A stretch of DNA of 64,000 bases from a virus, in the IMG/VR virus record IMGVR_UViG_3300010885_059224, positions 1 to 64,000 of that record; one strand, given 5' to 3'. The translations under genes and the position numbers were made by a program. Positions within the stretch are counted from its first letter, which is position 1; each line of letters opens with the position of its first letter. The notes beneath the pieces are model-generated. The model was not told the origin of the DNA, ran no database searches, and worked only from the letters and a program-made list of their open reading frames with translations. Shown here one piece after another: positions 1 to 64,000 of this stretch.

Positions 1-1
1 C

Positions 2-2416
2 GTGATCACAGAGCCTTCTATCGGTATAGCAGAAACAGGCATAACTTATCGTGTTGGTGGGCTCTATGAAGATCCTGCTAACGTAGGTATCTACACGAGT
101 GTTCAGCCGATTTCAGGTACATACGTTTGGGCGGGGGCAACAACGGCTCCGTCAGTTCCTTCATTCTCAGTAGCGGCAGCTTATTCAGCCGCCTGGAGCG
201 GTCACAAGGCGCTGCGTATAATGAGTGATACCATTACAGCCACGGTAACAGGTGGAACTAATGCATCTAATGCCACGTTCTCAATCAGCTCTAAAAATGG
301 TGCTTTCGCAACAAAGACAGCAACCATAACAACCACAGGCTCAGGCGGATCACAGACCTGGTCCTTTGTTGTTGATACAGATGATGCCGGCAATACAATC
401 ACATTGACTCTCCCTAACGCAGCATCTTCTGCTAATGCACTTACAGTGGGCATGAGCTGGACATTAGGAGTTACAGCTTTATCAACTAACGCAACATATA
501 CAGCAGCAGGAACCTACTCTGGTACATCTGATGCAGTATACAAGCTGACCGTTGTTCGTGGAGGAGCATTCTACGACAGCACACTCAACAGCGGTGCAGG
601 TAATGCGGCCACTTGTGCGCAAGTAGCTATAACGGCCTCTAACGGAGATTCATCCGCAGCTGTTCTTGTTCCTCTTAACTCCGCGATAAACATTGGTAAT
701 TATGGAGTGACTGCAACGTTCACAGGTGGAACAACGAGCTCCAATGCAGGGTTAATTCAAGGAGACAGCTATTACATCAATGCTAAGTCAGCGACTCTCG
801 GAGCCGTTAACGTTATTCAATTAGCTGATAACCTCCCCAGCGCCACGATTAATAACAGCAATACTATGTATGTAACGCTGTCGCTCAACCAGGCATCTAT
901 CCAAGTTCCAACAGTGCAGAATCTCACCACAGGTACTTATAATTGGCAGTCTGTAGCAATTAATCAGCTTCAGCTCAACAGCGGAGTAACTACAACCGAC
1001 GCTAGTATTGTTTTTGGCGGTGCACCGCTGCCCCTTACAGTAACTTCCGCCAAGGTATTTATCGAACACAGAGATCTGACGACAGACAACACTGCCTCAA
1101 TCAGCTCTGTTAACAGTGAGGACGATGTGGCCATTAAATTAGGCACCATCCATCCTGATAACCCACTGGCTCAAGGTGTTTACAATGCAGTTTTAAACTC
1201 AAACGACACCACAGTCTACTTCATTGGTGTAGGATCTGACGATCTAGCTGGTTACAATGCCGCAATCGCAATCGCACAGAAGAACGACGCTGTTTATGGT
1301 TTTGTTCCCCTGACATTCGACCGCACCATTCAGCAGGCTGTAGTTGCTCACGTTAATGCTTACAGCACTCCTAACGTAGGTCTATGGCGTGTGGCTTGGT
1401 TGTCACAGCAGGACTTAACGACAGCCGTACTTTATGGAACAGGCTCAACCCTCGGGCAGGTGAATAACACCACAGGCTCAACCCCAACTCCTTGGGTGGC
1501 TACCGTTGCTGACGATCCAATTAATGCTGGAACTCAGTACACTTTAGTCACAATTCCTGGAGCTACATTAATAACTAATGGAGTTCGTGCTGGTGATTCC
1601 CTCAGAATTAACTTCGCGACAGACGCTAATGGAAATCAGACCTACTCACAGTACACTGTGAGCCAAGTCAGGAGCCAGACTTCATTCACAATTACTTCAG
1701 GGCTTTCAGCACCTATCGTTTCCCCTGTGTTAGCTCAGATCGTACGCAACTATACTCTCGACGAGCGTGCAAACAATATTGCAGCAATCGCCGGTAGCTA
1801 TAGAAACCGCCGCGTTCGTGTGGTATTCCCTGATACTTATAAGTATAATAACGTTACGTACTCTGGTTACTTCATGGCAGCAGCCCTCGCGGGATTACGT
1901 GCCGGTGTTGTCCCCCACCAGGGATTAACAAATACTGTGGTGCTTGGCGCCGACAATCTTAACAAGGTTGTTAATGTATTTAACCAAGATCAACTTAACG
2001 TTATGGCCTCACAGGGTGTGTGGTTGGTATCTCAGAGCATTGTTGGAGCTACACCTTATGTACGCCACCAGCTGACATCTGATGCAACAAGCCTTAACAC
2101 CTCAGAAGATTCCATCACCACGAATGTGGATAATATCAGCTACGGGTTAAAGAGAATCCTCGCTCCTTATATCGGAACATACAATATCAATCCTGAGAAT
2201 GTTCAAGTTATCAAGGACGCGGTTATCAGCCAGATGAACTTCTATGCGACACAGACATATACTGTGCGCGCAGGTAATCAGCTGGTGAGCTTCACTCCCG
2301 CCACAGATATCCTACAGATTCAACAAAATTCTAACTACAAAGATCGCATTGATGTTAAGTTGCAGTTACACGTACCGTACCCGCTGAACTACATTAATCT
2401 GACCGTTGTAGTATAA
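2..2416 (+). CDS. Contractile tail sheath protein (5' end beyond window)
   Basis: Subunit of the contractile sheath that surrounds the tail tube. The last ~250 residues look like the conserved sheath C-terminal domain: YVRHQLTSD near residue 685, then SEDSITTNVDN and a final beta-rich stretch ending PYPLNYINLTVVV. The first ~400 residues are Thr/Ser/Ala/Asn-rich and beta-rich, probably decorating domains inserted into the sheath fold. The frame is open to the window edge; the first visible start is GTG at 2, so the true start may lie upstream. The tube-like gene follows after two small genes, as expected for a myovirus. The C-terminal domain assignment is strong; the N-terminal role is inferred. 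Confidence 0.88.
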   Translation: MITEPSIGIAETGITYRVGGLYEDPANVGIYTSVQPISGTYVWAGATTAPSVPSFSVAAAYSAAWSGHKALRIMSDTITATVTGGTNASNATFSISSKNGAFATKTATITTTGSGGSQTWSFVVDTDDAGNTITLTLPNAASSANALTVGMSWTLGVTALSTNATYTAAGTYSGTSDAVYKLTVVRGGAFYDSTLNSGAGNAATCAQVAITASNGDSSAAVLVPLNSAINIGNYGVTATFTGGTTSSNAGLIQGDSYYINAKSATLGAVNVIQLADNLPSATINNSNTMYVTLSLNQASIQVPTVQNLTTGTYNWQSVAINQLQLNSGVTTTDASIVFGGAPLPLTVTSAKVFIEHRDLTTDNTASISSVNSEDDVAIKLGTIHPDNPLAQGVYNAVLNSNDTTVYFIGVGSDDLAGYNAAIAIAQKNDAVYGFVPLTFDRTIQQAVVAHVNAYSTPNVGLWRVAWLSQQDLTTAVLYGTGSTLGQVNNTTGSTPTPWVATVADDPINAGTQYTLVTIPGATLITNGVRAGDSLRINFATDANGNQTYSQYTVSQVRSQTSFTITSGLSAPIVSPVLAQIVRNYTLDERANNIAAIAGSYRNRRVRVVFPDTYKYNNVTYSGYFMAAALAGLRAGVVPHQGLTNTVVLGADNLNKVVNVFNQDQLNVMASQGVWLVSQSIVGATPYVRHQLTSDATSLNTSEDSITTNVDNISYGLKRILAPYIGTYNINPENVQVIKDAVISQMNFYATQTYTVRAGNQLVSFTPATDILQIQQNSNYKDRIDVKLQLHVPYPLNYINLTVVV

Positions 2417-2667
2417 TGGATACATTTGAAACAGGATTTCTAAGCTTTGCAACAGAGTTTGGTTTGTCTCCCAAAGAGGCAAGCCAGCTCTGGAAAAGAG
2501 CTAATGAATACCCAGGCTCCCCTGAGGTGTTTAAGAAATTAGATATACCGGCAACATCAACACATGAAAACCTAGGTAATGAAGAATTATCTAATTTATC
2601 TAAGTTGATGGAGCAACAAAAAATTCAACAAGAACTACAAGCAATCAAACAAAATCTAGGAATTTAA
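2416..2667 (+). CDS. Small protein between sheath and tube genes
   Basis: 83 residues, acidic to neutral, predicted mostly helical, with a Gln/Lys-rich C-terminus. Not recognised. Its ATG overlaps the sheath stop codon by one base (TAATG), and its own stop overlaps the next start in the same way, which indicates translational coupling within the tail operon. A virion or assembly role is inferred only from position. Confidence 0.6.
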   Translation: MDTFETGFLSFATEFGLSPKEASQLWKRANEYPGSPEVFKKLDIPATSTHENLGNEELSNLSKLMEQQKIQQELQAIKQNLGI

Positions 2668-2876
2668 TGAAAGTTGTAGTAACAGGAGATTTTAGAGAAC
2701 CAATTTTATTAGACACCGATAAAGCCACAGGACTACTAATCTATTCTGATGATGGATCACCAAACGTGATCTACAGAATTATAGGAAATGGGAAAGCCTG
2801 GGTGAGATACACAAAAGGAGAAGACAACAATTTTAACGATGTAGCTAGACAATTGGGACTAATTAATTTAAAATAA
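2667..2876 (+). CDS. Small hypothetical protein in tail operon
   Basis: 69 residues, predicted beta-rich, no recognised domain. Starts on the last base of the preceding stop codon (TAATG). Its stop at 2874-2876 is followed immediately by a TATAAA box and the tube-like gene. Function unknown. Confidence 0.6.
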   Translation: MKVVVTGDFREPILLDTDKATGLLIYSDDGSPNVIYRIIGNGKAWVRYTKGEDNNFNDVARQLGLINLK

Positions 2877-2882
2877 TATAAA
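2877..2882 (+). promoter_or_regulatory. Possible -10 box for the tube-like gene
   Basis: TATAAA in the 28-nt gap before the tube-like gene. Transcription would start near 2889, just before the GGAG ribosome-binding site. No clear -35 box. A strong separate promoter would make sense for an abundant tail-tube subunit. Confidence 0.3.
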
Positions 2883-2890
2883 CAATAACA

Positions 2891-2894
2891 GGAG
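2891..2894 (+). promoter_or_regulatory. Shine-Dalgarno site GGAG
   Basis: GGAG 10 nt before the ATG at 2905, within AGGAG-like context (CAGGAGA). Notable because almost no other gene in the window has such a site; it marks the tube-like gene as one of the few with canonical ribosome recruitment. Confidence 0.6.
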
Positions 2895-2904
2895 ATAAAA
2901 TACT

Positions 2905-3348
2905 ATGGCCGATCTATTTAACCGTCAAGACACAACAATTAAGACCCCGGTAACGGCGGATAATTGCCTTATTACCTGGGGCGGCACTATCGCTGCTGCT
3001 ATGCAGGTTCAAATTTCTTACCAGCAGCAGGTTCAACGCCGCAGAACAATTGGTAACCAGAATGCAATCATTTACGCAACATATCCTGTGGGGCAAGTAA
3101 CAATTGCAAGGCTTATTGCAGACACCGGGTCTGATATATTTGGTGCGCAGGGTTGGTCAGCATGTACACCTGGACAAATCACATTCTCGATGACTGGTGG
3201 AAAAGGCAGCAATTGCTCAACAGGAGGCTTTAGCCTTACTGCTAGGGGTTGTGTTGTAAGCCAATACAGCCTCTCCGCAGAAGCAGAAGGATTAACTGTG
3301 GTTGATAATATCACCGTAGAGTTCATAGAATTAGTTCGCGCAGGCTGA
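2905..3348 (+). CDS. Probable tail tube protein
   Basis: 147 residues, predicted beta-rich, N-terminus MADLFNRQDTTIKTPV. Probably the inner tube subunit that stacks inside the sheath: size, beta character and position just after the sheath fit the myovirus tube family, though I recognise no diagnostic motif. It is the only virion gene here with a clear Shine-Dalgarno site, and it is closed by a strong terminator at 3371-3404, consistent with an abundant product. Alternative: another small beta-rich tail subunit. Confidence 0.65.
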   Translation: MADLFNRQDTTIKTPVTADNCLITWGGTIAAAMQVQISYQQQVQRRRTIGNQNAIIYATYPVGQVTIARLIADTGSDIFGAQGWSACTPGQITFSMTGGKGSNCSTGGFSLTARGCVVSQYSLSAEAEGLTVVDNITVEFIELVRAG

Positions 3349-3370
3349 TATAAGATAAATAAAGTAAAGT

Positions 3371-3404
3371 GGCCTCACCAGTTAATCTCTGGTGGGGCCT
3401 TTTT
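3371..3404 (+). terminator. Rho-independent terminator after tube-like gene
   Basis: Stem GGCCTCACCAG (3371-3381) pairs with CTGGTGGGGCC (3389-3399), 11 bp with one G-U pair and a 7-nt loop, followed by TTTTT at 3400-3404. It separates the sheath/tube genes from the spike and baseplate genes. Confidence 0.9.
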
Positions 3405-3450
3405 ATTTCTTGCAATATAGGAGCATACAACTATATTCAATACACAGCAT

Positions 3451-5853
3451 ATGGATATTAAAGGATTATTCTCAGAAGCAACGAGAGAGTTTAGCACAGC
3501 GAATAGTACCGGCGGACAAATGTCGTTATTCACTGGGGTTGTGATAACCTCCACCGCAGCTACGTACACAGTTTCCGTGGTTAGGGAAAGCTACTCTACA
3601 GATAACGCAGATGGTGGAAACACCATACAAGGTATAGTGATTTCATCACACCTCGCATCATTCTTTGGCTTTAAAGAGGTATCTATTCCTCAGCCAGGTA
3701 GTCGTGTATTGTGTGCTTCTAGCAGTGTAAATACCTGCTATATTCTAGGAGTAATCCCGCAGAATAATTTGAGTTCTGAGCTCATACCTGGAAGAGTTAC
3801 TGCGGGAGCTGTGTGCGCAGGATCTGATGATGCGCAAAGAATGGGACACAAAGATAAGAATCCAGTTATACCCAATAACCGTAGACCCACTGATGTTGTT
3901 GATGGTGAATATGTGGTAGTTAATGAGTTTGGCGTGCTCTTAGGCTTATTTCAAGAACTAGCTACCCTCAAGGCTTCAGAATTATCTCAAGTACAATGCC
4001 ATCTGTTAGACGACCTTGTGCGGATTATCAGTCATAATTTCCAACATTATACCGCACTTGGAGAGTACAACGTTTGGCATGATGGTAAATCCTTAATGGC
4101 TGAATTTGGAGCTACACACATCCCTAGCGAAGGCCTCGGTCGCCCATCAGTAGATTCTGATAATGGTGGTGAACCTATATTTGAAAAGACTAGCAAAAAT
4201 AAACCAGATGACTCTGAAGATTTTTATAAAATAAAAGAAGATGAGAGAATTGTAGCTATAGAGAGGTTTAAAGTTTTCCTTGGGAGGCTTGGGGATTTTC
4301 TTCATGTATTTTTGGTAAAGCCGGACGATAAAGAAGTACGCACGCTAAACCCAGAAAACAAGCCTACAAAACCCGACACTGGGTTGTTTGATTTCCACCT
4401 CGGAACAGATGGTGGTGTACACATAAGAAGTGTAAAGGAAATATTTTTGGAAAAAACAAGTTGGATACGTGTACCGACCAGGTATAGCGCACCAGAAGAT
4501 CCAAAGGGAGATGACGCTACTGAAATAGCTTACGAAAAAAAAGAAGCATTCGAGTGGACTAATGACTACCAGTATAAAGAAAATCCTTATCATTATTTTT
4601 TACAAATCCGAGATTATGTTGCTTATGTTAACGAAGTCGCAGCATACAAAAATTTTAAAACCCACGAAAAAGACTTTTATGTTAATGACGAGCTAGATAA
4701 AGAAAAAAAGCTAAGCGAAATTCATAATGTCGATGAGCATACACCACTAGGACAAGAGCAATACAAACTAAGAGCCGCGGGTGTTTATTTAATGCCGAAT
4801 GGTGGAATAACTATTAAAGATGCTTGGAATAGTGCGATTGTAATGGAGGGCGGCAACATATATATCCAACCCGCAAAAGACCTTATAGTGCAACCCCTTC
4901 GTAATTTCATTGCGAAAGTGGGAGGTTGGACAAGTATAGCCAGCAAAGAAGACATAGATTTATCCTCTAGCGAAAAGGGGTTCAGGCTTAAGACGCAAAA
5001 GTCACAGTATTTTTACAGCGACGAGTCAGGCATAGTGCTCCAAGCTAACTCAAAAAATGCCAGCACAGGATCACCAGACCCAGCTGAAAACGCTATTTCC
5101 GATGTTGGAGGAATCGTACTCAAGTCTACAGTAGGCATATATAACTATGCAGAGACTGAGATTGTATATTTCGCAAAACAAAATATAACTTTTCAATCGC
5201 TTAAAAACATCTTCATAGAGGCGAAAGACTTATTAGGGTTATCATCATCAGATGGCCCTGTTTTAACCTACGCAAGCCAAATAGTTAGTGTAGGTGAGCA
5301 ATCTGCAATATTTATATCTACAGAGGGTTCAGCAATTTGCGCCGGAGCTAAAATTACAGCACTTGGTAAGAAAGATGAATATTTAGGTATTCAGTATGAC
5401 AAAGATAGCTTTTTTATTGATATTTTGAAGGGGGCTGTTCCATTTGATGAAATAACGACAGAACTAGCAAAGATTTCGCCCGCACTTAAAAACCCAATTC
5501 AGAACACAGTATTCAATACTGAAGATAAATTCAAACAGCTGGATTTTAAATTTTTATCCTCAGATATTTATGGTATAAGTGCAAGCTCAGACGCTATCCC
5601 GGCGACTATGGCACAGCAAGACGATCAGCTCACGGGGCTATACAGCTTAGAAGCTTGGGAAGAAAAAGAAATTAATAGTAGTTTCCCATACCCAGGTAAA
5701 GAGAAGTTTGATGAATTTTATCTAGCATCAGAAGCACCTAAAAATTTGCAAGTAGACCCATCAGGGAAGGGGTCAACCAGCAAAGCCAAATCAGAAAATA
5801 AGCCCGGCAAAATTACACTGAAGTCATTGAAGGAATACAAAATACAAAAATAA
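3451..5853 (+). CDS. Baseplate spike / gp5-like tail protein
   Basis: 800 residues. The N-terminal ~110 residues resemble the OB-fold of phage spike and gp5/VgrG proteins: SIPQPGSRVLCAS near residues 77-90 and ILGVIPQ shortly after. The middle is long and charged. Around residues 440-650 short alternating beta strands occur (GVYLMPNGGITI, GGNIYIQPAKDLIV), like the beta-helix of membrane-piercing spikes. The C-terminal 60 residues are Lys/Ser/Pro-rich and probably disordered. Likely forms the central spike. First gene after the terminator; start ATG in CATATG with no Shine-Dalgarno site. Confidence 0.6.
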   Translation: MDIKGLFSEATREFSTANSTGGQMSLFTGVVITSTAATYTVSVVRESYSTDNADGGNTIQGIVISSHLASFFGFKEVSIPQPGSRVLCASSSVNTCYILGVIPQNNLSSELIPGRVTAGAVCAGSDDAQRMGHKDKNPVIPNNRRPTDVVDGEYVVVNEFGVLLGLFQELATLKASELSQVQCHLLDDLVRIISHNFQHYTALGEYNVWHDGKSLMAEFGATHIPSEGLGRPSVDSDNGGEPIFEKTSKNKPDDSEDFYKIKEDERIVAIERFKVFLGRLGDFLHVFLVKPDDKEVRTLNPENKPTKPDTGLFDFHLGTDGGVHIRSVKEIFLEKTSWIRVPTRYSAPEDPKGDDATEIAYEKKEAFEWTNDYQYKENPYHYFLQIRDYVAYVNEVAAYKNFKTHEKDFYVNDELDKEKKLSEIHNVDEHTPLGQEQYKLRAAGVYLMPNGGITIKDAWNSAIVMEGGNIYIQPAKDLIVQPLRNFIAKVGGWTSIASKEDIDLSSSEKGFRLKTQKSQYFYSDESGIVLQANSKNASTGSPDPAENAISDVGGIVLKSTVGIYNYAETEIVYFAKQNITFQSLKNIFIEAKDLLGLSSSDGPVLTYASQIVSVGEQSAIFISTEGSAICAGAKITALGKKDEYLGIQYDKDSFFIDILKGAVPFDEITTELAKISPALKNPIQNTVFNTEDKFKQLDFKFLSSDIYGISASSDAIPATMAQQDDQLTGLYSLEAWEEKEINSSFPYPGKEKFDEFYLASEAPKNLQVDPSGKGSTSKAKSENKPGKITLKSLKEYKIQK

Positions 5854-5858
5854 AACAT

Positions 5859-6401
5859 ATGGAAGAACAAGAACAAACAAACCCAGAATCACAAATTGCA
5901 GAAGATAAAAGTATTATAGCTAACTTGCCACCTATAAACAAAGGGCTCGCCATAACAGAAGAAGATAAAGAAGCATTTTTTAAATCTGTATTATCGGATC
6001 AACCCTACATGGAAAAGATCGATTTATTCGGAGGAAAAATGAGTATCCTTCTTAAAACAATGAGCGTTGAAGAGAATAATGATATTGTGGCACAGATAGA
6101 GAATGATAAAAATAATAATCTAGCAGAAAATAATGACGCATACTTTATCACAATCTCGACCTACAGGCTCGCTTTATGTCTTGTGGAGATAGATGGTCAA
6201 GTCTACCAGGATATAGACAAGAATTCATTTAAACGAACTGATGACGGCATTACTTATGTAGGTGCTAGGGCACAGGCAATGCTAGGCTGGCCCACATTTA
6301 AATTATCAGCTTTCTTAGGCGCGTTTAACGACTTTGAGGCAAAGATAGTGAAATTAACAAGTGAGGTAAGAACTACAAATTTTTGGACAGCCAGCGCGTA
6401 A
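5859..6401 (+). CDS. Tail assembly chaperone, short form
   Basis: 180 residues, acidic N-terminus, predicted helical. It lies directly before the tape-measure gene, where myo- and siphoviruses encode chaperones (lambda gpG, P2 gpE type) that coat the tape measure while the tail polymerises. Near its 3' end the heptamer A-AAT-TTT (6377-6383) is in the correct frame for -1 slippage onto the 6383-6751 frame. No domain hit can be seen by eye; the role rests on synteny and the frameshift signal. Confidence 0.75.
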   Translation: MEEQEQTNPESQIAEDKSIIANLPPINKGLAITEEDKEAFFKSVLSDQPYMEKIDLFGGKMSILLKTMSVEENNDIVAQIENDKNNNLAENNDAYFITISTYRLALCLVEIDGQVYQDIDKNSFKRTDDGITYVGARAQAMLGWPTFKLSAFLGAFNDFEAKIVKLTSEVRTTNFWTASA

Positions 6402-6435
6402 GGTTATTAACCACAGGTTACCTTCGTGGCTGGCT
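6377..6435 (+). promoter_or_regulatory. Programmed -1 ribosomal frameshift signal
   Basis: Slippery heptamer AAATTTT at 6377-6383 fits X XXY YYZ (A AAT TTT) in the frame of the upstream gene (codons AAT, TTT). Five bases later AGCCAGC (6389-6395) can pair with GCTGGCT (6429-6435), and inside that loop AAGGT (6400-6404) pairs with ACCTT (6420-6424). Slippery site, spacer and stimulatory stem are all at normal distances. The zero-frame stop is TAA at 6399-6401. Confidence 0.8.
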
Positions 6436-6751
6436 TAGTTTTGAACATAAGCAAAAAACCTCCGCTGTTAGGGAGGAAATAATATTATATAGGTTAGAGG
6501 GGGAGGAATACGAAGATCTACTTAAAGAGAGACTTCGTAAAGACACCGTATTGGTTGCGGGGCTAAATAATAAGACTAATAGCCTCTTAAAAATGATAGA
6601 GGATACATATCAATTATACCTTGGATTGAAATTGCCAGAACTCGCTAAGAAGCTTAAAATAGGGGTTAAACAGGAAATTTCATCACAATCGCTATCAGAT
6701 ATGCGTAAAATTCTAGAAGACGCCAAAAAGAAGGCCGCCCTACCTAAATAA
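6383..6751 (+). CDS. Tail assembly chaperone, frameshift extension
   Basis: 122 codons in the -1 frame, helical and charged, with no ATG near its beginning; the first in-frame Met lies about 70 residues in. The frame opens after a TGA at 6362-6364, so it is naturally read only by slippage at 6377-6383, giving a fusion of about 297 residues with the 5859 gene. This mirrors lambda gpG-T, where the minor extended form bridges chaperone and tail tube. Ends 2 nt before the tape-measure start. Confidence 0.75.
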   Translation: MDSQRVRLLTTGYLRGWLSFEHKQKTSAVREEIILYRLEGEEYEDLLKERLRKDTVLVAGLNNKTNSLLKMIEDTYQLYLGLKLPELAKKLKIGVKQEISSQSLSDMRKILEDAKKKAALPK

Positions 6752-6753
6752 TC

Positions 6754-9700
6754 ATGCCAGACGAGATATCATCATTCCCCGGATACGAAACATATAGTCA
6801 ATATCGCCCGTACGGCAATAACTATGGTAATCCTATTCTTAACGCTTTAGCTTTTGGTGCTTTTGGTTCTAACTACGCCCCTCGCCCAGGAGAAGGACAG
6901 AGCTATTACGACGCTTCGATAGAACGAAGCAGAACTCGTCAGTTTATGGGGCTTCAGGGCTCGGAGTTTGCTAGTAATATGGCCTTCAAGGCTGCAGGCA
7001 TTAACCCAAACAATTCCACCCTTCAGATGATAGGTAGGAATTTCGCCTCCCCTGACAGCGGGCTAGCAAGGTTATTATCTCCCATGGTTGGTGGTAACCC
7101 AATGGCTGCAGCACAGGGATTATATGCAGGAATGCAGGGAGCCAATATAATGGGAGCTTTCGGCCGCCCAGAGGGAGTCACAGCGAAGGAAACTTCCCAA
7201 ATGATGCGAGTACTGGAAAAGAGCTTCTATAAGAAAGAGGGAATTGGTGATGTGGCGAATAAAATGGATGCAGAGTACAGTAATAGACTTTTAAACGATC
7301 CTGTTTTAGCTGAGCAATCAGGTATAGGTACCTTGTCAGAAGACGAGTCAAACGACGCTAAGAGCACTGGAGCAGATCGTAGAAAGGGAGTCATGGCGCT
7401 CAATAAAGAAGCAGATAGCCTAGCTGAAAATGAAACCAGGAGAGGCACAAAAGATTTCAACAAAGAGTTGTCTAAGCAGCTTAGTGAACATATCGAGAAA
7501 GTATTAATAAAATCAAATAAACTTACATCAGAAGAATTAAAAAAGGCTAGAGATTCTAATGGGATTGTTAAGCCTGAGGTTATTCGTAATCTTACAAGAA
7601 CAGAATTACAAAGAGCGGGGATAGAGGAGAAAGGACTCAACTACGACGCTATTAAAAATACAAAATTAAGTGAGATAGCAGATAAAGTTAATGAAGGACG
7701 GAGATCTAAAGATATAAGGTTGGATATAATTAGTCAGGCTAGACGAGAGTATAATAGTGCTACAACAAACGAAGAAAAAATTGCAGCTAATAAAAAAATA
7801 AGAGAACAACTTACAGGGTTGGGCATAAAAGAGCCCGGACAATTTTTGGGCTTCGGAGCAGCGAAGAAAATAGATGAAAAGTTTCTGAATGAGCAAGAGG
7901 CTAAGCAGAAAGCTGTTAACTATACCGAGTATAAGGCTGCACAGTATAAGCAATATCAAGAAGCCGGAGGTAGGTATAGCGGAATTAACTTCGCAAATAC
8001 AAGAGGGTTCAATATTGAAGATTTCACTTCCGGATTTAAATCCTCATCAGAATTGGGTATGTTGGGAGGGAAGTCTAAGGACATGGTTGGTAAGTTTGAT
8101 AATTTTATGCAAAATTCTGGTGGCACTCTTAGCGCGGCAAGGTCGGTTTTTGGGAATAAATCAGGTTCTGAGCTTGTAGGGAAAATAAGCGATTTGATGG
8201 GAACATCTGGTATAGACATGTCCTCTAAAGAGGGGTCTTCTGAAGTAGAACAATATCTGAGATCAATGAAGGCGACAGCCCGCATCGCGGGCGTTAGCAT
8301 GCATGCCATGCTGGACACTATTGATGCCGCTAAAGAATTAGCCAAGAACAACCCAAGGCTGAGTACATTAAGTGCAGGAGCTGCTGCAGACATGACCACC
8401 AAAGCCTTTCAAACCGCTAGCGCCATGTCAGGCGTAATGACCGGGACCGATATTAGAAAGGCCGGTGGACAGCAGGGTATGGTTGCTGCGAGTATAACAG
8501 AACAGCAAAAATTACTTAGTTCAGACATGGGGCAAGGTATTGTAGCGCTCCAACAAATGTTTGCTGGGGATAAAAAGAAATCCGCCGCCATGAAGAAAGC
8601 TCTAGAGCAATTCCCTCATGGAGTAAGACAAGACCAATTACCGGAATTAATGGAATCTATTATGAGTCAGAAGGGTATGGAGGATGTCAGCCGAGCAGAC
8701 CTGATGAACGGCATGAACAATAAGTTCTACCAGGATGAGGGCAATAAAAATAAAGATTTTGCGGGCAAAGCTACAGATATGATGAAGGACACAATAAAGA
8801 GTCAGCTATATACACATTTATTTGATGCCTCGGATGTGGATGTTAATCGCGAGGGATTCGCTGCTGCCTATGAGCAGGCCAAAGAAAAAAATCCAGAACT
8901 ACAAGAGCAGGATTTCAAATCTACCTATGTCCAACAGCAGATAGCTGAGGGATATAAAAAAGCCAGAGCAGAAGACCCTAACTTAAGCATGGATAGTTAT
9001 ATGGGTACTTTTCTACGCAAGGATGCATACGCAGCCTCGCTGTTTGGTCAAGCACCCAGTACATTCAAAGAAGGTATTGCTAGAACTATAGACCCTAAAT
9101 ATTTTGAAAAAGTGGATAAGATGAGAGAGCAGGACATCGCCACGGACAAAGAGATGGATGAAAAATATGCATCACGGTATGCGCAACCTATCACCCAACT
9201 AATGTCTACATTAGCCAGTGGTAAAGGTTTTGGTGAAGGTGAGGCGGAAAAATTAATGGGAATTTTTGGTGATGCCCCAGGCTCCGAAAAGCTCAAGGAG
9301 GGATTCCAGAGAGCCGTTGTTTCTGCTGGTCAAGGGGATGGCGACGAAGCATTAGCGGGCACCGCGGCAGGAATATCCGAAGCCACGGGAGAGACCATAA
9401 CGGGCGAAGACATCAAGAACATGGCCACCGCCGGTTTTAGAGAAAAAGATAATAAAGAGGCACTTAAGAGGTTAGATACCCTGGCTGGTAAGAAAAATAG
9501 GAGCGCTACTGAAGAAATGGAGTTCAAAGCTCTACAAGCAGCTAAGAAGCAGAAAATTTTAGATAGCGGAGAAGCTTATAAGGCTGCAAAGGAAGGTGTT
9601 GGTCAGGGGCACGATGGAGCTGCCGTTACCGCAGCATCAATAATGGCCCAGCGGGATGATGCAGCCGTGAAAGAGTTTGATGAAGACACAGGAGCTAAGA

Positions 9701-10125
9701 AAATCCAGAGCCTAGACCAATTACTCACAGACACCGCAAAAGATGCCGCCAAGGGCACCTCCCCAGAAGATGCTGAGATTGATACAGATATAAATACACT
9801 CAAAGACTTCTATGGCAACGATACAAAAAAGATGATGGACGATGCTAGGAAGAAAGTGGGGTTATTTGATAAAGATAGTAAAGTCTCAAAAGAATATGGG
9901 GTAGACCTCACAAGCGATAGATTTGCGAGTGTTAGGAACAGTATCGAACAAAAGGCGGAAGACTACGAATCAAGCAGAGCAAAACTAACTGGCGCTGGAG
10001 ATGGTGATGCAGCAGCAAAAAGTAACCCCCAGGAAGATATGAATAAGAACCTATCCGCATTAACCGCGGAGCTGCAGGGTGGTACACTAGCAAAAGCGGT
10101 TGAACTCTTGGCCGGTAAAGTATAA
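6754..10125 (+). CDS. Tape measure protein
   Basis: 1123 residues, mostly helical with long Lys/Glu/Ala-rich segments, rich in Gly and Ala in the first 150. It sets tail length by spanning the tube lumen during assembly. Identification rests on size, composition and position directly after the frameshifted chaperone pair. At roughly 0.15 nm per residue the family rule would predict a tail near 165-170 nm (inference). I see no peptidase or lysozyme motif. The next gene starts 11 nt downstream. Confidence 0.78.
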   Translation: MPDEISSFPGYETYSQYRPYGNNYGNPILNALAFGAFGSNYAPRPGEGQSYYDASIERSRTRQFMGLQGSEFASNMAFKAAGINPNNSTLQMIGRNFASPDSGLARLLSPMVGGNPMAAAQGLYAGMQGANIMGAFGRPEGVTAKETSQMMRVLEKSFYKKEGIGDVANKMDAEYSNRLLNDPVLAEQSGIGTLSEDESNDAKSTGADRRKGVMALNKEADSLAENETRRGTKDFNKELSKQLSEHIEKVLIKSNKLTSEELKKARDSNGIVKPEVIRNLTRTELQRAGIEEKGLNYDAIKNTKLSEIADKVNEGRRSKDIRLDIISQARREYNSATTNEEKIAANKKIREQLTGLGIKEPGQFLGFGAAKKIDEKFLNEQEAKQKAVNYTEYKAAQYKQYQEAGGRYSGINFANTRGFNIEDFTSGFKSSSELGMLGGKSKDMVGKFDNFMQNSGGTLSAARSVFGNKSGSELVGKISDLMGTSGIDMSSKEGSSEVEQYLRSMKATARIAGVSMHAMLDTIDAAKELAKNNPRLSTLSAGAAADMTTKAFQTASAMSGVMTGTDIRKAGGQQGMVAASITEQQKLLSSDMGQGIVALQQMFAGDKKKSAAMKKALEQFPHGVRQDQLPELMESIMSQKGMEDVSRADLMNGMNNKFYQDEGNKNKDFAGKATDMMKDTIKSQLYTHLFDASDVDVNREGFAAAYEQAKEKNPELQEQDFKSTYVQQQIAEGYKKARAEDPNLSMDSYMGTFLRKDAYAASLFGQAPSTFKEGIARTIDPKYFEKVDKMREQDIATDKEMDEKYASRYAQPITQLMSTLASGKGFGEGEAEKLMGIFGDAPGSEKLKEGFQRAVVSAGQGDGDEALAGTAAGISEATGETITGEDIKNMATAGFREKDNKEALKRLDTLAGKKNRSATEEMEFKALQAAKKQKILDSGEAYKAAKEGVGQGHDGAAVTAASIMAQRDDAAVKEFDEDTGAKKIQSLDQLLTDTAKDAAKGTSPEDAEIDTDINTLKDFYGNDTKKMMDDARKKVGLFDKDSKVSKEYGVDLTSDRFASVRNSIEQKAEDYESSRAKLTGAGDGDAAAKSNPQEDMNKNLSALTAELQGGTLAKAVELLAGKV

Positions 10126-10136
10126 TATTAACCATT

Positions 10137-10583
10137 ATGGCCGCAACATATTATTCAGCAGGTGGGGGTGACTTATTTAAACGCCAAACCGGTGGTGCTT
10201 CCTCTATTCTAAAAATACCTTTACTGGATGATATAATAGGCACTAGCGGACTTGCAATTTATTCTGATGTAACAATGCAGCTAGGCGAGACTATTCAATA
10301 TTTTTTAACATTTGATGACGTAATTAAATATGTACATTTCGGTAAAGGTGTAGGAAATATAGCAGTAAGTGGTGTTTTATTTTCCGATTGCTCTGGCCAA
10401 ATGCCCGGAGCGGCCAGATTTTTACAGGCCTTTTCTTCACTAAGAGGAAAAAGCCAGCAGATTACTCTAGGTAATCAAACCTTTACAGTAATTGTGACTA
10501 ACTGTAATTTATCACTTTTGGCTGAGCCTGACTTTATGGCTAACTTTCAAATGATCTTTTCTGTGGTGGATCATCAATTATAA
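10137..10583 (+). CDS. Tail/baseplate protein of unknown function
   Basis: 148 residues, predicted beta-rich. Pattern FSDCSGQMPGAARFLQAF in the middle and ITLGNQTFTVIVTNC toward the end. It follows the tape measure, where phages usually encode small tail-tip or baseplate initiator proteins. No specific family recognised. Confidence 0.6.
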   Translation: MAATYYSAGGGDLFKRQTGGASSILKIPLLDDIIGTSGLAIYSDVTMQLGETIQYFLTFDDVIKYVHFGKGVGNIAVSGVLFSDCSGQMPGAARFLQAFSSLRGKSQQITLGNQTFTVIVTNCNLSLLAEPDFMANFQMIFSVVDHQL

Positions 10584-10588
10584 CTCAT

Positions 10589-11425
10589 ATGGTCAACCAT
10601 TATGCAACGCTATTGCTAAATCTATCAGGAGTCAATACTCCTGGAGGAGTTAAATCTTATTTTGTAAATAGAGATTATTCCAAATTAGTCTTACCGGTTA
10701 AACTAAAGTCTTTTTACGACATTTTATTTCCGCCGAATACTTCAGATTATCAGAAGCAATTTCTATGCTATAACTACTTACGCCTATTAAACTCCACAAA
10801 TCTATTATCTACAGCAGTGCAGCATGACTCTAGGATTACATACGATCTGGATAGCTTAACCGAGTACTTCAGAACTAATAGAATATCCCAGCCAACGTCA
10901 AACAATCCAAATTATGCCATTCTCGTCTTTGGGAAGTATTCCGCAACAAATAAAAATAATTATTACTACAATTCATTTTCTATAAACCAGATAGGTTCTA
11001 CAAATACTATTTCGGTGTTCTCTGATGTAGATTATGTGTATTTAAAAGGCGGTAATAGGGGAAATTTATTAAATACCGAGCTTACGATAGCTGTAACACA
11101 GTCCCCAAGTTCAAACACAAGTTCCACTGTAATTGCTGTGGGAGACACGGGGCTTTCTTTTAGTATTACAGGACCTATAAGCACATTCAATCAATCTGCA
11201 AACAAAACTTGGAAGTTCGTCGCAGAATCTCCTTTGACATTTAATTTTCCCTTATTATTTAATTCACTATCTACTCAGAATAACGTAGTTGATAGCATGC
11301 TCTCGTACAGCTATCCTGACGCTACAAAAACAAATGAAAATATTTGGGCAGGTCATTTTAACGATATCTATAAGTTTGCAGGATTAATTAACTGCTATGT
11401 AGAAAGAGTGCACGGCTTACTATAA
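10589..11425 (+). CDS. Tail/baseplate protein of unknown function
   Basis: 278 residues, Asn/Ser/Tyr-rich, predicted beta-rich in the second half. Start ATG in CATATG 5 nt after the previous stop. It lies between the tape measure and the hub-like gene, so a baseplate role is inferred. No recognised domain. Confidence 0.55.
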   Translation: MVNHYATLLLNLSGVNTPGGVKSYFVNRDYSKLVLPVKLKSFYDILFPPNTSDYQKQFLCYNYLRLLNSTNLLSTAVQHDSRITYDLDSLTEYFRTNRISQPTSNNPNYAILVFGKYSATNKNNYYYNSFSINQIGSTNTISVFSDVDYVYLKGGNRGNLLNTELTIAVTQSPSSNTSSTVIAVGDTGLSFSITGPISTFNQSANKTWKFVAESPLTFNFPLLFNSLSTQNNVVDSMLSYSYPDATKTNENIWAGHFNDIYKFAGLINCYVERVHGLL

Positions 11426-11432
11426 TAGTTTT

Positions 11433-13115
11433 ATGCCTAAACAATCAGATGTAACATTATCGGTATCTCCTCTTCCTGGAGTAACACCTATAGGAGTTAG
11501 CCTTAACTTTAGTGTGGGAGCTATTCCGGTTTGTGCTGTTGACTTCGCCCCAGCGTATCCGGGACAACCCGCGAAAATAAGCGGAACCGCAGCGGGAATA
11601 TTAACAAATCCAGATCAGTTTAAACGCCAAACACCTATAGAAGTTTCAATTAGTGTTAAGACTACCTCTGGCGCGGGACAAACCACTACACACAGATTAA
11701 ATTGGGAGGGATTATTAGACGGGGTGAGTTTAAGTAATAACGTAGGCAGTAATACTTATCAGGCCGTGCTAAAGGGCAAAGCCCAGACCCTACTAGAGTT
11801 AACTACCCTCACCCCAGGACTAACCCCAACATCTGTAAATATATATAAAAATCCATTCTTCTCTCTGCTTGTCTCCTCTGACGATAAAGACCCTAATGTA
11901 GAAAAAGCATGGGCGAGTCTTGGTTTTTCCGGTGCTTTAAAGTTTGAAGAAAGCCCATTAAAGTTTTACTTAAAATTAATGGAACACCTACTAAAACTTC
12001 AACAGGGAGGTTTTAGTAATTATTTAGGTGACCAGCAATCAGTAATGTCGACCAAGGCGCTGGAGAAGATATATAACGAACAAAGGTATTCTAAAGCCAT
12101 ACAAACAGGGATTGAATTACTAAAAAAAATAGATACCTCCGCAGTGGACGGCGGGTCTTTAGGTTCAATGACAACCTCATATCAAGGAGCGTCAGCAAAG
12201 ATAAAAGAATACTTTTTCAGGGGGTCAAATGTACTTCTAGAAAATCTAATGAACTTTTTAAGTTTTTTGGGGTGTACCCTAGTCTTTGGGAATAACAAAA
12301 TTTTTGTAGTCCCGGAGAGATCATTTATTTTACAGACACACGAGGTGCCTGGTATAAAATCCCAGTCCGACAGACCTAATGTGGCTTACCCGGCAGATTA
12401 CAACGGATACTCATACACTGACAATGGTTATAGAGATATTTACGCGGTGATACTCGCGAACAAACTACCATTGAATGGATCAGAGTATATTAATCTTCCC
12501 CATGACCCTGGGCTCGTTGGGTACTACAAAGATAAAAATGAATTAACAAAAGCCTCTGGTGTTTTAGTAGTTCAGGAGCATCCATTTTCATTATTCTACT
12601 CCACAACACATAACAACCCCCGTGATTCGCATGAGTTAAAACAAAAAGCTGATCAGGGAAAAGAAACCTCATATTATGACAAGCCGCACAAGTGGAGAGG
12701 TAACGAAGAACAAGAAAATCAACAAAAGAGAGCAGAAGAAAAACAAAAAAACTACACTCAGATAGTTTCGCCTGTGCTTGAAAATTATGCCCAGATTAAA
12801 TTTTATCAAGCCAGATATGGAGATAGAAAGGGCAGCATAACACTATCTTTTAACCCGAACTGGGTTCCTGGAGCTAGCGGTACTTTATTCGTGAGAGAAA
12901 CAAAGTTTAATTTAGACTTCTGGGTAGAGAGTGTTACCCATAGGGTAGACATGACACCTCCAGCGGGCGGCTCCGCAATGACAATAGTTAATTTTTGCTG
13001 CGGCAGGATGGGCACAAGTCCTGTGGGTGTTAGCGAAGACGGGTTTACAGGGTACAATAAAGGAAAAGAATCCTCCTTTAAAACATCTTTTATTCAAGAT
13101 ATAAGAGCTATTTAA
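11433..13115 (+). CDS. Baseplate hub-like protein
   Basis: 560 residues. An N-terminal beta-rich region (residues 1-110) is followed by a helical middle, a charged Lys/Glu/Gln insert around residues 390-450, and a C-terminal beta domain with RKGSITLSFNPNWVPG and FWVESVTHRVDM. The order and the C-terminal pattern resemble gpD/gp27-type hub proteins that join tube and spike, but identity is too weak to be certain. Position before the gp25-like gene agrees. Confidence 0.5.
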   Translation: MPKQSDVTLSVSPLPGVTPIGVSLNFSVGAIPVCAVDFAPAYPGQPAKISGTAAGILTNPDQFKRQTPIEVSISVKTTSGAGQTTTHRLNWEGLLDGVSLSNNVGSNTYQAVLKGKAQTLLELTTLTPGLTPTSVNIYKNPFFSLLVSSDDKDPNVEKAWASLGFSGALKFEESPLKFYLKLMEHLLKLQQGGFSNYLGDQQSVMSTKALEKIYNEQRYSKAIQTGIELLKKIDTSAVDGGSLGSMTTSYQGASAKIKEYFFRGSNVLLENLMNFLSFLGCTLVFGNNKIFVVPERSFILQTHEVPGIKSQSDRPNVAYPADYNGYSYTDNGYRDIYAVILANKLPLNGSEYINLPHDPGLVGYYKDKNELTKASGVLVVQEHPFSLFYSTTHNNPRDSHELKQKADQGKETSYYDKPHKWRGNEEQENQQKRAEEKQKNYTQIVSPVLENYAQIKFYQARYGDRKGSITLSFNPNWVPGASGTLFVRETKFNLDFWVESVTHRVDMTPPAGGSAMTIVNFCCGRMGTSPVGVSEDGFTGYNKGKESSFKTSFIQDIRAI

Positions 13116-13118
13116 AAT

Positions 13119-13754
13119 ATGAATAACACAGACATAAACAAATTATTAGTAGAACATAGAAAATTAATAGACTCTGAAGCTAAAAAGTATTCTACTAATA
13201 TTCCTTTTATTACGGCTCAAATAGAAGCGCATAAATTGGCAAGGCAGGCTGCAGAGTCGTATGCACCCACTACAGGCAAGTTCAGTACCCATCTAGTGAA
13301 TAACCTTAAAAAGTTATCTAGGTTATCTACACAATATGGTAGCTCTGTCAGACTCCCAGAAAATACTCAATTTGGAATAAATAAATTAAATAACCTGGAA
13401 AAACAGCTAGAGAGCGAATTTGGTCGTCCTCCTACTGCAGAAGAATTAGCGGATAATTCAGGTATGGGTATAAAAACGGTTAATAGCTTACTTAAAAACA
13501 GAAAGTCTATAATTTCTTTTACAAATATGTTAAACACCCCCACAATAATGGATAGCTCGAACGACGAATGGGCAACCTTCGTATATCACGACCTTGTACC
13601 AAAAGATAAACTGATATTCGAACATATGACTGGATTTGGCGGTAAGCCAGTTCTAGACACACCAGGTATATCTAAAAAGCTAAAAATTTCAGAACCTCAA
13701 GTAAACCAGAGGATAAAAATAATAAGTGATATGCTTAATAAAGGATGGAAATAA
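13119..13754 (+). CDS. Sigma-factor-like protein
   Basis: 211 residues. RLPEN near residue 79 and LEKQLESEFGRPPTAEELA at residues 93-111 match the end of region 2 and region 3 of sigma-70 proteins. The last ~50 residues (ISKKLKISEPQVNQRI) look like a helix-turn-helix of region 4. Region 2 is short and diverged, so promoter melting may rely on few residues. Likely directs RNA polymerase to phage promoters, probably late genes (inference). Oddly it sits inside the tail operon, 3 nt after the hub gene. Confidence 0.72.
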   Translation: MNNTDINKLLVEHRKLIDSEAKKYSTNIPFITAQIEAHKLARQAAESYAPTTGKFSTHLVNNLKKLSRLSTQYGSSVRLPENTQFGINKLNNLEKQLESEFGRPPTAEELADNSGMGIKTVNSLLKNRKSIISFTNMLNTPTIMDSSNDEWATFVYHDLVPKDKLIFEHMTGFGGKPVLDTPGISKKLKISEPQVNQRIKIISDMLNKGWK

Positions 13755-13755
13755 T

Positions 13756-14169
13756 ATGATCGCAGATACTTTAGAAAAACTAGTTGAAAAAATTAAAGAC
13801 TGGCTGGAAACTGACGCCCCGACTTCTATGTATCAATCAGGGCAACCAAGAAAATGGTTTTTATCTTCTGTGAAATACAAAGATACTTTGAAGATGGAAG
13901 ATATGCGAAAAGCCACAGATAGAGAAAAATTAAACAGCGAATATAAAACTAGGTTTGAAGAAAACGATCCAAAGTCTAGAAAAGGTATATCCGCCCTAAA
14001 GTTAGAAATTAGCCAGTTATACTCATTTAATAGATGTCTTATTCAAAGATACCAACCCAGGCTGCAATATTATCGTGCAGATTTATCTCAAAAAGGGGCA
14101 AGAAACATATATAACTCTTGGCAGTCTATCGCAGTATTCTTGAAGTTTAAACAAAAGTTAGACGTATAA
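13756..14169 (+). CDS. Hypothetical protein after sigma-like gene
   Basis: 137 residues from ATG 13756 (MIADTLEKLVEKIKDW). An upstream in-frame ATG at 13726 would overlap the sigma-like gene by 29 nt; I prefer 13756 because it directly follows the previous stop in the usual TAATATG arrangement. Basic, helical, no recognised domain. A baseplate or regulatory role is possible. Confidence 0.6.
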   Translation: MIADTLEKLVEKIKDWLETDAPTSMYQSGQPRKWFLSSVKYKDTLKMEDMRKATDREKLNSEYKTRFEENDPKSRKGISALKLEISQLYSFNRCLIQRYQPRLQYYRADLSQKGARNIYNSWQSIAVFLKFKQKLDV

Positions 14170-14170
14170 T

Positions 14171-14650
14171 ATGGCTATTTCTGGAATCTCCACAAGCTAT
14201 TCAGGCAGAACTGTAGATGTTAGCATTTTGCGTACACCTAACCCTAAAGCTATAACACCAACTGCGGTAGCCCCTGTTTTTGGTAACCCATCGCAGCTAT
14301 GTGCCGGAACTCAAAAGTTGGTGCAGCGCTACACTATAATACTGTTGAGTAATACTAATTCCCAGCCCGGCTACCCAGACTTTGGTACGGCCTTTTTAAA
14401 AACGCTAAACCAGGGCTTGTCTCCCGTTGATGCAATTGGTGCTCGTCAGATATTCTCGTTGGCGGACTACAATGCAGTTAATGTTATACAAAGATATCAA
14501 ATAACAAACCCAACTATCCCCCTGGACGAGCAACTAGAGAGTACTGAGTTATTAGACCTTACACTATACGCAGGATCTATTAGTTTTTCTGTAAAGTTAA
14601 CAACATTGGCTGGAGATGCAGCTAACTTTCTGTTACCCTTACCTATATAA
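14171..14650 (+). CDS. Baseplate wedge gp25/gpW-like protein
   Basis: 159 residues. The central part LVQRYTIILLSN... followed by GYPDFGTAFLKTLNQG matches the pattern of T4 gp25/P2 gpW wedge proteins, where a short N-terminal strand leads to an L-T-x-P-G then PxFGT motif. These proteins join the sheath to the baseplate wedge. The following gpJ-like gene is the expected neighbour. Confidence 0.65.
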   Translation: MAISGISTSYSGRTVDVSILRTPNPKAITPTAVAPVFGNPSQLCAGTQKLVQRYTIILLSNTNSQPGYPDFGTAFLKTLNQGLSPVDAIGARQIFSLADYNAVNVIQRYQITNPTIPLDEQLESTELLDLTLYAGSISFSVKLTTLAGDAANFLLPLPI

Positions 14651-14652
14651 TT

Positions 14653-16269
14653 ATGAGTGAATTAATACAAGATACCGCCAATAGGATTACTAAATTCATA
14701 TCCGAAAACTATAGCAACGCAGACACCGCACCAGGCTCTGTCATTAGCGAGCTAGTTGTAAAGCTGGCTGCCTCTGTTCAAAATGAGCAATATAACACGA
14801 TTGCCACCCTTTCTCAGTCCTCTGCGATTAGTCAGGCATTGGCGAGCACTACTGATACATATAGCCCCATCGTGGATCTGATTGCCTCTAACTATAATAC
14901 AGAGCGTAACAAAGGAACATACTCTACAGGCAATATTCAGGTATATGTTTCTTACTTTGGGAATTACGCAGTTCCGAACACGCTTTCATTTATTCAACCC
15001 ACACTAGGGCTCACATATAATGTTACTGAGTTATTCAGAATTTCCCCCACACCTAACACAGCATTAGGAGAGCTTCAGTTATATACTGAGGGAGAAAAAT
15101 ACTATTTTATTTTACCAGTGGTCGCAACGGAAGTTGGGTATAATTCGCAAGTCTCTTCCGGCACCACATTCTCGTTAACTGAAACAGGGGCAACAATAAC
15201 CAACTTTGTGTCTGCTCAAGCTTATGGTAATTTTACATCTGCGTTACCAGAGCAAACAGATAAACAGTTGATTTCTAGGTTTAAAAACACACTAGGAAGT
15301 ACTAGGTTTGAATCTCCTGCAGGTATTCAAAATAGACTCTCTAATATTTATCCTACGTTTCAAACGCTGTCTGTTTGTGGGGCTAACAATATAGAAATGA
15401 CCAGGTCTAAAAATAACGCTATGGGTATTTCTACATTTGGCATGGCTGATGTGTACGTCAGAAATTGTGTAGGTGCGGAAACGTATAGCGCCACAGTAGT
15501 GGGAAAGAAAACAGCAGACAAAACATGGGTTTTAAACCTCGATAATAGCTATTGCGCCGGATTCTACAGAGTATTTTCTATAATTCCAGACTCGGCCCAG
15601 TTAACAGGAGGTACATTCCCAATTACTGATGTTACATATGGTTATAGGACATTTGAATCAGGAATAAACAACGTAATCAATAGCTATAGGGATGCCCGCT
15701 TTACAAAGTACCAAACTGCCAAAGTTACGTTTACATACGACGAATCCCCTACGCTACCTATAGGAACAACCGCAAATTTTGTGGTTTCCACATACTATCA
15801 ACCACATATAGGAGATATCCAAGATCTGGTAACCTCTAGTGCTGAAAGGTTGGCCTGCGCAGATTATCTCGTTAAAGCTGCCCTTCCATGTTTTGTGGTG
15901 TTAGATCTAACCTTAGCAAAAGCCAACCCCAACGATAATTATACATCGCTTAATATAAATCAGCTTAAACAAGATTTGTTTACATATATAAACACAATAC
16001 CGTTCGGAGAAACAGTTCATGCATCTAAAATAGTAACGATCTGCCATAACTATAATATCTCAAGAGTAGAGCTACCGATCAATATGACGGGTAATATTCT
16101 TTGTAATGATGGCACTTCTTTAACAATTAAAGGAAACGACTATCTAGAGATCCCAACAAATATACCGCTTGGAGTTTCCCCTAAAACAACACAGTTTTTT
16201 ATAAATTACTACGATACTTCGGTTGGTGGTACGAACGTTGTTGATAACATAGGTGTAACGTTAATCTAA
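14653..16269 (+). CDS. Baseplate wedge gpJ/gp6-like protein
   Basis: 538 residues. The N-terminus has TAPGSVISELVVKLA (residues ~26-40), a hallmark of Baseplate_J proteins, followed by the typical linker into a beta-rich central domain. The C-terminal third is mixed alpha/beta. It forms the wedge dimers that hold the baseplate ring. Order gp25-like, gpJ-like, gpI-like is the conserved P2/T4-type order. Stop and next start overlap (TAATG). Confidence 0.8.
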   Translation: MSELIQDTANRITKFISENYSNADTAPGSVISELVVKLAASVQNEQYNTIATLSQSSAISQALASTTDTYSPIVDLIASNYNTERNKGTYSTGNIQVYVSYFGNYAVPNTLSFIQPTLGLTYNVTELFRISPTPNTALGELQLYTEGEKYYFILPVVATEVGYNSQVSSGTTFSLTETGATITNFVSAQAYGNFTSALPEQTDKQLISRFKNTLGSTRFESPAGIQNRLSNIYPTFQTLSVCGANNIEMTRSKNNAMGISTFGMADVYVRNCVGAETYSATVVGKKTADKTWVLNLDNSYCAGFYRVFSIIPDSAQLTGGTFPITDVTYGYRTFESGINNVINSYRDARFTKYQTAKVTFTYDESPTLPIGTTANFVVSTYYQPHIGDIQDLVTSSAERLACADYLVKAALPCFVVLDLTLAKANPNDNYTSLNINQLKQDLFTYINTIPFGETVHASKIVTICHNYNISRVELPINMTGNILCNDGTSLTIKGNDYLEIPTNIPLGVSPKTTQFFINYYDTSVGGTNVVDNIGVTLI

Positions 16270-18779
16270 TGGACTTAGGGTTTTTATCTTCTTCATATCC
16301 TGCCGGAGATTATACAAATAGAGATAATTTGTTTATGTCTCTTGGGTCGTTTTGGACTCAGGTATTTCAAGAGCAGGGAACACTCAGGGGATATACCCTA
16401 GCCATGGCTGAAGAACTTATTCAGAGTTATTATAACTTAATAGATATCTTAAACTCATATTCAGTTAAAGATGTACCTGTACTAGCGAGAACCAAGTGGC
16501 AACCACTTGTTATAAAAAAATCAGAGTTTAACCATGTACCTATTCAGTTTGCCCCTGCCTCTGTGGTTTTTGGTGCTCAGCCGGCTAGTGACTCTTATTA
16601 CGCTGGGCAAACATTCCTTTTTGGAAAAGCTAAAACACCATTTTCTTGGGTTTACAGTCTAGCACCCAATACTCCCCTGAGAAAGTTTTCCGTGGTTGCT
16701 GATCGTGTGATTGGTCCCAAAGCTATATATGTTAACGGAGTGGATGTAATAATAGATCCATCTAATGTATTATATTTTAATTCAGACCCATTCCAAAACT
16801 CAAGTATACCTAGAGCGGCGATAATAAATGATAATGGTACCCCTGCAACATTTGTTGATAATAATGGCGATAAACATAACGATGAATTAATTATTCTTTG
16901 GTGCTACAACGCGGAGAATGACAAAAATTATCTATACGATAACTTCGGTATACTATTTGATTTTAAATTACCTTCATCAGAAAAATACAAAGCCATGCTC
17001 CAGGGCGTGTTTAACTTGTTTGTCTCGGGTCCTACCGTCAATGCGATTAAATCCGTTATGGCTGCGTTTACTGGGGTTACCCCTGTTGTAAATACACAAG
17101 AAACCATACAGGACGTTTATTCTGATAACATTTATAAATACGTAATTACGGATAAAGAAGTTTATCGGTTCGACAAAGACCAAAATTTAATGCCTGGAGT
17201 TAAGGCTGGTAAAGTCGTATACGGTGGTGAAATTCTTGTGGACGTCGTGCAATATTATGACGCATTAATAAAACCTAATTGGTGGAGCTCTGTTTCAAGT
17301 GCTCCGCAAGTTGGACTATCTACTCATATATTCCTAGGGGATTATAAACATCAACTGTTTTTCTCCACCTCAACAAGTCTAGTAACTTTAGATGCGAAAG
17401 GAAAAATAGTTTTTCCTGTACTGGGTACCCCTGGGGATGTTTTGGAGTTTAATAAGTTTATTAACCGTCCAGAAAACATAAACGCTAATAAAAAAGCGCT
17501 AGGTTTAAAAAATCCAGGAAACACAGCAGTTATTGTACCCGCGGATTTTATATTTAATAATTTTATTAAAAATAACACAGCACTGCTTAAATTTAATTTT
17601 TACAGTCCTGCGGATGTTTCTACATTTTTTAGCTATTATCCATTACTTCAAAAATACCTACCAGCCCATATATACACATTGTTGTATGTAAATTTAAATT
17701 TGTCTGCTGACGTTTATGGCAATATGAATTCAAGATACTCGATCCCGGCTCTTCCTGGAGTTTCTCTAAGTGTAGATGGATCTAACTCAGACGGAACCAG
17801 ACCCACAACTGGGGTCGGAGATTCTAACTATTACAAGGACTATAAGAGCAGGCTTTTTTCACTAAGTAAAACACCTAGCACATCAAATGCGGGTATAGTG
17901 CAAACTTCAACACTGAATGGCACTAACCAGTTTTTTAGCATACCTAATAATTCTACTATTGTACCTAGCGGAAGCTTTACATTCGCGGGATGGTTCAACG
18001 CGACCTCAACCGGAACCGGTATTGTTAGTATTATAGGTGGGGGAGGAAGTAATAATTATTTCATTAGAACTAGGTCTAATAATCTACGTATTGATCTTTA
18101 TGATAGTGCAAGTACGTATCAACAGGCATCTACTCCTGTAGGCTCGGTCGTTACAGGCAACTGGTACTTTTTCGCTGCAGGTTTTAATTCTTCTACTAGA
18201 GTAGGATTTATATCTCTTAATAATGGGGCTGTTGTTAGTACACCTCAGCTATCAACATCTTCGGTTTACTATAACCTCTCCGCACCTGGCACATTTACAA
18301 TAGGTTCAGCTTTTGGTGGAGCTGCCCAGGCATGGCCAGGAACAATATCCTCTATAGGTTATTGGAATACTGTGCTTACAGCTAATCAAATCACCGCATT
18401 ATATAATAATGGTACAGGATTAACTTTATCCCCCGCATTAGCTGCGGGGTTGGGTCAAAACCTAGTCTCATGGTGGGAGTTGGACGATGCAGCAGGGTCT
18501 ACAAGTTATATTGATTCTGCTCCGTATGTTTCAGGGGTATCAGGAAATAATCATTTAACTGCAAATAATGGGCCTTTTGTAACCTCCTCAAGAAGTACAA
18601 AGATAGCTATTCCACTACACTCAGCGAGTAGCTTAGATCAGTTTACACTAACAAATACCCAAAGAACTGCTGGTATTCCTAGGGCATTTGATGGTAAAGT
18701 TTTTACAAGTATTCCAGCCACTAATCCGCCTCCAACAAATGCCACAGTTCCTACTGTGTTATTGATAGACTTTTCATAG
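16269..18779 (+). CDS. Baseplate gpI-like protein with LamG-type lectin domain
   Basis: 836 residues. The N-terminal part (FWTQVFQEQGTLRGYTLAMAEE) occupies the gpI/gp7 place next to gpJ. Residues ~547-745 resemble a laminin-G/concanavalin-like domain: SFTFAGWFNATS, NWYFFAAGFNSS and GTISSIGYWNTVLTANQI, followed by WWELDDAAGST. LamG domains bind glycans, so this baseplate subunit may contact host surface sugar (inference). Fusion of a lectin domain to a wedge protein is unusual. The gpI part is assigned mainly by order. Confidence 0.68.
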   Translation: MDLGFLSSSYPAGDYTNRDNLFMSLGSFWTQVFQEQGTLRGYTLAMAEELIQSYYNLIDILNSYSVKDVPVLARTKWQPLVIKKSEFNHVPIQFAPASVVFGAQPASDSYYAGQTFLFGKAKTPFSWVYSLAPNTPLRKFSVVADRVIGPKAIYVNGVDVIIDPSNVLYFNSDPFQNSSIPRAAIINDNGTPATFVDNNGDKHNDELIILWCYNAENDKNYLYDNFGILFDFKLPSSEKYKAMLQGVFNLFVSGPTVNAIKSVMAAFTGVTPVVNTQETIQDVYSDNIYKYVITDKEVYRFDKDQNLMPGVKAGKVVYGGEILVDVVQYYDALIKPNWWSSVSSAPQVGLSTHIFLGDYKHQLFFSTSTSLVTLDAKGKIVFPVLGTPGDVLEFNKFINRPENINANKKALGLKNPGNTAVIVPADFIFNNFIKNNTALLKFNFYSPADVSTFFSYYPLLQKYLPAHIYTLLYVNLNLSADVYGNMNSRYSIPALPGVSLSVDGSNSDGTRPTTGVGDSNYYKDYKSRLFSLSKTPSTSNAGIVQTSTLNGTNQFFSIPNNSTIVPSGSFTFAGWFNATSTGTGIVSIIGGGGSNNYFIRTRSNNLRIDLYDSASTYQQASTPVGSVVTGNWYFFAAGFNSSTRVGFISLNNGAVVSTPQLSTSSVYYNLSAPGTFTIGSAFGGAAQAWPGTISSIGYWNTVLTANQITALYNNGTGLTLSPALAAGLGQNLVSWWELDDAAGSTSYIDSAPYVSGVSGNNHLTANNGPFVTSSRSTKIAIPLHSASSLDQFTLTNTQRTAGIPRAFDGKVFTSIPATNPPPTNATVPTVLLIDFS

Positions 18780-18787
18780 CCTTAAAG

Positions 18788-18793
18788 TATAAT
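18788..18793 (+). promoter_or_regulatory. TATAAT box close to start codon
   Basis: TATAAT in the 22-nt gap before the ATG at 18802, leaving 8 nt between box and start. A transcript started here would have almost no leader. No clear -35 box. Confidence 0.45.
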
Positions 18794-18801
18794 AAGAAAA
18801 T

Positions 18802-19365
18802 ATGGGATCCCTAGAAAAAAATAATTTAAACAAGTCAATATCTGGCTTTGTGAAGATTTGGAAATCCTGTCCAGTCACAGGGGAATCTGAATTAGTAGTA
18901 GACCAACCTAATCTAGTTTTATACGGTGGAGCCACAGTTATGGCTAATGCATTAGCGGGTGTGCCCAATGCTGGTATCTGGGGTATGTACATAGGCTACA
19001 ATAACAGCTCGTCGTTCACCCCGCCAACCATAGATGTAGCTTATTCTCAGCCATTTGCGGGGTTTACAGCACCATTCGGGTATCTTAGAGAGCCTTTAAC
19101 GTTCACCCCAACCTATCTTTCAGACCCTAATTATAAGAATAATACGGTTTTATTCAGCACAATGATCACATCTTCGTCTGCTGCCGCTGGTGCTCAATTT
19201 TTAGGTGGTTCTAGTAATATTTATGAGGTGGCCTTGGTTAGTGCCCCTAATCCTACAAATTTAGCTACTGATATAGTTTTTTCTAGAACATCTTTTAATA
19301 AAGTAAATTACGATTCTACATTTAACTTTACAGTGACCTGGGGAATTAAATTCCTCGTAAACTAA
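18802..19365 (+). CDS. Virion-associated tail protein
   Basis: 187 residues, beta-rich. The segment ELVVDQPNLVLYGGATVMANAL at residues ~30-50 resembles a common pattern in phage tail and baseplate-associated proteins (V-x-x-N-L-x-x-x-G). Located between the gpI-like and fibre-type genes, so a baseplate periphery role is likely. Its own TATAAT box lies 8 nt before the start. Confidence 0.55.
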   Translation: MGSLEKNNLNKSISGFVKIWKSCPVTGESELVVDQPNLVLYGGATVMANALAGVPNAGIWGMYIGYNNSSSFTPPTIDVAYSQPFAGFTAPFGYLREPLTFTPTYLSDPNYKNNTVLFSTMITSSSAAAGAQFLGGSSNIYEVALVSAPNPTNLATDIVFSRTSFNKVNYDSTFNFTVTWGIKFLVN

Positions 19366-19372
19366 AATAGCC

Positions 19373-21721
19373 ATGTCTGTAACTCCCTGGGTACCAACAG
19401 TAAAATTAATTCAAGACGGGCAAGAAGTATCTCAGTCTGTGGTGAATGTTCCTATGGAGCAGCTGATCCAGCGAGATCAGCACCTTTTTGATGAATTTGC
19501 AGAACTGCAGAATAAATCTGCATTGATGAGTTTTAATCAGCCTATTCATCCCAGTGATTTAGCGGGGGCAGAGCCCATTTCTGCTGGAAAGCTCGAAGTT
19601 GTTTATTATCGCAAAGATAATTTGGGTGAGGGATTATCAAGAGCGTCCACAGGTTTCTCCACTTCCCCAACCTCAAGTGTTTATCAGCCAAACAATTCTA
19701 ACTACGTGTTTGGTATCCTGAGAGATGTGAAAGCAGGGAATATGGCGGATTGCTACATTCAGGGTATGTGTGAATTCCCTGTTGGAATTGATGATCCATA
19801 CAGCGGTTTAATGGAGTATTCCACAGACCAAAATGGAAACAGGATAAAGCCTGAATTTGTTGTGGGCCCATATTATGTTTCCAGAAAAATGCCTGGTAAG
19901 ATCACTCAGAATCCTGCGGGAATTCCTGTGTATGTCGGATACGCTTTATCCAGAACGGAATTCATACTCCAACCGTCAGTAGATGAGTTTACCCAGTTCT
20001 TTATTAACTATAGGGATAATTTATTAGACCGTCCGGTCTACAAGCCGGCACTCACCAACGGCGGAACTAAATGGACTATTCCAACCCCCAGCGGCAGTCC
20101 CAATAACCCAAATAAGCTGGGTTGGATTGCTGCTACCACTACAAACCTCCCAGGATATGCCATCCCCACGTCTCCAAGCGGGCAGGTAGCTAAATTTTTA
20201 TACTATATCCCAGGTAATCTAACCACAGGACCAGATTCCACAGTACTTAATAGTAATGAGATTTCAGAAGCTGTTGAGTTAGGAAGAAACCTGCCACCAG
20301 TACCAGCAAATTTTGTTGAGCTTGTGGTTAACGGAATCATACAGCGCTATGCAGATGTTTATTCACCAGACGGCATATATTCTATAGATAACTATGGCAT
20401 ATGGTGGTATTCAGACACCCCAGGAACACAACCATGGGCGGAGGATATACTTGCCTTTTCAGCTGATAATGATTGGGATCCTGATGAATGGGAGGCGTAT
20501 AAAGGTAGCTTGTTCCGCAGACCCAGGTTGTTTTTATCTTTTGCAAAGTTTAATCCAGCTCTACGAACGCAGCTAGTTAGTTCTATTGCCCCTTACGATA
20601 TAACTACAAATCCACCAACAGGAACAATCCCTAACAAGAGCAGTAATTTTATTTCGTTCAAACTAAAAAATAATCCAGCAGTATCTTCAGCTACCGGCGA
20701 GCTGCTGGTTAACGTTACTCCACAGTTTGTAAAAACTGGCTACGCGGATTTACCTAGTGTGACTTCTGCAGTATATGTGCCAGGAAGCACAGGGCTAATA
20801 ACTTTTTCCCAGGCCCACGGGTTAGTTGCAGGTAAAAGTTTAATCCTTACAGGATTCTATGATCCAAATTCAAGCTGGAACGGCACTTTTGCGGCTACTA
20901 TAGTCTCATCAACTACCGTAAGTATTTCTGGTCCCACAGCCGATCCCACAACTGTGGGCAATATAGTTATTTCTGGAGGAGCAACACTTGTACCATCCGC
21001 TAGTGGTACAACCACAGCTTATACAGCCGGCAGTGCAGTTGCTGACTTAATATGGGACAATATTCAAGGTAAGTTTATAAAAATCTCAGCACCGTCAGTT
21101 TCAAAGCTGATCGGTACAGGTGGAATAGATGTCTCCCCTGTTACAAGTCAACCTGGAACATACACAGTTTCATATCTATCTAACGGTGTTTACGGGCTTG
21201 TAGATTCTATAGAGCCAGTTAATTCGAGGTTAGAATTCAGAGGGCTTAATTCTTATATTAAGCTACCTTATAATAATCCTGTTACTGTTCCTTATGGCTT
21301 GATAGGTAAGGTAGTCCTTGTGAAAGACGCAATAGATAATGCTCCTCTTAATTTGGTACTGCAGGTTTTTGGTACATCAACGTATAGCTCAGGTTCACCA
21401 AACGTAGCTATATCTGTTAGTTTTGAATATGCTGCGACTTCAGCAAAAAATGGTAGTGCCCCTACGGCAGTAGCAAACCTTAATAATACTGTTAGCCTTT
21501 CCTCTGCATCAACGTCCAGAGTTACATTGAACATGCCAGCTACTGGGTACACGGCGTATTCACCAATAAATCTCACCGGTCCACTCACAATCCCCGCCCA
21601 GTATATCGGAAAAGATACTGTGGTGAATTTCAAAATAACCAGAAATCTCACAGGTTCGGGAAATGACTATACTGGGGATGTTGGGATTTTAGGAATTTAC
21701 TGGGGAATAACTAACTCTTAG
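19373..21721 (+). CDS. Large tail fibre/collar-type structural protein
   Basis: 782 residues, beta-rich. The N-terminal ~60 residues are helical and polar and may attach to the baseplate. Around residues 455-540 a segment with HGLVAGKSLILTGF and later NGTF looks like a small beta domain often found in tail proteins. The C-terminus (residues ~620-782) has the jelly-roll-like pattern of fibre ends, finishing GDVGILGIYWGIT. Probably exposed at the tail periphery. Confidence 0.55.
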   Translation: MSVTPWVPTVKLIQDGQEVSQSVVNVPMEQLIQRDQHLFDEFAELQNKSALMSFNQPIHPSDLAGAEPISAGKLEVVYYRKDNLGEGLSRASTGFSTSPTSSVYQPNNSNYVFGILRDVKAGNMADCYIQGMCEFPVGIDDPYSGLMEYSTDQNGNRIKPEFVVGPYYVSRKMPGKITQNPAGIPVYVGYALSRTEFILQPSVDEFTQFFINYRDNLLDRPVYKPALTNGGTKWTIPTPSGSPNNPNKLGWIAATTTNLPGYAIPTSPSGQVAKFLYYIPGNLTTGPDSTVLNSNEISEAVELGRNLPPVPANFVELVVNGIIQRYADVYSPDGIYSIDNYGIWWYSDTPGTQPWAEDILAFSADNDWDPDEWEAYKGSLFRRPRLFLSFAKFNPALRTQLVSSIAPYDITTNPPTGTIPNKSSNFISFKLKNNPAVSSATGELLVNVTPQFVKTGYADLPSVTSAVYVPGSTGLITFSQAHGLVAGKSLILTGFYDPNSSWNGTFAATIVSSTTVSISGPTADPTTVGNIVISGGATLVPSASGTTTAYTAGSAVADLIWDNIQGKFIKISAPSVSKLIGTGGIDVSPVTSQPGTYTVSYLSNGVYGLVDSIEPVNSRLEFRGLNSYIKLPYNNPVTVPYGLIGKVVLVKDAIDNAPLNLVLQVFGTSTYSSGSPNVAISVSFEYAATSAKNGSAPTAVANLNNTVSLSSASTSRVTLNMPATGYTAYSPINLTGPLTIPAQYIGKDTVVNFKITRNLTGSGNDYTGDVGILGIYWGITNS

Positions 21722-21723
21722 CC

Positions 21724-22620
21724 ATGCCCTGGGTTGACTCTCTAGACTATCTAAATTTAAACTCACTACGCAGATACCCAATAAGAGAAGGTACTAGCGC
21801 AGTGAGTGTGGACGGGCTTTTTCAAATCCCAGATACACTGATATTAGACCTTTCATTATCTGCTAGTGGTAATGCTGATGAAAGGTTCTATATATCAGCA
21901 TTCACTAATAACTTGTTTTCCTGCACTATACAGATGGCAGAATACTTAACAGGAGAAGTGGCTGGGAGTTTCTTTGTAGACTTTAATACCCACAAATTAA
22001 ACGATACATACTATTTAAACGGTATCGGTGTCTACTCCGGTGCAACTGGTAAGGTCACAATAGGCTCCCCAGACGATTTACAATTACAGCCTGCTGGGCA
22101 ATTTTTATTTTTAAACACTAGTACAGAGGTGGAGCCGAAAGTAGTTGTTCCGGGGCTTATGGGGGTTAGCTCAATCACTTATATAGATGCAGAAGGAACT
22201 AGTGCTACTCTTACTGGCGACGTAACAATGAACGCCAGGACAAATACAATATTTACATATAACCAAACTTTAAACAGCATAGCAATTGATGTTGGTGACA
22301 ACCTGGGGCTTAACCAAATCTGCACAAAAACTAATTGTATACAAAAGATTAATGGTGTCACCCCAGACCCATCTACCGGTAATATCTCCCTAATAGGTGT
22401 AGATTGCATACAGATTGCCAGCAGTAGCGCATACACATTACAATTTAACGACTCTTGCTGTACCCCGTGCTCAGGCTGCTCAGATTTATCCACACTAACA
22501 ACTCGTTTAACCAGCTTAGAAAATAGTTTCATTGATCTTAAGAACTATTATAATACATTAAATGGGCAGCTGGTCAGTTACTTAACAACCGTTAATTCTA
22601 GCTGCTCATGCGGAAGTTAA
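21724..22620 (+). CDS. YP-module paralogue 1, Cys-rich tail
   Basis: 298 residues, first of five neighbouring proteins that share an N-terminal module: L-x-L-N-S-L-R-R-Y-P-I-R-E-G, then a DG-x-F-Q-I-P-D stretch. The central region has LTGDVTMNA followed by IQKINGVTPDPSTG, echoed in the 30641 paralogue. The C-terminus contains CCTPCSGC, a heptad-like segment (LTTRLTSLENSFIDLK) and CSCGS, suggesting a coiled-coil oligomer with disulfide or metal-binding Cys. Likely tail adhesin or attachment protein (inference). Confidence 0.6.
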   Translation: MPWVDSLDYLNLNSLRRYPIREGTSAVSVDGLFQIPDTLILDLSLSASGNADERFYISAFTNNLFSCTIQMAEYLTGEVAGSFFVDFNTHKLNDTYYLNGIGVYSGATGKVTIGSPDDLQLQPAGQFLFLNTSTEVEPKVVVPGLMGVSSITYIDAEGTSATLTGDVTMNARTNTIFTYNQTLNSIAIDVGDNLGLNQICTKTNCIQKINGVTPDPSTGNISLIGVDCIQIASSSAYTLQFNDSCCTPCSGCSDLSTLTTRLTSLENSFIDLKNYYNTLNGQLVSYLTTVNSSCSCGS

Positions 22621-22632
22621 AATTACCGGCAT

Positions 22633-25600
22633 ATGTCAGCTCTAGAATACTTAAGTAATAATGCTTTAAACAGCTACCCATTTAAAGATGGTAGGGAGGC
22701 TAATCCTGATCTTCCTATCCCAAACGACGCATTTCTTGATGCACTGTTTATAACCAGCAACCACAGCATAAAGAGGGTATACATATCTAGAATAACGCAA
22801 GTTCAAGGAAATATAAGTATAGAATTATCTGAAGTAACATCTGGCGTCATTGGTACATTAGACTTTAAATTATCGGATGCAGTAAGTCATCTTAACAACC
22901 AAGATAAAAGTTTTATAGCTGGTTCTGGTACAGCTTGGGTTATAAAGCTGGTATTCGGTCCAGGGATATCATTTTTAAAAGGGAACAGAGCACCTGTAAC
23001 ATACACACCCCAGCAAACAGAGCTACTATCTTCTATATTACAAAACTATCCAAGAACAGTAACATCGCTTAAATTTCAATCTTACACACCGCAAGGAGCT
23101 ATATCAACTCAGGAGTTAACCGAAGTTCACAAGTACATAGCTGGAGACATTGTGCATATCGCAAATGGGGCGAATAATGAATTTAGTACAGGCACCGGAT
23201 CCGTGATGTACATAGACATTGACAGGGGTAAAGGAAAAGGGTTATGGGATCCTTGCAGCACAGGCCAGATAAAAAATATTTATTCAGTTAACGAGATAAT
23301 ACCAAGTAGCGTTGGAGAATTTTTTATTAACGCTGACGATTGTTATTCCGTAAAATTACTGTCGGCCAGTGAGCTTTCAGACCTAGGCAGCTCCACAAGC
23401 TCACCGACACATATAAAAACAGCAACAAACTATGCAAACTTTTCAACGCCCATAACACCAAAAGCAATACTTTCCGGTCTTATGGACTACGTTGGTCATT
23501 CTGCGGTCGCACAAAACTCAGTTAATGTAAGTTTCACAAGCCCAGAAATTGGGGATTTGATATCTGAAAACCCAGAAAACTACAGAATTATATTTAATGG
23601 TGGGTACATAGCAGAAAAAATAACAGGAGCTACAGGGGCGTATACACCAGGAGCAGTGTGGGCTATAACTGGTGTTTGGCCAGCCAACACCACTGGGGCT
23701 CCATTTTCAATCCAGCAAAAAAAAGTTTCCTTTAACGCCATAAGCGCGGCAGCCGGCGGCCATGGCTTTATGATGAGTAATAGCTGCTCTGCAAAATGCC
23801 CCCCAGAGAATATAAATGCCTTTGCAAAATATATGAACAGGGTAACAGATGGCGCCGCTGAACTTTATAAGATAGTTAATAACAATAGTCAAACATACGG
23901 TACCGGCAATATTGACGGAGCCCCTTTCTCTTCTGATAGCTTTAATGGAGTTATAAATAGCGCCTATTTTAAAGCGTATAATTTTTGTCAGGAGCCTGGG
24001 AGCTCAAGACCAATATCTTGCAACGCCAGCTTTAAAAAATATTTTCACGAGGGTAGAGATATAAAAATCACAAAAGGAAGGGATAATTATATATTTCAAA
24101 TAAAAAAAGTTTTATCGTCTACACGCATTATAATATCCCCCGCGATTCAAACTCCCGATATTTTTTCAGCGTTATGTGATATATTAAACACGCCTGGCAC
24201 ATATTATTCTTTTTCTGTGCTAGACTATGGTATAAAAAACTCATTAAACGACGCTATTATTAATAAGAATAATAAAGTTGCTACACAAAACACACCTTAT
24301 ATAGATTTGAATTACGGTACTGTGGAGGCGTACAACACAGCACGAGATTACGGAACTTTCATTACCTCCGTAATTGTTATCTATAACCCATCTGCAACTT
24401 CAATAACTTACAGTATCAGCGCAACGGTATTAGGCTTAGCTTCATTGGTTGGAACATCTGTAAAAATAAAAACAAGCAAGGGAGATATAAGTTATGGTGC
24501 CACCACAGGTACAATAGATTGCCAAGATTATAATATTTATGAATCAATATATTTTATACCTTGCTCTCCTTCTGAGCATAATTTAAGCGCTGGTGGGGTA
24601 CAATTCGAGGTGAATAATACAACACATACACCTCACGTACCAATACCCTATTACATTAACGGAGCCATAACAGCCCCATCAATTCCTCACTCCGAAAGCA
24701 GTACTGAATTAATTGCTGCCTTATGTGTATCTACCACGGTAGTCGAAGATTCTATTACCGCGACTCAAGGTAAAGCATTTGAATATAATATAACGCTTCT
24801 CGGCAACGCAACTGATGTTAAAGTTGCCGGTGATTTACCCAGCTGGATAACCCTCAGTCACACCACTACCCCTGGAGATCCTGTGATAAATAACTGGAAA
24901 TTATCTGCAACAAATCCTGACGGGATATCCAACAAAACGTATAATATTACTATATCTGGCTCCGGAGATACTCCAGTAGCTGCGATTAGTTTACATTTAC
25001 AATATATAGCAAAACCAGTGCTAAGTTACCCAGTGGACGATACCGCCGCTGGAAGGGCTCCATTTTCTTACGTTTTACATATATACCCCCCCGACGGTGG
25101 ACCCAAAATAAAAACTACCAGGCAATTCACTCAGGGTGCGCCATTAATGGCAATTCTTGCATCTAACAGCCCAACCAGTTACTCGATAACAGGATCTATC
25201 CCCAATGGACTAACTGTTTCAGGTCGCGGGCTGATAGGTAAAATTAGTCTTCCGGAGTCCACAACTTATCCTGCGGTTTATAATCTTACACTTTCCGCCA
25301 CCAATTCTGCAGGTACTTCCAAGACGGCTACAGTTGCATTAACTATACATGACGTAGGTATAACTACTCCTTGGGCGATAACAAATACATTATTTAATTA
25401 TTCTATTATAACCGCGGGTGACGTTATATCCCAGACGCTGATTTCAATAATTCCCGACTGGTTAACTTTTGATGGTGCAATCAATCTTTCTAGTACTTCT
25501 AAGCCAAAAGCTAATTTTTCTGGAACATATACTGGAGCGGACACAACAACTATTTCCGCGGTTGTCAGGCAAAATTTAATAAACGGAGGTTATAGACTTA

Positions 25601-28371
25601 TTGAATATAATATACCTGCCAAAGCATTGCCGTATATTACTTACCCAGTTACAGGCAGCACAATCGATGTATATTCTCCAGATTTCCAAGATTATTACGG
25701 TAATACCACTACGTTTACAACAACCAACCCATTTTTAATCGTTTTAGCTAAAAATAATCCAACAAATTTTAATGCTGTGGGACTGCCTACAGGACTCACA
25801 ATCAACCGCGATGGAAAAATAATAGGAAAGATTACATCTGCACCAGCAGGCATATACGTTGTCACAATCTATGCTATCAACGCACTAGGCAACTCTCAAA
25901 GTATAACAATAAACATAAAACTCTCTACCGCGGTAGAAGAAATACCTGCATTCCAGGGTGACTCGTTTTGTTATAAATTTCCAGCTTTGAATAGCTTAAT
26001 TAATGTTGAAGGCTGCTCATTCACAGTAACCGGCCGAGATGCAGCTAACCCAGCTCCAACTTGGCTTGGAGTAAGCAAAAGTATAAATTCTTCTTGTCAC
26101 CTTTATTACTCTGGGGGAGATCCTGGCTTATCTACTGGTACAACAAGTTTAATCTTATTAACGATAAACAATAACGATGTAATATCTCGGCGTTATTTTA
26201 ATGTAACCTACTCTCCTATACCTAACATCTTCGGCCCTCAAAGATCTAATATTTGGCAGGTGGCGTATACGAACTACAAAAATAATGTTTATACCACCGA
26301 ATTACCGTTAGCTAAAATAGAAGCCAGTCATTCTCCTACAAGTTATTCTGCTACGGGTTTGCCGTCTAGTTTGAGTATAGACTCAGCCGGTAATATTGTG
26401 GGCAGTTTAACCGTGCCGCCTGGTAACTACTATTTTACCATTTATGCAACCAATGAAGCTGGAAGAAGTGAAGGTGTTCAGTTCCAACTAAATGTTAGTT
26501 CTTCTCCCATTGAATATACAATATACAATAAAATAGAATTCAGTCTTTATGCGTTTGGACCAGCTAATTCTTCATATTCATATTCAGGAACGCTTCCACC
26601 AGGGCTAACTTTTTACCCAACAACTCGTCCAATATACGGAGATTTGATAGTGGGTTATGTAAATTTAACTAGCGATGCTTCATACCCAATAGACATAACT
26701 GTTCACAATGGAACCAGCAGCCTAAAATATTCATTTCTTTTAATTTATGATTCTAATGCATTAACTATTACTAATAGCGGAACGGTATATCCAATAGTAA
26801 TACCTGACTACGGTTTACGGAAATATACCAATAGCTCGCCATTACTCACCATAACCACAAATGTTCCAGCTACGTACTTTTACGGTAGTGGATTACCGCC
26901 AAGCCTAACTATTGATGCATCTACTGGGTGCATCATTGGTGGGCCTGTTACTACTGAGGGGTATTATACCGCCACGATCACGGCAAAAAATTCGAAATAT
27001 ACAGCCACTGCAGAATATTTTTTCAATGTGGAGAATAACGTAACCCGTTACCAGGCTGTGCACGGTGAGCCTGTATGTATACCGATAACAGCAGGTGTAT
27101 ACAACTATATTCTAAGTGCTGGTATTACCTCCGGATATTTACCTGGGGGACTCTCACTAAACGGACAGTCAGGTGTAGATTGTGGAATTTATGGTTATGT
27201 TTCACAGGGCGCCCCCTCAGGAACATCTGTAGTGACTATACGTAATAATTATATTGGTGGCTCCTTTAACCAAAATATTGCTATAAGTTACGTAGGAATA
27301 CCTACAATAACAAGTATTGAAGTTGGCTCTACCCCAACCACAAGCACTAGTAGAGTTAACAGTTTTAAATTTAAGCCGTCTAGATATAATTCATACGGAC
27401 CATACACTAAAGAAAACCCACTACTCACCGTAGTGGCCACAAATTCTCCAACGTCATTCATATATTCAGGATTACCAAGCAATTTAAGCATAGACAACTA
27501 CGGAAACGTTGTAGGCATCCCATCCATTGTTGAGACAGACGCGTTGTATTACGTATATGTTGTTGCGGTAAACTCCGTTGGTCGTTCGGGAGAGTATTTA
27601 TTTACGATCGATTTAACAAAAACAAGCCCAAGTATAAACTGGCAATCTCCAGGAGTATTGCTCTTTAGAGATACCGCGGAAAATGGAGATATATTCACCG
27701 CAACAGAAGGACATACCCCGCCGTATAGTGGAACTTTTGTATACTCAATTGCTCCTACAGATAGGTTTGATATAGGCTCGCAAAATTTAAGTATCACTTT
27801 TAATCCAACCAACAGAGCAGACTATTCCTCTCTAAGCAAAACGTTCTTCTATAACGTATCACCCGCCGGGTTTAGAATAGTGTGGAATCCTGTCATATCT
27901 ACGCTAACAAACACGGAATCTATAGACAGCAGGATTCTGAATGCTTATGTTGTTTTAAATACGGACCCATCGTATCACCCGCAGGGTAGCTTTGAGTATA
28001 CTATCTATGCATCTAGTGGAGCTACTGGCGTTTCGGCAAGTAATTATTCTCTCGATATGGGTAGCCCGGACATTCCAATTGATACAGTGGAGGGAGTGGT
28101 TATACGTCTTAAATTCACTCCAAACATATCCACACGGTGGGAGCAGCTCCCGCAGTATGACTACAGAAATGTATTTTTCAAGAAGGTGAACCAGCCATCA
28201 GACTGGACTCCAACACCTACACCTGAGCCTACACCTGAGCCTACACCTGAGCCTACACCTGAGCCTACCCCTGAACCTACACCTGAACCTACACCTGAAC
28301 CTGAACCTACACCTGAACCTACACCTGAACCTGAACCTACACCAGATCCTGATCCTGGTATGGGCGAATAG
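22633..28371 (+). CDS. Giant YP-module adhesin with Ig-like repeats
   Basis: 1912 residues. N-terminal YP module (LSNNALNSYPFKDGRE). Residues ~282-362 share a domain with the 30641 paralogue. From residue ~715 onward come tandem Ig-like units of the He_PIG type (e.g. GLPSSLSIDSAGNIVG, then YATNEAGRS), with five clear copies starting near DNA 25168, 25755, 26331, 26863 and 27444. The C-terminus is a run of TPEP repeats, a stalk or flexible linker. Probably a long tail fibre that reaches and binds the host surface. No signal peptide, as expected for a virion protein. Confidence 0.65.
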   Translation: MSALEYLSNNALNSYPFKDGREANPDLPIPNDAFLDALFITSNHSIKRVYISRITQVQGNISIELSEVTSGVIGTLDFKLSDAVSHLNNQDKSFIAGSGTAWVIKLVFGPGISFLKGNRAPVTYTPQQTELLSSILQNYPRTVTSLKFQSYTPQGAISTQELTEVHKYIAGDIVHIANGANNEFSTGTGSVMYIDIDRGKGKGLWDPCSTGQIKNIYSVNEIIPSSVGEFFINADDCYSVKLLSASELSDLGSSTSSPTHIKTATNYANFSTPITPKAILSGLMDYVGHSAVAQNSVNVSFTSPEIGDLISENPENYRIIFNGGYIAEKITGATGAYTPGAVWAITGVWPANTTGAPFSIQQKKVSFNAISAAAGGHGFMMSNSCSAKCPPENINAFAKYMNRVTDGAAELYKIVNNNSQTYGTGNIDGAPFSSDSFNGVINSAYFKAYNFCQEPGSSRPISCNASFKKYFHEGRDIKITKGRDNYIFQIKKVLSSTRIIISPAIQTPDIFSALCDILNTPGTYYSFSVLDYGIKNSLNDAIINKNNKVATQNTPYIDLNYGTVEAYNTARDYGTFITSVIVIYNPSATSITYSISATVLGLASLVGTSVKIKTSKGDISYGATTGTIDCQDYNIYESIYFIPCSPSEHNLSAGGVQFEVNNTTHTPHVPIPYYINGAITAPSIPHSESSTELIAALCVSTTVVEDSITATQGKAFEYNITLLGNATDVKVAGDLPSWITLSHTTTPGDPVINNWKLSATNPDGISNKTYNITISGSGDTPVAAISLHLQYIAKPVLSYPVDDTAAGRAPFSYVLHIYPPDGGPKIKTTRQFTQGAPLMAILASNSPTSYSITGSIPNGLTVSGRGLIGKISLPESTTYPAVYNLTLSATNSAGTSKTATVALTIHDVGITTPWAITNTLFNYSIITAGDVISQTLISIIPDWLTFDGAINLSSTSKPKANFSGTYTGADTTTISAVVRQNLINGGYRLIEYNIPAKALPYITYPVTGSTIDVYSPDFQDYYGNTTTFTTTNPFLIVLAKNNPTNFNAVGLPTGLTINRDGKIIGKITSAPAGIYVVTIYAINALGNSQSITINIKLSTAVEEIPAFQGDSFCYKFPALNSLINVEGCSFTVTGRDAANPAPTWLGVSKSINSSCHLYYSGGDPGLSTGTTSLILLTINNNDVISRRYFNVTYSPIPNIFGPQRSNIWQVAYTNYKNNVYTTELPLAKIEASHSPTSYSATGLPSSLSIDSAGNIVGSLTVPPGNYYFTIYATNEAGRSEGVQFQLNVSSSPIEYTIYNKIEFSLYAFGPANSSYSYSGTLPPGLTFYPTTRPIYGDLIVGYVNLTSDASYPIDITVHNGTSSLKYSFLLIYDSNALTITNSGTVYPIVIPDYGLRKYTNSSPLLTITTNVPATYFYGSGLPPSLTIDASTGCIIGGPVTTEGYYTATITAKNSKYTATAEYFFNVENNVTRYQAVHGEPVCIPITAGVYNYILSAGITSGYLPGGLSLNGQSGVDCGIYGYVSQGAPSGTSVVTIRNNYIGGSFNQNIAISYVGIPTITSIEVGSTPTTSTSRVNSFKFKPSRYNSYGPYTKENPLLTVVATNSPTSFIYSGLPSNLSIDNYGNVVGIPSIVETDALYYVYVVAVNSVGRSGEYLFTIDLTKTSPSINWQSPGVLLFRDTAENGDIFTATEGHTPPYSGTFVYSIAPTDRFDIGSQNLSITFNPTNRADYSSLSKTFFYNVSPAGFRIVWNPVISTLTNTESIDSRILNAYVVLNTDPSYHPQGSFEYTIYASSGATGVSASNYSLDMGSPDIPIDTVEGVVIRLKFTPNISTRWEQLPQYDYRNVFFKKVNQPSDWTPTPTPEPTPEPTPEPTPEPTPEPTPEPTPEPEPTPEPTPEPEPTPDPDPGMGE
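25168..27610 (+). repeat. Five tandem Ig-like coding units
   Basis: Within the 1912-residue adhesin, the core S/N-P-T-x-[YF] ... G-LP-x-x-L-x-I-x-x-x-G-x-I-x-G recurs at about 25168, 25755, 26331, 26863 and 27444, a spacing of 532-587 nt (about 180-195 residues). The units have diverged at DNA level, so the duplication is old. Confidence 0.75.
28213..28350 (+). repeat. 12-nt tandem repeat encoding TPEP
   Basis: About ten copies or variants of ACACCTGAGCCT / ACACCTGAACCT with some 6-nt GAACCT insertions, coding for TPEPTPEP...EPTPDPDPG. Near-identical copies indicate recent expansion, and copy number is probably variable. The last residues before the stop are GMGE. Confidence 0.92.
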
Positions 28372-28382
28372 TTAATATTAAC
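28371..28382. promoter_or_regulatory. 12-bp palindrome GTTAATATTAAC
   Basis: Perfect palindrome at the end of the adhesin gene, overlapping its stop-codon last base, in the 58-nt gap before the next paralogue. Could be a protein-binding site; no further support. The gap also contains TATATT at 28396-28401. Confidence 0.3.
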
Positions 28383-28429
28383 GAGTTAATTATGGTATAT
28401 TTTAATTAAATGTGTAAATATCAAATACT

Positions 28430-29869
28430 ATGGCCATCAGTACACTAAATTTTTTAAATAAGAACCAGTTTAGGAGTTACCCACTCAAGGCCGGCAGCTC
28501 TTTAACTTCTATAGATGGCAAAATTATAAGCGACGAATTATTTGTGGGAGCAAGCATCACGACCACGATCAATAGAAAAAACCTGTTCATTAAGCAGGTA
28601 TACATAAATGGTGCGGAAATAAGAGTTACCATAGCGGCAGTCCTACAAAATTCAAATTTTGAAACACTTGGAATATGCTATGGAACCATAGAGTCAGACT
28701 TTACGGTTTTAAAACTAACTGAAACTGCTATGTTCACGAGCGGTACGCTTATAGTAGGCACATTAGACTCTGTTATTTCTCACTCTGGAGTTTATACATT
28801 CGATAACACTAGCGCCAACTTCGAAGAGTCTGTCGTTTTTTATTATACGCCGCCCCCAGTAAAAAGTTTACACTGTAAAGGAATTTCCCTGCGAGGAAAT
28901 GTTAAGTTTGGGGTTTTGTCTAATCTTATAAAATCAAGAATAGAAGGCTCCAATAAAATTAATTTTGGTGTTATATCCTCCGCTAGTGTTAATAGTTTGG
29001 CGGATAAATCTTCGGTATTTAATAATTGCCCAACACCAATAATAAGATATATAGATGGAGCAATACCGTTCTATCAGGCAGCTGATTCTGTGGATGCTCA
29101 TAACTCCCCCAATTATCTTCCAGCTCTACAAGGTAATTTGTTTATGGTGGGCGTTTCCCCGCTATCATTTAAAAATCAACAAAATCTCAGTTCGTCACTG
29201 GGGCTAGTCGATATCGGTGGTATAAGCACAGAGGCAAAATCCATTACTAACGGCTCACCTATCACGCTTAATACTTTATGTAGTGCTAGAAACGCTGTAC
29301 TTCCGCCAGTGGCGCCTATGTATATAAATAATGGCTTACTGGACGGATCATCCCCAGCAGCAGATGGAATTTCAAGTTATTATACTAAATCTAGTTACTA
29401 CCCTAGTAATTTTTACTCTGTTGTAGACCCCGAGTTTACCTGGTGGCCTCAATTTTTTACTTATAGTAGTATTGCACCAGCCACCCCGATTACCGCGAAT
29501 ATTGGAGCTACTGGATTAATAGGCGTGGTGACACTCCCAGCAGAAACCGTGGTTAAAAAATACTCAATAGCTGTGGTTTTTGTGAATACTGGAGTAGCCA
29601 CGTTAGACTTAACTTTGGTACTTACTAGAAAAGCTCAAGATGGCACCACGACCACATCCAAGCCGGAGGGTTTTCATAACATCATAGTTAATCCAAACAG
29701 CTCCATAATCGTGAGAACAGTTAACGACAGCAACTATCCAAGACATGAAATAACTGGATCTGGCTATCCAATACCGATGGAGATTGCCACAGGTGATACA
29801 TTTTATGTATATTTTAATAATGTATCAGGAGGGGTCTCAACCCTACAACCATACCTATACTATAGATAA
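28430..29869 (+). CDS. YP-module paralogue 3
   Basis: 479 residues. N-terminus LNFLNKNQFRSYPLKAG then SIDGKIISDELFV matches the shared YP module. The central segment (ISLRGNVKFGVL) resembles the LTGDVT region of paralogue 1. The C-terminal part is beta-rich with PAETVVKKYSIAVVFVNTG. Likely exposed tail protein. Start ATG at 28430 is preceded by an AT-rich gap with a palindrome. Confidence 0.6.
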   Translation: MAISTLNFLNKNQFRSYPLKAGSSLTSIDGKIISDELFVGASITTTINRKNLFIKQVYINGAEIRVTIAAVLQNSNFETLGICYGTIESDFTVLKLTETAMFTSGTLIVGTLDSVISHSGVYTFDNTSANFEESVVFYYTPPPVKSLHCKGISLRGNVKFGVLSNLIKSRIEGSNKINFGVISSASVNSLADKSSVFNNCPTPIIRYIDGAIPFYQAADSVDAHNSPNYLPALQGNLFMVGVSPLSFKNQQNLSSSLGLVDIGGISTEAKSITNGSPITLNTLCSARNAVLPPVAPMYINNGLLDGSSPAADGISSYYTKSSYYPSNFYSVVDPEFTWWPQFFTYSSIAPATPITANIGATGLIGVVTLPAETVVKKYSIAVVFVNTGVATLDLTLVLTRKAQDGTTTTSKPEGFHNIIVNPNSSIIVRTVNDSNYPRHEITGSGYPIPMEIATGDTFYVYFNNVSGGVSTLQPYLYYR

Positions 29870-29871
29870 CA

Positions 29872-30639
29872 ATGTCATCATATACCGTACTATCTTGGCA
29901 GAATGAAAATGGGCTAACCAATTACCCATTTTCTAGCCCTATGCAAATAAATGATTTGGTTGTAGATGCTTCATTTATTCAGTTCGATAATTATACACCA
30001 ATATTGAACAGCATTCTTGTAGGTAGAGACTACATGGAGTTTAGAATAACTTTTGATAACGGTGTAGTTTTGGCTAAGTATCTTAAAACATCGTACGACT
30101 CCGGGCTTAGGAATCTTAGATTTTATGACTATGGTGGAAATAGGTATCTTGGTTGTTTGACAATTGGTGAAGGTGCTGTAACTGCATGGACTAGCTATGT
30201 TGGAGAAAACTTGATTATTTCACTTCCATTTGTTGCGACAACAGTGCGAAGCATACCATTGAACGACGCGGTGTATAAGCTAGATAATTCCTATGGTACC
30301 TTGGTTTTAGGTGCAAACCAAGATATAGCGGATAGCTTTATACAGGTAGGTAATCTTGTGTACCAAAAATCTGCCGGAGGTAATACTGTTTTTTATAACA
30401 CTTCGGTATCCCCGGCAGCGATTACATTTAACGCTGTAGGTAATAGCTCTATATCCGCCAGTAATAAAACCCACCCTTTAAAACAGATCAATCTTACTAA
30501 ACCTATAGATAACAATATTACGTTAAACGGAAATGACATTGTTAAATTTAAGTCTATAAACAATCAAAATTTATCTATATATGTTACCGGCAGCGGAATA
30601 TCAAATTCTAGCCCATTATTAACAACATTAGCCTTATAA
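29872..30639 (+). CDS. YP-module paralogue 4
   Basis: 255 residues. N-terminus LSWQNENGLTNYPFSSP followed by an I-N-D-L-V-V-D segment is a diverged YP module. The rest is beta-rich and lacks the extra domains of its relatives, so it is the minimal member of the family. The next gene starts one base after the stop codon. Function as tail decoration or fibre-attachment protein is inferred. Confidence 0.6.
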   Translation: MSSYTVLSWQNENGLTNYPFSSPMQINDLVVDASFIQFDNYTPILNSILVGRDYMEFRITFDNGVVLAKYLKTSYDSGLRNLRFYDYGGNRYLGCLTIGEGAVTAWTSYVGENLIISLPFVATTVRSIPLNDAVYKLDNSYGTLVLGANQDIADSFIQVGNLVYQKSAGGNTVFYNTSVSPAAITFNAVGNSSISASNKTHPLKQINLTKPIDNNITLNGNDIVKFKSINNQNLSIYVTGSGISNSSPLLTTLAL

Positions 30640-30640
30640 T

Positions 30641-31798
30641 ATGGAAATAGTACAATGGCTTAACGAAAACGCCCTGAGGGCTTACCCATTAATAGAGGGT
30701 AAGACTGTAGAGCAAATACCTGATGGAGTCATACTAGACTTATTACTTAATATTTCCGAAGGCACAGATCCCGCAACAGCTAAATTAACCGCACTAGTTG
30801 TTAATTCTACAGATATAACTGTTATTTTTACAGATAACTTTTTTGATTATAATTATGCTGAGCATGGAGTCTCTGGCATTGATAATATTACATTTCCAAT
30901 ATACATAAGAAATGCTTCAGGCAGCCTAGTAGTACTTGGAGAGGACTTGAAAAAAATAACAAGAGGCACTGTATTTAATGTAGATGTCCCTGTTGAACCC
31001 GCCACAGTATACCAATTTAGTGGTGCATGGAATGGTGTTACTAGCATATCGGGAAATCCCAATTACCTTAGCGGTGGGTTCCAAATAGCCAACATTATGA
31101 ACTATTCAGGACAACCATCAGTAGGGTACAATACCGTAAGTGTTGGCCTTGGTAATCCTGGGTGGGGTCCCCAAATACAAGCAAACCCACATAGTTATGA
31201 AATTGTATTTAATGGTGGATTAACCGCAGATATCGCTACAGCTTCAGGTAGTCCGTATCCAGGAGGCCGCTGGACTTTTACCGGTGAATGGCCAGCTAAC
31301 TCAAATGGCGCCCCACTAACCATAAGATCAAAAAATACAGATTCATTTGCACCATTTCTCCCGCTACAGTCGGTTGACGGTGTTGGCTTGACTGGAGATA
31401 TCGAATTTGTTCCTGGTTATAACTACGCGATAAATTTTAATAACAATGCGATAAATATGACAGTTGGCTACCGATTAGGCCTAAAAATGGATTGCACAAC
31501 CAAATTTCTACAGGATAAATACCTGGATTGTGGGGATATCGTATCTTATATTAACGGAGTACCTCCGGATGACTCTGGAGTGTTTAAATTCACTGCAGGT
31601 AGCAATATTTATTTATTCGATGGTGATTCGGTACAAGAGCCCATACAGGATACAAACCTAGCCCCACCGTTGAGTGTTTATACAGATATATCAGGGGACA
31701 AACAAACAGGATTAAATAATAACACTATATTTGTAGGGTTGACATTCCTAGAGTCTGATTTATGCTCTCCTATACAACTACTACCCACAAATAACTAA
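30641..31798 (+). CDS. YP-module paralogue 5
   Basis: 385 residues. N-terminus WLNENALRAYPLIEG and IPDGVILDLLL is the clearest copy of the YP module. Residues ~152-230 (from MNYSGQPSVGYNTVSV to EWPANSNGAPLTI) match residues ~282-362 of the giant adhesin. YINGVPPDDSG near residue 305 echoes INGVTPDPSTG of paralogue 1. It thus mixes parts found in two other members, evidence of domain shuffling within the block. Confidence 0.65.
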   Translation: MEIVQWLNENALRAYPLIEGKTVEQIPDGVILDLLLNISEGTDPATAKLTALVVNSTDITVIFTDNFFDYNYAEHGVSGIDNITFPIYIRNASGSLVVLGEDLKKITRGTVFNVDVPVEPATVYQFSGAWNGVTSISGNPNYLSGGFQIANIMNYSGQPSVGYNTVSVGLGNPGWGPQIQANPHSYEIVFNGGLTADIATASGSPYPGGRWTFTGEWPANSNGAPLTIRSKNTDSFAPFLPLQSVDGVGLTGDIEFVPGYNYAINFNNNAINMTVGYRLGLKMDCTTKFLQDKYLDCGDIVSYINGVPPDDSGVFKFTAGSNIYLFDGDSVQEPIQDTNLAPPLSVYTDISGDKQTGLNNNTIFVGLTFLESDLCSPIQLLPTNN

Positions 31799-31802
31799 AA
31801 AT

Positions 31803-32120
31803 ATGAGCGAAGCAAAAAAAAGAATGGTGTTCACTAGCGTAAACCAAATATTAACACTTATAAAAACCACACCCGCGCTACAACAAATGCCGAGATTCAG
31901 CGGGTTGAAAGATAACGAACTAAGTAAGACCCCTACAAACAGCTGCAATTGTGCAAGAAACATAGTAACTCCAGATGTAAACAAGCAGATATTGGAGAGC
32001 ACGTTATCCTCTCTAAATGATACTGACTTCTTTACCATAAAGAACGCACTAGGGCTAGATGAACTGTGCTACTACAAGAGGAATAGTGCCACCAGTAAAT
32101 TAGAGATGATTTGCATCTAG
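31803..32120 (+). CDS. Small protein after adhesin block
   Basis: 105 residues, helical, with Cys at CNCA and LCYY. ATG in AAATATG, 4 nt after the previous stop. No recognised family. Possibly an assembly helper for the fibre block (inference from position). Confidence 0.5.
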   Translation: MSEAKKRMVFTSVNQILTLIKTTPALQQMPRFSGLKDNELSKTPTNSCNCARNIVTPDVNKQILESTLSSLNDTDFFTIKNALGLDELCYYKRNSATSKLEMICI

Positions 32121-32128
32121 TTTGCTGA

Positions 32129-32134
32129 TATACT
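32129..32134 (+). promoter_or_regulatory. Extended -10 box TGATATACT next to start
   Basis: TATACT with TGA before it (TGn extended -10) and 7 nt before the ATG at 32142. Transcription would begin at or beside the start codon, so the mRNA would be leaderless. Confidence 0.4.
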
Positions 32135-32141
32135 CGGTTAT

Positions 32142-32801
32142 ATGAGTAATCCATCCCAGCATCCAGTATACTACATAAATTCTGCCGACGGTACGAGCTT
32201 ACCCGTACCATTAGACTCTATTGACGGCACTGTAGAGCCCAGACATAGCATAATCAGGGGCAGGAAGAACTCACCACTTAGAGAGTATACTTCTCCTATT
32301 GGGTTTATGGGGTTTCCTGGCGTACCATACGAGCAGGGAGTACCAAATCCCTCAACGTATTCTCAAGGAGAGGACGTTGTTTTAGACGCCATGCTTTACT
32401 ATAAGGGAGAACCTGTTAGCGAAGAAAAGTATAATATTACTGCCGTTGTTAAGTCTGACCCTCATGCCCTAAATGCTATCTGGACAGGTATTGTTGATAA
32501 TGGCATATACAAGGGAGGTAAGTCTGGTATTTATGAGATATGGATACCTAGCGCGAATACCTCCAAGATGTTTGCCGGTTCATACTACCTAGACATTGTT
32601 TTAAAGGAACCTGTGGGTACTGGGATGGGACCTAAAGATAGAACAATTTTCGTTGCTAGCTATATTTTCAACATAGTGTATAGCTCAGCCAGTCCTAATC
32701 CGGAGAGTGCGGATGTTGGCGATAATCAATTAAATAGAAGCACCTTAAAGCCATCTTGGCCCCCAGTGGCGGACACCATCGGAACATCATCTGTACGTTG
32801 A
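32142..32801 (+). CDS. Hypothetical virion-type protein
   Basis: 219 residues, beta-rich. Segments DVVLDAMLYYKGEPV and YEIWIPSANTSKMFAGSYYLDI resemble an Ig-like fold. It closes the structural block. Not assigned to a family. A TATACT box lies 7 nt upstream, so it may be transcribed separately. Confidence 0.55.
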   Translation: MSNPSQHPVYYINSADGTSLPVPLDSIDGTVEPRHSIIRGRKNSPLREYTSPIGFMGFPGVPYEQGVPNPSTYSQGEDVVLDAMLYYKGEPVSEEKYNITAVVKSDPHALNAIWTGIVDNGIYKGGKSGIYEIWIPSANTSKMFAGSYYLDIVLKEPVGTGMGPKDRTIFVASYIFNIVYSSASPNPESADVGDNQLNRSTLKPSWPPVADTIGTSSVR

Positions 32802-32857
32802 AATTTAGGTAATATCTTCAACCTGTACCCCCCAGGCTAAATATACATTCTGGCTGG

Positions 32858-32863
32858 TATAAT
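32858..32863 (+). promoter_or_regulatory. Extended -10 box TGGTATAAT next to start
   Basis: TATAAT preceded by TGG and followed by TAATTAG, then ATG at 32871. The 12-mer TATAATTAATTA is identical to the one before the 46649 gene. Predicted transcription start falls at the ATG. Confidence 0.55.
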
Positions 32864-32870
32864 TAATTAG

Positions 32871-33164
32871 ATGGCAAGTTATATCGCTGTCTATTTTTTA
32901 ACTATGAAGATAGCCAAATATTTACGAAGGATAGATTGGACGGCAGATAGTAGGTTATATAGCTTATCCACCAAGTTAGATGGACATAGCTATATAATCG
33001 TTACTGCAACAAAGTCAGATTTCTCAGAACCGGAAACTTTGATTTTCGGTGCAGATGAGAGAGGGAACCCAATAGATTTTGAGGAATTACCAGGAACAGG
33101 AGTCGGAAGCATTAATCATGACGCAGCAATAATAAAGGCGGGATATACTCCGTTTTACAACTAA
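32871..33164 (+). CDS. Small hypothetical protein
   Basis: 97 residues from 32871; a second ATG at 32904 would give 86 residues (MKIAKYLRRIDW). I favour 32871 because the TATAAT box would start transcription there. Mixed alpha/beta, IVTATKSDFSEPETLIFGADE in the middle. Not recognised. First gene of the accessory segment after the virion block. Confidence 0.55.
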   Translation: MASYIAVYFLTMKIAKYLRRIDWTADSRLYSLSTKLDGHSYIIVTATKSDFSEPETLIFGADERGNPIDFEELPGTGVGSINHDAAIIKAGYTPFYN

Positions 33165-33178
33165 CCCACACAAAATAC

Positions 33179-33466
33179 ATGAGCCACGAAATAGTAGACA
33201 AGTTGATACAGGAAAACACAGATCTCAAAAATAACTTAGAGGTACATGCTAACATGGCGGTACAGCTTACAGTAACAAGAAATGAGCTAATGACTCAACT
33301 TGAGAAGCTTAATGAAAAGATTAAGGTACTGGAGAGTCATCCCAAGATTGTAAAAATTAATAAGAATGATGATAGAACATTCGTAAGCATCGACGACTTG
33401 TTTGAGATCCGTAGATCAGATAAAGCAGAAATAAAGAGACTCAGCCAACTTTTAAATGGGTGTTAA
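33179..33466 (+). CDS. Small coiled-coil protein
   Basis: 95 residues, with a heptad-like first half (LIQENTDLKNNLEVHANMA, then LMTQLEKLNEKIKVL) that should form a coiled coil. Function unknown. Ends at the gene-free stretch that begins with a hairpin at 33454. Confidence 0.6.
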   Translation: MSHEIVDKLIQENTDLKNNLEVHANMAVQLTVTRNELMTQLEKLNEKIKVLESHPKIVKINKNDDRTFVSIDDLFEIRRSDKAEIKRLSQLLNGC

Positions 33467-33495
33467 CCCCCCCATTTATAATTATGGTTTTTTGC
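33454..33495 (+). terminator. Possible weak terminator
   Basis: AAATGGG (33454-33460) pairs with CCCATTT (33471-33477), with the stop codon of the 33179 gene in the loop; the T-run follows only after ATAATTATGG. Pairing is clear, terminator function is uncertain because of the gap before the T-run. Confidence 0.35.
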
Positions 33496-33497
33496 GG

Positions 33498-33503
33498 TAT
33501 AAT
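33498..33503 (+). promoter_or_regulatory. TATAAT box before a structured RNA region
   Basis: TATAAT with no gene start near it; transcription would begin near 33510 and enter the hairpin-rich stretch 33517-33775. Supports a non-coding transcript. Confidence 0.4.
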
Positions 33504-33509
33504 AAAATG

Positions 33510-33775
33510 TAACCACGATTTGCTGGGCTCTATTAATTTAGGGTATAGCGGCAAATCAATTGGTTGACAACCCCACACACCCAACAACGTGCATCTTCTT
33601 CACAGAAGATAGCATGTTACATTTAGCTTTTTGGGGTGCACAGATCCTCATATTTTGAAACACTGCCTGAATAGGGCGCAGGGAGAACCTGCGACTACAC
33701 ATACCCGGTTATCTGTTTTCATAGGGACTATGTGGGTTGCAACACAGGCAGTGTTTCTAACTCGTCTATGCGAGT
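33510..33775 (+). ncRNA. Unrecognised structured RNA A
   Basis: Gene-free on the plus strand. Three strong helices: GATTTGC (33517-33523) with GCAAATC (33551-33557); a 14-bp hairpin, AACGTGC+ATCTTCT (33586-33599) with AGAAGAT+GCATGTT (33604-33618), one bulged A; and AAACACTGCCTG (33658-33669) with CAGGCAGTGTTT (33745-33756), 12 bp perfect, enclosing a CGCAGG/CCTGCG hairpin and a CATAG/CTATG hairpin. ACTCG/CGAGT follows. No known RNA family recognised. Expression and boundaries are inferred. Confidence 0.5.
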
Positions 33776-33787
33776 ATAAATAGCCAA

Positions 33788-34063
33788 CTAGGCATAGAGC
33801 GTCCCGGCTAAAATAGCTGGGGGATTGGGCGCAAGAATGGAACGTATCGTAATTAAGTTACGCTCCCCTAATAGGTCAATATGGTATAACCCATATTTGG
33901 TGACAACCTCATAGGTCTCTGCAAAGACAATGAACAAATCACCCGCCTCGCTAATGACAATTGCAGAAGTCTTGGCAGGAACGCGCCCCGAATTTAAATA
34001 AGCTTGTGAGTAGAGCGCCCGGAGATCTGGCGACACGGTTAGTAGATTGATTTTTAACCACAC
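33788..34063 (-). CDS. Possible small minus-strand protein
   Basis: 91 codons with a GTG start (MWLKINLLTVSPDL), balanced composition and a plausible hydrophobic pattern (SAIVISEAGDLFIVFAETY). It would be a lone minus-strand gene between an RNA region and a plus-strand gene. No recognised domain and no ATG, so it could also be a chance frame. Nothing else is seen in 34064-34164 except a small palindrome near 34090. Confidence 0.35.
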   Translation of the reverse strand: MWLKINLLTVSPDLRALYSQAYLNSGRVPAKTSAIVISEAGDLFIVFAETYEVVTKYGLYHIDLLGERNLITIRSILAPNPPAILAGTLYA

Positions 34064-34164
34064 GCTGGTGGTATTTAATCTGCTAAATGGTGATGATCAC
34101 ACAAACTTATTTTTAACTGTCCCCTCCCCTAAACCAAAACACCAACCATAACCATAAAACAAAC

Positions 34165-34947
34165 ATGGCTAAAAACGTAGAAGTAATAGATTGGGCTTCA
34201 CCTGCCCGTAAGGCAAAAAGAGACAATGATCTTTATATCAATAGGGATCTCAAGAAGCTCATGACATATCGTGAGTATAGAAATCAACCAGTTAATGTTT
34301 TATCATTACCTGCAGAGAAGTGGCTGTGGGAGAGCCAGTTGATTCAGAACTTCCCTAATAATAAGATTAACTTTCTAGGCACAGAGTCAAATCCTGTAGT
34401 TTATAAGAAAGCGCTAGAAGTAGCTACCACGATTAATGGTAAAAACGTAAAAACAGAACTACTACCCAACAAATGGGAAGAAGTGGTGGTTAGAGATTTT
34501 AACTCTAGGATGTTTAATCCCACAGATGCTGGTTTTGACATCATTTACGGGGACTTCATGGGTACATTTAATAGAGGCATTATAGGCTATATAGAAGAAC
34601 TATTGAGTGATACCGAAATGTTAAAACCTCTTGGTAATATTATTTTTACATTCATGCTTGCTCGTGGATGTAAATATACCAGAGAGGAAACAATAAAGAT
34701 CGGGGAGAAATCCGCTTATAGACATCAGCTCTATGTTGATGACGATAAGATGTGGCTACGGAACACCAAAAACAACACCTCAAATCTGGTACATACATAT
34801 GCTCTGGGCATTATGGAAACAGTTGTGTTAATCGCCAAGAAGTTTGGTAAGGTATTAATACCCGCTAAACCTCACGTTTATTATAGCCCAGGAGCTAACG
34901 GAGCAGAACTTCCAGAAGGCAGCTTTTGCTTTACTAGGCTTAAATAA
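34165..34947 (+). CDS. Possible methyltransferase-like protein
   Basis: 260 residues, mixed alpha/beta. VNVLSLPAEKWLWE, then INFLGTESNP, and FDIIYGDFMGTF about 70 residues later give the strand-helix-strand spacing of a Rossmann methyltransferase (motif I, acidic end of strand 2, D-x-x-x-x-D motif IV-like). The glycine-rich loop is replaced by LSLPAEKW, so cofactor binding is uncertain. Sits immediately before the tmRNA. Alternative: unrelated alpha/beta phage protein. Confidence 0.45.
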   Translation: MAKNVEVIDWASPARKAKRDNDLYINRDLKKLMTYREYRNQPVNVLSLPAEKWLWESQLIQNFPNNKINFLGTESNPVVYKKALEVATTINGKNVKTELLPNKWEEVVVRDFNSRMFNPTDAGFDIIYGDFMGTFNRGIIGYIEELLSDTEMLKPLGNIIFTFMLARGCKYTREETIKIGEKSAYRHQLYVDDDKMWLRNTKNNTSNLVHTYALGIMETVVLIAKKFGKVLIPAKPHVYYSPGANGAELPEGSFCFTRLK

Positions 34948-34958
34948 TTTAATACACT

Positions 34959-34964
34959 TATAAA
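34959..34964 (+). promoter_or_regulatory. -10-like box for tmRNA
   Basis: TATAAA 5 nt before the first G of the tmRNA (34970). The stretch ATAAAAATTTG just before the RNA is also found before structured RNA D at 36890, suggesting a shared promoter type. Confidence 0.5.
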
Positions 34965-34969
34965 AATTT

Positions 34970-35403
34970 GGGGGCGTTACTGGCACTCGACTCCAGAAAT
35001 AGATAACACACCTACATGCGGAGGATCTCAGTTGGCCTCCTTAATCATCTGGGAAAAAACTAAAAGCAGCCTCTAACGAGACGCTTGCTCCTAGCCTCGC
35101 CGAGGCAGACGCCATTCTTGCAAAGTTTGGCTATGCTGACGCTGAGCTCCTCGCTGCCTAACCGCAGCGGAGAAATCCGCTAGTTGCAATAACGGTACAA
35201 GGACGCCCGATGCCATGTACTTCAAACGGGTACCTCGATTATATTGTGAGGGTATAATTCATATATGCACCAATTGCATTAAGTTGGGAATCTGAACTAC
35301 GCATTTACACATTATTGTAGTTCTTATATTAAATGTGAAAAGCATGTACACGGTTGTTTGAAATATCTGGAACACAGGGGTTCGAATCCCCTCGCCTCCA
35401 CCA
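34970..35403 (+). ncRNA. ssrA: tmRNA (one-piece, phage-encoded)
   Basis: Rescues stalled ribosomes by acting as tRNA and mRNA. Acceptor GGGGGCG (34970-34976) pairs with CGCCTCC (35393-35399) with the G3-U70 wobble that directs alanylation; CCA is encoded (35401-35403). T arm AGGGG-TTCGAAT-CCCCT precedes it. Helix P2: TACATGC (35013-35019) with GCATGTA (35342-35348). Pseudoknot PK1: GGAGG (35020-35024)/CCTCC (35036-35040) and CTCAG (35027-35031)/CTGGG (35049-35053). Resume codon GCA at 35066, 12 nt after PK1, gives a 31-codon tag ending YADAELLAA with TAA at 35159-35161. Confidence 0.93.
35066..35161 (+). other. tmRNA tag reading frame
   Basis: Starts AASNETLAPS and ends YADAELLAA, stop TAA. 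The end resembles cyanobacterial tags as I recall them (I-V-x-F...D-A-L-V-A-A), and the final LAA is the type of end read by ClpXP. In-frame Ala codons at 35099, 35105 and 35111 are alternative resume points; distance to PK1 and the A-rich lead-in favour 35066. Confidence 0.7.
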
Positions 35404-36300
35404 ATTTGAATGTCGAACCCCGCTCCCCTCTTGTCCAATACCATGGACTGAGGGGAGCAACATTTTATCCGAGAAATCCCATTGCGATAAGCTGGCAGCA
35501 CATTAGAGCTGATCCAGTGTGTCAGAAGAACTCGTAGACCGAAGACGTTTTGGGCGAATAGGTCAATTAATTTTCCTCCTAGGGTGAGGTCGCTCCCCTT
35601 GCTCATAGCTTGACGAATACTGCACGACTACAGTTATCGTTAAAGCGAAAGAGACCGCAGTTCCCTGCACGTGTAATCCCTCTATTATATCAGGCATGAG
35701 TAATAAGAAACATGACTAGTCATCATGGGGGAGAGAAGCTAGCTGCGGGTGGAGGAACACTTTTTATCCCAGTAGTTGTATATAAAACCCACACTGAGAA
35801 GCACGTCAGCCGCCGTGTGTATACGTGGAAATCCTGAAGATAAACGATACATCCTCTCATAGGCATACAGGTGATGAATGTGAGAACAAAGGAAATCAAC
35901 CATCTAGGAGCTACAACTACTGGGAAAATTTGGTAATGTATTTTATCGGTTAAATCATTAATGTTACAGCCGTCTGTGGCCGCGAGATATCATATCTTTC
36001 CCGCCCAAAAAAATAACAGATAGAATAATTCAAAGGGGTCCAAACCTGTAGATTTATTCTAGCACTATAAAGTAACAGCCATTAACCATTTTCTAAATCT
36101 GACACACTCAGGCTTGGGAGCACTGGTCCGGCAGTGACTAACACAATCCGGAAAATTTTATTTGCCACATAACCTATATAGGTCTATTGTGATTCTAGCT
36201 CAGGACAACCAAAAACCCTCTGGTATTAGGCGTATGCTCCAATGGCACGTGGAGTATTTTAAGTCCTGTCCTGAGCTCTAATTTTTAGCTATCAACATAA
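35404..36300 (+). ncRNA. Gene-free, structure-rich region C
   Basis: About 900 nt without a convincing gene. Pairings: GCTCCCCTC (35422-35430)/GAGGGGAGC (35450-35458) with inner GTCC/GGAC; palindrome ATGACTAGTCAT (35712-35723); CACGT/ACGTG (35802-35806/35823-35827); TAGAATAA (36021-36028)/TTATTCTA (36054-36061); CACTG/CAGTG near 36120 whose loop TCCGG can pair with CCGGA near 36150 (pseudoknot); palindrome ACCTATATAGGT (36172-36183); AGCTCAGGACA/TGTCCTGAGCT (36197-36207/36267-36277). A TATAAA at 35781-35786 could start a ~490-nt RNA ending at the last hairpin. Reminiscent of large ornate phage RNAs near tRNAs such as GOLLD, but not matched. Confidence 0.45.
36197..36287 (+). terminator. Long hairpin with T-rich tail
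   Basis: 11-bp perfect stem AGCTCAGGACA/TGTCCTGAGCT enclosing a second helix ATGCTCC/GGAGTAT, followed by CTAATTTTTA. Could terminate the region C transcript or form its 3' domain. It ends ~20 nt before the next gene. Confidence 0.5.
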
Positions 36301-36305
36301 AGCAC

Positions 36306-36527
36306 ATGACACACAAAAAAACCACAGTAGAAATTCCACAATGGTGGGAAGCAACAGCAGACAACTATAATGATTTCTGGAATATGCAAAGGGCGTACAG
36401 CCTGGCAGGATTAAACACAAGCTATAAAGAGATAGCCCAATACAACACTCCCCCATATTTGGCTATATTTTGGGTAGGTAAACGACCTGACCAGGTTATT
36501 GAAAAATATTCCGAGAAATCCGTTTGA
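36306..36527 (+). CDS. Small hypothetical protein
   Basis: 73 residues, Trp/Tyr-rich (PQWWEATADNYNDFWNMQRAY). No recognised family. Start ATG at 36306 in GCACATG. A TTGACA hexamer overlaps its stop (36524-36529) but no good -10 follows. Confidence 0.55.
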   Translation: MTHKKTTVEIPQWWEATADNYNDFWNMQRAYSLAGLNTSYKEIAQYNTPPYLAIFWVGKRPDQVIEKYSEKSV

Positions 36528-36560
36528 CAGGGCTGCAATACTAGCTTAGGGTCAAAAACC

Positions 36561-36863
36561 ATGAGTAAAACTACCACACAAAAAGAAAGCATCCTAGAGG
36601 AAGCCCTTCGTTTGACGTCTGGTGATCGTCGTAGAGACTATGACCACCCAGCACCAAATCACGAAAGAATATCCACACTATGGAATGCTTATCTATCAGT
36701 TAGAAAAGATCCAGAGGCGGAGATTTCTGCCTACGACGCAGCAATGATGATGATGCTACTAAAGGTGGCCAGGGATGTATATACATCCAAGCGCGATAAC
36801 TTCGTTGATGCTATCGGTTATATCCGTTGCGCAGCTATTATCGCAGGATACGAAGAACAATAA
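36561..36863 (+). CDS. DUF6378-like phage protein
   Basis: 100 residues. Pattern EEALRLTSGDRRRDYDHPAP, then LWNAYL, AMMMMLLKVAR and DNFVDAIGYI matches a small helical family common in phages (DUF6378 as I recall). Function unknown. The combination of GDRR-x-DY near the start and D-N-x-x-D-x-x-GY near the end is diagnostic. Confidence 0.72.
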   Translation: MSKTTTQKESILEEALRLTSGDRRRDYDHPAPNHERISTLWNAYLSVRKDPEAEISAYDAAMMMMLLKVARDVYTSKRDNFVDAIGYIRCAAIIAGYEEQ

Positions 36864-36874
36864 TTAACCAACAA

Positions 36875-36882
36875 TATAAATA
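36875..36882 (+). promoter_or_regulatory. TATAAATA box before RNA D
   Basis: TATAAATA followed by AAATTTG, and structured RNA D begins at 36890. Same form as the T4 late promoter consensus, and the downstream AAAAATTTG is shared with the tmRNA promoter region. Confidence 0.5.
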
Positions 36883-36889
36883 AAAATTT

Positions 36890-37028
36890 GATCTGACGGT
36901 ATGGAAAAGAACATACATTTGCTACGCGGTAAGTTGTCCGCAGCAACCCTGTGCTTCTGGAAATTCCGGGGGCGAGCTTGCAAGCCGAGGGAAACCAAAA
37001 CAGTGATGGAGTAGTGACCATCCAGATC
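36890..37028 (+). ncRNA. Unrecognised structured RNA D
   Basis: 139 nt between genes. Closing helix GATCTG (36890-36895)/CAGATC (37023-37028), continued by ATGG (36901-36904)/CCAT (37018-37021). Inside, TTGCT+GCGG (36919-36929) pairs with CCGC+AGCAA (36938-36946). Further GC-rich pairs are possible around CTGG-AAATT-CCGG. The TATAAATA box sits 7 nt upstream. No known family recognised. Confidence 0.55.
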
Positions 37029-37050
37029 ATTAAAATTAACACATAAAATT

Positions 37051-37257
37051 ATGCACATTTGGCAAACCAAACAAATTACTAAATCCCTTCCAACATGGGA
37101 CGTTAAAAAAATGATGGCCAACAGACCCAAGGGTTTGAAGGATGACGAATGGAAAGAAATGGTGTCTAACGCAAAGATGGAAAAACTTATTGTTTTAAAC
37201 CAAGTCCCAAAACACCTACTCAAGAAAGATCCTAGGTTCACCCAGGATAAAGAATAA
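37051..37257 (+). CDS. Small basic hypothetical protein
   Basis: 68 residues, Lys-rich (KMMANRPKGLKDDEWKEM), helical. Not recognised. Follows RNA D and is separated from the next gene by one base. Confidence 0.55.
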   Translation: MHIWQTKQITKSLPTWDVKKMMANRPKGLKDDEWKEMVSNAKMEKLIVLNQVPKHLLKKDPRFTQDKE

Positions 37258-37258
37258 T

Positions 37259-37891
37259 ATGGGATTATTTGATACCATTATAGTAGAAAAAGCCCTTCCC
37301 CTACCCAAGAAAGCCAAAGAAGCTTTCAAGGGTAAAGATTGGGGTAAAGTAGATTTCCAGACGAAAGATCTAGAGGAATGTATGCAAACATATTACCTCA
37401 AAAAGAATGGTGATCTTATATTAGAAAAAATTGAAGGAGACTATGAAGAATTATCAGAAGAAGAGCTTAAAGAAGCTAAACAGAAGTATAGTCCAGGGTA
37501 TTATCCTGCAATTAAGTTCACAGAGACCGGCAGATCTTTAGTTAAGCAGAAAATTACCCAGAGCGTTAATTTCTACACAGGCAGAGATGATAATGAAGGA
37601 AATCAATGGTGGCTAGAGTTCGTGGCCGTATTCGACGGCGGTAAGTTAGCATCACTTAAAGCCCATAAAGTAGAGTTAACCAGAACAGCTGCCGAGGTTA
37701 AAAGAGCAAATGATGAATTCAGAGCTAGACTAGAAGCAGACCGAAATCATCCATGGAACAAAACCAGAATGGCGCTAAACAAGGCATCTTTTGGATACTG
37801 GGGAGCTACTTGGAGGTTCATAGCAAAAACCTCAAGAAAAGCAGGTCAAGGCCTAGACAAGCTAGGATTTTGGATCTTTAGAAATATGTAA
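37259..37891 (+). CDS. Conserved-type phage protein (MGLFDTI family)
   Basis: 210 residues. Begins MGLFDTIIVEKALPLPKKA with KVDFQTKDLEECMQTYY and KKNGDLILEK following, a pattern seen in many phage proteins of unknown role. Acidic centre, basic C-terminus (RMALNKASFGYWGATW). Followed directly by structured RNA E. Confidence 0.6.
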   Translation: MGLFDTIIVEKALPLPKKAKEAFKGKDWGKVDFQTKDLEECMQTYYLKKNGDLILEKIEGDYEELSEEELKEAKQKYSPGYYPAIKFTETGRSLVKQKITQSVNFYTGRDDNEGNQWWLEFVAVFDGGKLASLKAHKVELTRTAAEVKRANDEFRARLEADRNHPWNKTRMALNKASFGYWGATWRFIAKTSRKAGQGLDKLGFWIFRNM

Positions 37892-37897
37892 TATGAT

Positions 37898-38095
37898 TTT
37901 TGACGGCAGCATCATAAATACGGCCGGACCCTTCCTTCCTTTAGCACCCCTCACAAAGGGTATTGTTAAACAGGTAGACTGGCGTGGTCGGGTAGAAGAG
38001 CTCTCCTGTTTGGCACACTATAATAGTGCTGAGTAACTTCTTTAACCATGGTAACCCGGATGCTGAAAAGGTTCTGCAGAGCCGTACCGTCAAAA
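37898..38095 (+). ncRNA. Unrecognised structured RNA E before tRNA cluster
   Basis: 198 nt closed by TTTTGACGG (37898-37906)/CCGTCAAAA (38087-38095), continued without a break on the 5' side by CAGCATC (37907-37913)/GATGCTG (38059-38065); the 3' side carries an extra hairpin GGTTC-TGCA-GAGCC between them, making a three-way junction. Inside are ACCC/GGGT, AAACAGG/CCTGTTT and CACTA-TAA-TAGTG hairpins. It ends 4 nt before tRNA-Asn, so it may be co-transcribed and processed. No known family recognised. Confidence 0.65.
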
Positions 38096-38099
38096 CTAC

Positions 38100-38174
38100 T
38101 CCTGATTAGCTCAATGGTAGAGCAGTGAGCTGTTAACTCGCATGTTGTTGGTTCGAGTCCAGCATCAGGAGCCA
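38100..38174 (+). tRNA. tRNA-Asn (GTT)
   Basis: Acceptor TCCTGAT/ATCAGGA, anticodon stem GTGAG/CTCGC with loop CTGTTAA, T arm TTGG-TTCGAGT-CCAG-type, discriminator G, encoded CCA. First of six clustered tRNAs. Confidence 0.93.
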
Positions 38175-38262
38175 GATTTGAGATGTTTGGGTCGCTCCCA
38201 ACTGAAGGGCAAACGCAGGATCAGGCCAACGAGATACAAATAAACCCTGCACAATTTTAAAT
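38175..38262 (+). other. Spacer between tRNA-Asn and tRNA-Gln with hairpins
   Basis: TTGGG (38187-38191)/CCCAA (38197-38201) and GCAGG (38215-38219)/CCTGC (38246-38250). Longer than the other spacers in the cluster; could be processing signals or a small RNA. No tRNA cloverleaf is seen here. Confidence 0.35.
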
Positions 38263-38333
38263 TACCCTGTGGTGTAACGGTAACACTTTAGTTTTTGGCA
38301 CTAACATTCATGGTTCAAATCCATGCGGGGTAG
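38263..38333 (+). tRNA. tRNA-Gln (TTG)
   Basis: Acceptor TACCCTG/CGGGGTA (one U-G pair), anticodon stem TTAGT/ACTAA with loop TTTTGGC, T arm CATGG-TTCAAAT-CCATG, discriminator G. CCA is not encoded. Confidence 0.9.
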
Positions 38334-38350
38334 TATATAATAATTTATCT

Positions 38351-38424
38351 GGAGTTGTAGCTCAATTGGTCAGAGCACCGCCCTGTCACGGCGGGGGTTG
38401 CGAGTTCGAGCCTCGTCAACTCCG
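38351..38424 (+). tRNA. tRNA-Asp (GTC)
   Basis: Acceptor GGAGTTG/CAACTCC, anticodon stem CCGCC/GGCGG with loop CTGTCAC, T arm GCGAG-TTCGAGC-CTCGT, discriminator G. CCA not encoded. Confidence 0.94.
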
Positions 38425-38438
38425 GATTACATTTTAAT

Positions 38439-38513
38439 GCACGATTAGCTTAGCGGTAGAGCAGGTCCTTTACACGGACAAGGTCGGGGGTTCGATTCCC
38501 TCATCGTGCACCA
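38439..38513 (+). tRNA. tRNA-Val (TAC)
   Basis: Acceptor GCACGAT/ATCGTGC, anticodon stem GGTCC/GGACA (four pairs), loop TTTACAC, T arm GGGGG-TTCGATT-CCCTC, discriminator A, CCA encoded. Confidence 0.93.
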
Positions 38514-38514
38514 C

Positions 38515-38587
<73 letters not shown>

Positions 38588-38597
38588 CAAATTTAAT

Positions 38598-38683
38598 GGG
38601 TAGATACCGAAGCGGTCAAACGGGGTAGACTGTAAATCTACTGGCATTAGCCTTCGAAGGTTCGAGTCCTTCTCTGCCCACCA
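38598..38683 (+). tRNA. tRNA-Tyr (GTA)
   Basis: Acceptor GGGTAGA/TCTGCCC, anticodon stem GTAGA/TCTAC with loop CTGTAAA, long class II variable arm (TGGCATTAGCCTTC), T arm GAAGG-TTCGAGT-CCTTC, discriminator A, CCA encoded. Confidence 0.93.
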
Positions 38684-38688
38684 ATTTT

Positions 38689-38766
38689 GCTAGATCAGGG
38701 GACAAGGGGCTACATGCCCCGTTCTGTAAGCTGTATACAAGCGACAAGGACTTACCCTGATCTGGC
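38689..38766 (+). ncRNA. Unrecognised structured RNA F after tRNA cluster
   Basis: 78 nt, about tRNA size, closed by a 12-bp helix GCTAGATCAGGG (38689-38700)/CCCTGATCTGGC (38755-38766) with one U-G pair. Inside are a GGGGC-TACAT-GCCCC hairpin and a GTAAG/CTTAC arm, giving a three-way junction. It lacks tRNA T and anticodon arms. Starts 5 nt after tRNA-Tyr, so it is probably part of the same primary transcript. Confidence 0.6.
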
Positions 38767-38787
38767 AAATACTATAAAACACAAACC

Positions 38788-38964
38788 ATGCACATATACT
38801 CATCTAAAACAATTCTAGCATTCTCATTATTAATGTACTTTGCCATCTCATTCTTTGTAATGATGAGCTGGTTTGGGATAATGAAAATAAGTTCTTCTAT
38901 ATCATATGATACAGCTATGAAAGAAAATAAAGCTAGATTAACACACCAGCCCATTAAGTTCTAA
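38788..38964 (+). CDS. Small single-pass membrane protein
   Basis: 58 residues from ATG 38788: MHIYSSKTILAFSLLMYF then AISFFVMMSWFGIM forms one long hydrophobic stretch (residues ~8-35), followed by a charged tail ending THQPIKF. Typical small phage inner-membrane protein. Function unknown; could act on host membrane. The 21-nt gap to RNA F contains ACTATAAAA, a possible -10 box. Confidence 0.55.
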   Translation: MHIYSSKTILAFSLLMYFAISFFVMMSWFGIMKISSSISYDTAMKENKARLTHQPIKF

Positions 38965-38968
38965 AACT

Positions 38969-39181
38969 ATGACTACCAAAGAAAAGAAAGTAGACCATTA
39001 CAAGGCTACAGAAAAAATGACAGAAGCGGAATGCTTGAAGTATTGTAAAAAGAAAGCCGCAGAGGACCTGGAGTTATTTCCTGACCTCACATTTGACAAA
39101 GAAAAGTTAATATCTGGATATATGGGTATGTACTACAAGCCCAAAAAAGCCGTAAAAGATGAGAGTAAAGTACCTCAATAG
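38969..39181 (+). CDS. Small charged hypothetical protein
   Basis: 70 residues, Lys/Glu-rich, with ECLKYCKKKAAEDLE. No recognised domain. Starts 4 nt after the membrane protein, so the two are probably co-translated. Confidence 0.55.
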   Translation: MTTKEKKVDHYKATEKMTEAECLKYCKKKAAEDLELFPDLTFDKEKLISGYMGMYYKPKKAVKDESKVPQ

Positions 39182-39194
39182 ACTAGAGCAATTG

Positions 39195-39335
39195 ATGGTT
39201 GGGAATACATTATTGTCCAAAAGCTATTCATATAACCTCATTAAAGATGCCAAGGCAGCGGTTAGATTCGGAGCTAAGGCGTCAGAAAAAACATTACTAG
39301 GGGCAGTATATATTGCCGCAGTAAAACAAAACTAA
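39195..39335 (+). CDS. Possible 46-residue protein
   Basis: ATG at 39195 to TAA at 39333-39335. MVGNTLLSKSYSYNLIKDAK, then an Ala-rich helical part. Same strand and spacing as its neighbours, otherwise no support; not recognised. Confidence 0.4.
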   Translation: MVGNTLLSKSYSYNLIKDAKAAVRFGAKASEKTLLGAVYIAAVKQN

Positions 39336-39356
39336 ACACCAAAACATAACACACAT

Positions 39357-39731
39357 ATGGGATTAGATATGTACGCAAGAAGCTACAAGGTCGTGGATAC
39401 CCTTGGTGGTATAAGAGTTAAACCAAACAGTGATATTAGTGAAATACACTATTGGGAAAAACATCATGACCTACATGGTTGGATGCACAAGCTATATCTG
39501 GAGAAAGGGGGAACCAAAGAATTCAACTGTGAATATGTAAATCTAGACATGGAAGATCTGGACAGGTTAGAAAAGGATCTCAAGATGGAAGGATTACCTC
39601 CTACCACAGGATTCTTCTTTGGAAACAATCCTCCTGATGAAGATTCATTAGAGGATGACATGGAGTTTATCCGTAAAGCCAGAGATGAAATCCGTCAAGG
39701 AAGGCTAGTATATTACTCTAGCTGGTGGTAA
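39357..39731 (+). CDS. MGLDMY-type phage protein
   Basis: 124 residues. MGLDMYARSY, IHYWEKHHDLHGWMHKLY and a C-terminal TTGFFFGNNPPDED pattern match a widespread small phage/bacterial family of unknown function (conserved W-x-K-x-x-x-L/I-H-x-W core). Start in CATATG. Convergent with the minus-strand gene 39859-41142. Confidence 0.7.
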   Translation: MGLDMYARSYKVVDTLGGIRVKPNSDISEIHYWEKHHDLHGWMHKLYLEKGGTKEFNCEYVNLDMEDLDRLEKDLKMEGLPPTTGFFFGNNPPDEDSLEDDMEFIRKARDEIRQGRLVYYSSWW

Positions 39732-39763
39732 CATGCAGCTGTTGACTCTGTCCCTGCATCCAT

Positions 39764-39853
39764 AGTGTGAAAGTTTAAAAAACGTTAGCACTAATGCTGG
39801 ATGGTGTGGATCAGGTGGCCTCCCCTTAAAAATCCTCACAATTAGGGGGAGGC
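39764..39853. other. Hairpins between convergent genes
   Basis: GCCTCCCC (39818-39825)/GGGGAGGC (39846-39853) is an 8-bp stem between two convergent genes, the normal place for a two-way terminator, but no T-run follows on either strand. Upstream CATCC...GGATG with inner AGTG/CACT forms a second stem. Confidence 0.4.
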
Positions 39854-39858
39854 TAACC

Positions 39859-41142
39859 TTATTCCGCTATGATAGGAACCTTGTACGAGGTAAGCTGTAT
39901 CATATTCAATACCTGTCGGACATATCTTTCGTTAATGAACGGTATTCCCATACCCAAGGTCATAAACTGCTTTCTAATTCCTTTAGAGAACAGATGTGAG
40001 CTATTGAAAAACTTATCGCTCATTTGGAAGGGCACAACGCTATTTCCATGATGAATCATACCACTCCAGTAGAACGCTTCTTCATTATCTTCTGTCTTTT
40101 TACGGATTTCGTTAATTTCTAGTGCAAAATTTGTAAGTTGTTCTTCCTCACGTTCTTTAACAAGAAAGTATGAGGTTCCTCTTCTTACGAATGTTTTACC
40201 CTGCACAGTGAATTGCTGCTCTCTGGATTCTCTCCAGGAGCGCATCAAATCCTCTCCAGAGCGCTCTCCAAGCTCTTTTACCTGCTCATAGGATAGGTTT
40301 GCCACATAGTGATGAAGATTAGTGGTTCCCTCTTTGCCTATGAGTAAATCCATGGGGTTTGTTTTAAACTCCGACCTTTTTGCCTCACTCCATATTTTGA
40401 TTAGGCTGGACGTATCAATACTATCAGATAATTTGATAGGTTGGTTCGTCCACCAATCAGCCTTGTAGTTCCAGGTAAAACCGGATCTGATTTTTAGCTC
40501 ATTGAAATCTCCTAGAACCTCAGAGCCAATTTTACCATACCAACCCATTTCGGCATTCATATATAGTTTTTCCCTTTCGGCTGGTGTTTGAAACTTAGCC
40601 AGCTCTAGAGAACAAATATGTTTAGGAGATACAAATGAAGGTATGAGCAAAACCTTCTTATACTTCTGCTTAGGGCCCAGATTCAATTTAGGAAAGGCCT
40701 TAACCACATTTTCTGTGAGGTATCCTACTTCGTTCTCTAAGAACCCCGGCATACCTCCTACAGTTAATATATCTTTAAAATACATTACTTTATCCCCGTG
40801 TCTTGCTCTATGGTTCTTGGCTTCCTCTTTAGAGAGTTGCCATGCCCCTTGATACTGGGCGTGTAGATAATAGTTATTCCATAGCTTCCTTTCTGCATAT
40901 TCAGACCTAGGAAGTTTAAAATCCAAGCAGTCATCAAAGTTATCTAATACTGTGGTATATAGGGTAGGCCAGTCCTTACCCTCAAAAAAGTCAAACACAG
41001 TACCTACAAAGTTAGAGGTTTTAGACCTTGCAAACCAGCCAAAGACTGGTATTCTTACAAAATCGAAATCATCCACTTTCAACCCCAGTTTGGACACTAA
41101 ACGAGGCAGATTAATTTTGCTATTAAAATCGTTGATATTCAT
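39859..41142 (-). CDS. Minus-strand protein of unknown function
   Basis: 427 residues from the ATG at 41142 (MNINDFNSKINLPRLVSKLG); an upstream in-frame start at 41196 would overlap the divergent gene. Residues ~45-65 (NFVGTVFDFFEGKDWP) faintly recall the post-zinc region of DnaG-type primases (G-x-x-x-D-F-x), but no Cys cluster or Toprim is visible. The C-terminal half is helical and charged. One of only two clear minus-strand genes. Function not assigned. Confidence 0.65.
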   Translation of the reverse strand: MNINDFNSKINLPRLVSKLGLKVDDFDFVRIPVFGWFARSKTSNFVGTVFDFFEGKDWPTLYTTVLDNFDDCLDFKLPRSEYAERKLWNNYYLHAQYQGAWQLSKEEAKNHRARHGDKVMYFKDILTVGGMPGFLENEVGYLTENVVKAFPKLNLGPKQKYKKVLLIPSFVSPKHICSLELAKFQTPAEREKLYMNAEMGWYGKIGSEVLGDFNELKIRSGFTWNYKADWWTNQPIKLSDSIDTSSLIKIWSEAKRSEFKTNPMDLLIGKEGTTNLHHYVANLSYEQVKELGERSGEDLMRSWRESREQQFTVQGKTFVRRGTSYFLVKEREEEQLTNFALEINEIRKKTEDNEEAFYWSGMIHHGNSVVPFQMSDKFFNSSHLFSKGIRKQFMTLGMGIPFINERYVRQVLNMIQLTSYKVPIIAE

Positions 41143-41167
41143 GCTAAAATAAGGTAAATATAAAATT

Positions 41168-42220
41168 ATGAGTTCATTAAATTTTGACCAATCCACCGAC
41201 TACTCCAATAAGGAGCTTTATCAATTACTCCGCGTTGCAGAACTTCCTGAATATGTGAAGACCGCTTCTGTGGATGACTATGATACCCTCCAAGGCCTCC
41301 CCAAAGAGGCGTTTGCGGATGAAGATCGTAGGATTTATCCCCTGAATAGTGCTGCCCGTACATATGTGAGTAATGCTTATTTCATCAGCAAGAAAGCTGA
41401 TATAGAAAAGCTATACGGTGATGGGTATGTTCGTCAACTAGAAAACAAGATTAAAGAGGCCGCTGAGATATTCCAAATTGAGGAAGATATCAATAGTTAC
41501 TCTAATGAGTTCACAAAACAGGCTAGCTCAGATTATCCAGAAACACACTTAGGTAACTTTGAACTTGCCGGTTTGGGTGCTATGGATCTTTATCCTGTTA
41601 AAACCGCAGCTGACCTCAGGGAGAATATGGACCACATTGTAAACAACATCCATAACTATCCATTTGAGTGGAGAACCAAGCTAGCAGAGAATTCCGTTAA
41701 GGTTGCCGGTGAGCTAGGTGTGGACGAGGTTCCTGATCTGCTCCTTAAGTATGCCGGTTATTTCTATCCTGACTTTGCTGGTTTAAAAACAGAAGTCTGG
41801 AGAAGAAGCACAAAGCTCAAGCAAGCAGAGCATAAAGAGATGTATGAGAAAATCTCTGCAGATATCGAAAACATAAGCTCATCAGAAGAGGTTATGAAAC
41901 TCGCAGAGACCCTAGCCCATATTGAGAATATGGAAGGTCTATATGATAATGTTAAAGTCGCACAGGTTCTTCGTGACCCTGTTGACATGATCTTCACGAA
42001 GAGCATAGAGAAAGTTGCAAGTGATCTTAACTTTGTTGAGGCTCACGGCGACAAGTATCTCATTGATGACCTTCAAAAGGTAGGTAAGGACAAGTATGAG
42101 GAAGCTTTTGGATTCGACCTGGATCCAGCAGATTCCACAAAGCTTGCAGAAGTATTCCCTACAATGCCACGTTCAGACATCAAGCTGTTCGAAGAGATCT
42201 CGGGTATCCGCCCAGTATAA
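41168..42220 (+). CDS. Hypothetical protein, helical
   Basis: 350 residues, acidic, mostly helical. DEDRRIYPLNSAARTYVSNA near residue 52 is a distinctive segment. Not recognised. Its start lies 25 nt from the divergent start of the 39859-41142 gene. Ends before a strong terminator. High expression is suggested by the isolated unit and terminator (inference). Confidence 0.65.
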   Translation: MSSLNFDQSTDYSNKELYQLLRVAELPEYVKTASVDDYDTLQGLPKEAFADEDRRIYPLNSAARTYVSNAYFISKKADIEKLYGDGYVRQLENKIKEAAEIFQIEEDINSYSNEFTKQASSDYPETHLGNFELAGLGAMDLYPVKTAADLRENMDHIVNNIHNYPFEWRTKLAENSVKVAGELGVDEVPDLLLKYAGYFYPDFAGLKTEVWRRSTKLKQAEHKEMYEKISADIENISSSEEVMKLAETLAHIENMEGLYDNVKVAQVLRDPVDMIFTKSIEKVASDLNFVEAHGDKYLIDDLQKVGKDKYEEAFGFDLDPADSTKLAEVFPTMPRSDIKLFEEISGIRPV

Positions 42221-42242
42221 AAAAGTAAAAAAATAAAATAAT

Positions 42243-42285
42243 ACCTCCCACGCCTCTCACTGAAGCGCACCAGGGAGGTTTTTTA
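42243..42285 (+). terminator. Rho-independent terminator
   Basis: ACCTCCC (42243-42249)/GGGAGGT (42273-42279) followed by TTTTTTATT. The loop is 23 nt. Confidence 0.85.
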
Positions 42286-42298
42286 TTGTACACACAAT

Positions 42299-42490
42299 AT
42301 GAAGTATGAGGTAAAGGTTAAGAGAATATATACTACTATTATATCCGTGGAGGCTGATGCCCCCTGGGATGCAAAAGACAAAGCCGCCGAAATACTACGG
42401 GTAGGTAAGTACTCGGACGGATCACAAATACCTACATTCAAACCAGAAAACACACTCCCACAAGTAGAGTGGGGTTTCTGGGAAATATAA
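42299..42490 (+). CDS. Small hypothetical protein
   Basis: 63 residues; MKYEVKVKRIYTTIISVEAD then A-x-D-A-K-D-K-A-A-E looks like a small beta-alpha fold. Family unknown. ATG 14 nt after the terminator T-run. Confidence 0.6.
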   Translation: MKYEVKVKRIYTTIISVEADAPWDAKDKAAEILRVGKYSDGSQIPTFKPENTLPQVEWGFWEI

Positions 42491-42501
42491 ACACACAACA
42501 A

Positions 42502-42954
42502 ATGGAAGCTAGAATTAAAGTACTTTGGAATGACTGCGGACATGTTCGTAGATGGGGAGCAGACGTATACAAATGGAGCTGGAAAAACGGACCAGGTCTT
42601 GCAGATGTTCTACATCAATGCAGAATGGAGGGTTACAACACTATGGTGCACGCTGATCCTCAGTTATGGCACAAAACCTTCTTTAAGGCTTATTGCGAGG
42701 TTCATACTCTATTAGATAAGCCATATGTGAATAACCAAGAAAATTACGAACCCTCTGAGTTTGATCTGTGGGCTAGAACTTCTGCACGTATTTATTTCTC
42801 AACCAGAGATGCTGCGGAAACACCATGGACAACCAACAGGGTACAGTTCTACGACTATGTGCACACCCCTGTAGAGCACGTGGTATGGGCGGCAGCAGCA
42901 ATTAAAGCAGTATACGATCAGGGTAAAGATTACTTTATCTTGAACCAGGCCTAA
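42502..42954 (+). CDS. Hypothetical protein, Trp/His-rich
   Basis: 150 residues from ATG 42502 (MEARIKVLWNDCGH). An in-frame ATG at 42469 would overlap the preceding gene by 22 nt; 42502 follows the AACAAATG context used elsewhere. Many Trp and His residues. No family recognised. Confidence 0.6.
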   Translation: MEARIKVLWNDCGHVRRWGADVYKWSWKNGPGLADVLHQCRMEGYNTMVHADPQLWHKTFFKAYCEVHTLLDKPYVNNQENYEPSEFDLWARTSARIYFSTRDAAETPWTTNRVQFYDYVHTPVEHVVWAAAAIKAVYDQGKDYFILNQA

Positions 42955-42968
42955 TCTACAACTTGCAA

Positions 42969-42991
42969 AAGATATGAAACATTGATATCTT
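42969..42991 (+). other. Hairpin before isolated tRNA
   Basis: AAGATAT (42969-42975)/ATATCTT (42985-42991), 7 bp. An alternative helix ATCTTAA/TTAAGAT overlaps it. Could be a processing or switch element before the tRNA at 43011. Confidence 0.3.
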
Positions 42992-43010
42992 AACAAGAAT
43001 TAAGATTTAA

Positions 43011-43082
43011 CGCAGAGTAGAGAAACGGTATCTCGCAACGCTCATAACGTTGAGACAGCAGGTTCAACTCCTGCCTCTGCCA
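43011..43082 (+). tRNA. tRNA with CAT anticodon (Met or Ile2)
   Basis: Acceptor GCAGAG/CTCTGC with unpaired C1 opposite C72, D arm GAGA/TCTC, anticodon stem CAACG/CGTTG with loop CTCATAA, T arm GCAGG-TTCAACT-CCTGC, discriminator A, no CCA. The 1-72 mismatch recalls initiator tRNA, but the anticodon stem lacks the three G-C pairs, so elongator Met or lysidine-type Ile is equally possible. Confidence 0.85.
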
Positions 43083-43099
43083 AATCTAATAAAACCTAA

Positions 43100-43654
43100 A
43101 TGAAATCCTCTAAGGAAATATTAAAAGATCAAACTGCTCCGCTAATGGCTTTGGCCTACGTTATACAGGAGGAATTTGGCGTGGACTCTTTCACCTGGGA
43201 ACCTCAACTTCTCAGAAACGAGCTAGAGACTAAGTATGACATAAAGATAACTGATCTGCAGTCTGATAAGATTCAGGCTGTGATTGTTATGTTAACCACA
43301 GATATGTATGAGACGGATGTACGAACATTCGAAGTACTCAACAGTTTAACAAATCATAATCATCAAGATTTTGAAGATTTTGAGCCCTCAGAAGCAGAAG
43401 AGATCGTTATTGGAATTACAGAAGCACTATTGCTTAAAATGGAACAGCTAGAATATAGTGACTCTGTTAAAGCTTATGCTGGCTGGGTATTTCATGAATA
43501 CGGTTTTTGCAAAGCTCCTGATATCTTTCCTAATGCTATCATGCCAGAAGGTTTCCCAACCGACGGAGATGACAAAGAAAAAAATCTGGCGCTAGAAGAA
43601 ATATTTAATATGAAAATTGATAATGTGACGAAATATATGACAGACATTAAATAA
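43100..43654 (+). CDS. Hypothetical acidic protein
   Basis: 184 residues, helical, very acidic (HQDFEDFEPSEAEE). Two nt before the AAA ATPase gene, so it may be a partner or substrate adaptor of that ATPase (inference). Family not recognised. Confidence 0.6.
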   Translation: MKSSKEILKDQTAPLMALAYVIQEEFGVDSFTWEPQLLRNELETKYDIKITDLQSDKIQAVIVMLTTDMYETDVRTFEVLNSLTNHNHQDFEDFEPSEAEEIVIGITEALLLKMEQLEYSDSVKAYAGWVFHEYGFCKAPDIFPNAIMPEGFPTDGDDKEKNLALEEIFNMKIDNVTKYMTDIK

Positions 43655-43656
43655 AG

Positions 43657-44778
43657 ATGAAAAAAGCACACACAGACCTATTCGACCGTCCGTCTGGATT
43701 AGGTGACACTAGAGTAGAATACTTATATAATAAAGAAAACGGAACATTACCATCTAAGGTATACGTTGGAGATCCGCTTGATTTAGAAAAGACTAGCCAG
43801 TTTATATCTGATAATTTTGATCCATTAAATTCAGAATTTGCGTTTAAAGGGGGGAAACTATCAGAATCAGGATTCTGGCTAGGTAAAGGAGAATATCTGG
43901 ATATTATTCTTGAGGTTAGCGATTACGGAAGATCAAGAGAATATCTGCCGTACATTAGCGAAGAAAGTTATAATCTTAATAAACCTAAACAAGTAAAAAC
44001 CTGCTCTGTTCAGGCTTGTGGTGGCTCCCCTGAAAAACTAAAAAAGTTAGGTGAGGAGTTGTCTAAGTTCAAACATGAAGCAGAAGCAAAGATATACCTA
44101 TTAGTAAGCGAACATGGGGATACAGATTTACGGCCACTAGATGTGCCTGTAATAGACACTAACCTTGATTTGAATTACGGTACTGAGTTTAAAGAAGTAC
44201 ATGATAGTGTTATAGACTCATTAAAGAATAAATCCTCTGGTTTATACCTGTTTTATGGGGATCCAGGCACAGGTAAATCCTCGTATATCAAACATCTGCT
44301 ATCAACAGTAAAAAATAGAAAGATTGTTTATATCCCTATTAGCCTTATTGATAGCCTGACATCGCCAAACTTCCTGCCGCTGCTCATGAGTAATAGGAAC
44401 ATGATTCTTGTTATAGAAGACGCAGAAAAGGCACTATTATCCCGGGAAGAAGATAGAGGAAACTCATCACTGGTATCAACCATACTTAATCTTACGGATA
44501 GCTTTATAAGCAGTACCTTGAATGTAAGTATTATTGCTACATTCAATACCAAAAAGGAAAATCTTGATAAGGCCTTGTTAAGAAAAGGCAGGTTGAAAGT
44601 CAGTCATGAGTTCAAGAAATTATCGGTAGAAGATAGTCAGAAATTAATAGACTCTCTAGGTATACAACATACTGCAACAGAGAGTATGTCTATTGCTGAC
44701 ATCTATTATTTAGACGAAGATAATCGTCACAAAGAAGATAAAGAAGAAGATAGAGTTATTGGCTTTGGTAAGGCTTAA
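43657..44778 (+). CDS. AAA ATPase
   Basis: 373 residues. Walker A GDPGTGKSS near residue 201, Walker B LVIEDAEK near 250, sensor IATFNTKKENL and arginine-type LRKGRL near 307: a classical AAA module of the BCS1/proteasome-like kind. The N-terminal ~180 residues are unique and may bind the target. Such ATPases are common in large phages but their target is unknown. The stop overlaps the convergent terminase stop by 4 nt. Confidence 0.85.
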   Translation: MKKAHTDLFDRPSGLGDTRVEYLYNKENGTLPSKVYVGDPLDLEKTSQFISDNFDPLNSEFAFKGGKLSESGFWLGKGEYLDIILEVSDYGRSREYLPYISEESYNLNKPKQVKTCSVQACGGSPEKLKKLGEELSKFKHEAEAKIYLLVSEHGDTDLRPLDVPVIDTNLDLNYGTEFKEVHDSVIDSLKNKSSGLYLFYGDPGTGKSSYIKHLLSTVKNRKIVYIPISLIDSLTSPNFLPLLMSNRNMILVIEDAEKALLSREEDRGNSSLVSTILNLTDSFISSTLNVSIIATFNTKKENLDKALLRKGRLKVSHEFKKLSVEDSQKLIDSLGIQHTATESMSIADIYYLDEDNRHKEDKEEDRVIGFGKA

Positions 44779-46478
44779 ATAACATCTCTTGCACTACTAC
44801 TTGCGCCCTGGAGACTAATATCTCCAGCGGCCATGTAGGCGGCGCAAACAGCAAACACAAGACTGTGCATTGCATCATCAGGCTGGTTAGGGTTGTGGTT
44901 ATAGAACATTTCCTGACCGTACATACCATCCTTTACTTCTACATAAACATTTAATAAGTCCTGCATATAGTCGGACACATCCTCCCAATTAGGGAACAAT
45001 ATTTTACCTGCCTTTATTTGGCGTATAACTAATGAAATAACATCAGATCTATGTAGCACCCAGCGGTTTTGCCTCCAATCGTAATCTCCCATATCAAAAT
45101 ACTGAATAACTTTACTTCTCCTATATGTTGCTAATTGCGAACGTGTAGGGCTTGTTAATTCACACAGTTTAATTCCTCTGATAGGGTCAGGACCGGAGTC
45201 AGCCACACAAAAGGCATTATAATCATTAGCTAACTCTGAGATGTTTCTAATATGCCCTTCATGATCAAATCCATTGAATATCTTTACATAGAAAACCTCA
45301 AACACTCCATCGTTTCTCATGGCTCCTGCGGTGCATATAGTTCTGCTTTGAACCATAGAAACACCCCAATCCACTCCAACCGTGTATATCTTATACATCG
45401 GCCGGTTCTTTTCATGAATAAGCTTTTGACCATTACTATCCAACATCTTACCTAACACACAAACACGACGAAGTTCTTCTTCTGTGATGGGTTTTGTACC
45501 CATATCAAAAGTAAGCCCAAACACCTCGTTCATTATCTTTTTATGATCGTACTTACCACTAGTACATTTTTCATAAATTTCTTTCCACTCTTTTTCAGTT
45601 TCATTAAAGAATGGCAGTATAGGCTGGGCTAGATGATAACCAGTCATCAGGAAGTTAGTAGGATTTCCTGCCGCCCATTCACCATCTCTTGCATTAATAA
45701 GTTTAGAACACTTAGAACAACTCAAACCGTGCTCCAAAATCATTTTCATTGGGTCATTACCCTCTGTGAGACTATTCCAATGACCACATCCACAGCGCAT
45801 CATCCACTCAAGCTGATTCGTTGTTTTCCATAAACTATGAATAGTATTCGTACTATCCAAAGGAGTACCTGCAAAGATCTCTCTTTTGTAAGGGCTCAAT
45901 GCCATAGTTTCCTGGATAATAGGAATCTGGTCATACATCATGTCTTGCACCTCATCATAAACAATACAATCAACCGCAGGTCCACGGACTCGCGTAGCAT
46001 CATCTTTAACATAACGAAACAAGATACTGCTTCTGGTATCGCCCATAATTTTTTCAAACACATCATTCTTATCCCAACCTTTCACCAACATATTCTTAAC
46101 CTTAGGGCTATCAAACCTGGGTGGAAGGTAATTACTAGAGAAATACTTAACAGTTAATTCCTGAGGGCCAATATAGAGCATCTTGTAGTAGTTCCATCTC
46201 AACATATTCAAGCACACAAAATTACTCAAAAGTGTACTCTTTAAAGTTTTACGACTACACTTAAGGAGCAGTTTCTGTGGCATGTGGTCATACACATGTT
46301 TAAGCATCGGGAAATCAGTTAAATCTTGAAGCCTCCCCTCATTATCGAACAAATAGTTCTCGACAAAATGAGAGGGCGGAAGTACCGAAAACATCAGCTG
46401 TCGAGCGCGAAAAACAGCATCCTTGGTACCAACCTGGAAAAGTTTTTCTATAGTATCTTTGACATCAGAATGGGACAT
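44775..46478 (-). CDS. Terminase large subunit
   Basis: 567 residues; DNA-packaging motor and headful/cos nuclease. Walker B CIVYDEVQDM at residues 171-180. The Walker A place holds KCSRKTLKST (74-83), which keeps K-S/T but not the usual G-K. A zinc-ribbon-like pair, CGCG and CSKC, with G-x-W after it, resembles the insertion of the lambda GpA family. The nuclease has VGVDWG, ADSGPDP and PDDAMHSL acidic positions. It is on the minus strand, away from other head genes; no small subunit seen nearby. Confidence 0.88.
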   Translation of the reverse strand: MSHSDVKDTIEKLFQVGTKDAVFRARQLMFSVLPPSHFVENYLFDNEGRLQDLTDFPMLKHVYDHMPQKLLLKCSRKTLKSTLLSNFVCLNMLRWNYYKMLYIGPQELTVKYFSSNYLPPRFDSPKVKNMLVKGWDKNDVFEKIMGDTRSSILFRYVKDDATRVRGPAVDCIVYDEVQDMMYDQIPIIQETMALSPYKREIFAGTPLDSTNTIHSLWKTTNQLEWMMRCGCGHWNSLTEGNDPMKMILEHGLSCSKCSKLINARDGEWAAGNPTNFLMTGYHLAQPILPFFNETEKEWKEIYEKCTSGKYDHKKIMNEVFGLTFDMGTKPITEEELRRVCVLGKMLDSNGQKLIHEKNRPMYKIYTVGVDWGVSMVQSRTICTAGAMRNDGVFEVFYVKIFNGFDHEGHIRNISELANDYNAFCVADSGPDPIRGIKLCELTSPTRSQLATYRRSKVIQYFDMGDYDWRQNRWVLHRSDVISLVIRQIKAGKILFPNWEDVSDYMQDLLNVYVEVKDGMYGQEMFYNHNPNQPDDAMHSLVFAVCAAYMAAGDISLQGASSSARDVI

Positions 46479-46634
46479 AGAACAAGAAAGAAGTTAAGTA
46501 AAAAACCGCAACAAGGCAATAACTTTGTTGCACTATATGATTTTACATACAGATCATTAGATTCGCTAATATCCACCCTAACACCTAAAGTGAAGGGAAA
46601 TAAAAAATATTATCCAATCTATGGAAAGAAGTAG
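46470..46634 (+). CDS. Small basic protein overlapping terminase start
   Basis: 54 residues from ATG 46470 (MGHRTRKKLSKKPQQG), very basic. Its start lies inside the first codons of the divergent terminase gene. A longer frame to 46326 would lie wholly inside the terminase gene and is less likely. Possibly nucleic-acid binding. Confidence 0.45.
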   Translation: MGHRTRKKLSKKPQQGNNFVALYDFTYRSLDSLISTLTPKVKGNKKYYPIYGKK

Positions 46635-46636
46635 TG

Positions 46637-46642
46637 TATAAT
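46637..46642 (+). promoter_or_regulatory. TATAAT box next to start
   Basis: TATAATTAATTA directly before the ATG at 46649, identical 12-mer to 32858-32869. Predicted transcription start coincides with the start codon. Confidence 0.55.
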
Positions 46643-46648
46643 TAATTA

Positions 46649-46840
46649 ATGAGCAAAACAGCAATATATTATAAAGTTAGAGACAGACTTTGCGGCTATG
46701 TAGAACCGATACTAAATCCGTTACTTAGTAAGTATTATACAGATAGCAGCAAGTCTCAGCAACGCAAAGAGTTAACGCATATTCCTGAACCTCCAGTTCA
46801 GAAACCTATGCAACAACCACCACGACCTAAAAAGGTATAA
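46649..46840 (+). CDS. Small Pro/Gln-rich-tail protein
   Basis: 63 residues; SKTAIYYKVRDRLCGYVEPI followed by a Pro/Gln/Lys-rich tail (PPVQKPMQQPPRPKK), likely disordered. A leaderless-type promoter lies just upstream. Function unknown. Confidence 0.55.
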   Translation: MSKTAIYYKVRDRLCGYVEPILNPLLSKYYTDSSKSQQRKELTHIPEPPVQKPMQQPPRPKKV

Positions 46841-46861
46841 CCCTTCAAAACAACACACACA

Positions 46862-47341
46862 TTGAAAAGAAGAAAAAAGAAAAAGGTTAACAAAAAAATA
46901 ATTAAGAATGAGACTCCTCCCGTTAAAAGAGGTAGGGGTAGACCTAGAAAAGAGGTTAAAGCTGTAGAGGCAACTCCGGCTAAAAGACGTGGAAGGCCAC
47001 CAAAGGTTAAAACACCATTGCCGGCTCCACTTAAGAAGGAAGACAAGCTAGCAGGGTTTAGAAGGCCCGTGAAGCTTGCTATAAGAAGCAAACCTGCAAT
47101 GGGGTACAATGACACCCCGCAATCTCCTCAGGAGCTACAGATAGCCTCACACCCATTATATAATGGCTCTGTGTGGTTACTCTCCAAGCTGCCACCACAT
47201 GAGGAGGAGTATATTAAGAAAATGGCTAGAAAGAGAGGCACCACTCCATTAAACACTATTATGGAGCATATCCTTGATTTCTTTGCCATAAGAGGCACAG
47301 AACTTGGTCAAGCATTAAAAGAAACACACAAACCCGTATAA
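46862..47341 (+). CDS. AT-hook DNA-binding protein
   Basis: 159 residues, TTG start, since no ATG lies near. The N-terminal 60 residues are highly basic with two AT-hooks, KRGRGRPRK and KRRGRPPK (near residues 22-30 and 42-50), which bind the minor groove of A/T-rich DNA. The C-terminal part (EEEYIKKMARKRGTTPLNTIMEHI) resembles a ribbon-helix-helix. Probably a nucleoid-type or transcription factor for phage or host DNA. AT-hooks are uncommon in phages. It opens the Ycf46-like unit. Confidence 0.75.
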   Translation: MKRRKKKKVNKKIIKNETPPVKRGRGRPRKEVKAVEATPAKRRGRPPKVKTPLPAPLKKEDKLAGFRRPVKLAIRSKPAMGYNDTPQSPQELQIASHPLYNGSVWLLSKLPPHEEEYIKKMARKRGTTPLNTIMEHILDFFAIRGTELGQALKETHKPV

Positions 47342-47342
47342 A

Positions 47343-48911
47343 ATGGAATTCACACAAAAATTCAAAAACTATTACAAAGCACACTATCCTAGCCTGTTCA
47401 TCCTAACCCATGAGGAGGAGAGGGTAGTAAAAGATATCCTGGAGCTATTCTCCACGGATGAGGTAACAAAGATACACACCTGGGATGCCCAACGTGGATT
47501 GGTTAATCTTAAAGATACAAATCAAATTCACCCAGAAGGGCTAAATAACAGCACAGAGCTTCTCAAGTATCTACAGAGCTACAGAGAAGAGGATAATATC
47601 TTTATCCTAAAAGACTTCCACCTTCACTTCGACAAGGTGATTAACATCCGCCTGCTCAGGAACCTTTGGAATATTCTAAAGACCAAGGGTAACATGTTGG
47701 TTCTTGTTGGCCATAAATTCGCAATACCCGCGGAAATGGAAAAAGAGATTCAGTTGATAGACTACGATCTCCCTGGTGCAAAGAGCATAGAGGAGCGTCT
47801 AGCGTTTATTATTGATTCTGTTAACAAGGCCCGGGAGGACAATAAAATGGACGCCCTAGTGGTTCCTGAAGAAATCAAAGAAGCGGCAGTAGAAGCAGCC
47901 AAGGGTATGACCTTTGGTGAAATTGAGAATGCTTTTGCTATGGCATACACCACCACGAAGAGCTTTGAACAGCCATTTGTGGGTACGGTATTCGATGAGA
48001 AGATTCAGCAGCTGAAGAAAAACGGACTGCTAACCTATATCCCATCTGATATATCGTTTGATAATGTGGGTGGGCTTAACGGCTTAAAGCGTTGGATCCG
48101 CTCTAGGAAAAAGGCATATTCACAGGATGCAAGAGACTACAAGCTACCCCTACCAAAGGGTATATTGCTGGCCTCTGTGCCTGGTGTGGGCAAAACTCTT
48201 GTAAGCAAGTCTATTGCTAAGGAGTTTGATTGCCCATTGTTCCAGTTCGATATGGGATCTATATTTGATTCTCATGTTGGTAACAGTGAGCGTAATATGC
48301 GTGAAGCCATCAAGGTCATAGAGAGCATTGGAAAGTGCGTTATACTTATTGATGAGATAGAAAAGAGTCTCAGTAAGGATGCAGTTTCTGGTAAGGGTGA
48401 CACAGGTGTAAGTTCACGTATCTTTGGTACGTTTCTTGGTTGGCTCAATGACAGGACTAATCCTGCGTTCATTGTGGCAACCTCAAACGATCACACCATA
48501 CTCCCAACGCCACTTATTCGTAAGGGTAGGTTTGACCAGTTATTCTGGGTTGACCTTCCTAGCGATCAGGAACGTCGTGAGATATTCAATGTGGTATTAA
48601 CCAAATATGGCCGTAACCCCTCAGATTTCGACCTAAAGAAATTTGTTGTTGAATCAGATGAATTCACAGGTGCTGAAATTGAGGATGTGGTTAAATCTGC
48701 ATTGTTCAGGGCATTTGATGTTGGTAAAGAAATATCCGATAAGGATGTATTAGCAGAGTTGGATGAGTTTATTCCTTTTGCCCATTCGCACGAGGAAGAT
48801 CTTCAGACCATGCGTAAACAAGCCCGCGGCAAGCTAGTCATGCTTAACGATCAGGGCGAAACCCAAACAATAGAAACCGCTATGCGAAAGCTTAGCATCT
48901 CAATGGAATAA
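47343..48911 (+). CDS. ycf46-like: Ycf46-like AAA ATPase
   Basis: 522 residues. The N-terminus YPSLFILTHEEERVV is the signature of plastid/cyanobacterial Ycf46, and the AAA domain follows at ~255-450 with ASVPGVGKT (Walker A, ~278), VILIDEIEK (Walker B, ~331), ATSNDHTILP and LIRKGRFDQ. Full-length match in layout. Ycf46's role is not firmly established; links to carbon metabolism or protein remodelling have been proposed. The DUF3150-like gene follows after one base. Confidence 0.82.
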   Translation: MEFTQKFKNYYKAHYPSLFILTHEEERVVKDILELFSTDEVTKIHTWDAQRGLVNLKDTNQIHPEGLNNSTELLKYLQSYREEDNIFILKDFHLHFDKVINIRLLRNLWNILKTKGNMLVLVGHKFAIPAEMEKEIQLIDYDLPGAKSIEERLAFIIDSVNKAREDNKMDALVVPEEIKEAAVEAAKGMTFGEIENAFAMAYTTTKSFEQPFVGTVFDEKIQQLKKNGLLTYIPSDISFDNVGGLNGLKRWIRSRKKAYSQDARDYKLPLPKGILLASVPGVGKTLVSKSIAKEFDCPLFQFDMGSIFDSHVGNSERNMREAIKVIESIGKCVILIDEIEKSLSKDAVSGKGDTGVSSRIFGTFLGWLNDRTNPAFIVATSNDHTILPTPLIRKGRFDQLFWVDLPSDQERREIFNVVLTKYGRNPSDFDLKKFVVESDEFTGAEIEDVVKSALFRAFDVGKEISDKDVLAELDEFIPFAHSHEEDLQTMRKQARGKLVMLNDQGETQTIETAMRKLSISME

Positions 48912-48912
48912 T

Positions 48913-49917
48913 ATGGAAAGAGAACACAAAATATCAGACACACTACAGCAGTACTACGACAAGGTATTCCAAGATGGAAAGCTTGTGAACGTACACATAG
49001 CAATGTGGGGAATGAGCTACAGCCTAACGGAAGAAGATATCAAATTAGATAACAAACTTCCTGAGGTTATTCAGCTCGGCAAGAAAATGCTTATCAAGCC
49101 TGCGGTACATAACCTGTTCCGCAGTCTACAGGCCAAGGCCCGTAACTACTTGTACGCCAACTCATTCCAGTTTCCACTGGTTCCTCAAGCACACTTTGTC
49201 CCTAAGGCAAGATATGTAGAGGTCTATCAGAAGCTGAATGAGTATAAAGAAGCGTTCATCCAGATGCGTGATGAGTTCATCGAGAAGTATCCAACCTATA
49301 AGGAGGAGGCTATAGAGTACTACAAGCAGTTTGCAGACCAGATCAACGTTGATGATATGGAATATCTATATCCCAGCGTTGAAAACGTGAAGAGCAAGTT
49401 CTCATTCGAGATTGTATCCTTCGAGGTTAAACTGCCTACTGAGTTTGCTGACATTGATATTCATACTGAAATCAATCGTGAGCAGGCTGCTGGTGAAGCT
49501 AAACTTGCGGCCGCACGTCAGTACAAGCAGGAGTATAAGAACCAGTTGGATACCCACATGGGTAAAATCAACGAGTTCGTTGGTGATGTTATCAACACCC
49601 TGCGCAGCAAGGTGGTAGAGCATTGCTCTGTTGTACTTGGTAAAATCTCAAAGAAAGAGGTTGTTTCCGAGACCAGCATCAAAACACTCATGAAGCACAT
49701 CAATGAGTTTCGTGATCTTAACTTCATAGAAGATAAGACCATAGAGGCAGAGCTTAGTAAGGTCGAAAAGCTCCTTAAAGGGGAAACAGACTTTGCCAAG
49801 GATAAGGATGCAGTCAAAGAGCTGCAGGGCGTGTTAACCAATGTTATCACGGAAGCCAAGAGTATGACCGACGTGGCCAATATCTCTGGTGAATACTTCC
49901 GTAAGCTAGAGGTATAA
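48913..49917 (+). CDS. DUF3150-like protein
   Basis: 334 residues, mainly helical. The N-terminus LVNVHIAMWGMSYSLTEEDI, then GKKMLIKP and FVPKARYVEVYQKL match the DUF3150 pattern found in phages next to MoxR/AAA ATPases. Likely acts with the preceding Ycf46-like ATPase; overlap and spacing (1 nt) support co-translation. Function unknown. Confidence 0.65.
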   Translation: MEREHKISDTLQQYYDKVFQDGKLVNVHIAMWGMSYSLTEEDIKLDNKLPEVIQLGKKMLIKPAVHNLFRSLQAKARNYLYANSFQFPLVPQAHFVPKARYVEVYQKLNEYKEAFIQMRDEFIEKYPTYKEEAIEYYKQFADQINVDDMEYLYPSVENVKSKFSFEIVSFEVKLPTEFADIDIHTEINREQAAGEAKLAAARQYKQEYKNQLDTHMGKINEFVGDVINTLRSKVVEHCSVVLGKISKKEVVSETSIKTLMKHINEFRDLNFIEDKTIEAELSKVEKLLKGETDFAKDKDAVKELQGVLTNVITEAKSMTDVANISGEYFRKLEV

Positions 49918-49918
49918 T

Positions 49919-50248
49919 ATGTACGAGGGAGAAGAAACAGTAATGAATATTCCCTCTTTTGATATGCTCTGGATCTCCTTTAGGGGGGATCCAGAGGGTA
50001 CCTTTAGCTTGATAGTTCCGTGTTGCGAGGTAATCAACGGAGTAATAATAGGAATTACTCAAACTGATATCATTGTATCGCATAAAAAAGAAAACATAGA
50101 ACTCTCGCACGGAGAATTCAAGGAAGCCATAGAATATGAACTCAATGACGCATTGGAACACCAGGGGTTCAAAAAGAAGAAAATAACGCGACTTAGCGTT
50201 CAGCCGGCAAAAACAAATGACGTTATACAAATACTAATAACACAATGA
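49919..50248 (+). CDS. Hypothetical protein in Ycf cluster
   Basis: 109 residues, beta-rich first half with a CC pair in LIVPCCEVING. Overlaps the Ycf35-like gene by 4 nt (ATGA). Function unknown; linked to the Ycf-type neighbours by coupling. Confidence 0.6.
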   Translation: MYEGEETVMNIPSFDMLWISFRGDPEGTFSLIVPCCEVINGVIIGITQTDIIVSHKKENIELSHGEFKEAIEYELNDALEHQGFKKKKITRLSVQPAKTNDVIQILITQ

Positions 50249-50634
50249 GCCACTCAGTAAAAATCAAAACAAAGTTTAAAAACAAGAGATTACTTTTGAG
50301 TACTTTTGAAAATCTCGGATGGAAAATTGTCGAGAACCAGAAGTGCACAACATATCCCTCCGACCCTAGTAGAAACGATGTTCATCAATATGTAGCATTA
50401 AATCCTTCTCCTCGAGGATATGATGTGGGAATTGACATCAATAGTGACGGTGAAGCAGTATTCACCTGCGACTTCTTTGATAGCTCTATAGCTAGGCAGT
50501 TAGGGCAGAATCTAAAGAATGTTAAACAGAATTATTCATTAACTGAATTAAAGCAGTTCATGAATGAGGAGGATCTCAACTATCAGATAGAGACCCTAAA
50601 GACAGGAGAACTCAAAATAATCGCAACCAAATAA
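50245..50634 (+). CDS. ycf35-like: Ycf35-like (DUF1257) protein
   Basis: 129 residues. MSH-x-x-x-IKTKFKNKRLL, NLGWKI and GYDVGIDINSDGEAVF follow the DUF1257/Ycf35 pattern (MSHFxxIKT, LGW, GYDIGF). Start overlap ATGA with the preceding gene. In cyanobacteria this family stands beside DUF2997 and Ycf46 genes, and here all three lie within 4 kb. Confidence 0.75.
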   Translation: MSHSVKIKTKFKNKRLLLSTFENLGWKIVENQKCTTYPSDPSRNDVHQYVALNPSPRGYDVGIDINSDGEAVFTCDFFDSSIARQLGQNLKNVKQNYSLTELKQFMNEEDLNYQIETLKTGELKIIATK

Positions 50635-50646
50635 CCAAAAACACAT

Positions 50647-50910
50647 ATGACAACACAGGGATTTGACTCCATCAAGCAGCAGCTAGAAAGATCAATCGTG
50701 GAAACACTCTATCACGATTGTCAGCCGTATCCTCCAGCAAAGGTGTATGTTCACAACTACAGCCTGCAGGCAGAGAAGTCACACGGTTGGGCAAGGGCAA
50801 AGGTTACGTATGTGGTTTACTGCCCAGGAGAAAAACTCCACACGGTAAACATCCGGTTCCAGCATGACAAGATGGGCCGGTTCCTCATGAACACAATGCA
50901 GTATGTCTAA
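50647..50910 (+). CDS. Small hypothetical protein in Ycf cluster
   Basis: 87 residues, one helix then beta strands (ARAKVTYVVYCPGEKLHTVN). Overlaps the following DUF2997-like gene by 8 nt. Not recognised. Confidence 0.6.
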   Translation: MTTQGFDSIKQQLERSIVETLYHDCQPYPPAKVYVHNYSLQAEKSHGWARAKVTYVVYCPGEKLHTVNIRFQHDKMGRFLMNTMQYV

Positions 50911-51100
50911 AAACATCACATTCATTATTGATAACAATGGTAATGTGAAAGTCGACAAGGTTGAGGGATATGGATCAGGATGCCTTGAGGCTACAAAACT
51001 CATTGAGGATCGTCTTGGTGGAGCCGAGGAGGGCTCCAGAGAGATGACAGAGGAATATAATAAACCCATTGAAAACGGCGGGAATACTATAGAGTTATGA
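50903..51100 (+). CDS. DUF2997-like protein
   Basis: 65 residues. ITFIIDNNGNVKVDKVEGYG then C-x-x-A-T-x-x-I-E-x-x-LG and EY match the DUF2997 pattern (I-x-I-x-x-x-G-x-V ... G-x-x-C-x-x-A-T ... EYY). A small protein usually encoded beside Ycf35/DUF1257, probably as a partner. C-terminal half is longer and more acidic than the family core. Confidence 0.7.
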   Translation: MSKNITFIIDNNGNVKVDKVEGYGSGCLEATKLIEDRLGGAEEGSREMTEEYNKPIENGGNTIEL

Positions 51101-51369
51101 GAAGCGTTATCTATATAGACAAGGAAGGTAATCTTTCAGGTCTTTCTGATAATCTATTCGACAAGCTGGCTGCCCTCGGTAGGAGGGCAGTCATGCGGGT
51201 CTCTAACATTGAATTCAATTCAAGAATTCAAAAATGGCAAGCAGTAGACCTTGATGGAAACATCATAGGCACACACGAGTTTAGAGATAAACTTATAGAG
51301 ATAGAACGAGATTATCTAAACACAAAAATAGAGGAAGACTATGGAAAGAATCAAAACCTGCTTTCTTAA
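51097..51369 (+). CDS. Small hypothetical protein
   Basis: 90 residues; starts SVIYIDKEGNLSGLSDNLFD. Overlaps its neighbours at both ends (4 nt and 29 nt), so it is tightly coupled. Not recognised. Confidence 0.5.
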   Translation: MRSVIYIDKEGNLSGLSDNLFDKLAALGRRAVMRVSNIEFNSRIQKWQAVDLDGNIIGTHEFRDKLIEIERDYLNTKIEEDYGKNQNLLS

Positions 51370-51742
51370 AAAAGCGGAAATATACGTGGGTAATGTAACT
51401 GAGGTGATGGCCATAGAATTGGTAAAGAATAGCAATAACATGTACTATGTATTTGAAAATCTATTCCATACCAAAACTGGAAAGTACAGTAAGGCAGAAA
51501 TAGCTGCGGTCTGGATGGCTGATTCATTAGCCTTAGACATTTACGAACTTGCTGTAGAAAACAGGACAAGTGGTGAAAATTCCGACGGAGGATACGCATT
51601 TGTACAGGATGGAGATAATCTCACGGGATTATCACATCTACTTGACTACACGAAAGAATACGTGGATGGTTATAACGCAGGCACAATCAGTGAAACCCCT
51701 AAAGTGGTATTCACAGAACAACACAGAAAACTAGAAGTATGA
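51341..51742 (+). CDS. Hypothetical protein
   Basis: 133 residues, alpha/beta. Overlaps the previous gene by 29 nt, its start being the first ATG of the frame. Ends with an ATGA overlap into the SbcD-like gene. Function unknown. Confidence 0.55.
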   Translation: MERIKTCFLKKAEIYVGNVTEVMAIELVKNSNNMYYVFENLFHTKTGKYSKAEIAAVWMADSLALDIYELAVENRTSGENSDGGYAFVQDGDNLTGLSHLLDYTKEYVDGYNAGTISETPKVVFTEQHRKLEV

Positions 51743-52842
51743 AATTCTTAGCAATATCCGATGAACATCTGGGTAGCAAATTATACAACTTCCCAGAGCT
51801 AGAAAATGATTGTAGGGTAGTGTTCACAAAGGCCATAGACACAGCCATAGAGCTGGGTGTGGACTACCTTGTTAGCATTGGTGACTTGTTCGACAACAAC
51901 AAGCCGTCTTCAGAGACAATAGACTTCGTGTCTGGTGAGCTTAGAAGGCTTCGCAGGGCAAATATAATTCCATTGGGTATTGCTGGAGATCACAGCAAAC
52001 CTGTGGATGGTGTTACTTGGGAAAAAATCGCAGGATTTGATCCTATCAACACAGAGAGTGAGTTCGTTGGAATAGATTATAATGATAACCCTCAACATGT
52101 TATAGACCTGTTGAATATGGAATTAAACAGCAGACCAGCAAACTCTGTTAAGTTTATTTTCCTGCACCAGCAGGTCCCTGAGTTGTTTCACTTTATATCA
52201 GAGAAGAAGAAAGTATCTATAAAGGATATAGACTTCTCTAATCAATGCGGATCAATACAGGCTATATTCCTTGGAGATATTCATAAACGTCTAGAGATGT
52301 GGTATCACGACCCTGTGTGTGACCGTAAAATCTTTGTAGGTTATTGCGGAAGTCTAGGAGTCACAGCAGCTGATGAAACAGAGAAGGACGGCATGTACTA
52401 TTGGAATGGTGATAAGTTAGAAATAGTTGAGTACCAGCTACCTAGGAAGTTTGTTACCTTGAATATTACAAAAGACAACATAGATAACTTCTCTCCGTCC
52501 CTATATGCAGAATATGTGATGAGTGAGAATAAACCTGTGTTTCTTTGTAAATATACCCATGAGGTATCAGACCAACTAGACAAGCTCCAGTTCTTGTACA
52601 AGATTGGCATGGTTAAATTCACTAGAGTAAAACTAGATAAAAATAATCAGGAAGAACATATCAATATAAGGTCTGAGCTTAAAACCGCAGATCGTATATT
52701 TAATGTTCTTCACGAACTCACAAACGGTAAAGATGATAGCGATATCATATATAACACAGCAGTAAAATTACTAACAGAGGATGACACGGCGAAAGTTCTG
52801 GATAGTCTGAAGAACGAAATTTTACTACAACAACCAAAATAA
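51739..52842 (+). CDS. sbcD-like: SbcD/Mre11-like nuclease (gp47 type)
   Basis: 367 residues, metallophosphoesterase that with SbcC/gp46 trims DNA ends in recombination and replication. Motifs: SDEHLG (D8, H10), GDLFDNNKPS, AGDHSKP (the usual GNHD is altered, N to D), FLHQQ and LGDIHKR. Length and order fit the family. The SbcC-like gene follows two genes later. Confidence 0.87.
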   Translation: MKFLAISDEHLGSKLYNFPELENDCRVVFTKAIDTAIELGVDYLVSIGDLFDNNKPSSETIDFVSGELRRLRRANIIPLGIAGDHSKPVDGVTWEKIAGFDPINTESEFVGIDYNDNPQHVIDLLNMELNSRPANSVKFIFLHQQVPELFHFISEKKKVSIKDIDFSNQCGSIQAIFLGDIHKRLEMWYHDPVCDRKIFVGYCGSLGVTAADETEKDGMYYWNGDKLEIVEYQLPRKFVTLNITKDNIDNFSPSLYAEYVMSENKPVFLCKYTHEVSDQLDKLQFLYKIGMVKFTRVKLDKNNQEEHINIRSELKTADRIFNVLHELTNGKDDSDIIYNTAVKLLTEDDTAKVLDSLKNEILLQQPK

Positions 52843-52843
52843 T

Positions 52844-53173
52844 ATGGACGAATCAACAACATTAACTAAAAAGATCCTGCCCAGCAAAGATGTATATATC
52901 CAATTCACAGAAGAGGAGGTTGATCAACTTGGCTTAGAGGCTGGGCAGAATTTCAGTGTTGAGTTAACTCCTGATGGACATGTGCTTATGAAGCCATACG
53001 TTAAACTAGAGGTGGACTTCTCTGAACTCCCTCGTGAGATCCTAGAAAATATTATAGCTGAATCCTGTGACAGGGATATTAGTGCTAATAATGTAATTGT
53101 GGATATGCTCAAGGCCGGATTAGACCGCCTTGAAAATGAGAAAACCACAAAAGACGGTGAAGAAAATAAATGA
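52844..53173 (+). CDS. Possible AbrB/MazE-type DNA-binding protein
   Basis: 109 residues. The segment YIQFTEEEVDQLGLEAGQ then V-E-L-T-P-D-G resembles a swapped-hairpin AbrB domain (I-x-F-T-x-E-E-x-x-x-L-G-L-x-x-G). A helical C-terminal segment follows. Probably a small regulator; no toxin partner seen. Confidence 0.5.
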   Translation: MDESTTLTKKILPSKDVYIQFTEEEVDQLGLEAGQNFSVELTPDGHVLMKPYVKLEVDFSELPREILENIIAESCDRDISANNVIVDMLKAGLDRLENEKTTKDGEENK

Positions 53174-53700
53174 GTCCTGAACTAGAACAAGTTTTGGTAG
53201 ATACTTATCCTAATTTCTTCAGAGGTAAAAACGAACCACTCACCCAAAATCTCATGGCCTTTGGCTGTGAGTGCGGGGATGGGTGGTATGAGCTTATAGA
53301 CACATTCTGCAAGCTGGCTAGTAATAAATTGAAGCACGCCAGGTATATAAGATTAAAGCCCCAGTTTAAAACTCCGGATGTGGAATTTGAAAAATACATA
53401 GCTCCTGACTTCAAGTTTATTCAAGTAAAGGAAAAGTATGCCACAATAAGGCTATACTTTGATATTACTCAACCTGAGGGAGATAACAAACACAGGCTTA
53501 ATGAGGCAGACATATTAGATCGGTTTGGTGAAATTCTAACAACAATACATGCGTTCGAATATTACACAGACTATCTATCAGGCAGAACATGCGAGGAGTG
53601 TGGCAAGCCTGGAAAAATATACCAGGGCGGCTGGTGGAGAACCCTATGCCCTGAGCATGCCAAAGATAGCAACAGATTAGAAGACGAAGAACTACCATAA
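53170..53700 (+). CDS. Zinc-ribbon phage protein
   Basis: 176 residues. FGCECGDGWYELID near residue 31, QVKEKYATIRLYFD in the middle and CEECGKPG with CPEHA near the end match a phage family with a terminal Cys/His zinc site. Function unknown. Overlaps both neighbours by 1-4 nt within the SbcD-SbcC unit. Confidence 0.65.
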   Translation: MSPELEQVLVDTYPNFFRGKNEPLTQNLMAFGCECGDGWYELIDTFCKLASNKLKHARYIRLKPQFKTPDVEFEKYIAPDFKFIQVKEKYATIRLYFDITQPEGDNKHRLNEADILDRFGEILTTIHAFEYYTDYLSGRTCEECGKPGKIYQGGWWRTLCPEHAKDSNRLEDEELP

Positions 53701-55757
53701 TGGAACTTAAAAAATTAAACCTAAAGAACTTTAGAACACACCGTAAGCTGGAAATTAATTTCCAGCAGGGTATTACTGGAATTGTTGGCACTAATGGTGC
53801 AGGCAAGTCTAGTATTGTGGAGGCTATAATATTCCTCTTCACTGGTGAGGGCTATGGGTTTAAAGCCGATATGCTTTCAGTTGGTGAAGAATCTGGGTAT
53901 GTTATAGGTCACATAGACATAAATGGCAAAGAGGCAGTATTAGAGCGTCACCTAGATACATCTAAGGTGGCGTTCAAATATGATGGAATAACCTACAAGA
54001 AATCAGGAGAAGTAGCGGAGATTTGGGATAAGCTGTTTCAGATAGACAAGAATATCTTTAAAAATATTGTTGTGGCTAAACAAGGAGACATAGCTCTTCT
54101 TTTCTCTGGCGATAACAGTACAAAGGAAAAGATATTCCAAAAGATCTTTCTCGTTCCTAACACCACAAAGGTAAGGGATGCGATATGGAACAAGTATATC
54201 AAAACAGCTCCTCCTGAATATCCACTGTTAGATGAAAATCAATATACTGCAGAAATATCTGAAATAACACAAACCAGGGATAGTGTGCAGGCAGAGCTAG
54301 TTAAATTCCCTGCCGGGTTATCTGATACTTATGCAAACCTGATATCTAGGTCAAACTATCTAGTTTCTTGCCGTGCCGCTGTGGCTAAGAAAATAGAGAT
54401 AGCGGACAAGATAGCGGCCCTAGAAGCTAGAAAAGAAGAAGTTAACAGCGAGATATCTAAGATAGATGCAAAGTTAGCCACTGTGGATATAGCGGCGATA
54501 ACCTCCTCCCTAGAGAAGCTAAAGCTGAGTAGGCCACTGTACGAGAAGAAAGTAGCATTGGAAAAACAACTATCTGAGCTGAATACCAAGAAACCAGTAG
54601 AGCTCACTGAGGCCGACCTCACAGAGTTAGACAATTTGACTAGTCAGAGAGGGCTACTACAAGCTAGTTATGATGCGCTCTCAAAAGAGTACAATGAGGC
54701 AACTCAAACAATTCAAACATACAGAGAGAAGGGTTTAGTGGATGTTGATAACTGTCCACATTGTGGGTCAACACTCAAAGATATGGGAGAGTATATATCT
54801 CACTTGTCTAAAAAGGTAGAAGACCTGCAGGATAAGATAAAAACAACGCAAACCGAATTCTCAAAAGTTACCACAGATATATCAGACATTGAGTATAGGA
54901 AAACTACGTTTAACGACTGGAATAATGATAACAATAAAGTCCTGGCCGGATTAGACCCTATAAGGGATATCTCTTTCGACCAGAACGACTATGAGATTTA
55001 TTCTGCTGTGGTTAGTCAGTATAGTAGTTTCGTAGAGGCTAAGAAAAAGCTAGACTCTGATTTAACCGAGATAGAGCGTAGTCTGAGGACACAGAACATG
55101 AGTAATATAACTCTAACAACTTACGACTATGCCAAGATCACTATAGAGGTAGAAGAGGAAGATATTGCCAATAAGATAAAAAATATAAAGGCAGATCAGG
55201 AAGCACAGCAGACAAAACAAAATGCATTATCTGGGTATAATAATCTACTAACCCTCAAGCAGGAGGAGCTAGACAGGAACAGCAGAACCAAAGAGCAGAA
55301 CAAGATTAGAAATAAGTACGTTAATATACTTAACGAAATCTATGAAATGCTAGCAACTTCTCAGTTTCCTAGAAAGTTAATACAAACATACAGCTCCACG
55401 GTATCAGAGTACTTATCAGAAAATCTAAGGCAATTTAACTTCCCCTATAGGGCAGAGGTTAATGATAGCTTTGGTATAGATGTATTTGATTACCAGGGTA
55501 GAAAACTACCGTCTGTGTCTGGAGGTCAGGAGATAATGGTTGGCGTGGCGTTGAGGCTCGCCCTACACAGTATGTTCGGTGAAGCATTTCCTATGATGAT
55601 ATTCGATGAGGGTTCTGTGCACCTCTCCCAAGAGAGCAAGAAAAACTATTTCGAAGTCATCAAGAATATGAAGAACATGAGCAAACTGAAACAAATAATA
55701 ATTATCGATCACGACGAGGATCTCTCTGATGTGGTCGACAACACAATTAAATTATGA
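53700..55757 (+). CDS. sbcC-like: SbcC/Rad50-like ATPase (gp46 type)
   Basis: 685 residues. Walker A GTNGAGKSS at residues 30-38, zinc hook CPHC near 352, SVSGGQE signature near 606 and Walker B MMIFDEGSVHLS near 632. Two long helical coiled-coil arms flank the hook; they are short compared with cellular SbcC, as in T4 gp46. Pairs with the SbcD-like protein for DNA-end processing. Confidence 0.9.
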   Translation: MELKKLNLKNFRTHRKLEINFQQGITGIVGTNGAGKSSIVEAIIFLFTGEGYGFKADMLSVGEESGYVIGHIDINGKEAVLERHLDTSKVAFKYDGITYKKSGEVAEIWDKLFQIDKNIFKNIVVAKQGDIALLFSGDNSTKEKIFQKIFLVPNTTKVRDAIWNKYIKTAPPEYPLLDENQYTAEISEITQTRDSVQAELVKFPAGLSDTYANLISRSNYLVSCRAAVAKKIEIADKIAALEARKEEVNSEISKIDAKLATVDIAAITSSLEKLKLSRPLYEKKVALEKQLSELNTKKPVELTEADLTELDNLTSQRGLLQASYDALSKEYNEATQTIQTYREKGLVDVDNCPHCGSTLKDMGEYISHLSKKVEDLQDKIKTTQTEFSKVTTDISDIEYRKTTFNDWNNDNNKVLAGLDPIRDISFDQNDYEIYSAVVSQYSSFVEAKKKLDSDLTEIERSLRTQNMSNITLTTYDYAKITIEVEEEDIANKIKNIKADQEAQQTKQNALSGYNNLLTLKQEELDRNSRTKEQNKIRNKYVNILNEIYEMLATSQFPRKLIQTYSSTVSEYLSENLRQFNFPYRAEVNDSFGIDVFDYQGRKLPSVSGGQEIMVGVALRLALHSMFGEAFPMMIFDEGSVHLSQESKKNYFEVIKNMKNMSKLKQIIIIDHDEDLSDVVDNTIKL

Positions 55758-55963
55758 GCGAAGATAAAAATGAGCTTAAACAAAACTTAATATCTATTGG
55801 TATTTCATTACTATCCATAGCTAGTGCTGCATTAGGTAAGGATAAAAGCGAGACACTAACAGATATTGCCTCTTCTACCTCTGAACGGGTACTGAAAAAG
55901 CAAAAGACTAATAACAGACCACCTAAAAATAATAATGGACGATCAAGAAATCCAAAAGCTTAA
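55754..55963 (+). CDS. Small hypothetical protein
   Basis: 69 residues: a hydrophobic segment (LISIGISLLSIASAAL, ~10-26) and a basic Asn-rich tail (RPPKNNNGRSRNPK). Overlaps SbcC by ATGA and the next gene by 29 nt. Confidence 0.55.
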   Translation: MSEDKNELKQNLISIGISLLSIASAALGKDKSETLTDIASSTSERVLKKQKTNNRPPKNNNGRSRNPKA

Positions 55964-56126
55964 ATCTTATAGTTTAAGCCCTGTTTGGAGAACTTGTATG
56001 TTCTTGGCTATCATTATTAGTTTTATATTGGACAAGCCTTGGATTAACTTCATTATAGGTGGTTTAGGAGGGGTTCTACTCTATCCTATAGTGGAGAACT
56101 TTCTCAAAGACCTAATAGAAGACTAG
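55935..56126 (+). CDS. Small membrane protein
   Basis: 63 residues, two hydrophobic segments: MFLAIIISFIL (residues ~22-32) and INFIIGGLGGVLLYPIV (~38-54). Likely inserted in the host inner membrane as a hairpin. Role unknown; overlaps the preceding gene. Confidence 0.6.
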   Translation: MDDQEIQKLKSYSLSPVWRTCMFLAIIISFILDKPWINFIIGGLGGVLLYPIVENFLKDLIED

Positions 56127-56127
56127 A

Positions 56128-57603
56128 ATGCATATAGAAATCACCAGATTCGATGGAGGTCTTAGGTTTAAACCTATTCCGCCATACCTAATGAAGTATC
56201 TCAGGTACCACCATAGGGAAATGCAGTCATTTAACTACAAGAGAGAATGCGTTTTCGTTGAGAAGATGCTCTACTCTGTGGATAGTGACGGATACGCATT
56301 TACCCTCCCTGGGTTCTTCTATCAGATTACCGTGATGATACACAAGAATCACGATACCTATCAGGTGACGGATTTGCGCACACCGCTACCTCCTATAGAT
56401 TGGAATAGAATAAAAGAGTTCAAGTTAAGAGACTATCAGATACCGCTCGTAGCAGACCTTGTATTAAAGGGAGCGGAAGATAGTGGCGTTATTAATGCTG
56501 CAGGTGGTATTGGCAAGACACATCTTGCTGCTATCACTTATGCTGCATGGAATGGCTTGAACACGATATTGGCAATTCCTCTAAAGGAGGTAGTCAGGCA
56601 AACATATCAGAAGTTTAAAATATTCTTCCCGGAGAAACATGTGGGCTTGGTAGGCGATGGAAGTCATGATATTAGCAATGATATCACGATAACCACGTTC
56701 AAGAGTCTGAAGAGTTGTTCCCTGGAAAAATGTGAATTACTTCTGGTAGACGAAATGCAATCCACAGGAAGTCCTACTTTCAAGAATTGCATGGAGATAT
56801 TGCGACCTAAAAGGATGTTTGGTTTTAGTGCTACCACAGACGGCTTGTTTAACAATAGTGACAAGCTATTGGTAGGGCTGTTTGGTGAAGATCTCATATA
56901 TTTTCCATATATGGATGCAGAGGAATCCGGTGCCGTTGTTCCTGGTGTTGTTTATATGCTAAACATGCCCAGGGACTACGAGTTCAACCTGTACAGCTCT
57001 ATAGAGGCGAAAATAAAGCATGGTATAAAATCCTGCGTTGTTCGTCACGAAATGATAGGAGAAGTCTGCAACAACATCCCAGAAGGATGGCAGACAATCA
57101 TATTTGTAGACCATGTAAAGGATCACCTGATTCCATTGTATAAATATCTCCCACCAGGAACAAAATATCTACACAGGGAAAGCAGCAAAAAATCCGTTGG
57201 TACATTCGCACTCACAAACAAGCAACAGAGGGACACAGCCACAGAATTCGCTAATAATGAATTCCAAAGGTTAATTGCTACTGATGCCTTTCGTGCTGGT
57301 GTGGATATTCCAAACTGCCGCGTTGTTATACAGGGTGCAGGAGGTTCATCAAAAGTAGAGGTTCTTCAGGAGGCTCTTCGAGGAAGCAGAATATTAACAC
57401 AAGAACAAAAGGAAAAATTCGGATTAACCGATAAAACTCACTTTGTTCTGGTTGATTTCATGGATAACCATGATCCTGTATTAAACGGAATGGCTAAAAA
57501 AAGAATCCAATACTATAAAGAACAGGGTTGGACAATTCATGAAGTTGACAGGGTTGAACAGATCGACTGGCATAATACCGGCGAAAAAAAGCAACTCAAG
57601 TAA
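56128..57603 (+). CDS. uvsW-like: UvsW-like SF2 helicase
   Basis: 491 residues. Walker A AAGGIGKT at ~124-131, DEMQ in LLVDEMQS near 208, SAT in GFSATTDG near 231, and a C-terminal helicase domain with TDAFRAGVDIP and a Q/R-rich LQEALRGSR. The order matches T4 UvsW, which unwinds R-loops and branched DNA to switch replication modes. The ~100-residue N-terminal part is beta-rich, as in UvsW. A terminator follows. Confidence 0.87.
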   Translation: MHIEITRFDGGLRFKPIPPYLMKYLRYHHREMQSFNYKRECVFVEKMLYSVDSDGYAFTLPGFFYQITVMIHKNHDTYQVTDLRTPLPPIDWNRIKEFKLRDYQIPLVADLVLKGAEDSGVINAAGGIGKTHLAAITYAAWNGLNTILAIPLKEVVRQTYQKFKIFFPEKHVGLVGDGSHDISNDITITTFKSLKSCSLEKCELLLVDEMQSTGSPTFKNCMEILRPKRMFGFSATTDGLFNNSDKLLVGLFGEDLIYFPYMDAEESGAVVPGVVYMLNMPRDYEFNLYSSIEAKIKHGIKSCVVRHEMIGEVCNNIPEGWQTIIFVDHVKDHLIPLYKYLPPGTKYLHRESSKKSVGTFALTNKQQRDTATEFANNEFQRLIATDAFRAGVDIPNCRVVIQGAGGSSKVEVLQEALRGSRILTQEQKEKFGLTDKTHFVLVDFMDNHDPVLNGMAKKRIQYYKEQGWTIHEVDRVEQIDWHNTGEKKQLK

Positions 57604-57621
57604 ACTTCATTTGACAATACG

Positions 57622-57655
57622 GGGTGTGGTGGAGTAATTTCCATCACACCCTTTT
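57622..57655 (+). terminator. Rho-independent terminator
   Basis: GGGTGTGGTGGA (57622-57633)/TCCATCACACCC (57640-57651), 12 bp with one G-U pair and a 6-nt loop, then TTTT. A TTGACA at 57611-57616 just before it could also be a promoter element for the primase gene. Confidence 0.75.
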
Positions 57656-57667
57656 CAAACACACAAC

Positions 57668-58591
57668 ATGGTAAATACCTACGTACTCAAATTATTAAAA
57701 GAAAGATTTGGAAAAGCCAAAGGAGTAAGTGGTGGTAGTTACAGAGTTAATTGCCCCACCTGTGAGGCAAAGAACGCTAAAAAGATGAAGCGTTATATCT
57801 CTCCTGGATGGGCGGTTAGTAACTGCTTTATCTGTGGTGAGCTATTGAAAGTAAGCGAGCTACTCAAGGGAGACAACTTCAGTTTTGAGTCAGCAGCTCC
57901 TGAGACAGGGGTTAATGATGAACAAAATTATCCATATGCTAAAACTCCTCCATATACAAAGCTGCAGGACTTTAGTTCGTTAGCAGAAGATCATCCGGCT
58001 ATACAATTTCTAAAGAAAGATCATCTTACAAATTTTAATTACTATGCCTCTATAGGTGTAGGATATATACCTGCAGACGGGGGCACAAACCTAACGTTCG
58101 ACTCAGGAACAAAGATCAACACAGCAGAGAGCATACACTTTCCTATATTTCACAGGGGAGAATATGTTGGCTGGCAGATTAGATTTATCCCAGGAACTTT
58201 CAACGGAGACCGTTTTCAGTTCATGAGATACCTTCATCTTTTCCCCAAAGGCAATTATTTATTCAACTACGATAATGCCAAGCTGCATCATCCACATGTT
58301 ATTGTGGTTGAAGGAGCTAAGAAGGCATTAAAGGCAATGAACGCTGTTGCTACTTTAGGAAAAGGTATATCACACACACAAAAACAGTTGATTCAAGAAT
58401 GGAAGAAGATTACATTGATCCTCGATGGCGAAGACAATACCCAAGAAAAGGCCAGGGAGTTGGCAGAAGAGTTTAGGATCAACGGCCGTCAGTGTATTAA
58501 TGTTGATCCTAGAGATTATGGCTTTGATTCTCCCGATGAAGCTACAACAGAGGAATTAAACAATATCGTCACATCATTATGGAACAAATAG
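57668..58591 (+). CDS. DNA primase (CHC2 zinc plus Toprim)
   Basis: 307 residues, makes RNA primers. Zinc cluster CPTC (~30-33) and CFIC (~52-55) is CHC2-like in layout, with four Cys. HFPIFHRGEYVGWQIRF near 160 is the typical linker, then Toprim with VVEGAKKALKAM (~213) and LDGEDN (~251). Shorter than cellular DnaG and lacking its C-terminal helicase-binding domain. The DnaB-like helicase is two genes downstream. Confidence 0.85.
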   Translation: MVNTYVLKLLKERFGKAKGVSGGSYRVNCPTCEAKNAKKMKRYISPGWAVSNCFICGELLKVSELLKGDNFSFESAAPETGVNDEQNYPYAKTPPYTKLQDFSSLAEDHPAIQFLKKDHLTNFNYYASIGVGYIPADGGTNLTFDSGTKINTAESIHFPIFHRGEYVGWQIRFIPGTFNGDRFQFMRYLHLFPKGNYLFNYDNAKLHHPHVIVVEGAKKALKAMNAVATLGKGISHTQKQLIQEWKKITLILDGEDNTQEKARELAEEFRINGRQCINVDPRDYGFDSPDEATTEELNNIVTSLWNK

Positions 58592-59121
58592 GTAATCCAC
58601 AAATTCAAGAATTAAAAACTCGGATAGAGAATGAGTATGTTCGTTTACGTGGCTTGGTGCAATCCCACTACTTATACAACAGTACTCCTGCCCACGATAA
58701 GGCATTCAAGAAAGCTGCAGAATTCTGCAAACTTCAAAGAATAACACCAGAGCAATATGCAATGGGGTTGTTTCAAAGCCTGAGTGGTCACCAGGAAAAT
58801 TTCTATCCTAGTTATTTTGGGTCGGCTTCTGGAAATCAGGCGGCACTCACATATAGCAAGGAATATTGCGTACACCCATCAGATCTATACGAGCATCAGA
58901 AAGAAATGCTTAGGAGACATGTTGTTGACTTAGGAAAAGATCCTATAGAGACATTATTGAACCCCAGGCTGAGCTTCTATGCTTGGTTTAGGATACTCGC
59001 CACCAAAGAACCGGTCCCTGAAATTATCAGGTTATATAGTGAAACAGCGAAGAAAGAAGCTTCACCTGAGCTGGTTGCCTTTCTTCGTGAACAAAACTTG
59101 TCGGTTAATAGAATAATATGA
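58579..59121 (+). CDS. Hypothetical protein between primase and helicase
   Basis: 180 residues, helical. Overlaps the primase by 13 nt and the helicase by 4 nt (ATGA), so it is probably part of the replisome unit; a helicase loader or primase-helicase bridge would fit its position, but no motif supports it. Confidence 0.6.
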   Translation: MEQIGNPQIQELKTRIENEYVRLRGLVQSHYLYNSTPAHDKAFKKAAEFCKLQRITPEQYAMGLFQSLSGHQENFYPSYFGSASGNQAALTYSKEYCVHPSDLYEHQKEMLRRHVVDLGKDPIETLLNPRLSFYAWFRILATKEPVPEIIRLYSETAKKEASPELVAFLREQNLSVNRII

Positions 59122-60545
59122 TTAATGATATATATCAAGACGGTGACTTCATGGAGTTGGTTATAAAGCATATCGTAAGAGATGCAAAAGTATTCAACCT
59201 AGCCAAAAGCTTAAAAATAGTCCCAGAAGATCTAGGAGGTGTGGATGTATACAGAGCATTCATACAAATAGCCCTGGATGTTAATGAGGCGCCTATCAAT
59301 CCTAAGCTCATGCTTATCAAGTTGAAAGAGGCAATTACTAATGGCAAGATAAGCCAAGGACAGCAAGAGCAGATAGGGGATTTTCATGGGTATATCTATA
59401 ATGATGATCCATTGAATTCTGATTATATAATAGAGCACTTGCCGAAAATGTTAAAAGCCAGAAGATTTGGGGCTATCCTCAGGGGTGATACCAAAGATGC
59501 TGACTCAGTAGCTGCCAGTTTGAACTCATTAGTATTTGATTTCAAAAATGCATCTAGTAATGGAGAAGAGATGACATTCAATCCTTTTGAGCGTCCTATA
59601 TTCGCCGAGCATAAGAAAACGTTCCCAACAGGATTCAAGGATATCGACGCTATAATCAAGGGATTAGGTGTACAGGAATACGGAATAATCCTTGGTTATT
59701 CTGGTGGGGGTAAAACCGCAATGGCAATACACTCAGCAATAGAAGCAGCAAAGCTAGGTTACAAGGTTATGTTCCTAAGCATGGAAGAACCAAAAGAGCC
59801 TATATTCGCCAGAATATATGCAAACTACTTTCATGTGAGCTATTCTGATCTACACCATGGAAAAGCTATTGCTCAGTCTGAGGTAATGAGTAAATGGCAT
59901 GATATGACTAACGACGAGAAAGAAGTGATGGCGAATATCAGAGTTATTAACATGAAAGATAGTGATGTTGAAACCGCCAAAGATATAGCAAACTTCTTGG
60001 ACAGAGAAGCGGAAAAGTCAGGGTTTATTCCTGAGGTTGTGTATATAGACCAGATGGACTATATGGAACCGTCCAAAACCTACGATGCTCAATGGCAGAA
60101 ATACGAGACTATCTCTTTTGAGGTAGAGGAGCTTTCTAACCATCTAATCCTAGGAGAACATAAATTCTCTGTGTGGTTACTTCACCAGGCCACAGGAAAA
60201 ATGAAAGGACACTTCAGTAACGCTGAAATATCCGGATTCAAGGGTGTTATCAAACCTGCAGATATAGTTGTTGGTATAGGTAAAGACAGCCCAGATGCAA
60301 AGATAGCAAATATCTTTTCTCTGAAGTCTAGACATACCAAGAACTTCTTCGTACCTCACAGAGCCAATATGGAATTCATGAGGTTTGATACCGCAGATGT
60401 TGGAGGAGAAGCAAGAGAACAAATCGAACTCGAACTTGTGCCTAAACTCACAGGTAAGAAAAACAAAAAATCAAAACAAACAAGTTTCAAGAACATACCT
60501 GAAAAGGAGGAGTTACTTCCTTCCCCTAACGGTAAATTCATGTAA
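59118..60545 (+). CDS. dnaB-like: DnaB-like replicative helicase
   Basis: 475 residues. RecA-type domain starting FPTGFKDIDAIIKGLG, Walker A GYSGGGKTA (~193-201), MFLSMEEP, Walker B VVYIDQMD (~307) and a helicase motif 4-like LLHQATGK (~355). The ~150-residue N-terminal part is helical, as in DnaB. Unwinds the fork ahead of the polymerase. Next gene starts on its last base. Confidence 0.88.
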   Translation: MINDIYQDGDFMELVIKHIVRDAKVFNLAKSLKIVPEDLGGVDVYRAFIQIALDVNEAPINPKLMLIKLKEAITNGKISQGQQEQIGDFHGYIYNDDPLNSDYIIEHLPKMLKARRFGAILRGDTKDADSVAASLNSLVFDFKNASSNGEEMTFNPFERPIFAEHKKTFPTGFKDIDAIIKGLGVQEYGIILGYSGGGKTAMAIHSAIEAAKLGYKVMFLSMEEPKEPIFARIYANYFHVSYSDLHHGKAIAQSEVMSKWHDMTNDEKEVMANIRVINMKDSDVETAKDIANFLDREAEKSGFIPEVVYIDQMDYMEPSKTYDAQWQKYETISFEVEELSNHLILGEHKFSVWLLHQATGKMKGHFSNAEISGFKGVIKPADIVVGIGKDSPDAKIANIFSLKSRHTKNFFVPHRANMEFMRFDTADVGGEAREQIELELVPKLTGKKNKKSKQTSFKNIPEKEELLPSPNGKFM

Positions 60546-61090
60546 TGCAAATACACTCCCAAGATAGTATATTCTTTGCTCTTGGAAAAGCTAACCATAC
60601 AAAGGACTATATTGTCTTGGGAGTCTTTGACTTCTTGGATAATGAAGTCGTAGGGAAACATCCCTTCGACATGAAATATACGTTCGGAAAGTATACATGC
60701 TTATCCAGGAGTTTTGACGCGGTTTATCTAGTATCAGCATCTTATTCAGACGCACACGGAAAAGATCTAATAAGATTCTCATGCCAGTTGGGTAGGGATG
60801 ATTATGAAATCATTTCAGAAAGAAAGATAGGTGGGTTATTCATGGACAGCTCTGATGAGAGCATGAATGTAAACTATCCTAGAGTATTCGATAGCTCTAT
60901 AGAGCCCCACTTATGCCTAAAGGTAGAAAAAGGCGTGGTGTACGAGAAAACAGAAAATAAATTCACAGGAGTGAGCTGGAGAGAAGCAGGGCTAGATATT
61001 ACTAATGACGTAGGAATATTTGGAAATATCATGCTTAATCTTTTCGGGGAACTACCAAAACAAGAAGATTACGACGAATATGACGAATAG
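60545..61090 (+). CDS. Hypothetical protein in replication unit
   Basis: 181 residues, alpha/beta, acidic at the end (YDEYDE). Overlaps the helicase by 1 nt and the next gene by 11 nt. Not recognised. Possibly a replication accessory factor. Confidence 0.6.
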   Translation: MQIHSQDSIFFALGKANHTKDYIVLGVFDFLDNEVVGKHPFDMKYTFGKYTCLSRSFDAVYLVSASYSDAHGKDLIRFSCQLGRDDYEIISERKIGGLFMDSSDESMNVNYPRVFDSSIEPHLCLKVEKGVVYEKTENKFTGVSWREAGLDITNDVGIFGNIMLNLFGELPKQEDYDEYDE

Positions 61091-61307
61091 TGAGAAAAGA
61101 CAACACACGTTCACAGTAACAACACCATCTTGGATGACTGCTCCACATACCACAGTACACTTCAATATGTTTACTGACGCTACCCTACCCGAGGCCATAG
61201 AATCATTTGAAAGATTCTTGTTGGCTCTTGGGTATAGCTTGCCGGATGGAGCACATCTTGGATATGAATACCACGAACCATCCACAGGTATAGATTTAGA
61301 AAAATAA
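61080..61307 (+). CDS. Small hypothetical protein
   Basis: 75 residues from ATG 61080 (MTNSEKRQHTFTV), overlapping the preceding stop by 11 nt. Beta-alpha pattern ending YEYHEPSTGIDLEK. Family unknown. Lies directly before the polymerase. Confidence 0.55.
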   Translation: MTNSEKRQHTFTVTTPSWMTAPHTTVHFNMFTDATLPEAIESFERFLLALGYSLPDGAHLGYEYHEPSTGIDLEK

Positions 61308-61315
61308 TAAAACAC

Positions 61316-64000
61316 ATGAGCGACACAAAAGTAGAAGTAAAACCCAGAGGAGGACCCGGGGCGAAATATATGATTGTATTCTCCCATCCCACCAAGGACG
61401 ACCTTCAGGTTGCTCATTTTGGTAGGTCTGGGGGATCAGCCAATGAAGTATTAGATGCCCTGGAAGAGGCAGAGATACCAGTAGAAGAATGCTACTTCAC
61501 TGCTATGGTAAGAAATGGCATAGGTAGCAAGCCAAAGCCACCAGCAGAAGATATAGAATTCTGGAGTGAAAAGCTGGATAAGGAGATAGAAGAAATCAAA
61601 CCACAGCTAATCATTAGTCTAGGCGCTGAAGTATTCAAGAGAATCATGAAAACCAATATGAAGGTAGGAGACTACCTCGGTGAAATCATAGATTCCCCAT
61701 ACGGTAAGCTACTAGCTAATTATTCACCAGGAATGGTCACGGTTCAGGATCCTACAAAACGTCCTGAGTTTAGAGATATATTCATGCTAGCCAAAAAAGC
61801 AGTGGATAATAATCTCCAGTACCAAGAGTATACATACAAGATAGTGGATAGTCCTGAAGAGAATATAGCCATACTAAAAGACTATATATCCAGGGAAATG
61901 TTCTCTATTGGTTATGATGCTGAGTGGTATGGGAGTAAATTCACTGATGATGAGGTGATGTATGAGTTTCAATACTCTTGCGAAAAGCATGTGGCCGTGG
62001 TTCTTAACATATCCAAGGATGGTGTGACAGAGAACCGTGAGCTACTAGATACCATGAAGCTTATTCTAGAGCATCCTAAAGCAGATAGGCTAGGCTGGAA
62101 TATACGCGCTGACGATATCAGGTTGACCTATAGAGGGTTTAAACTAGCGGATGAGACTCTAGGGTTTGATGGTATGAAGGCAGTGGCTTTCTTTGACTCT
62201 AGAATGGCCAAGGGCCTAGAAACAGGCATTAAGAAGTTTACTAACTATGAGCCATACTATGTTCCTTTCTATCGTAAGATGAAAGAGCATAAGTTGCCAA
62301 AGGCAGCATTAGCAAAGATGAAGTTCTTTGAACCTGACACATATTATCATTATTGTGCTGGTGATGCTGTGGCTCATCGTGAAGCGTGTTTAAGAATGCG
62401 TGAGGGTTTCCCAAAAGAGCTAAAGGGTTATTATGACGGTGTTTATCTACCTCTCACAAATTACTTCCTGGATATGGAGCTTACCGGCATACCCATAGAC
62501 CTTGATGTATTAAATGAGATCACTGATAAATATTTGAATAAATATAACAGCTTGAGAGAGGAGATGGATACCTTTATGGATAACCACTTTGGTATCAAGG
62601 GGTTCAATCCTAACTCTTCACTGCAAAAGAAAGAATTCTTATTCAGTACTTTGGCGTTACCTCCTGCATACTATACAAAAGCAGGAAAGTCACCAAAGCC
62701 TAGAGTATGGTACGAGAAGCAGAGCCCCCAAACACAAAGGCTATTCTCACCTAGCACAAATGGTAAATCCCTATCCACCATCAAGTTCGAACTAGAGGAG
62801 GATATGGAGGAGAACGACTCTGAAGATCTAAAAGTCAAGCACAAGGCGGTAGAACTATTGTTGAATATTTCCAGAATAGGAGTATTCGCTACTAAGTTCT
62901 TATCCAAGAAAGGTGTGGTCATGGATGAATCAGAGTTAGAGGATGGCGATGATGATGAACCACTAAAGCAGAGTTATTGGGCGGCGATTGCTAATGACGG
63001 AAGAGTACATGCAAGCTTCTTTGAGCTTCTTAAAAACTTCCGAGCATCTAGCTCTCCAAACGTCCAAAATCCTGCATCAAAGGTGTTGGCTCACATCCCT
63101 AATATCTTCGTGCCTGGTTATTCATTAATGACCAAGGACGAACAAGCTAATCACAACAGTAAGCTACCAGACAACATCAGGAATATATTCTACTCCGGTA
63201 GTCAGGATTATCATTGGGTAGAGCTAGACATTGCAGGTGCAGACCTTGCAATTATGGCATTCCTTAGCAGGGATGAAGCGTTTATCAAGGATATCAGAGC
63301 AGGAAATTTCCATCAAACCAAGATGCGAGAATACTTCCAAGACCCTGGGTTATCCAAGAAAGATGTTTCTAAATATGTTATCGCAAAGAGTATCACATTT
63401 CGTGTTTCTTATACTGCAGGACTGGACTATGCCGCAATTCCTATTCAGGCTGAGATTTACGCTGAAAACGGACTACATGTTCCGCTAGAGCTGATTCAAT
63501 ATGCTTTGGAAACCTGGAAGAGATATAGTACATACATGGGGTATAGAGAAGAATGTAATGCTGAGGTTAACGCTTACGAAAGAATATCTAATGCCAGAGG
63601 TATGCAGTTATCATATGAAAAAACAGACAATTTCGGAATCAAGGCAGGTTGGCTGAATGAGAGTTTAGCTTTTCCTGTGGCTTCTGAATTGGCGTTGTTC
63701 ATGTGGCATGCTTCTGTGAACATCAGAAAATTCCTAAAGAGTGAGGGCCTCTGGATGAAATATATTTATCCTGTTAATGTGGTACATGATGCTAACTACT
63801 GGATTGCTCACAAAGATCTTATGAAAGATAACTATCTTCCTGAGATACTAAGACATGTCTTCTGTGATTACACAAGAATCGCCACAGGAGATAAACTAGG
63901 TTGTGAGTTAGTTGTTAGTGACAGATGGAAAGGTAAGAAGAAATTCTTCGAGAAAGAAACAGTTTGGAACAATCAGACCCAATCATGGGACTGGAGCCAT
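61316..64000 (+). CDS. polA-like: Family A DNA polymerase with UDG-like N-terminus (3' end beyond window)
   Basis: At least 895 residues, running off the window. Residues 1-150 look like a family-4 uracil-DNA glycosylase fold (FGRSGGSANEVLDALEEA, IEEIKPQLIISLGAEVF), but its catalytic motifs are degenerate (FSHPTKDD where GE-x-PG is usual; YSPGM where HPS is usual). Residues ~190-370 carry a DEDDy 3'-5' exonuclease: GYDAEW, NIRADD and YCAGD. The polymerase domain has motif A DIAGADLAIMAFLS (~637), motif B AKSITFRVSYTAG (~690) and motif C VVHDANYW (~821, the usual HDE replaced by HDA). Main replicative polymerase. Confidence 0.9.
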   Translation, partial: MSDTKVEVKPRGGPGAKYMIVFSHPTKDDLQVAHFGRSGGSANEVLDALEEAEIPVEECYFTAMVRNGIGSKPKPPAEDIEFWSEKLDKEIEEIKPQLIISLGAEVFKRIMKTNMKVGDYLGEIIDSPYGKLLANYSPGMVTVQDPTKRPEFRDIFMLAKKAVDNNLQYQEYTYKIVDSPEENIAILKDYISREMFSIGYDAEWYGSKFTDDEVMYEFQYSCEKHVAVVLNISKDGVTENRELLDTMKLILEHPKADRLGWNIRADDIRLTYRGFKLADETLGFDGMKAVAFFDSRMAKGLETGIKKFTNYEPYYVPFYRKMKEHKLPKAALAKMKFFEPDTYYHYCAGDAVAHREACLRMREGFPKELKGYYDGVYLPLTNYFLDMELTGIPIDLDVLNEITDKYLNKYNSLREEMDTFMDNHFGIKGFNPNSSLQKKEFLFSTLALPPAYYTKAGKSPKPRVWYEKQSPQTQRLFSPSTNGKSLSTIKFELEEDMEENDSEDLKVKHKAVELLLNISRIGVFATKFLSKKGVVMDESELEDGDDDEPLKQSYWAAIANDGRVHASFFELLKNFRASSSPNVQNPASKVLAHIPNIFVPGYSLMTKDEQANHNSKLPDNIRNIFYSGSQDYHWVELDIAGADLAIMAFLSRDEAFIKDIRAGNFHQTKMREYFQDPGLSKKDVSKYVIAKSITFRVSYTAGLDYAAIPIQAEIYAENGLHVPLELIQYALETWKRYSTYMGYREECNAEVNAYERISNARGMQLSYEKTDNFGIKAGWLNESLAFPVASELALFMWHASVNIRKFLKSEGLWMKYIYPVNVVHDANYWIAHKDLMKDNYLPEILRHVFCDYTRIATGDKLGCELVVSDRWKGKKKFFEKETVWNNQTQSWDWSH

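Follow-up and report, generated by a model that had tools for sequence, protein, structure and literature searches.

A Clade of Uncultured Phages with a Complete tmRNA Gene and a Conserved Tag of About 30 Residues

Among the systems closest to the gene considered here are the bacterial one-piece tmRNAs of Rfam family RF00023, which have a tRNA-like domain with a G3-U70 pair, the pseudoknot PK1, a resume signal of the A86 type, and a tag frame that ends in ...LAA with its stop codon in hairpin H5. According to the A86 rule, the resume codon lies four bases after a conserved A that is preceded by U (PMC2481249). The encoded tags range from 8 to 35 residues (PMC8012679), 10 being the commonest length (PMC11915505), and it is established that the -LAA C-terminal end suits Clp-type proteases (PMC8012679). 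Some phages, about 2% of them, also carry a tmRNA (PMC9004378, PMC4131195), and one survey counted it in 402 of 18,146 phages (PMC9004378). As to why they do so, the published ideas go from the maintenance of translation to the degradation of host proteins.

The gene discussed in this article lies in a 64,000-nt stretch of DNA, hereafter the window, which makes up most of a 73.8-kb IMG/VR virus record. Genes for a terminase large subunit (44775-46478, minus strand), a DnaB-like helicase, a primase, and an SbcCD-like nuclease mark the window as part of a large tailed phage; the majority of the remaining large proteins gave no match to known families, and a search for relatives by way of the 1912-aa protein encoded at 22633-28371 returned none. 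The window resembles Bacillus phage G, mycobacteriophages such as Bxz1, and Melnitz-type marine phages, whose genomes are likewise large and include a complete ssrA. However, the tag of phage G has 13 residues, as opposed to 31 in the window, and the Melnitz tmRNA is a two-piece molecule (PMC9004378), whereas that of the window is one-piece. The window tmRNA has all the traits listed above for the bacterial one-piece molecules, from which it differs in its 31-residue tag with a conserved body (against about 10 residues), in being phage-borne, and in that no SmpB gene was found beside it. Neither the tag nor the tmRNA was matched in GenBank phages, the tblastn searches with the tag, a short alanine-rich peptide query used without a positive control, having given nothing convincing. 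A phage tmRNA is per se already known; what is new is a phage clade with a conserved tag of about 30 residues, whose body is, on codon comparison, under selection.

ARAGORN calls the tmRNA at 34970-35403 on the plus strand, with the tag AASNETLAPSLAEADAILAKFGYADAELLAA, and RF00023 aligns to the same interval over its full length (model positions 1-374) with 76.8 bits and an E-value of 4.4e-28, against a curated cut-off of 47 bits. A first-pass annotation had placed here, on this strand, a complete tmRNA with tRNA-like elements, PK1, G3-U70, and a tag of up to 31 residues ending in LLAA, and had proposed a covariance-model search as a check; that search, the ARAGORN call, the resume signal, and an alignment of 13 sequences bear it out on each of these points.

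The relatives were assembled by protein searches, the last of them with a DnaB profile, which yielded a clade of 20 viral contigs from uncultured phages. RF00023 finds a tmRNA in 14 of these records, and in 12 of the 13 that are at least 90 kb long; an insertion in the T-loop, discussed later, keeps two of the 14 under the curated cut-off. The fold was assessed on an alignment of the 13 distinct clade tmRNAs, with pairing counted per cell. The acceptor stem, whose 5' strand GGGGGCG (34970-34976) contains G3 and whose 3' strand CGCCUCC contains U70 and is followed by ACCA (35393-35403), has all of its 91 cells paired, four of its pairs being compensatory and G3-U70 invariant in all 13 sequences; the CCA 3' end is encoded in the gene. 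The T-arm, AGGGG-UUCGAAU-CCCCU, spans 35376-35392, and its loop is uninterrupted in the window, making this an intron-free allele. At the end of helix P2 that adjoins the tRNA-like domain, CCAGA (34993-34997) pairs with UCUGG (35366-35370), and 60 of 65 cells are paired, all five pairs being compensatory. Upstream of the tag frame lies PK1 (35020-35053; GGAGG/CCUCC and CUCAG/CUGGG), in stem b of which all 65 cells are paired and four of the five pairs are compensatory; H5 (CGCUGC/GCAGCG, 35152-35169), with the stop codon in its loop, is paired in 44 of 52. Counts are lower for P2 proximal (26 of 78) and PK1 stem a (37 of 65) in the same alignment, which was used unrealigned and probably slides at these places, and PK2-PK4 are weakly aligned by the Rfam model. 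Directly upstream of the gene is TATAAAAATTTG, a motif in weak excess (27 matches, 19 expected); a T4-type late promoter, TATAAATA, was also considered and is no more frequent than expected by chance.

Regarding the reading frame, the frame-setting stretch UAAAA (35061-35065) places the A86 equivalent at the A of position 35062, as judged from the relatives and the published rule (PMC2481249), and the resume codon GCA follows at 35066 within UAAAAGCA, at the required distance of four bases from an A that has a U before it, a signal that is conserved in the relatives. The frame then runs for 31 codons plus TAA (35066-35161) and ends in the hydrophobic ...AELLAA. Of the two outcomes that the first-pass annotation had named as overturning its reading, a tmRNA model that fails to score did not occur, and conservation of both the resume signal and the frame rules out the other, an ordinary short tag read from another resume codon. 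All 13 distinct clade tags, the window included, have 30-33 residues, which shows that the long tag is no misreading of the frame; examples are ANSNEMLAPSLAEADAILAKYGYADSELLAA (G002), ANTNIVDFAPSVEEADAILAAFGYADADALLAA (G004), ANSNEFAPSVAEADAILASFGYQDAEVLLAA (G223), AESFDYAPSVAEADAFLEATGFVGAELLAA (G219), and ANDNSYAMTVAEADALLNSFEFEAAEALAA (G005). In three records (G212, G220, G223) ARAGORN missed or miscalled the gene and the tag was read from the resume signal, and in G214 the resume codon is apparently GUC. The head of the tag varies among clade members; the last ~24 residues form a shared body, APS[VL]AEADAIL..FG[YF].DAE.LAA in the 13-tag alignment and APSLAEADAILAKFGYADAELLAA in the window (35087-35158), and every tag has a hydrophobic end in ...LAA or MAA. 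A profile of the tag found it in all 14 phage records searched, with the tmRNA as the sole match in each.

From the APS motif on, pairs of sequences differ on average by 0.25 at codon positions 1 and 2 and by 0.59 at position 3, a third-position bias with p = 5e-5 by permutation of positions, and pN/pS is 0.37, with synonymous differences nearly saturated. Moreover, the tags change in length by whole codons, in frame. It follows from this pattern of divergence and length change that the tag is translated and that selection acts on it as a peptide, with the strongest constraint over the last ~24 residues, and on such codon comparisons the 31-codon frame is under purifying selection. It could be held that ribosome release alone matters to the phage, the length of the tag being tolerated drift and its body keeping ordinary degron or solubility properties; tag identity is indeed dispensable for some tmRNA functions, one of them the propagation of phage in E. 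coli (PMC2481249), and tags span a wide range of lengths, from 8 to 35 residues (PMC8012679). We consider this unlikely in view of purifying selection that extends over the entire body, in a clade whose synonymous sites are close to saturation, and of length changes that occur in frame only.

As to structure, the tag is predicted to be helical at residues 11-20 and, after a turn, to form a second, short helix at residues 26-30, so that the body probably forms a helix-turn-helix arrangement; the mean pLDDT of 72.5 and pTM of 0.34 give this model modest confidence. Searches of the body against Pfam, PDB sequences, and PDB folds gave no convincing match. Such a body also invites the proposal that the tag is not mainly a degron, and that its functional helical part marks proteins for stabilisation, for sequestration, or for binding to a phage receptor. 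The conservation of the body does exceed the needs of a C-terminal -LAA degron, and most natural tags, with a mode of 10 residues (PMC11915505), lack a body of this kind. Nevertheless, the degron-like ...LAA or MAA is kept at the C-terminus in 13 of 13 tags, and no candidate for a phage receptor was found, leaving this proposal with a low probability in our estimate.

The tag had also been described at first as unusually long, which holds in so far as 31 residues is far above the commonest length of 10; given the published range of 8-35 residues (PMC8012679), it is near the top of what is known and not beyond it. For comparison, IMG/VR was searched with a DNA pattern that describes the 3' domain of tmRNA, followed by ARAGORN, which gave 30 distinct tags on viral contigs, a sample limited by the pattern, by the frames that ARAGORN called, and by host DNA that the contigs may include. 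Fourteen of these tags have 22-27 residues and the others 9-18. Three of them (L037, L062, L118), of 26 residues and the form ...VAEG[DE]AILAS[IL]F...AIAA, share VAE.[DE]AILAS with the body of the window clade (E 5e-5 to 9e-4 in a test set of 25 sequences) and have the same third-position bias, with 22 differences against 6 and 8, but end in ..AIAA, unlike the LAA or MAA of the clade; apart from one weak match in L062, these contigs have no further similarity to the window proteins. Six others (L025, L030, L040, and L093; L090 and L112) have tags of 22-27 residues and of an acidic, helical kind, ESLFAELEGSELELA and MDFEGLMAFVGGELEIAA, respectively, unlike the window body. Taken with the 13-residue tag of phage G, the 22-27-residue tags hint that long tags recur among phages, and are not universal. 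We found no discussion of long tags in phage tmRNAs in the literature covered by our search, outside which most subscription papers fell.

The suggested likeness of the tag's final portion to cyanobacterial tags does not hold. The 41 cyanobacterial tags compared are all 15-17 residues long, nearly all of the ANNIVPFARK..VAA type, and lack the body; they score no better than noise against the phage tag profile, which had no match at E 0.001 in 390 cyanobacterial genomes in a search run without a cyanobacterial positive control. A cyanobacterial origin of this final portion is rejected on these comparisons. Of two fainter resemblances, one is in the head of the tag, which in two relatives (ANTNIVDFA and VNNIDFA) recalls the cyanobacterial ANNIVPFA. 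The other is in the tRNA-Ala of the phage, which is of cyanobacterial type: its exact sequence had no match in genomes, and a relaxed pattern with six positions left open found cyanobacteria only, among the 80 matches listed from GTDB. The cyanophage markers psbA and NblA were absent from the phage records; the host is perhaps a cyanobacterium.

These comparisons also bear on whether the gene could be a decayed or host-derived passenger, with the long frame a misread ordinary short tag. The one point in its favor is the Rfam score, 76.8 bits as compared with up to 144.9 for cyanobacterial tmRNAs. Against this are the E-value of 4e-28, the covariation, the conserved frame, the presence of the gene across the clade, and a similar tag in 0 of 390 cyanobacterial genomes; codon-level conservation in the relatives refutes the idea, which we hold to be extremely improbable. 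A body that is selected across a phage clade and absent from the sampled cyanobacterial genomes suggests that the peptide itself, beyond ribosome release, matters to the phage.

The reading we favor, and regard as fairly probable, is that of a functional phage tmRNA which uses host factors to rescue ribosomes and adds a phage-specific degron tag with a selected body. SmpB and ClpP were not detected in the phage records by searches whose positive controls were matched, a miss being possible in records that may be incomplete; the tmRNA would therefore depend on the SmpB, alanyl-tRNA synthetase, and proteases of the host. Charging, tagging, and proteolysis, which we infer, would proceed as follows. 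Host alanyl-tRNA synthetase would charge the tmRNA with alanine, as its G3-U70 pair implies, and ribosomes that stall in the infected cell, on mRNA that has been cut or degraded, would be released by the phage tmRNA together with host SmpB. The stranded products would receive alanine and the 31-residue tag, with its variable tag-like head, selected body of ~24 residues, and LLAA end, and through the -LAA end the tagged chain would most likely be handed to host Clp-type proteases. Selection on the body implies some reader, which could be an adaptor or an unfoldase or else the protease. Most likely the body would either be recognised by an adaptor or AAA+ unfoldase, from host or phage, or serve as an engagement site that speeds degradation. 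The phage would thus keep ribosomes free and replace the host tag (~16 residues if the host is cyanobacterial) with a degron under its own control. Retagging for proteolysis and the sustaining of translation, both raised in the first-pass annotation, are reasonable proposals that have already been published for another phage tmRNA (PMC9004378).

A possible but rather doubtful extension of the favored reading is that the body is a dedicated, phage-specified helical mark, read by a particular adaptor or AAA+ unfoldase, and that long tags of this kind are recurrent and have been overlooked. If so, the phage and not the host would decide the fate of proteins stranded on ribosomes during infection. 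The selected body and the hint of recurrent long tags make the system worthy of follow-up, and the question of what phages gain from tmRNA becomes testable through a single peptide. As the tag differs in both sequence and length from those of the candidate host group, it would also be an easy mass-spectrometry mark of phage-driven trans-translation.

The T-loop insertion mentioned above is limited to two sister phages (G001 and G006), which are mostly 88-98% identical to the window over aligned pieces. Their tmRNA genes contain a 653-nt insert (9224-9876 in L128 and L129) that follows UUCGAU and ends in G before UCCCC; the equivalent point in the window, whose tmRNA lacks it, is between 35386 and 35387. 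Excision in silico rebuilds the 7-base T-loop, and the rules of a U at -1 and a terminal G are obeyed. The insert has an antisense LAGLIDADG open reading frame, YTAGLIDGEGTI (PF00961, E 6e-4, just below the cut-off), and a stretch, AAGGAAUAGUCC, resembling the S element of group I introns; it had no match to the Rfam group I model RF00028. Its position after U6 of the T-loop corresponds to site 7, the main known T-loop site of tmRNA group I introns, and its boundaries fit the rules for these (PMC11915505). A mobile group I intron is the probable identity of the insert. The sisters diverge from the window chiefly in the tmRNA body, where the ~400 bp that lead up to the insertion point have 3-14 differences per 100; elsewhere the figure is mostly 0-5 per 100, and the 500 bp downstream have almost none. 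This concentration suggests a replaced tract in the tmRNA body, of the kind left by co-conversion when an intron homes. Both the tag and the pairings survive the replacement, as in P2, where CCAGA/UCUGG of the window corresponds to CUUAC/GUAAG in the sisters.

Several other features of the window are recorded here. A classical AAA ATPase similar to BCS1 and proteasome ATPases is encoded at 43657-44775, and two viral contigs unrelated to each other (L035 and L045) have homologues of it in the vicinity of their tmRNA genes; to name this protein as reader of the tag would be a guess, and the tmRNAs that the homologues adjoin have short tags. Directly 3' of the tmRNA, ~900 nt (35404-36300) contain no likely gene, are 99% identical in the sister phages, and had no match in Rfam; part of this region (35648-36286) is ~73% identical to G002 with some compensatory changes, and the whole is perhaps a large structured RNA. 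By eye, start codons such as those at 34165, 36306, 36561, and 37051 have A-rich upstream sequences and no obvious Shine-Dalgarno motif. Three short conserved noncoding blocks (36884-37045, 37892-38099, and 38684-38766), unmatched in Rfam, each have a long closing helix, with a few compensatory changes among the 3-4 sequences compared, and the first is 85% identical in G002, above the identity of nearby genes. A borderline match to abiF RNA lies at 42244-42279 (37.3 bits, cut-off 37). Finally, the noncoding block at 33467-34164, upstream of 34165, contains a Pistol ribozyme (33760-33828, 61.5 bits) along with further conserved sequence.
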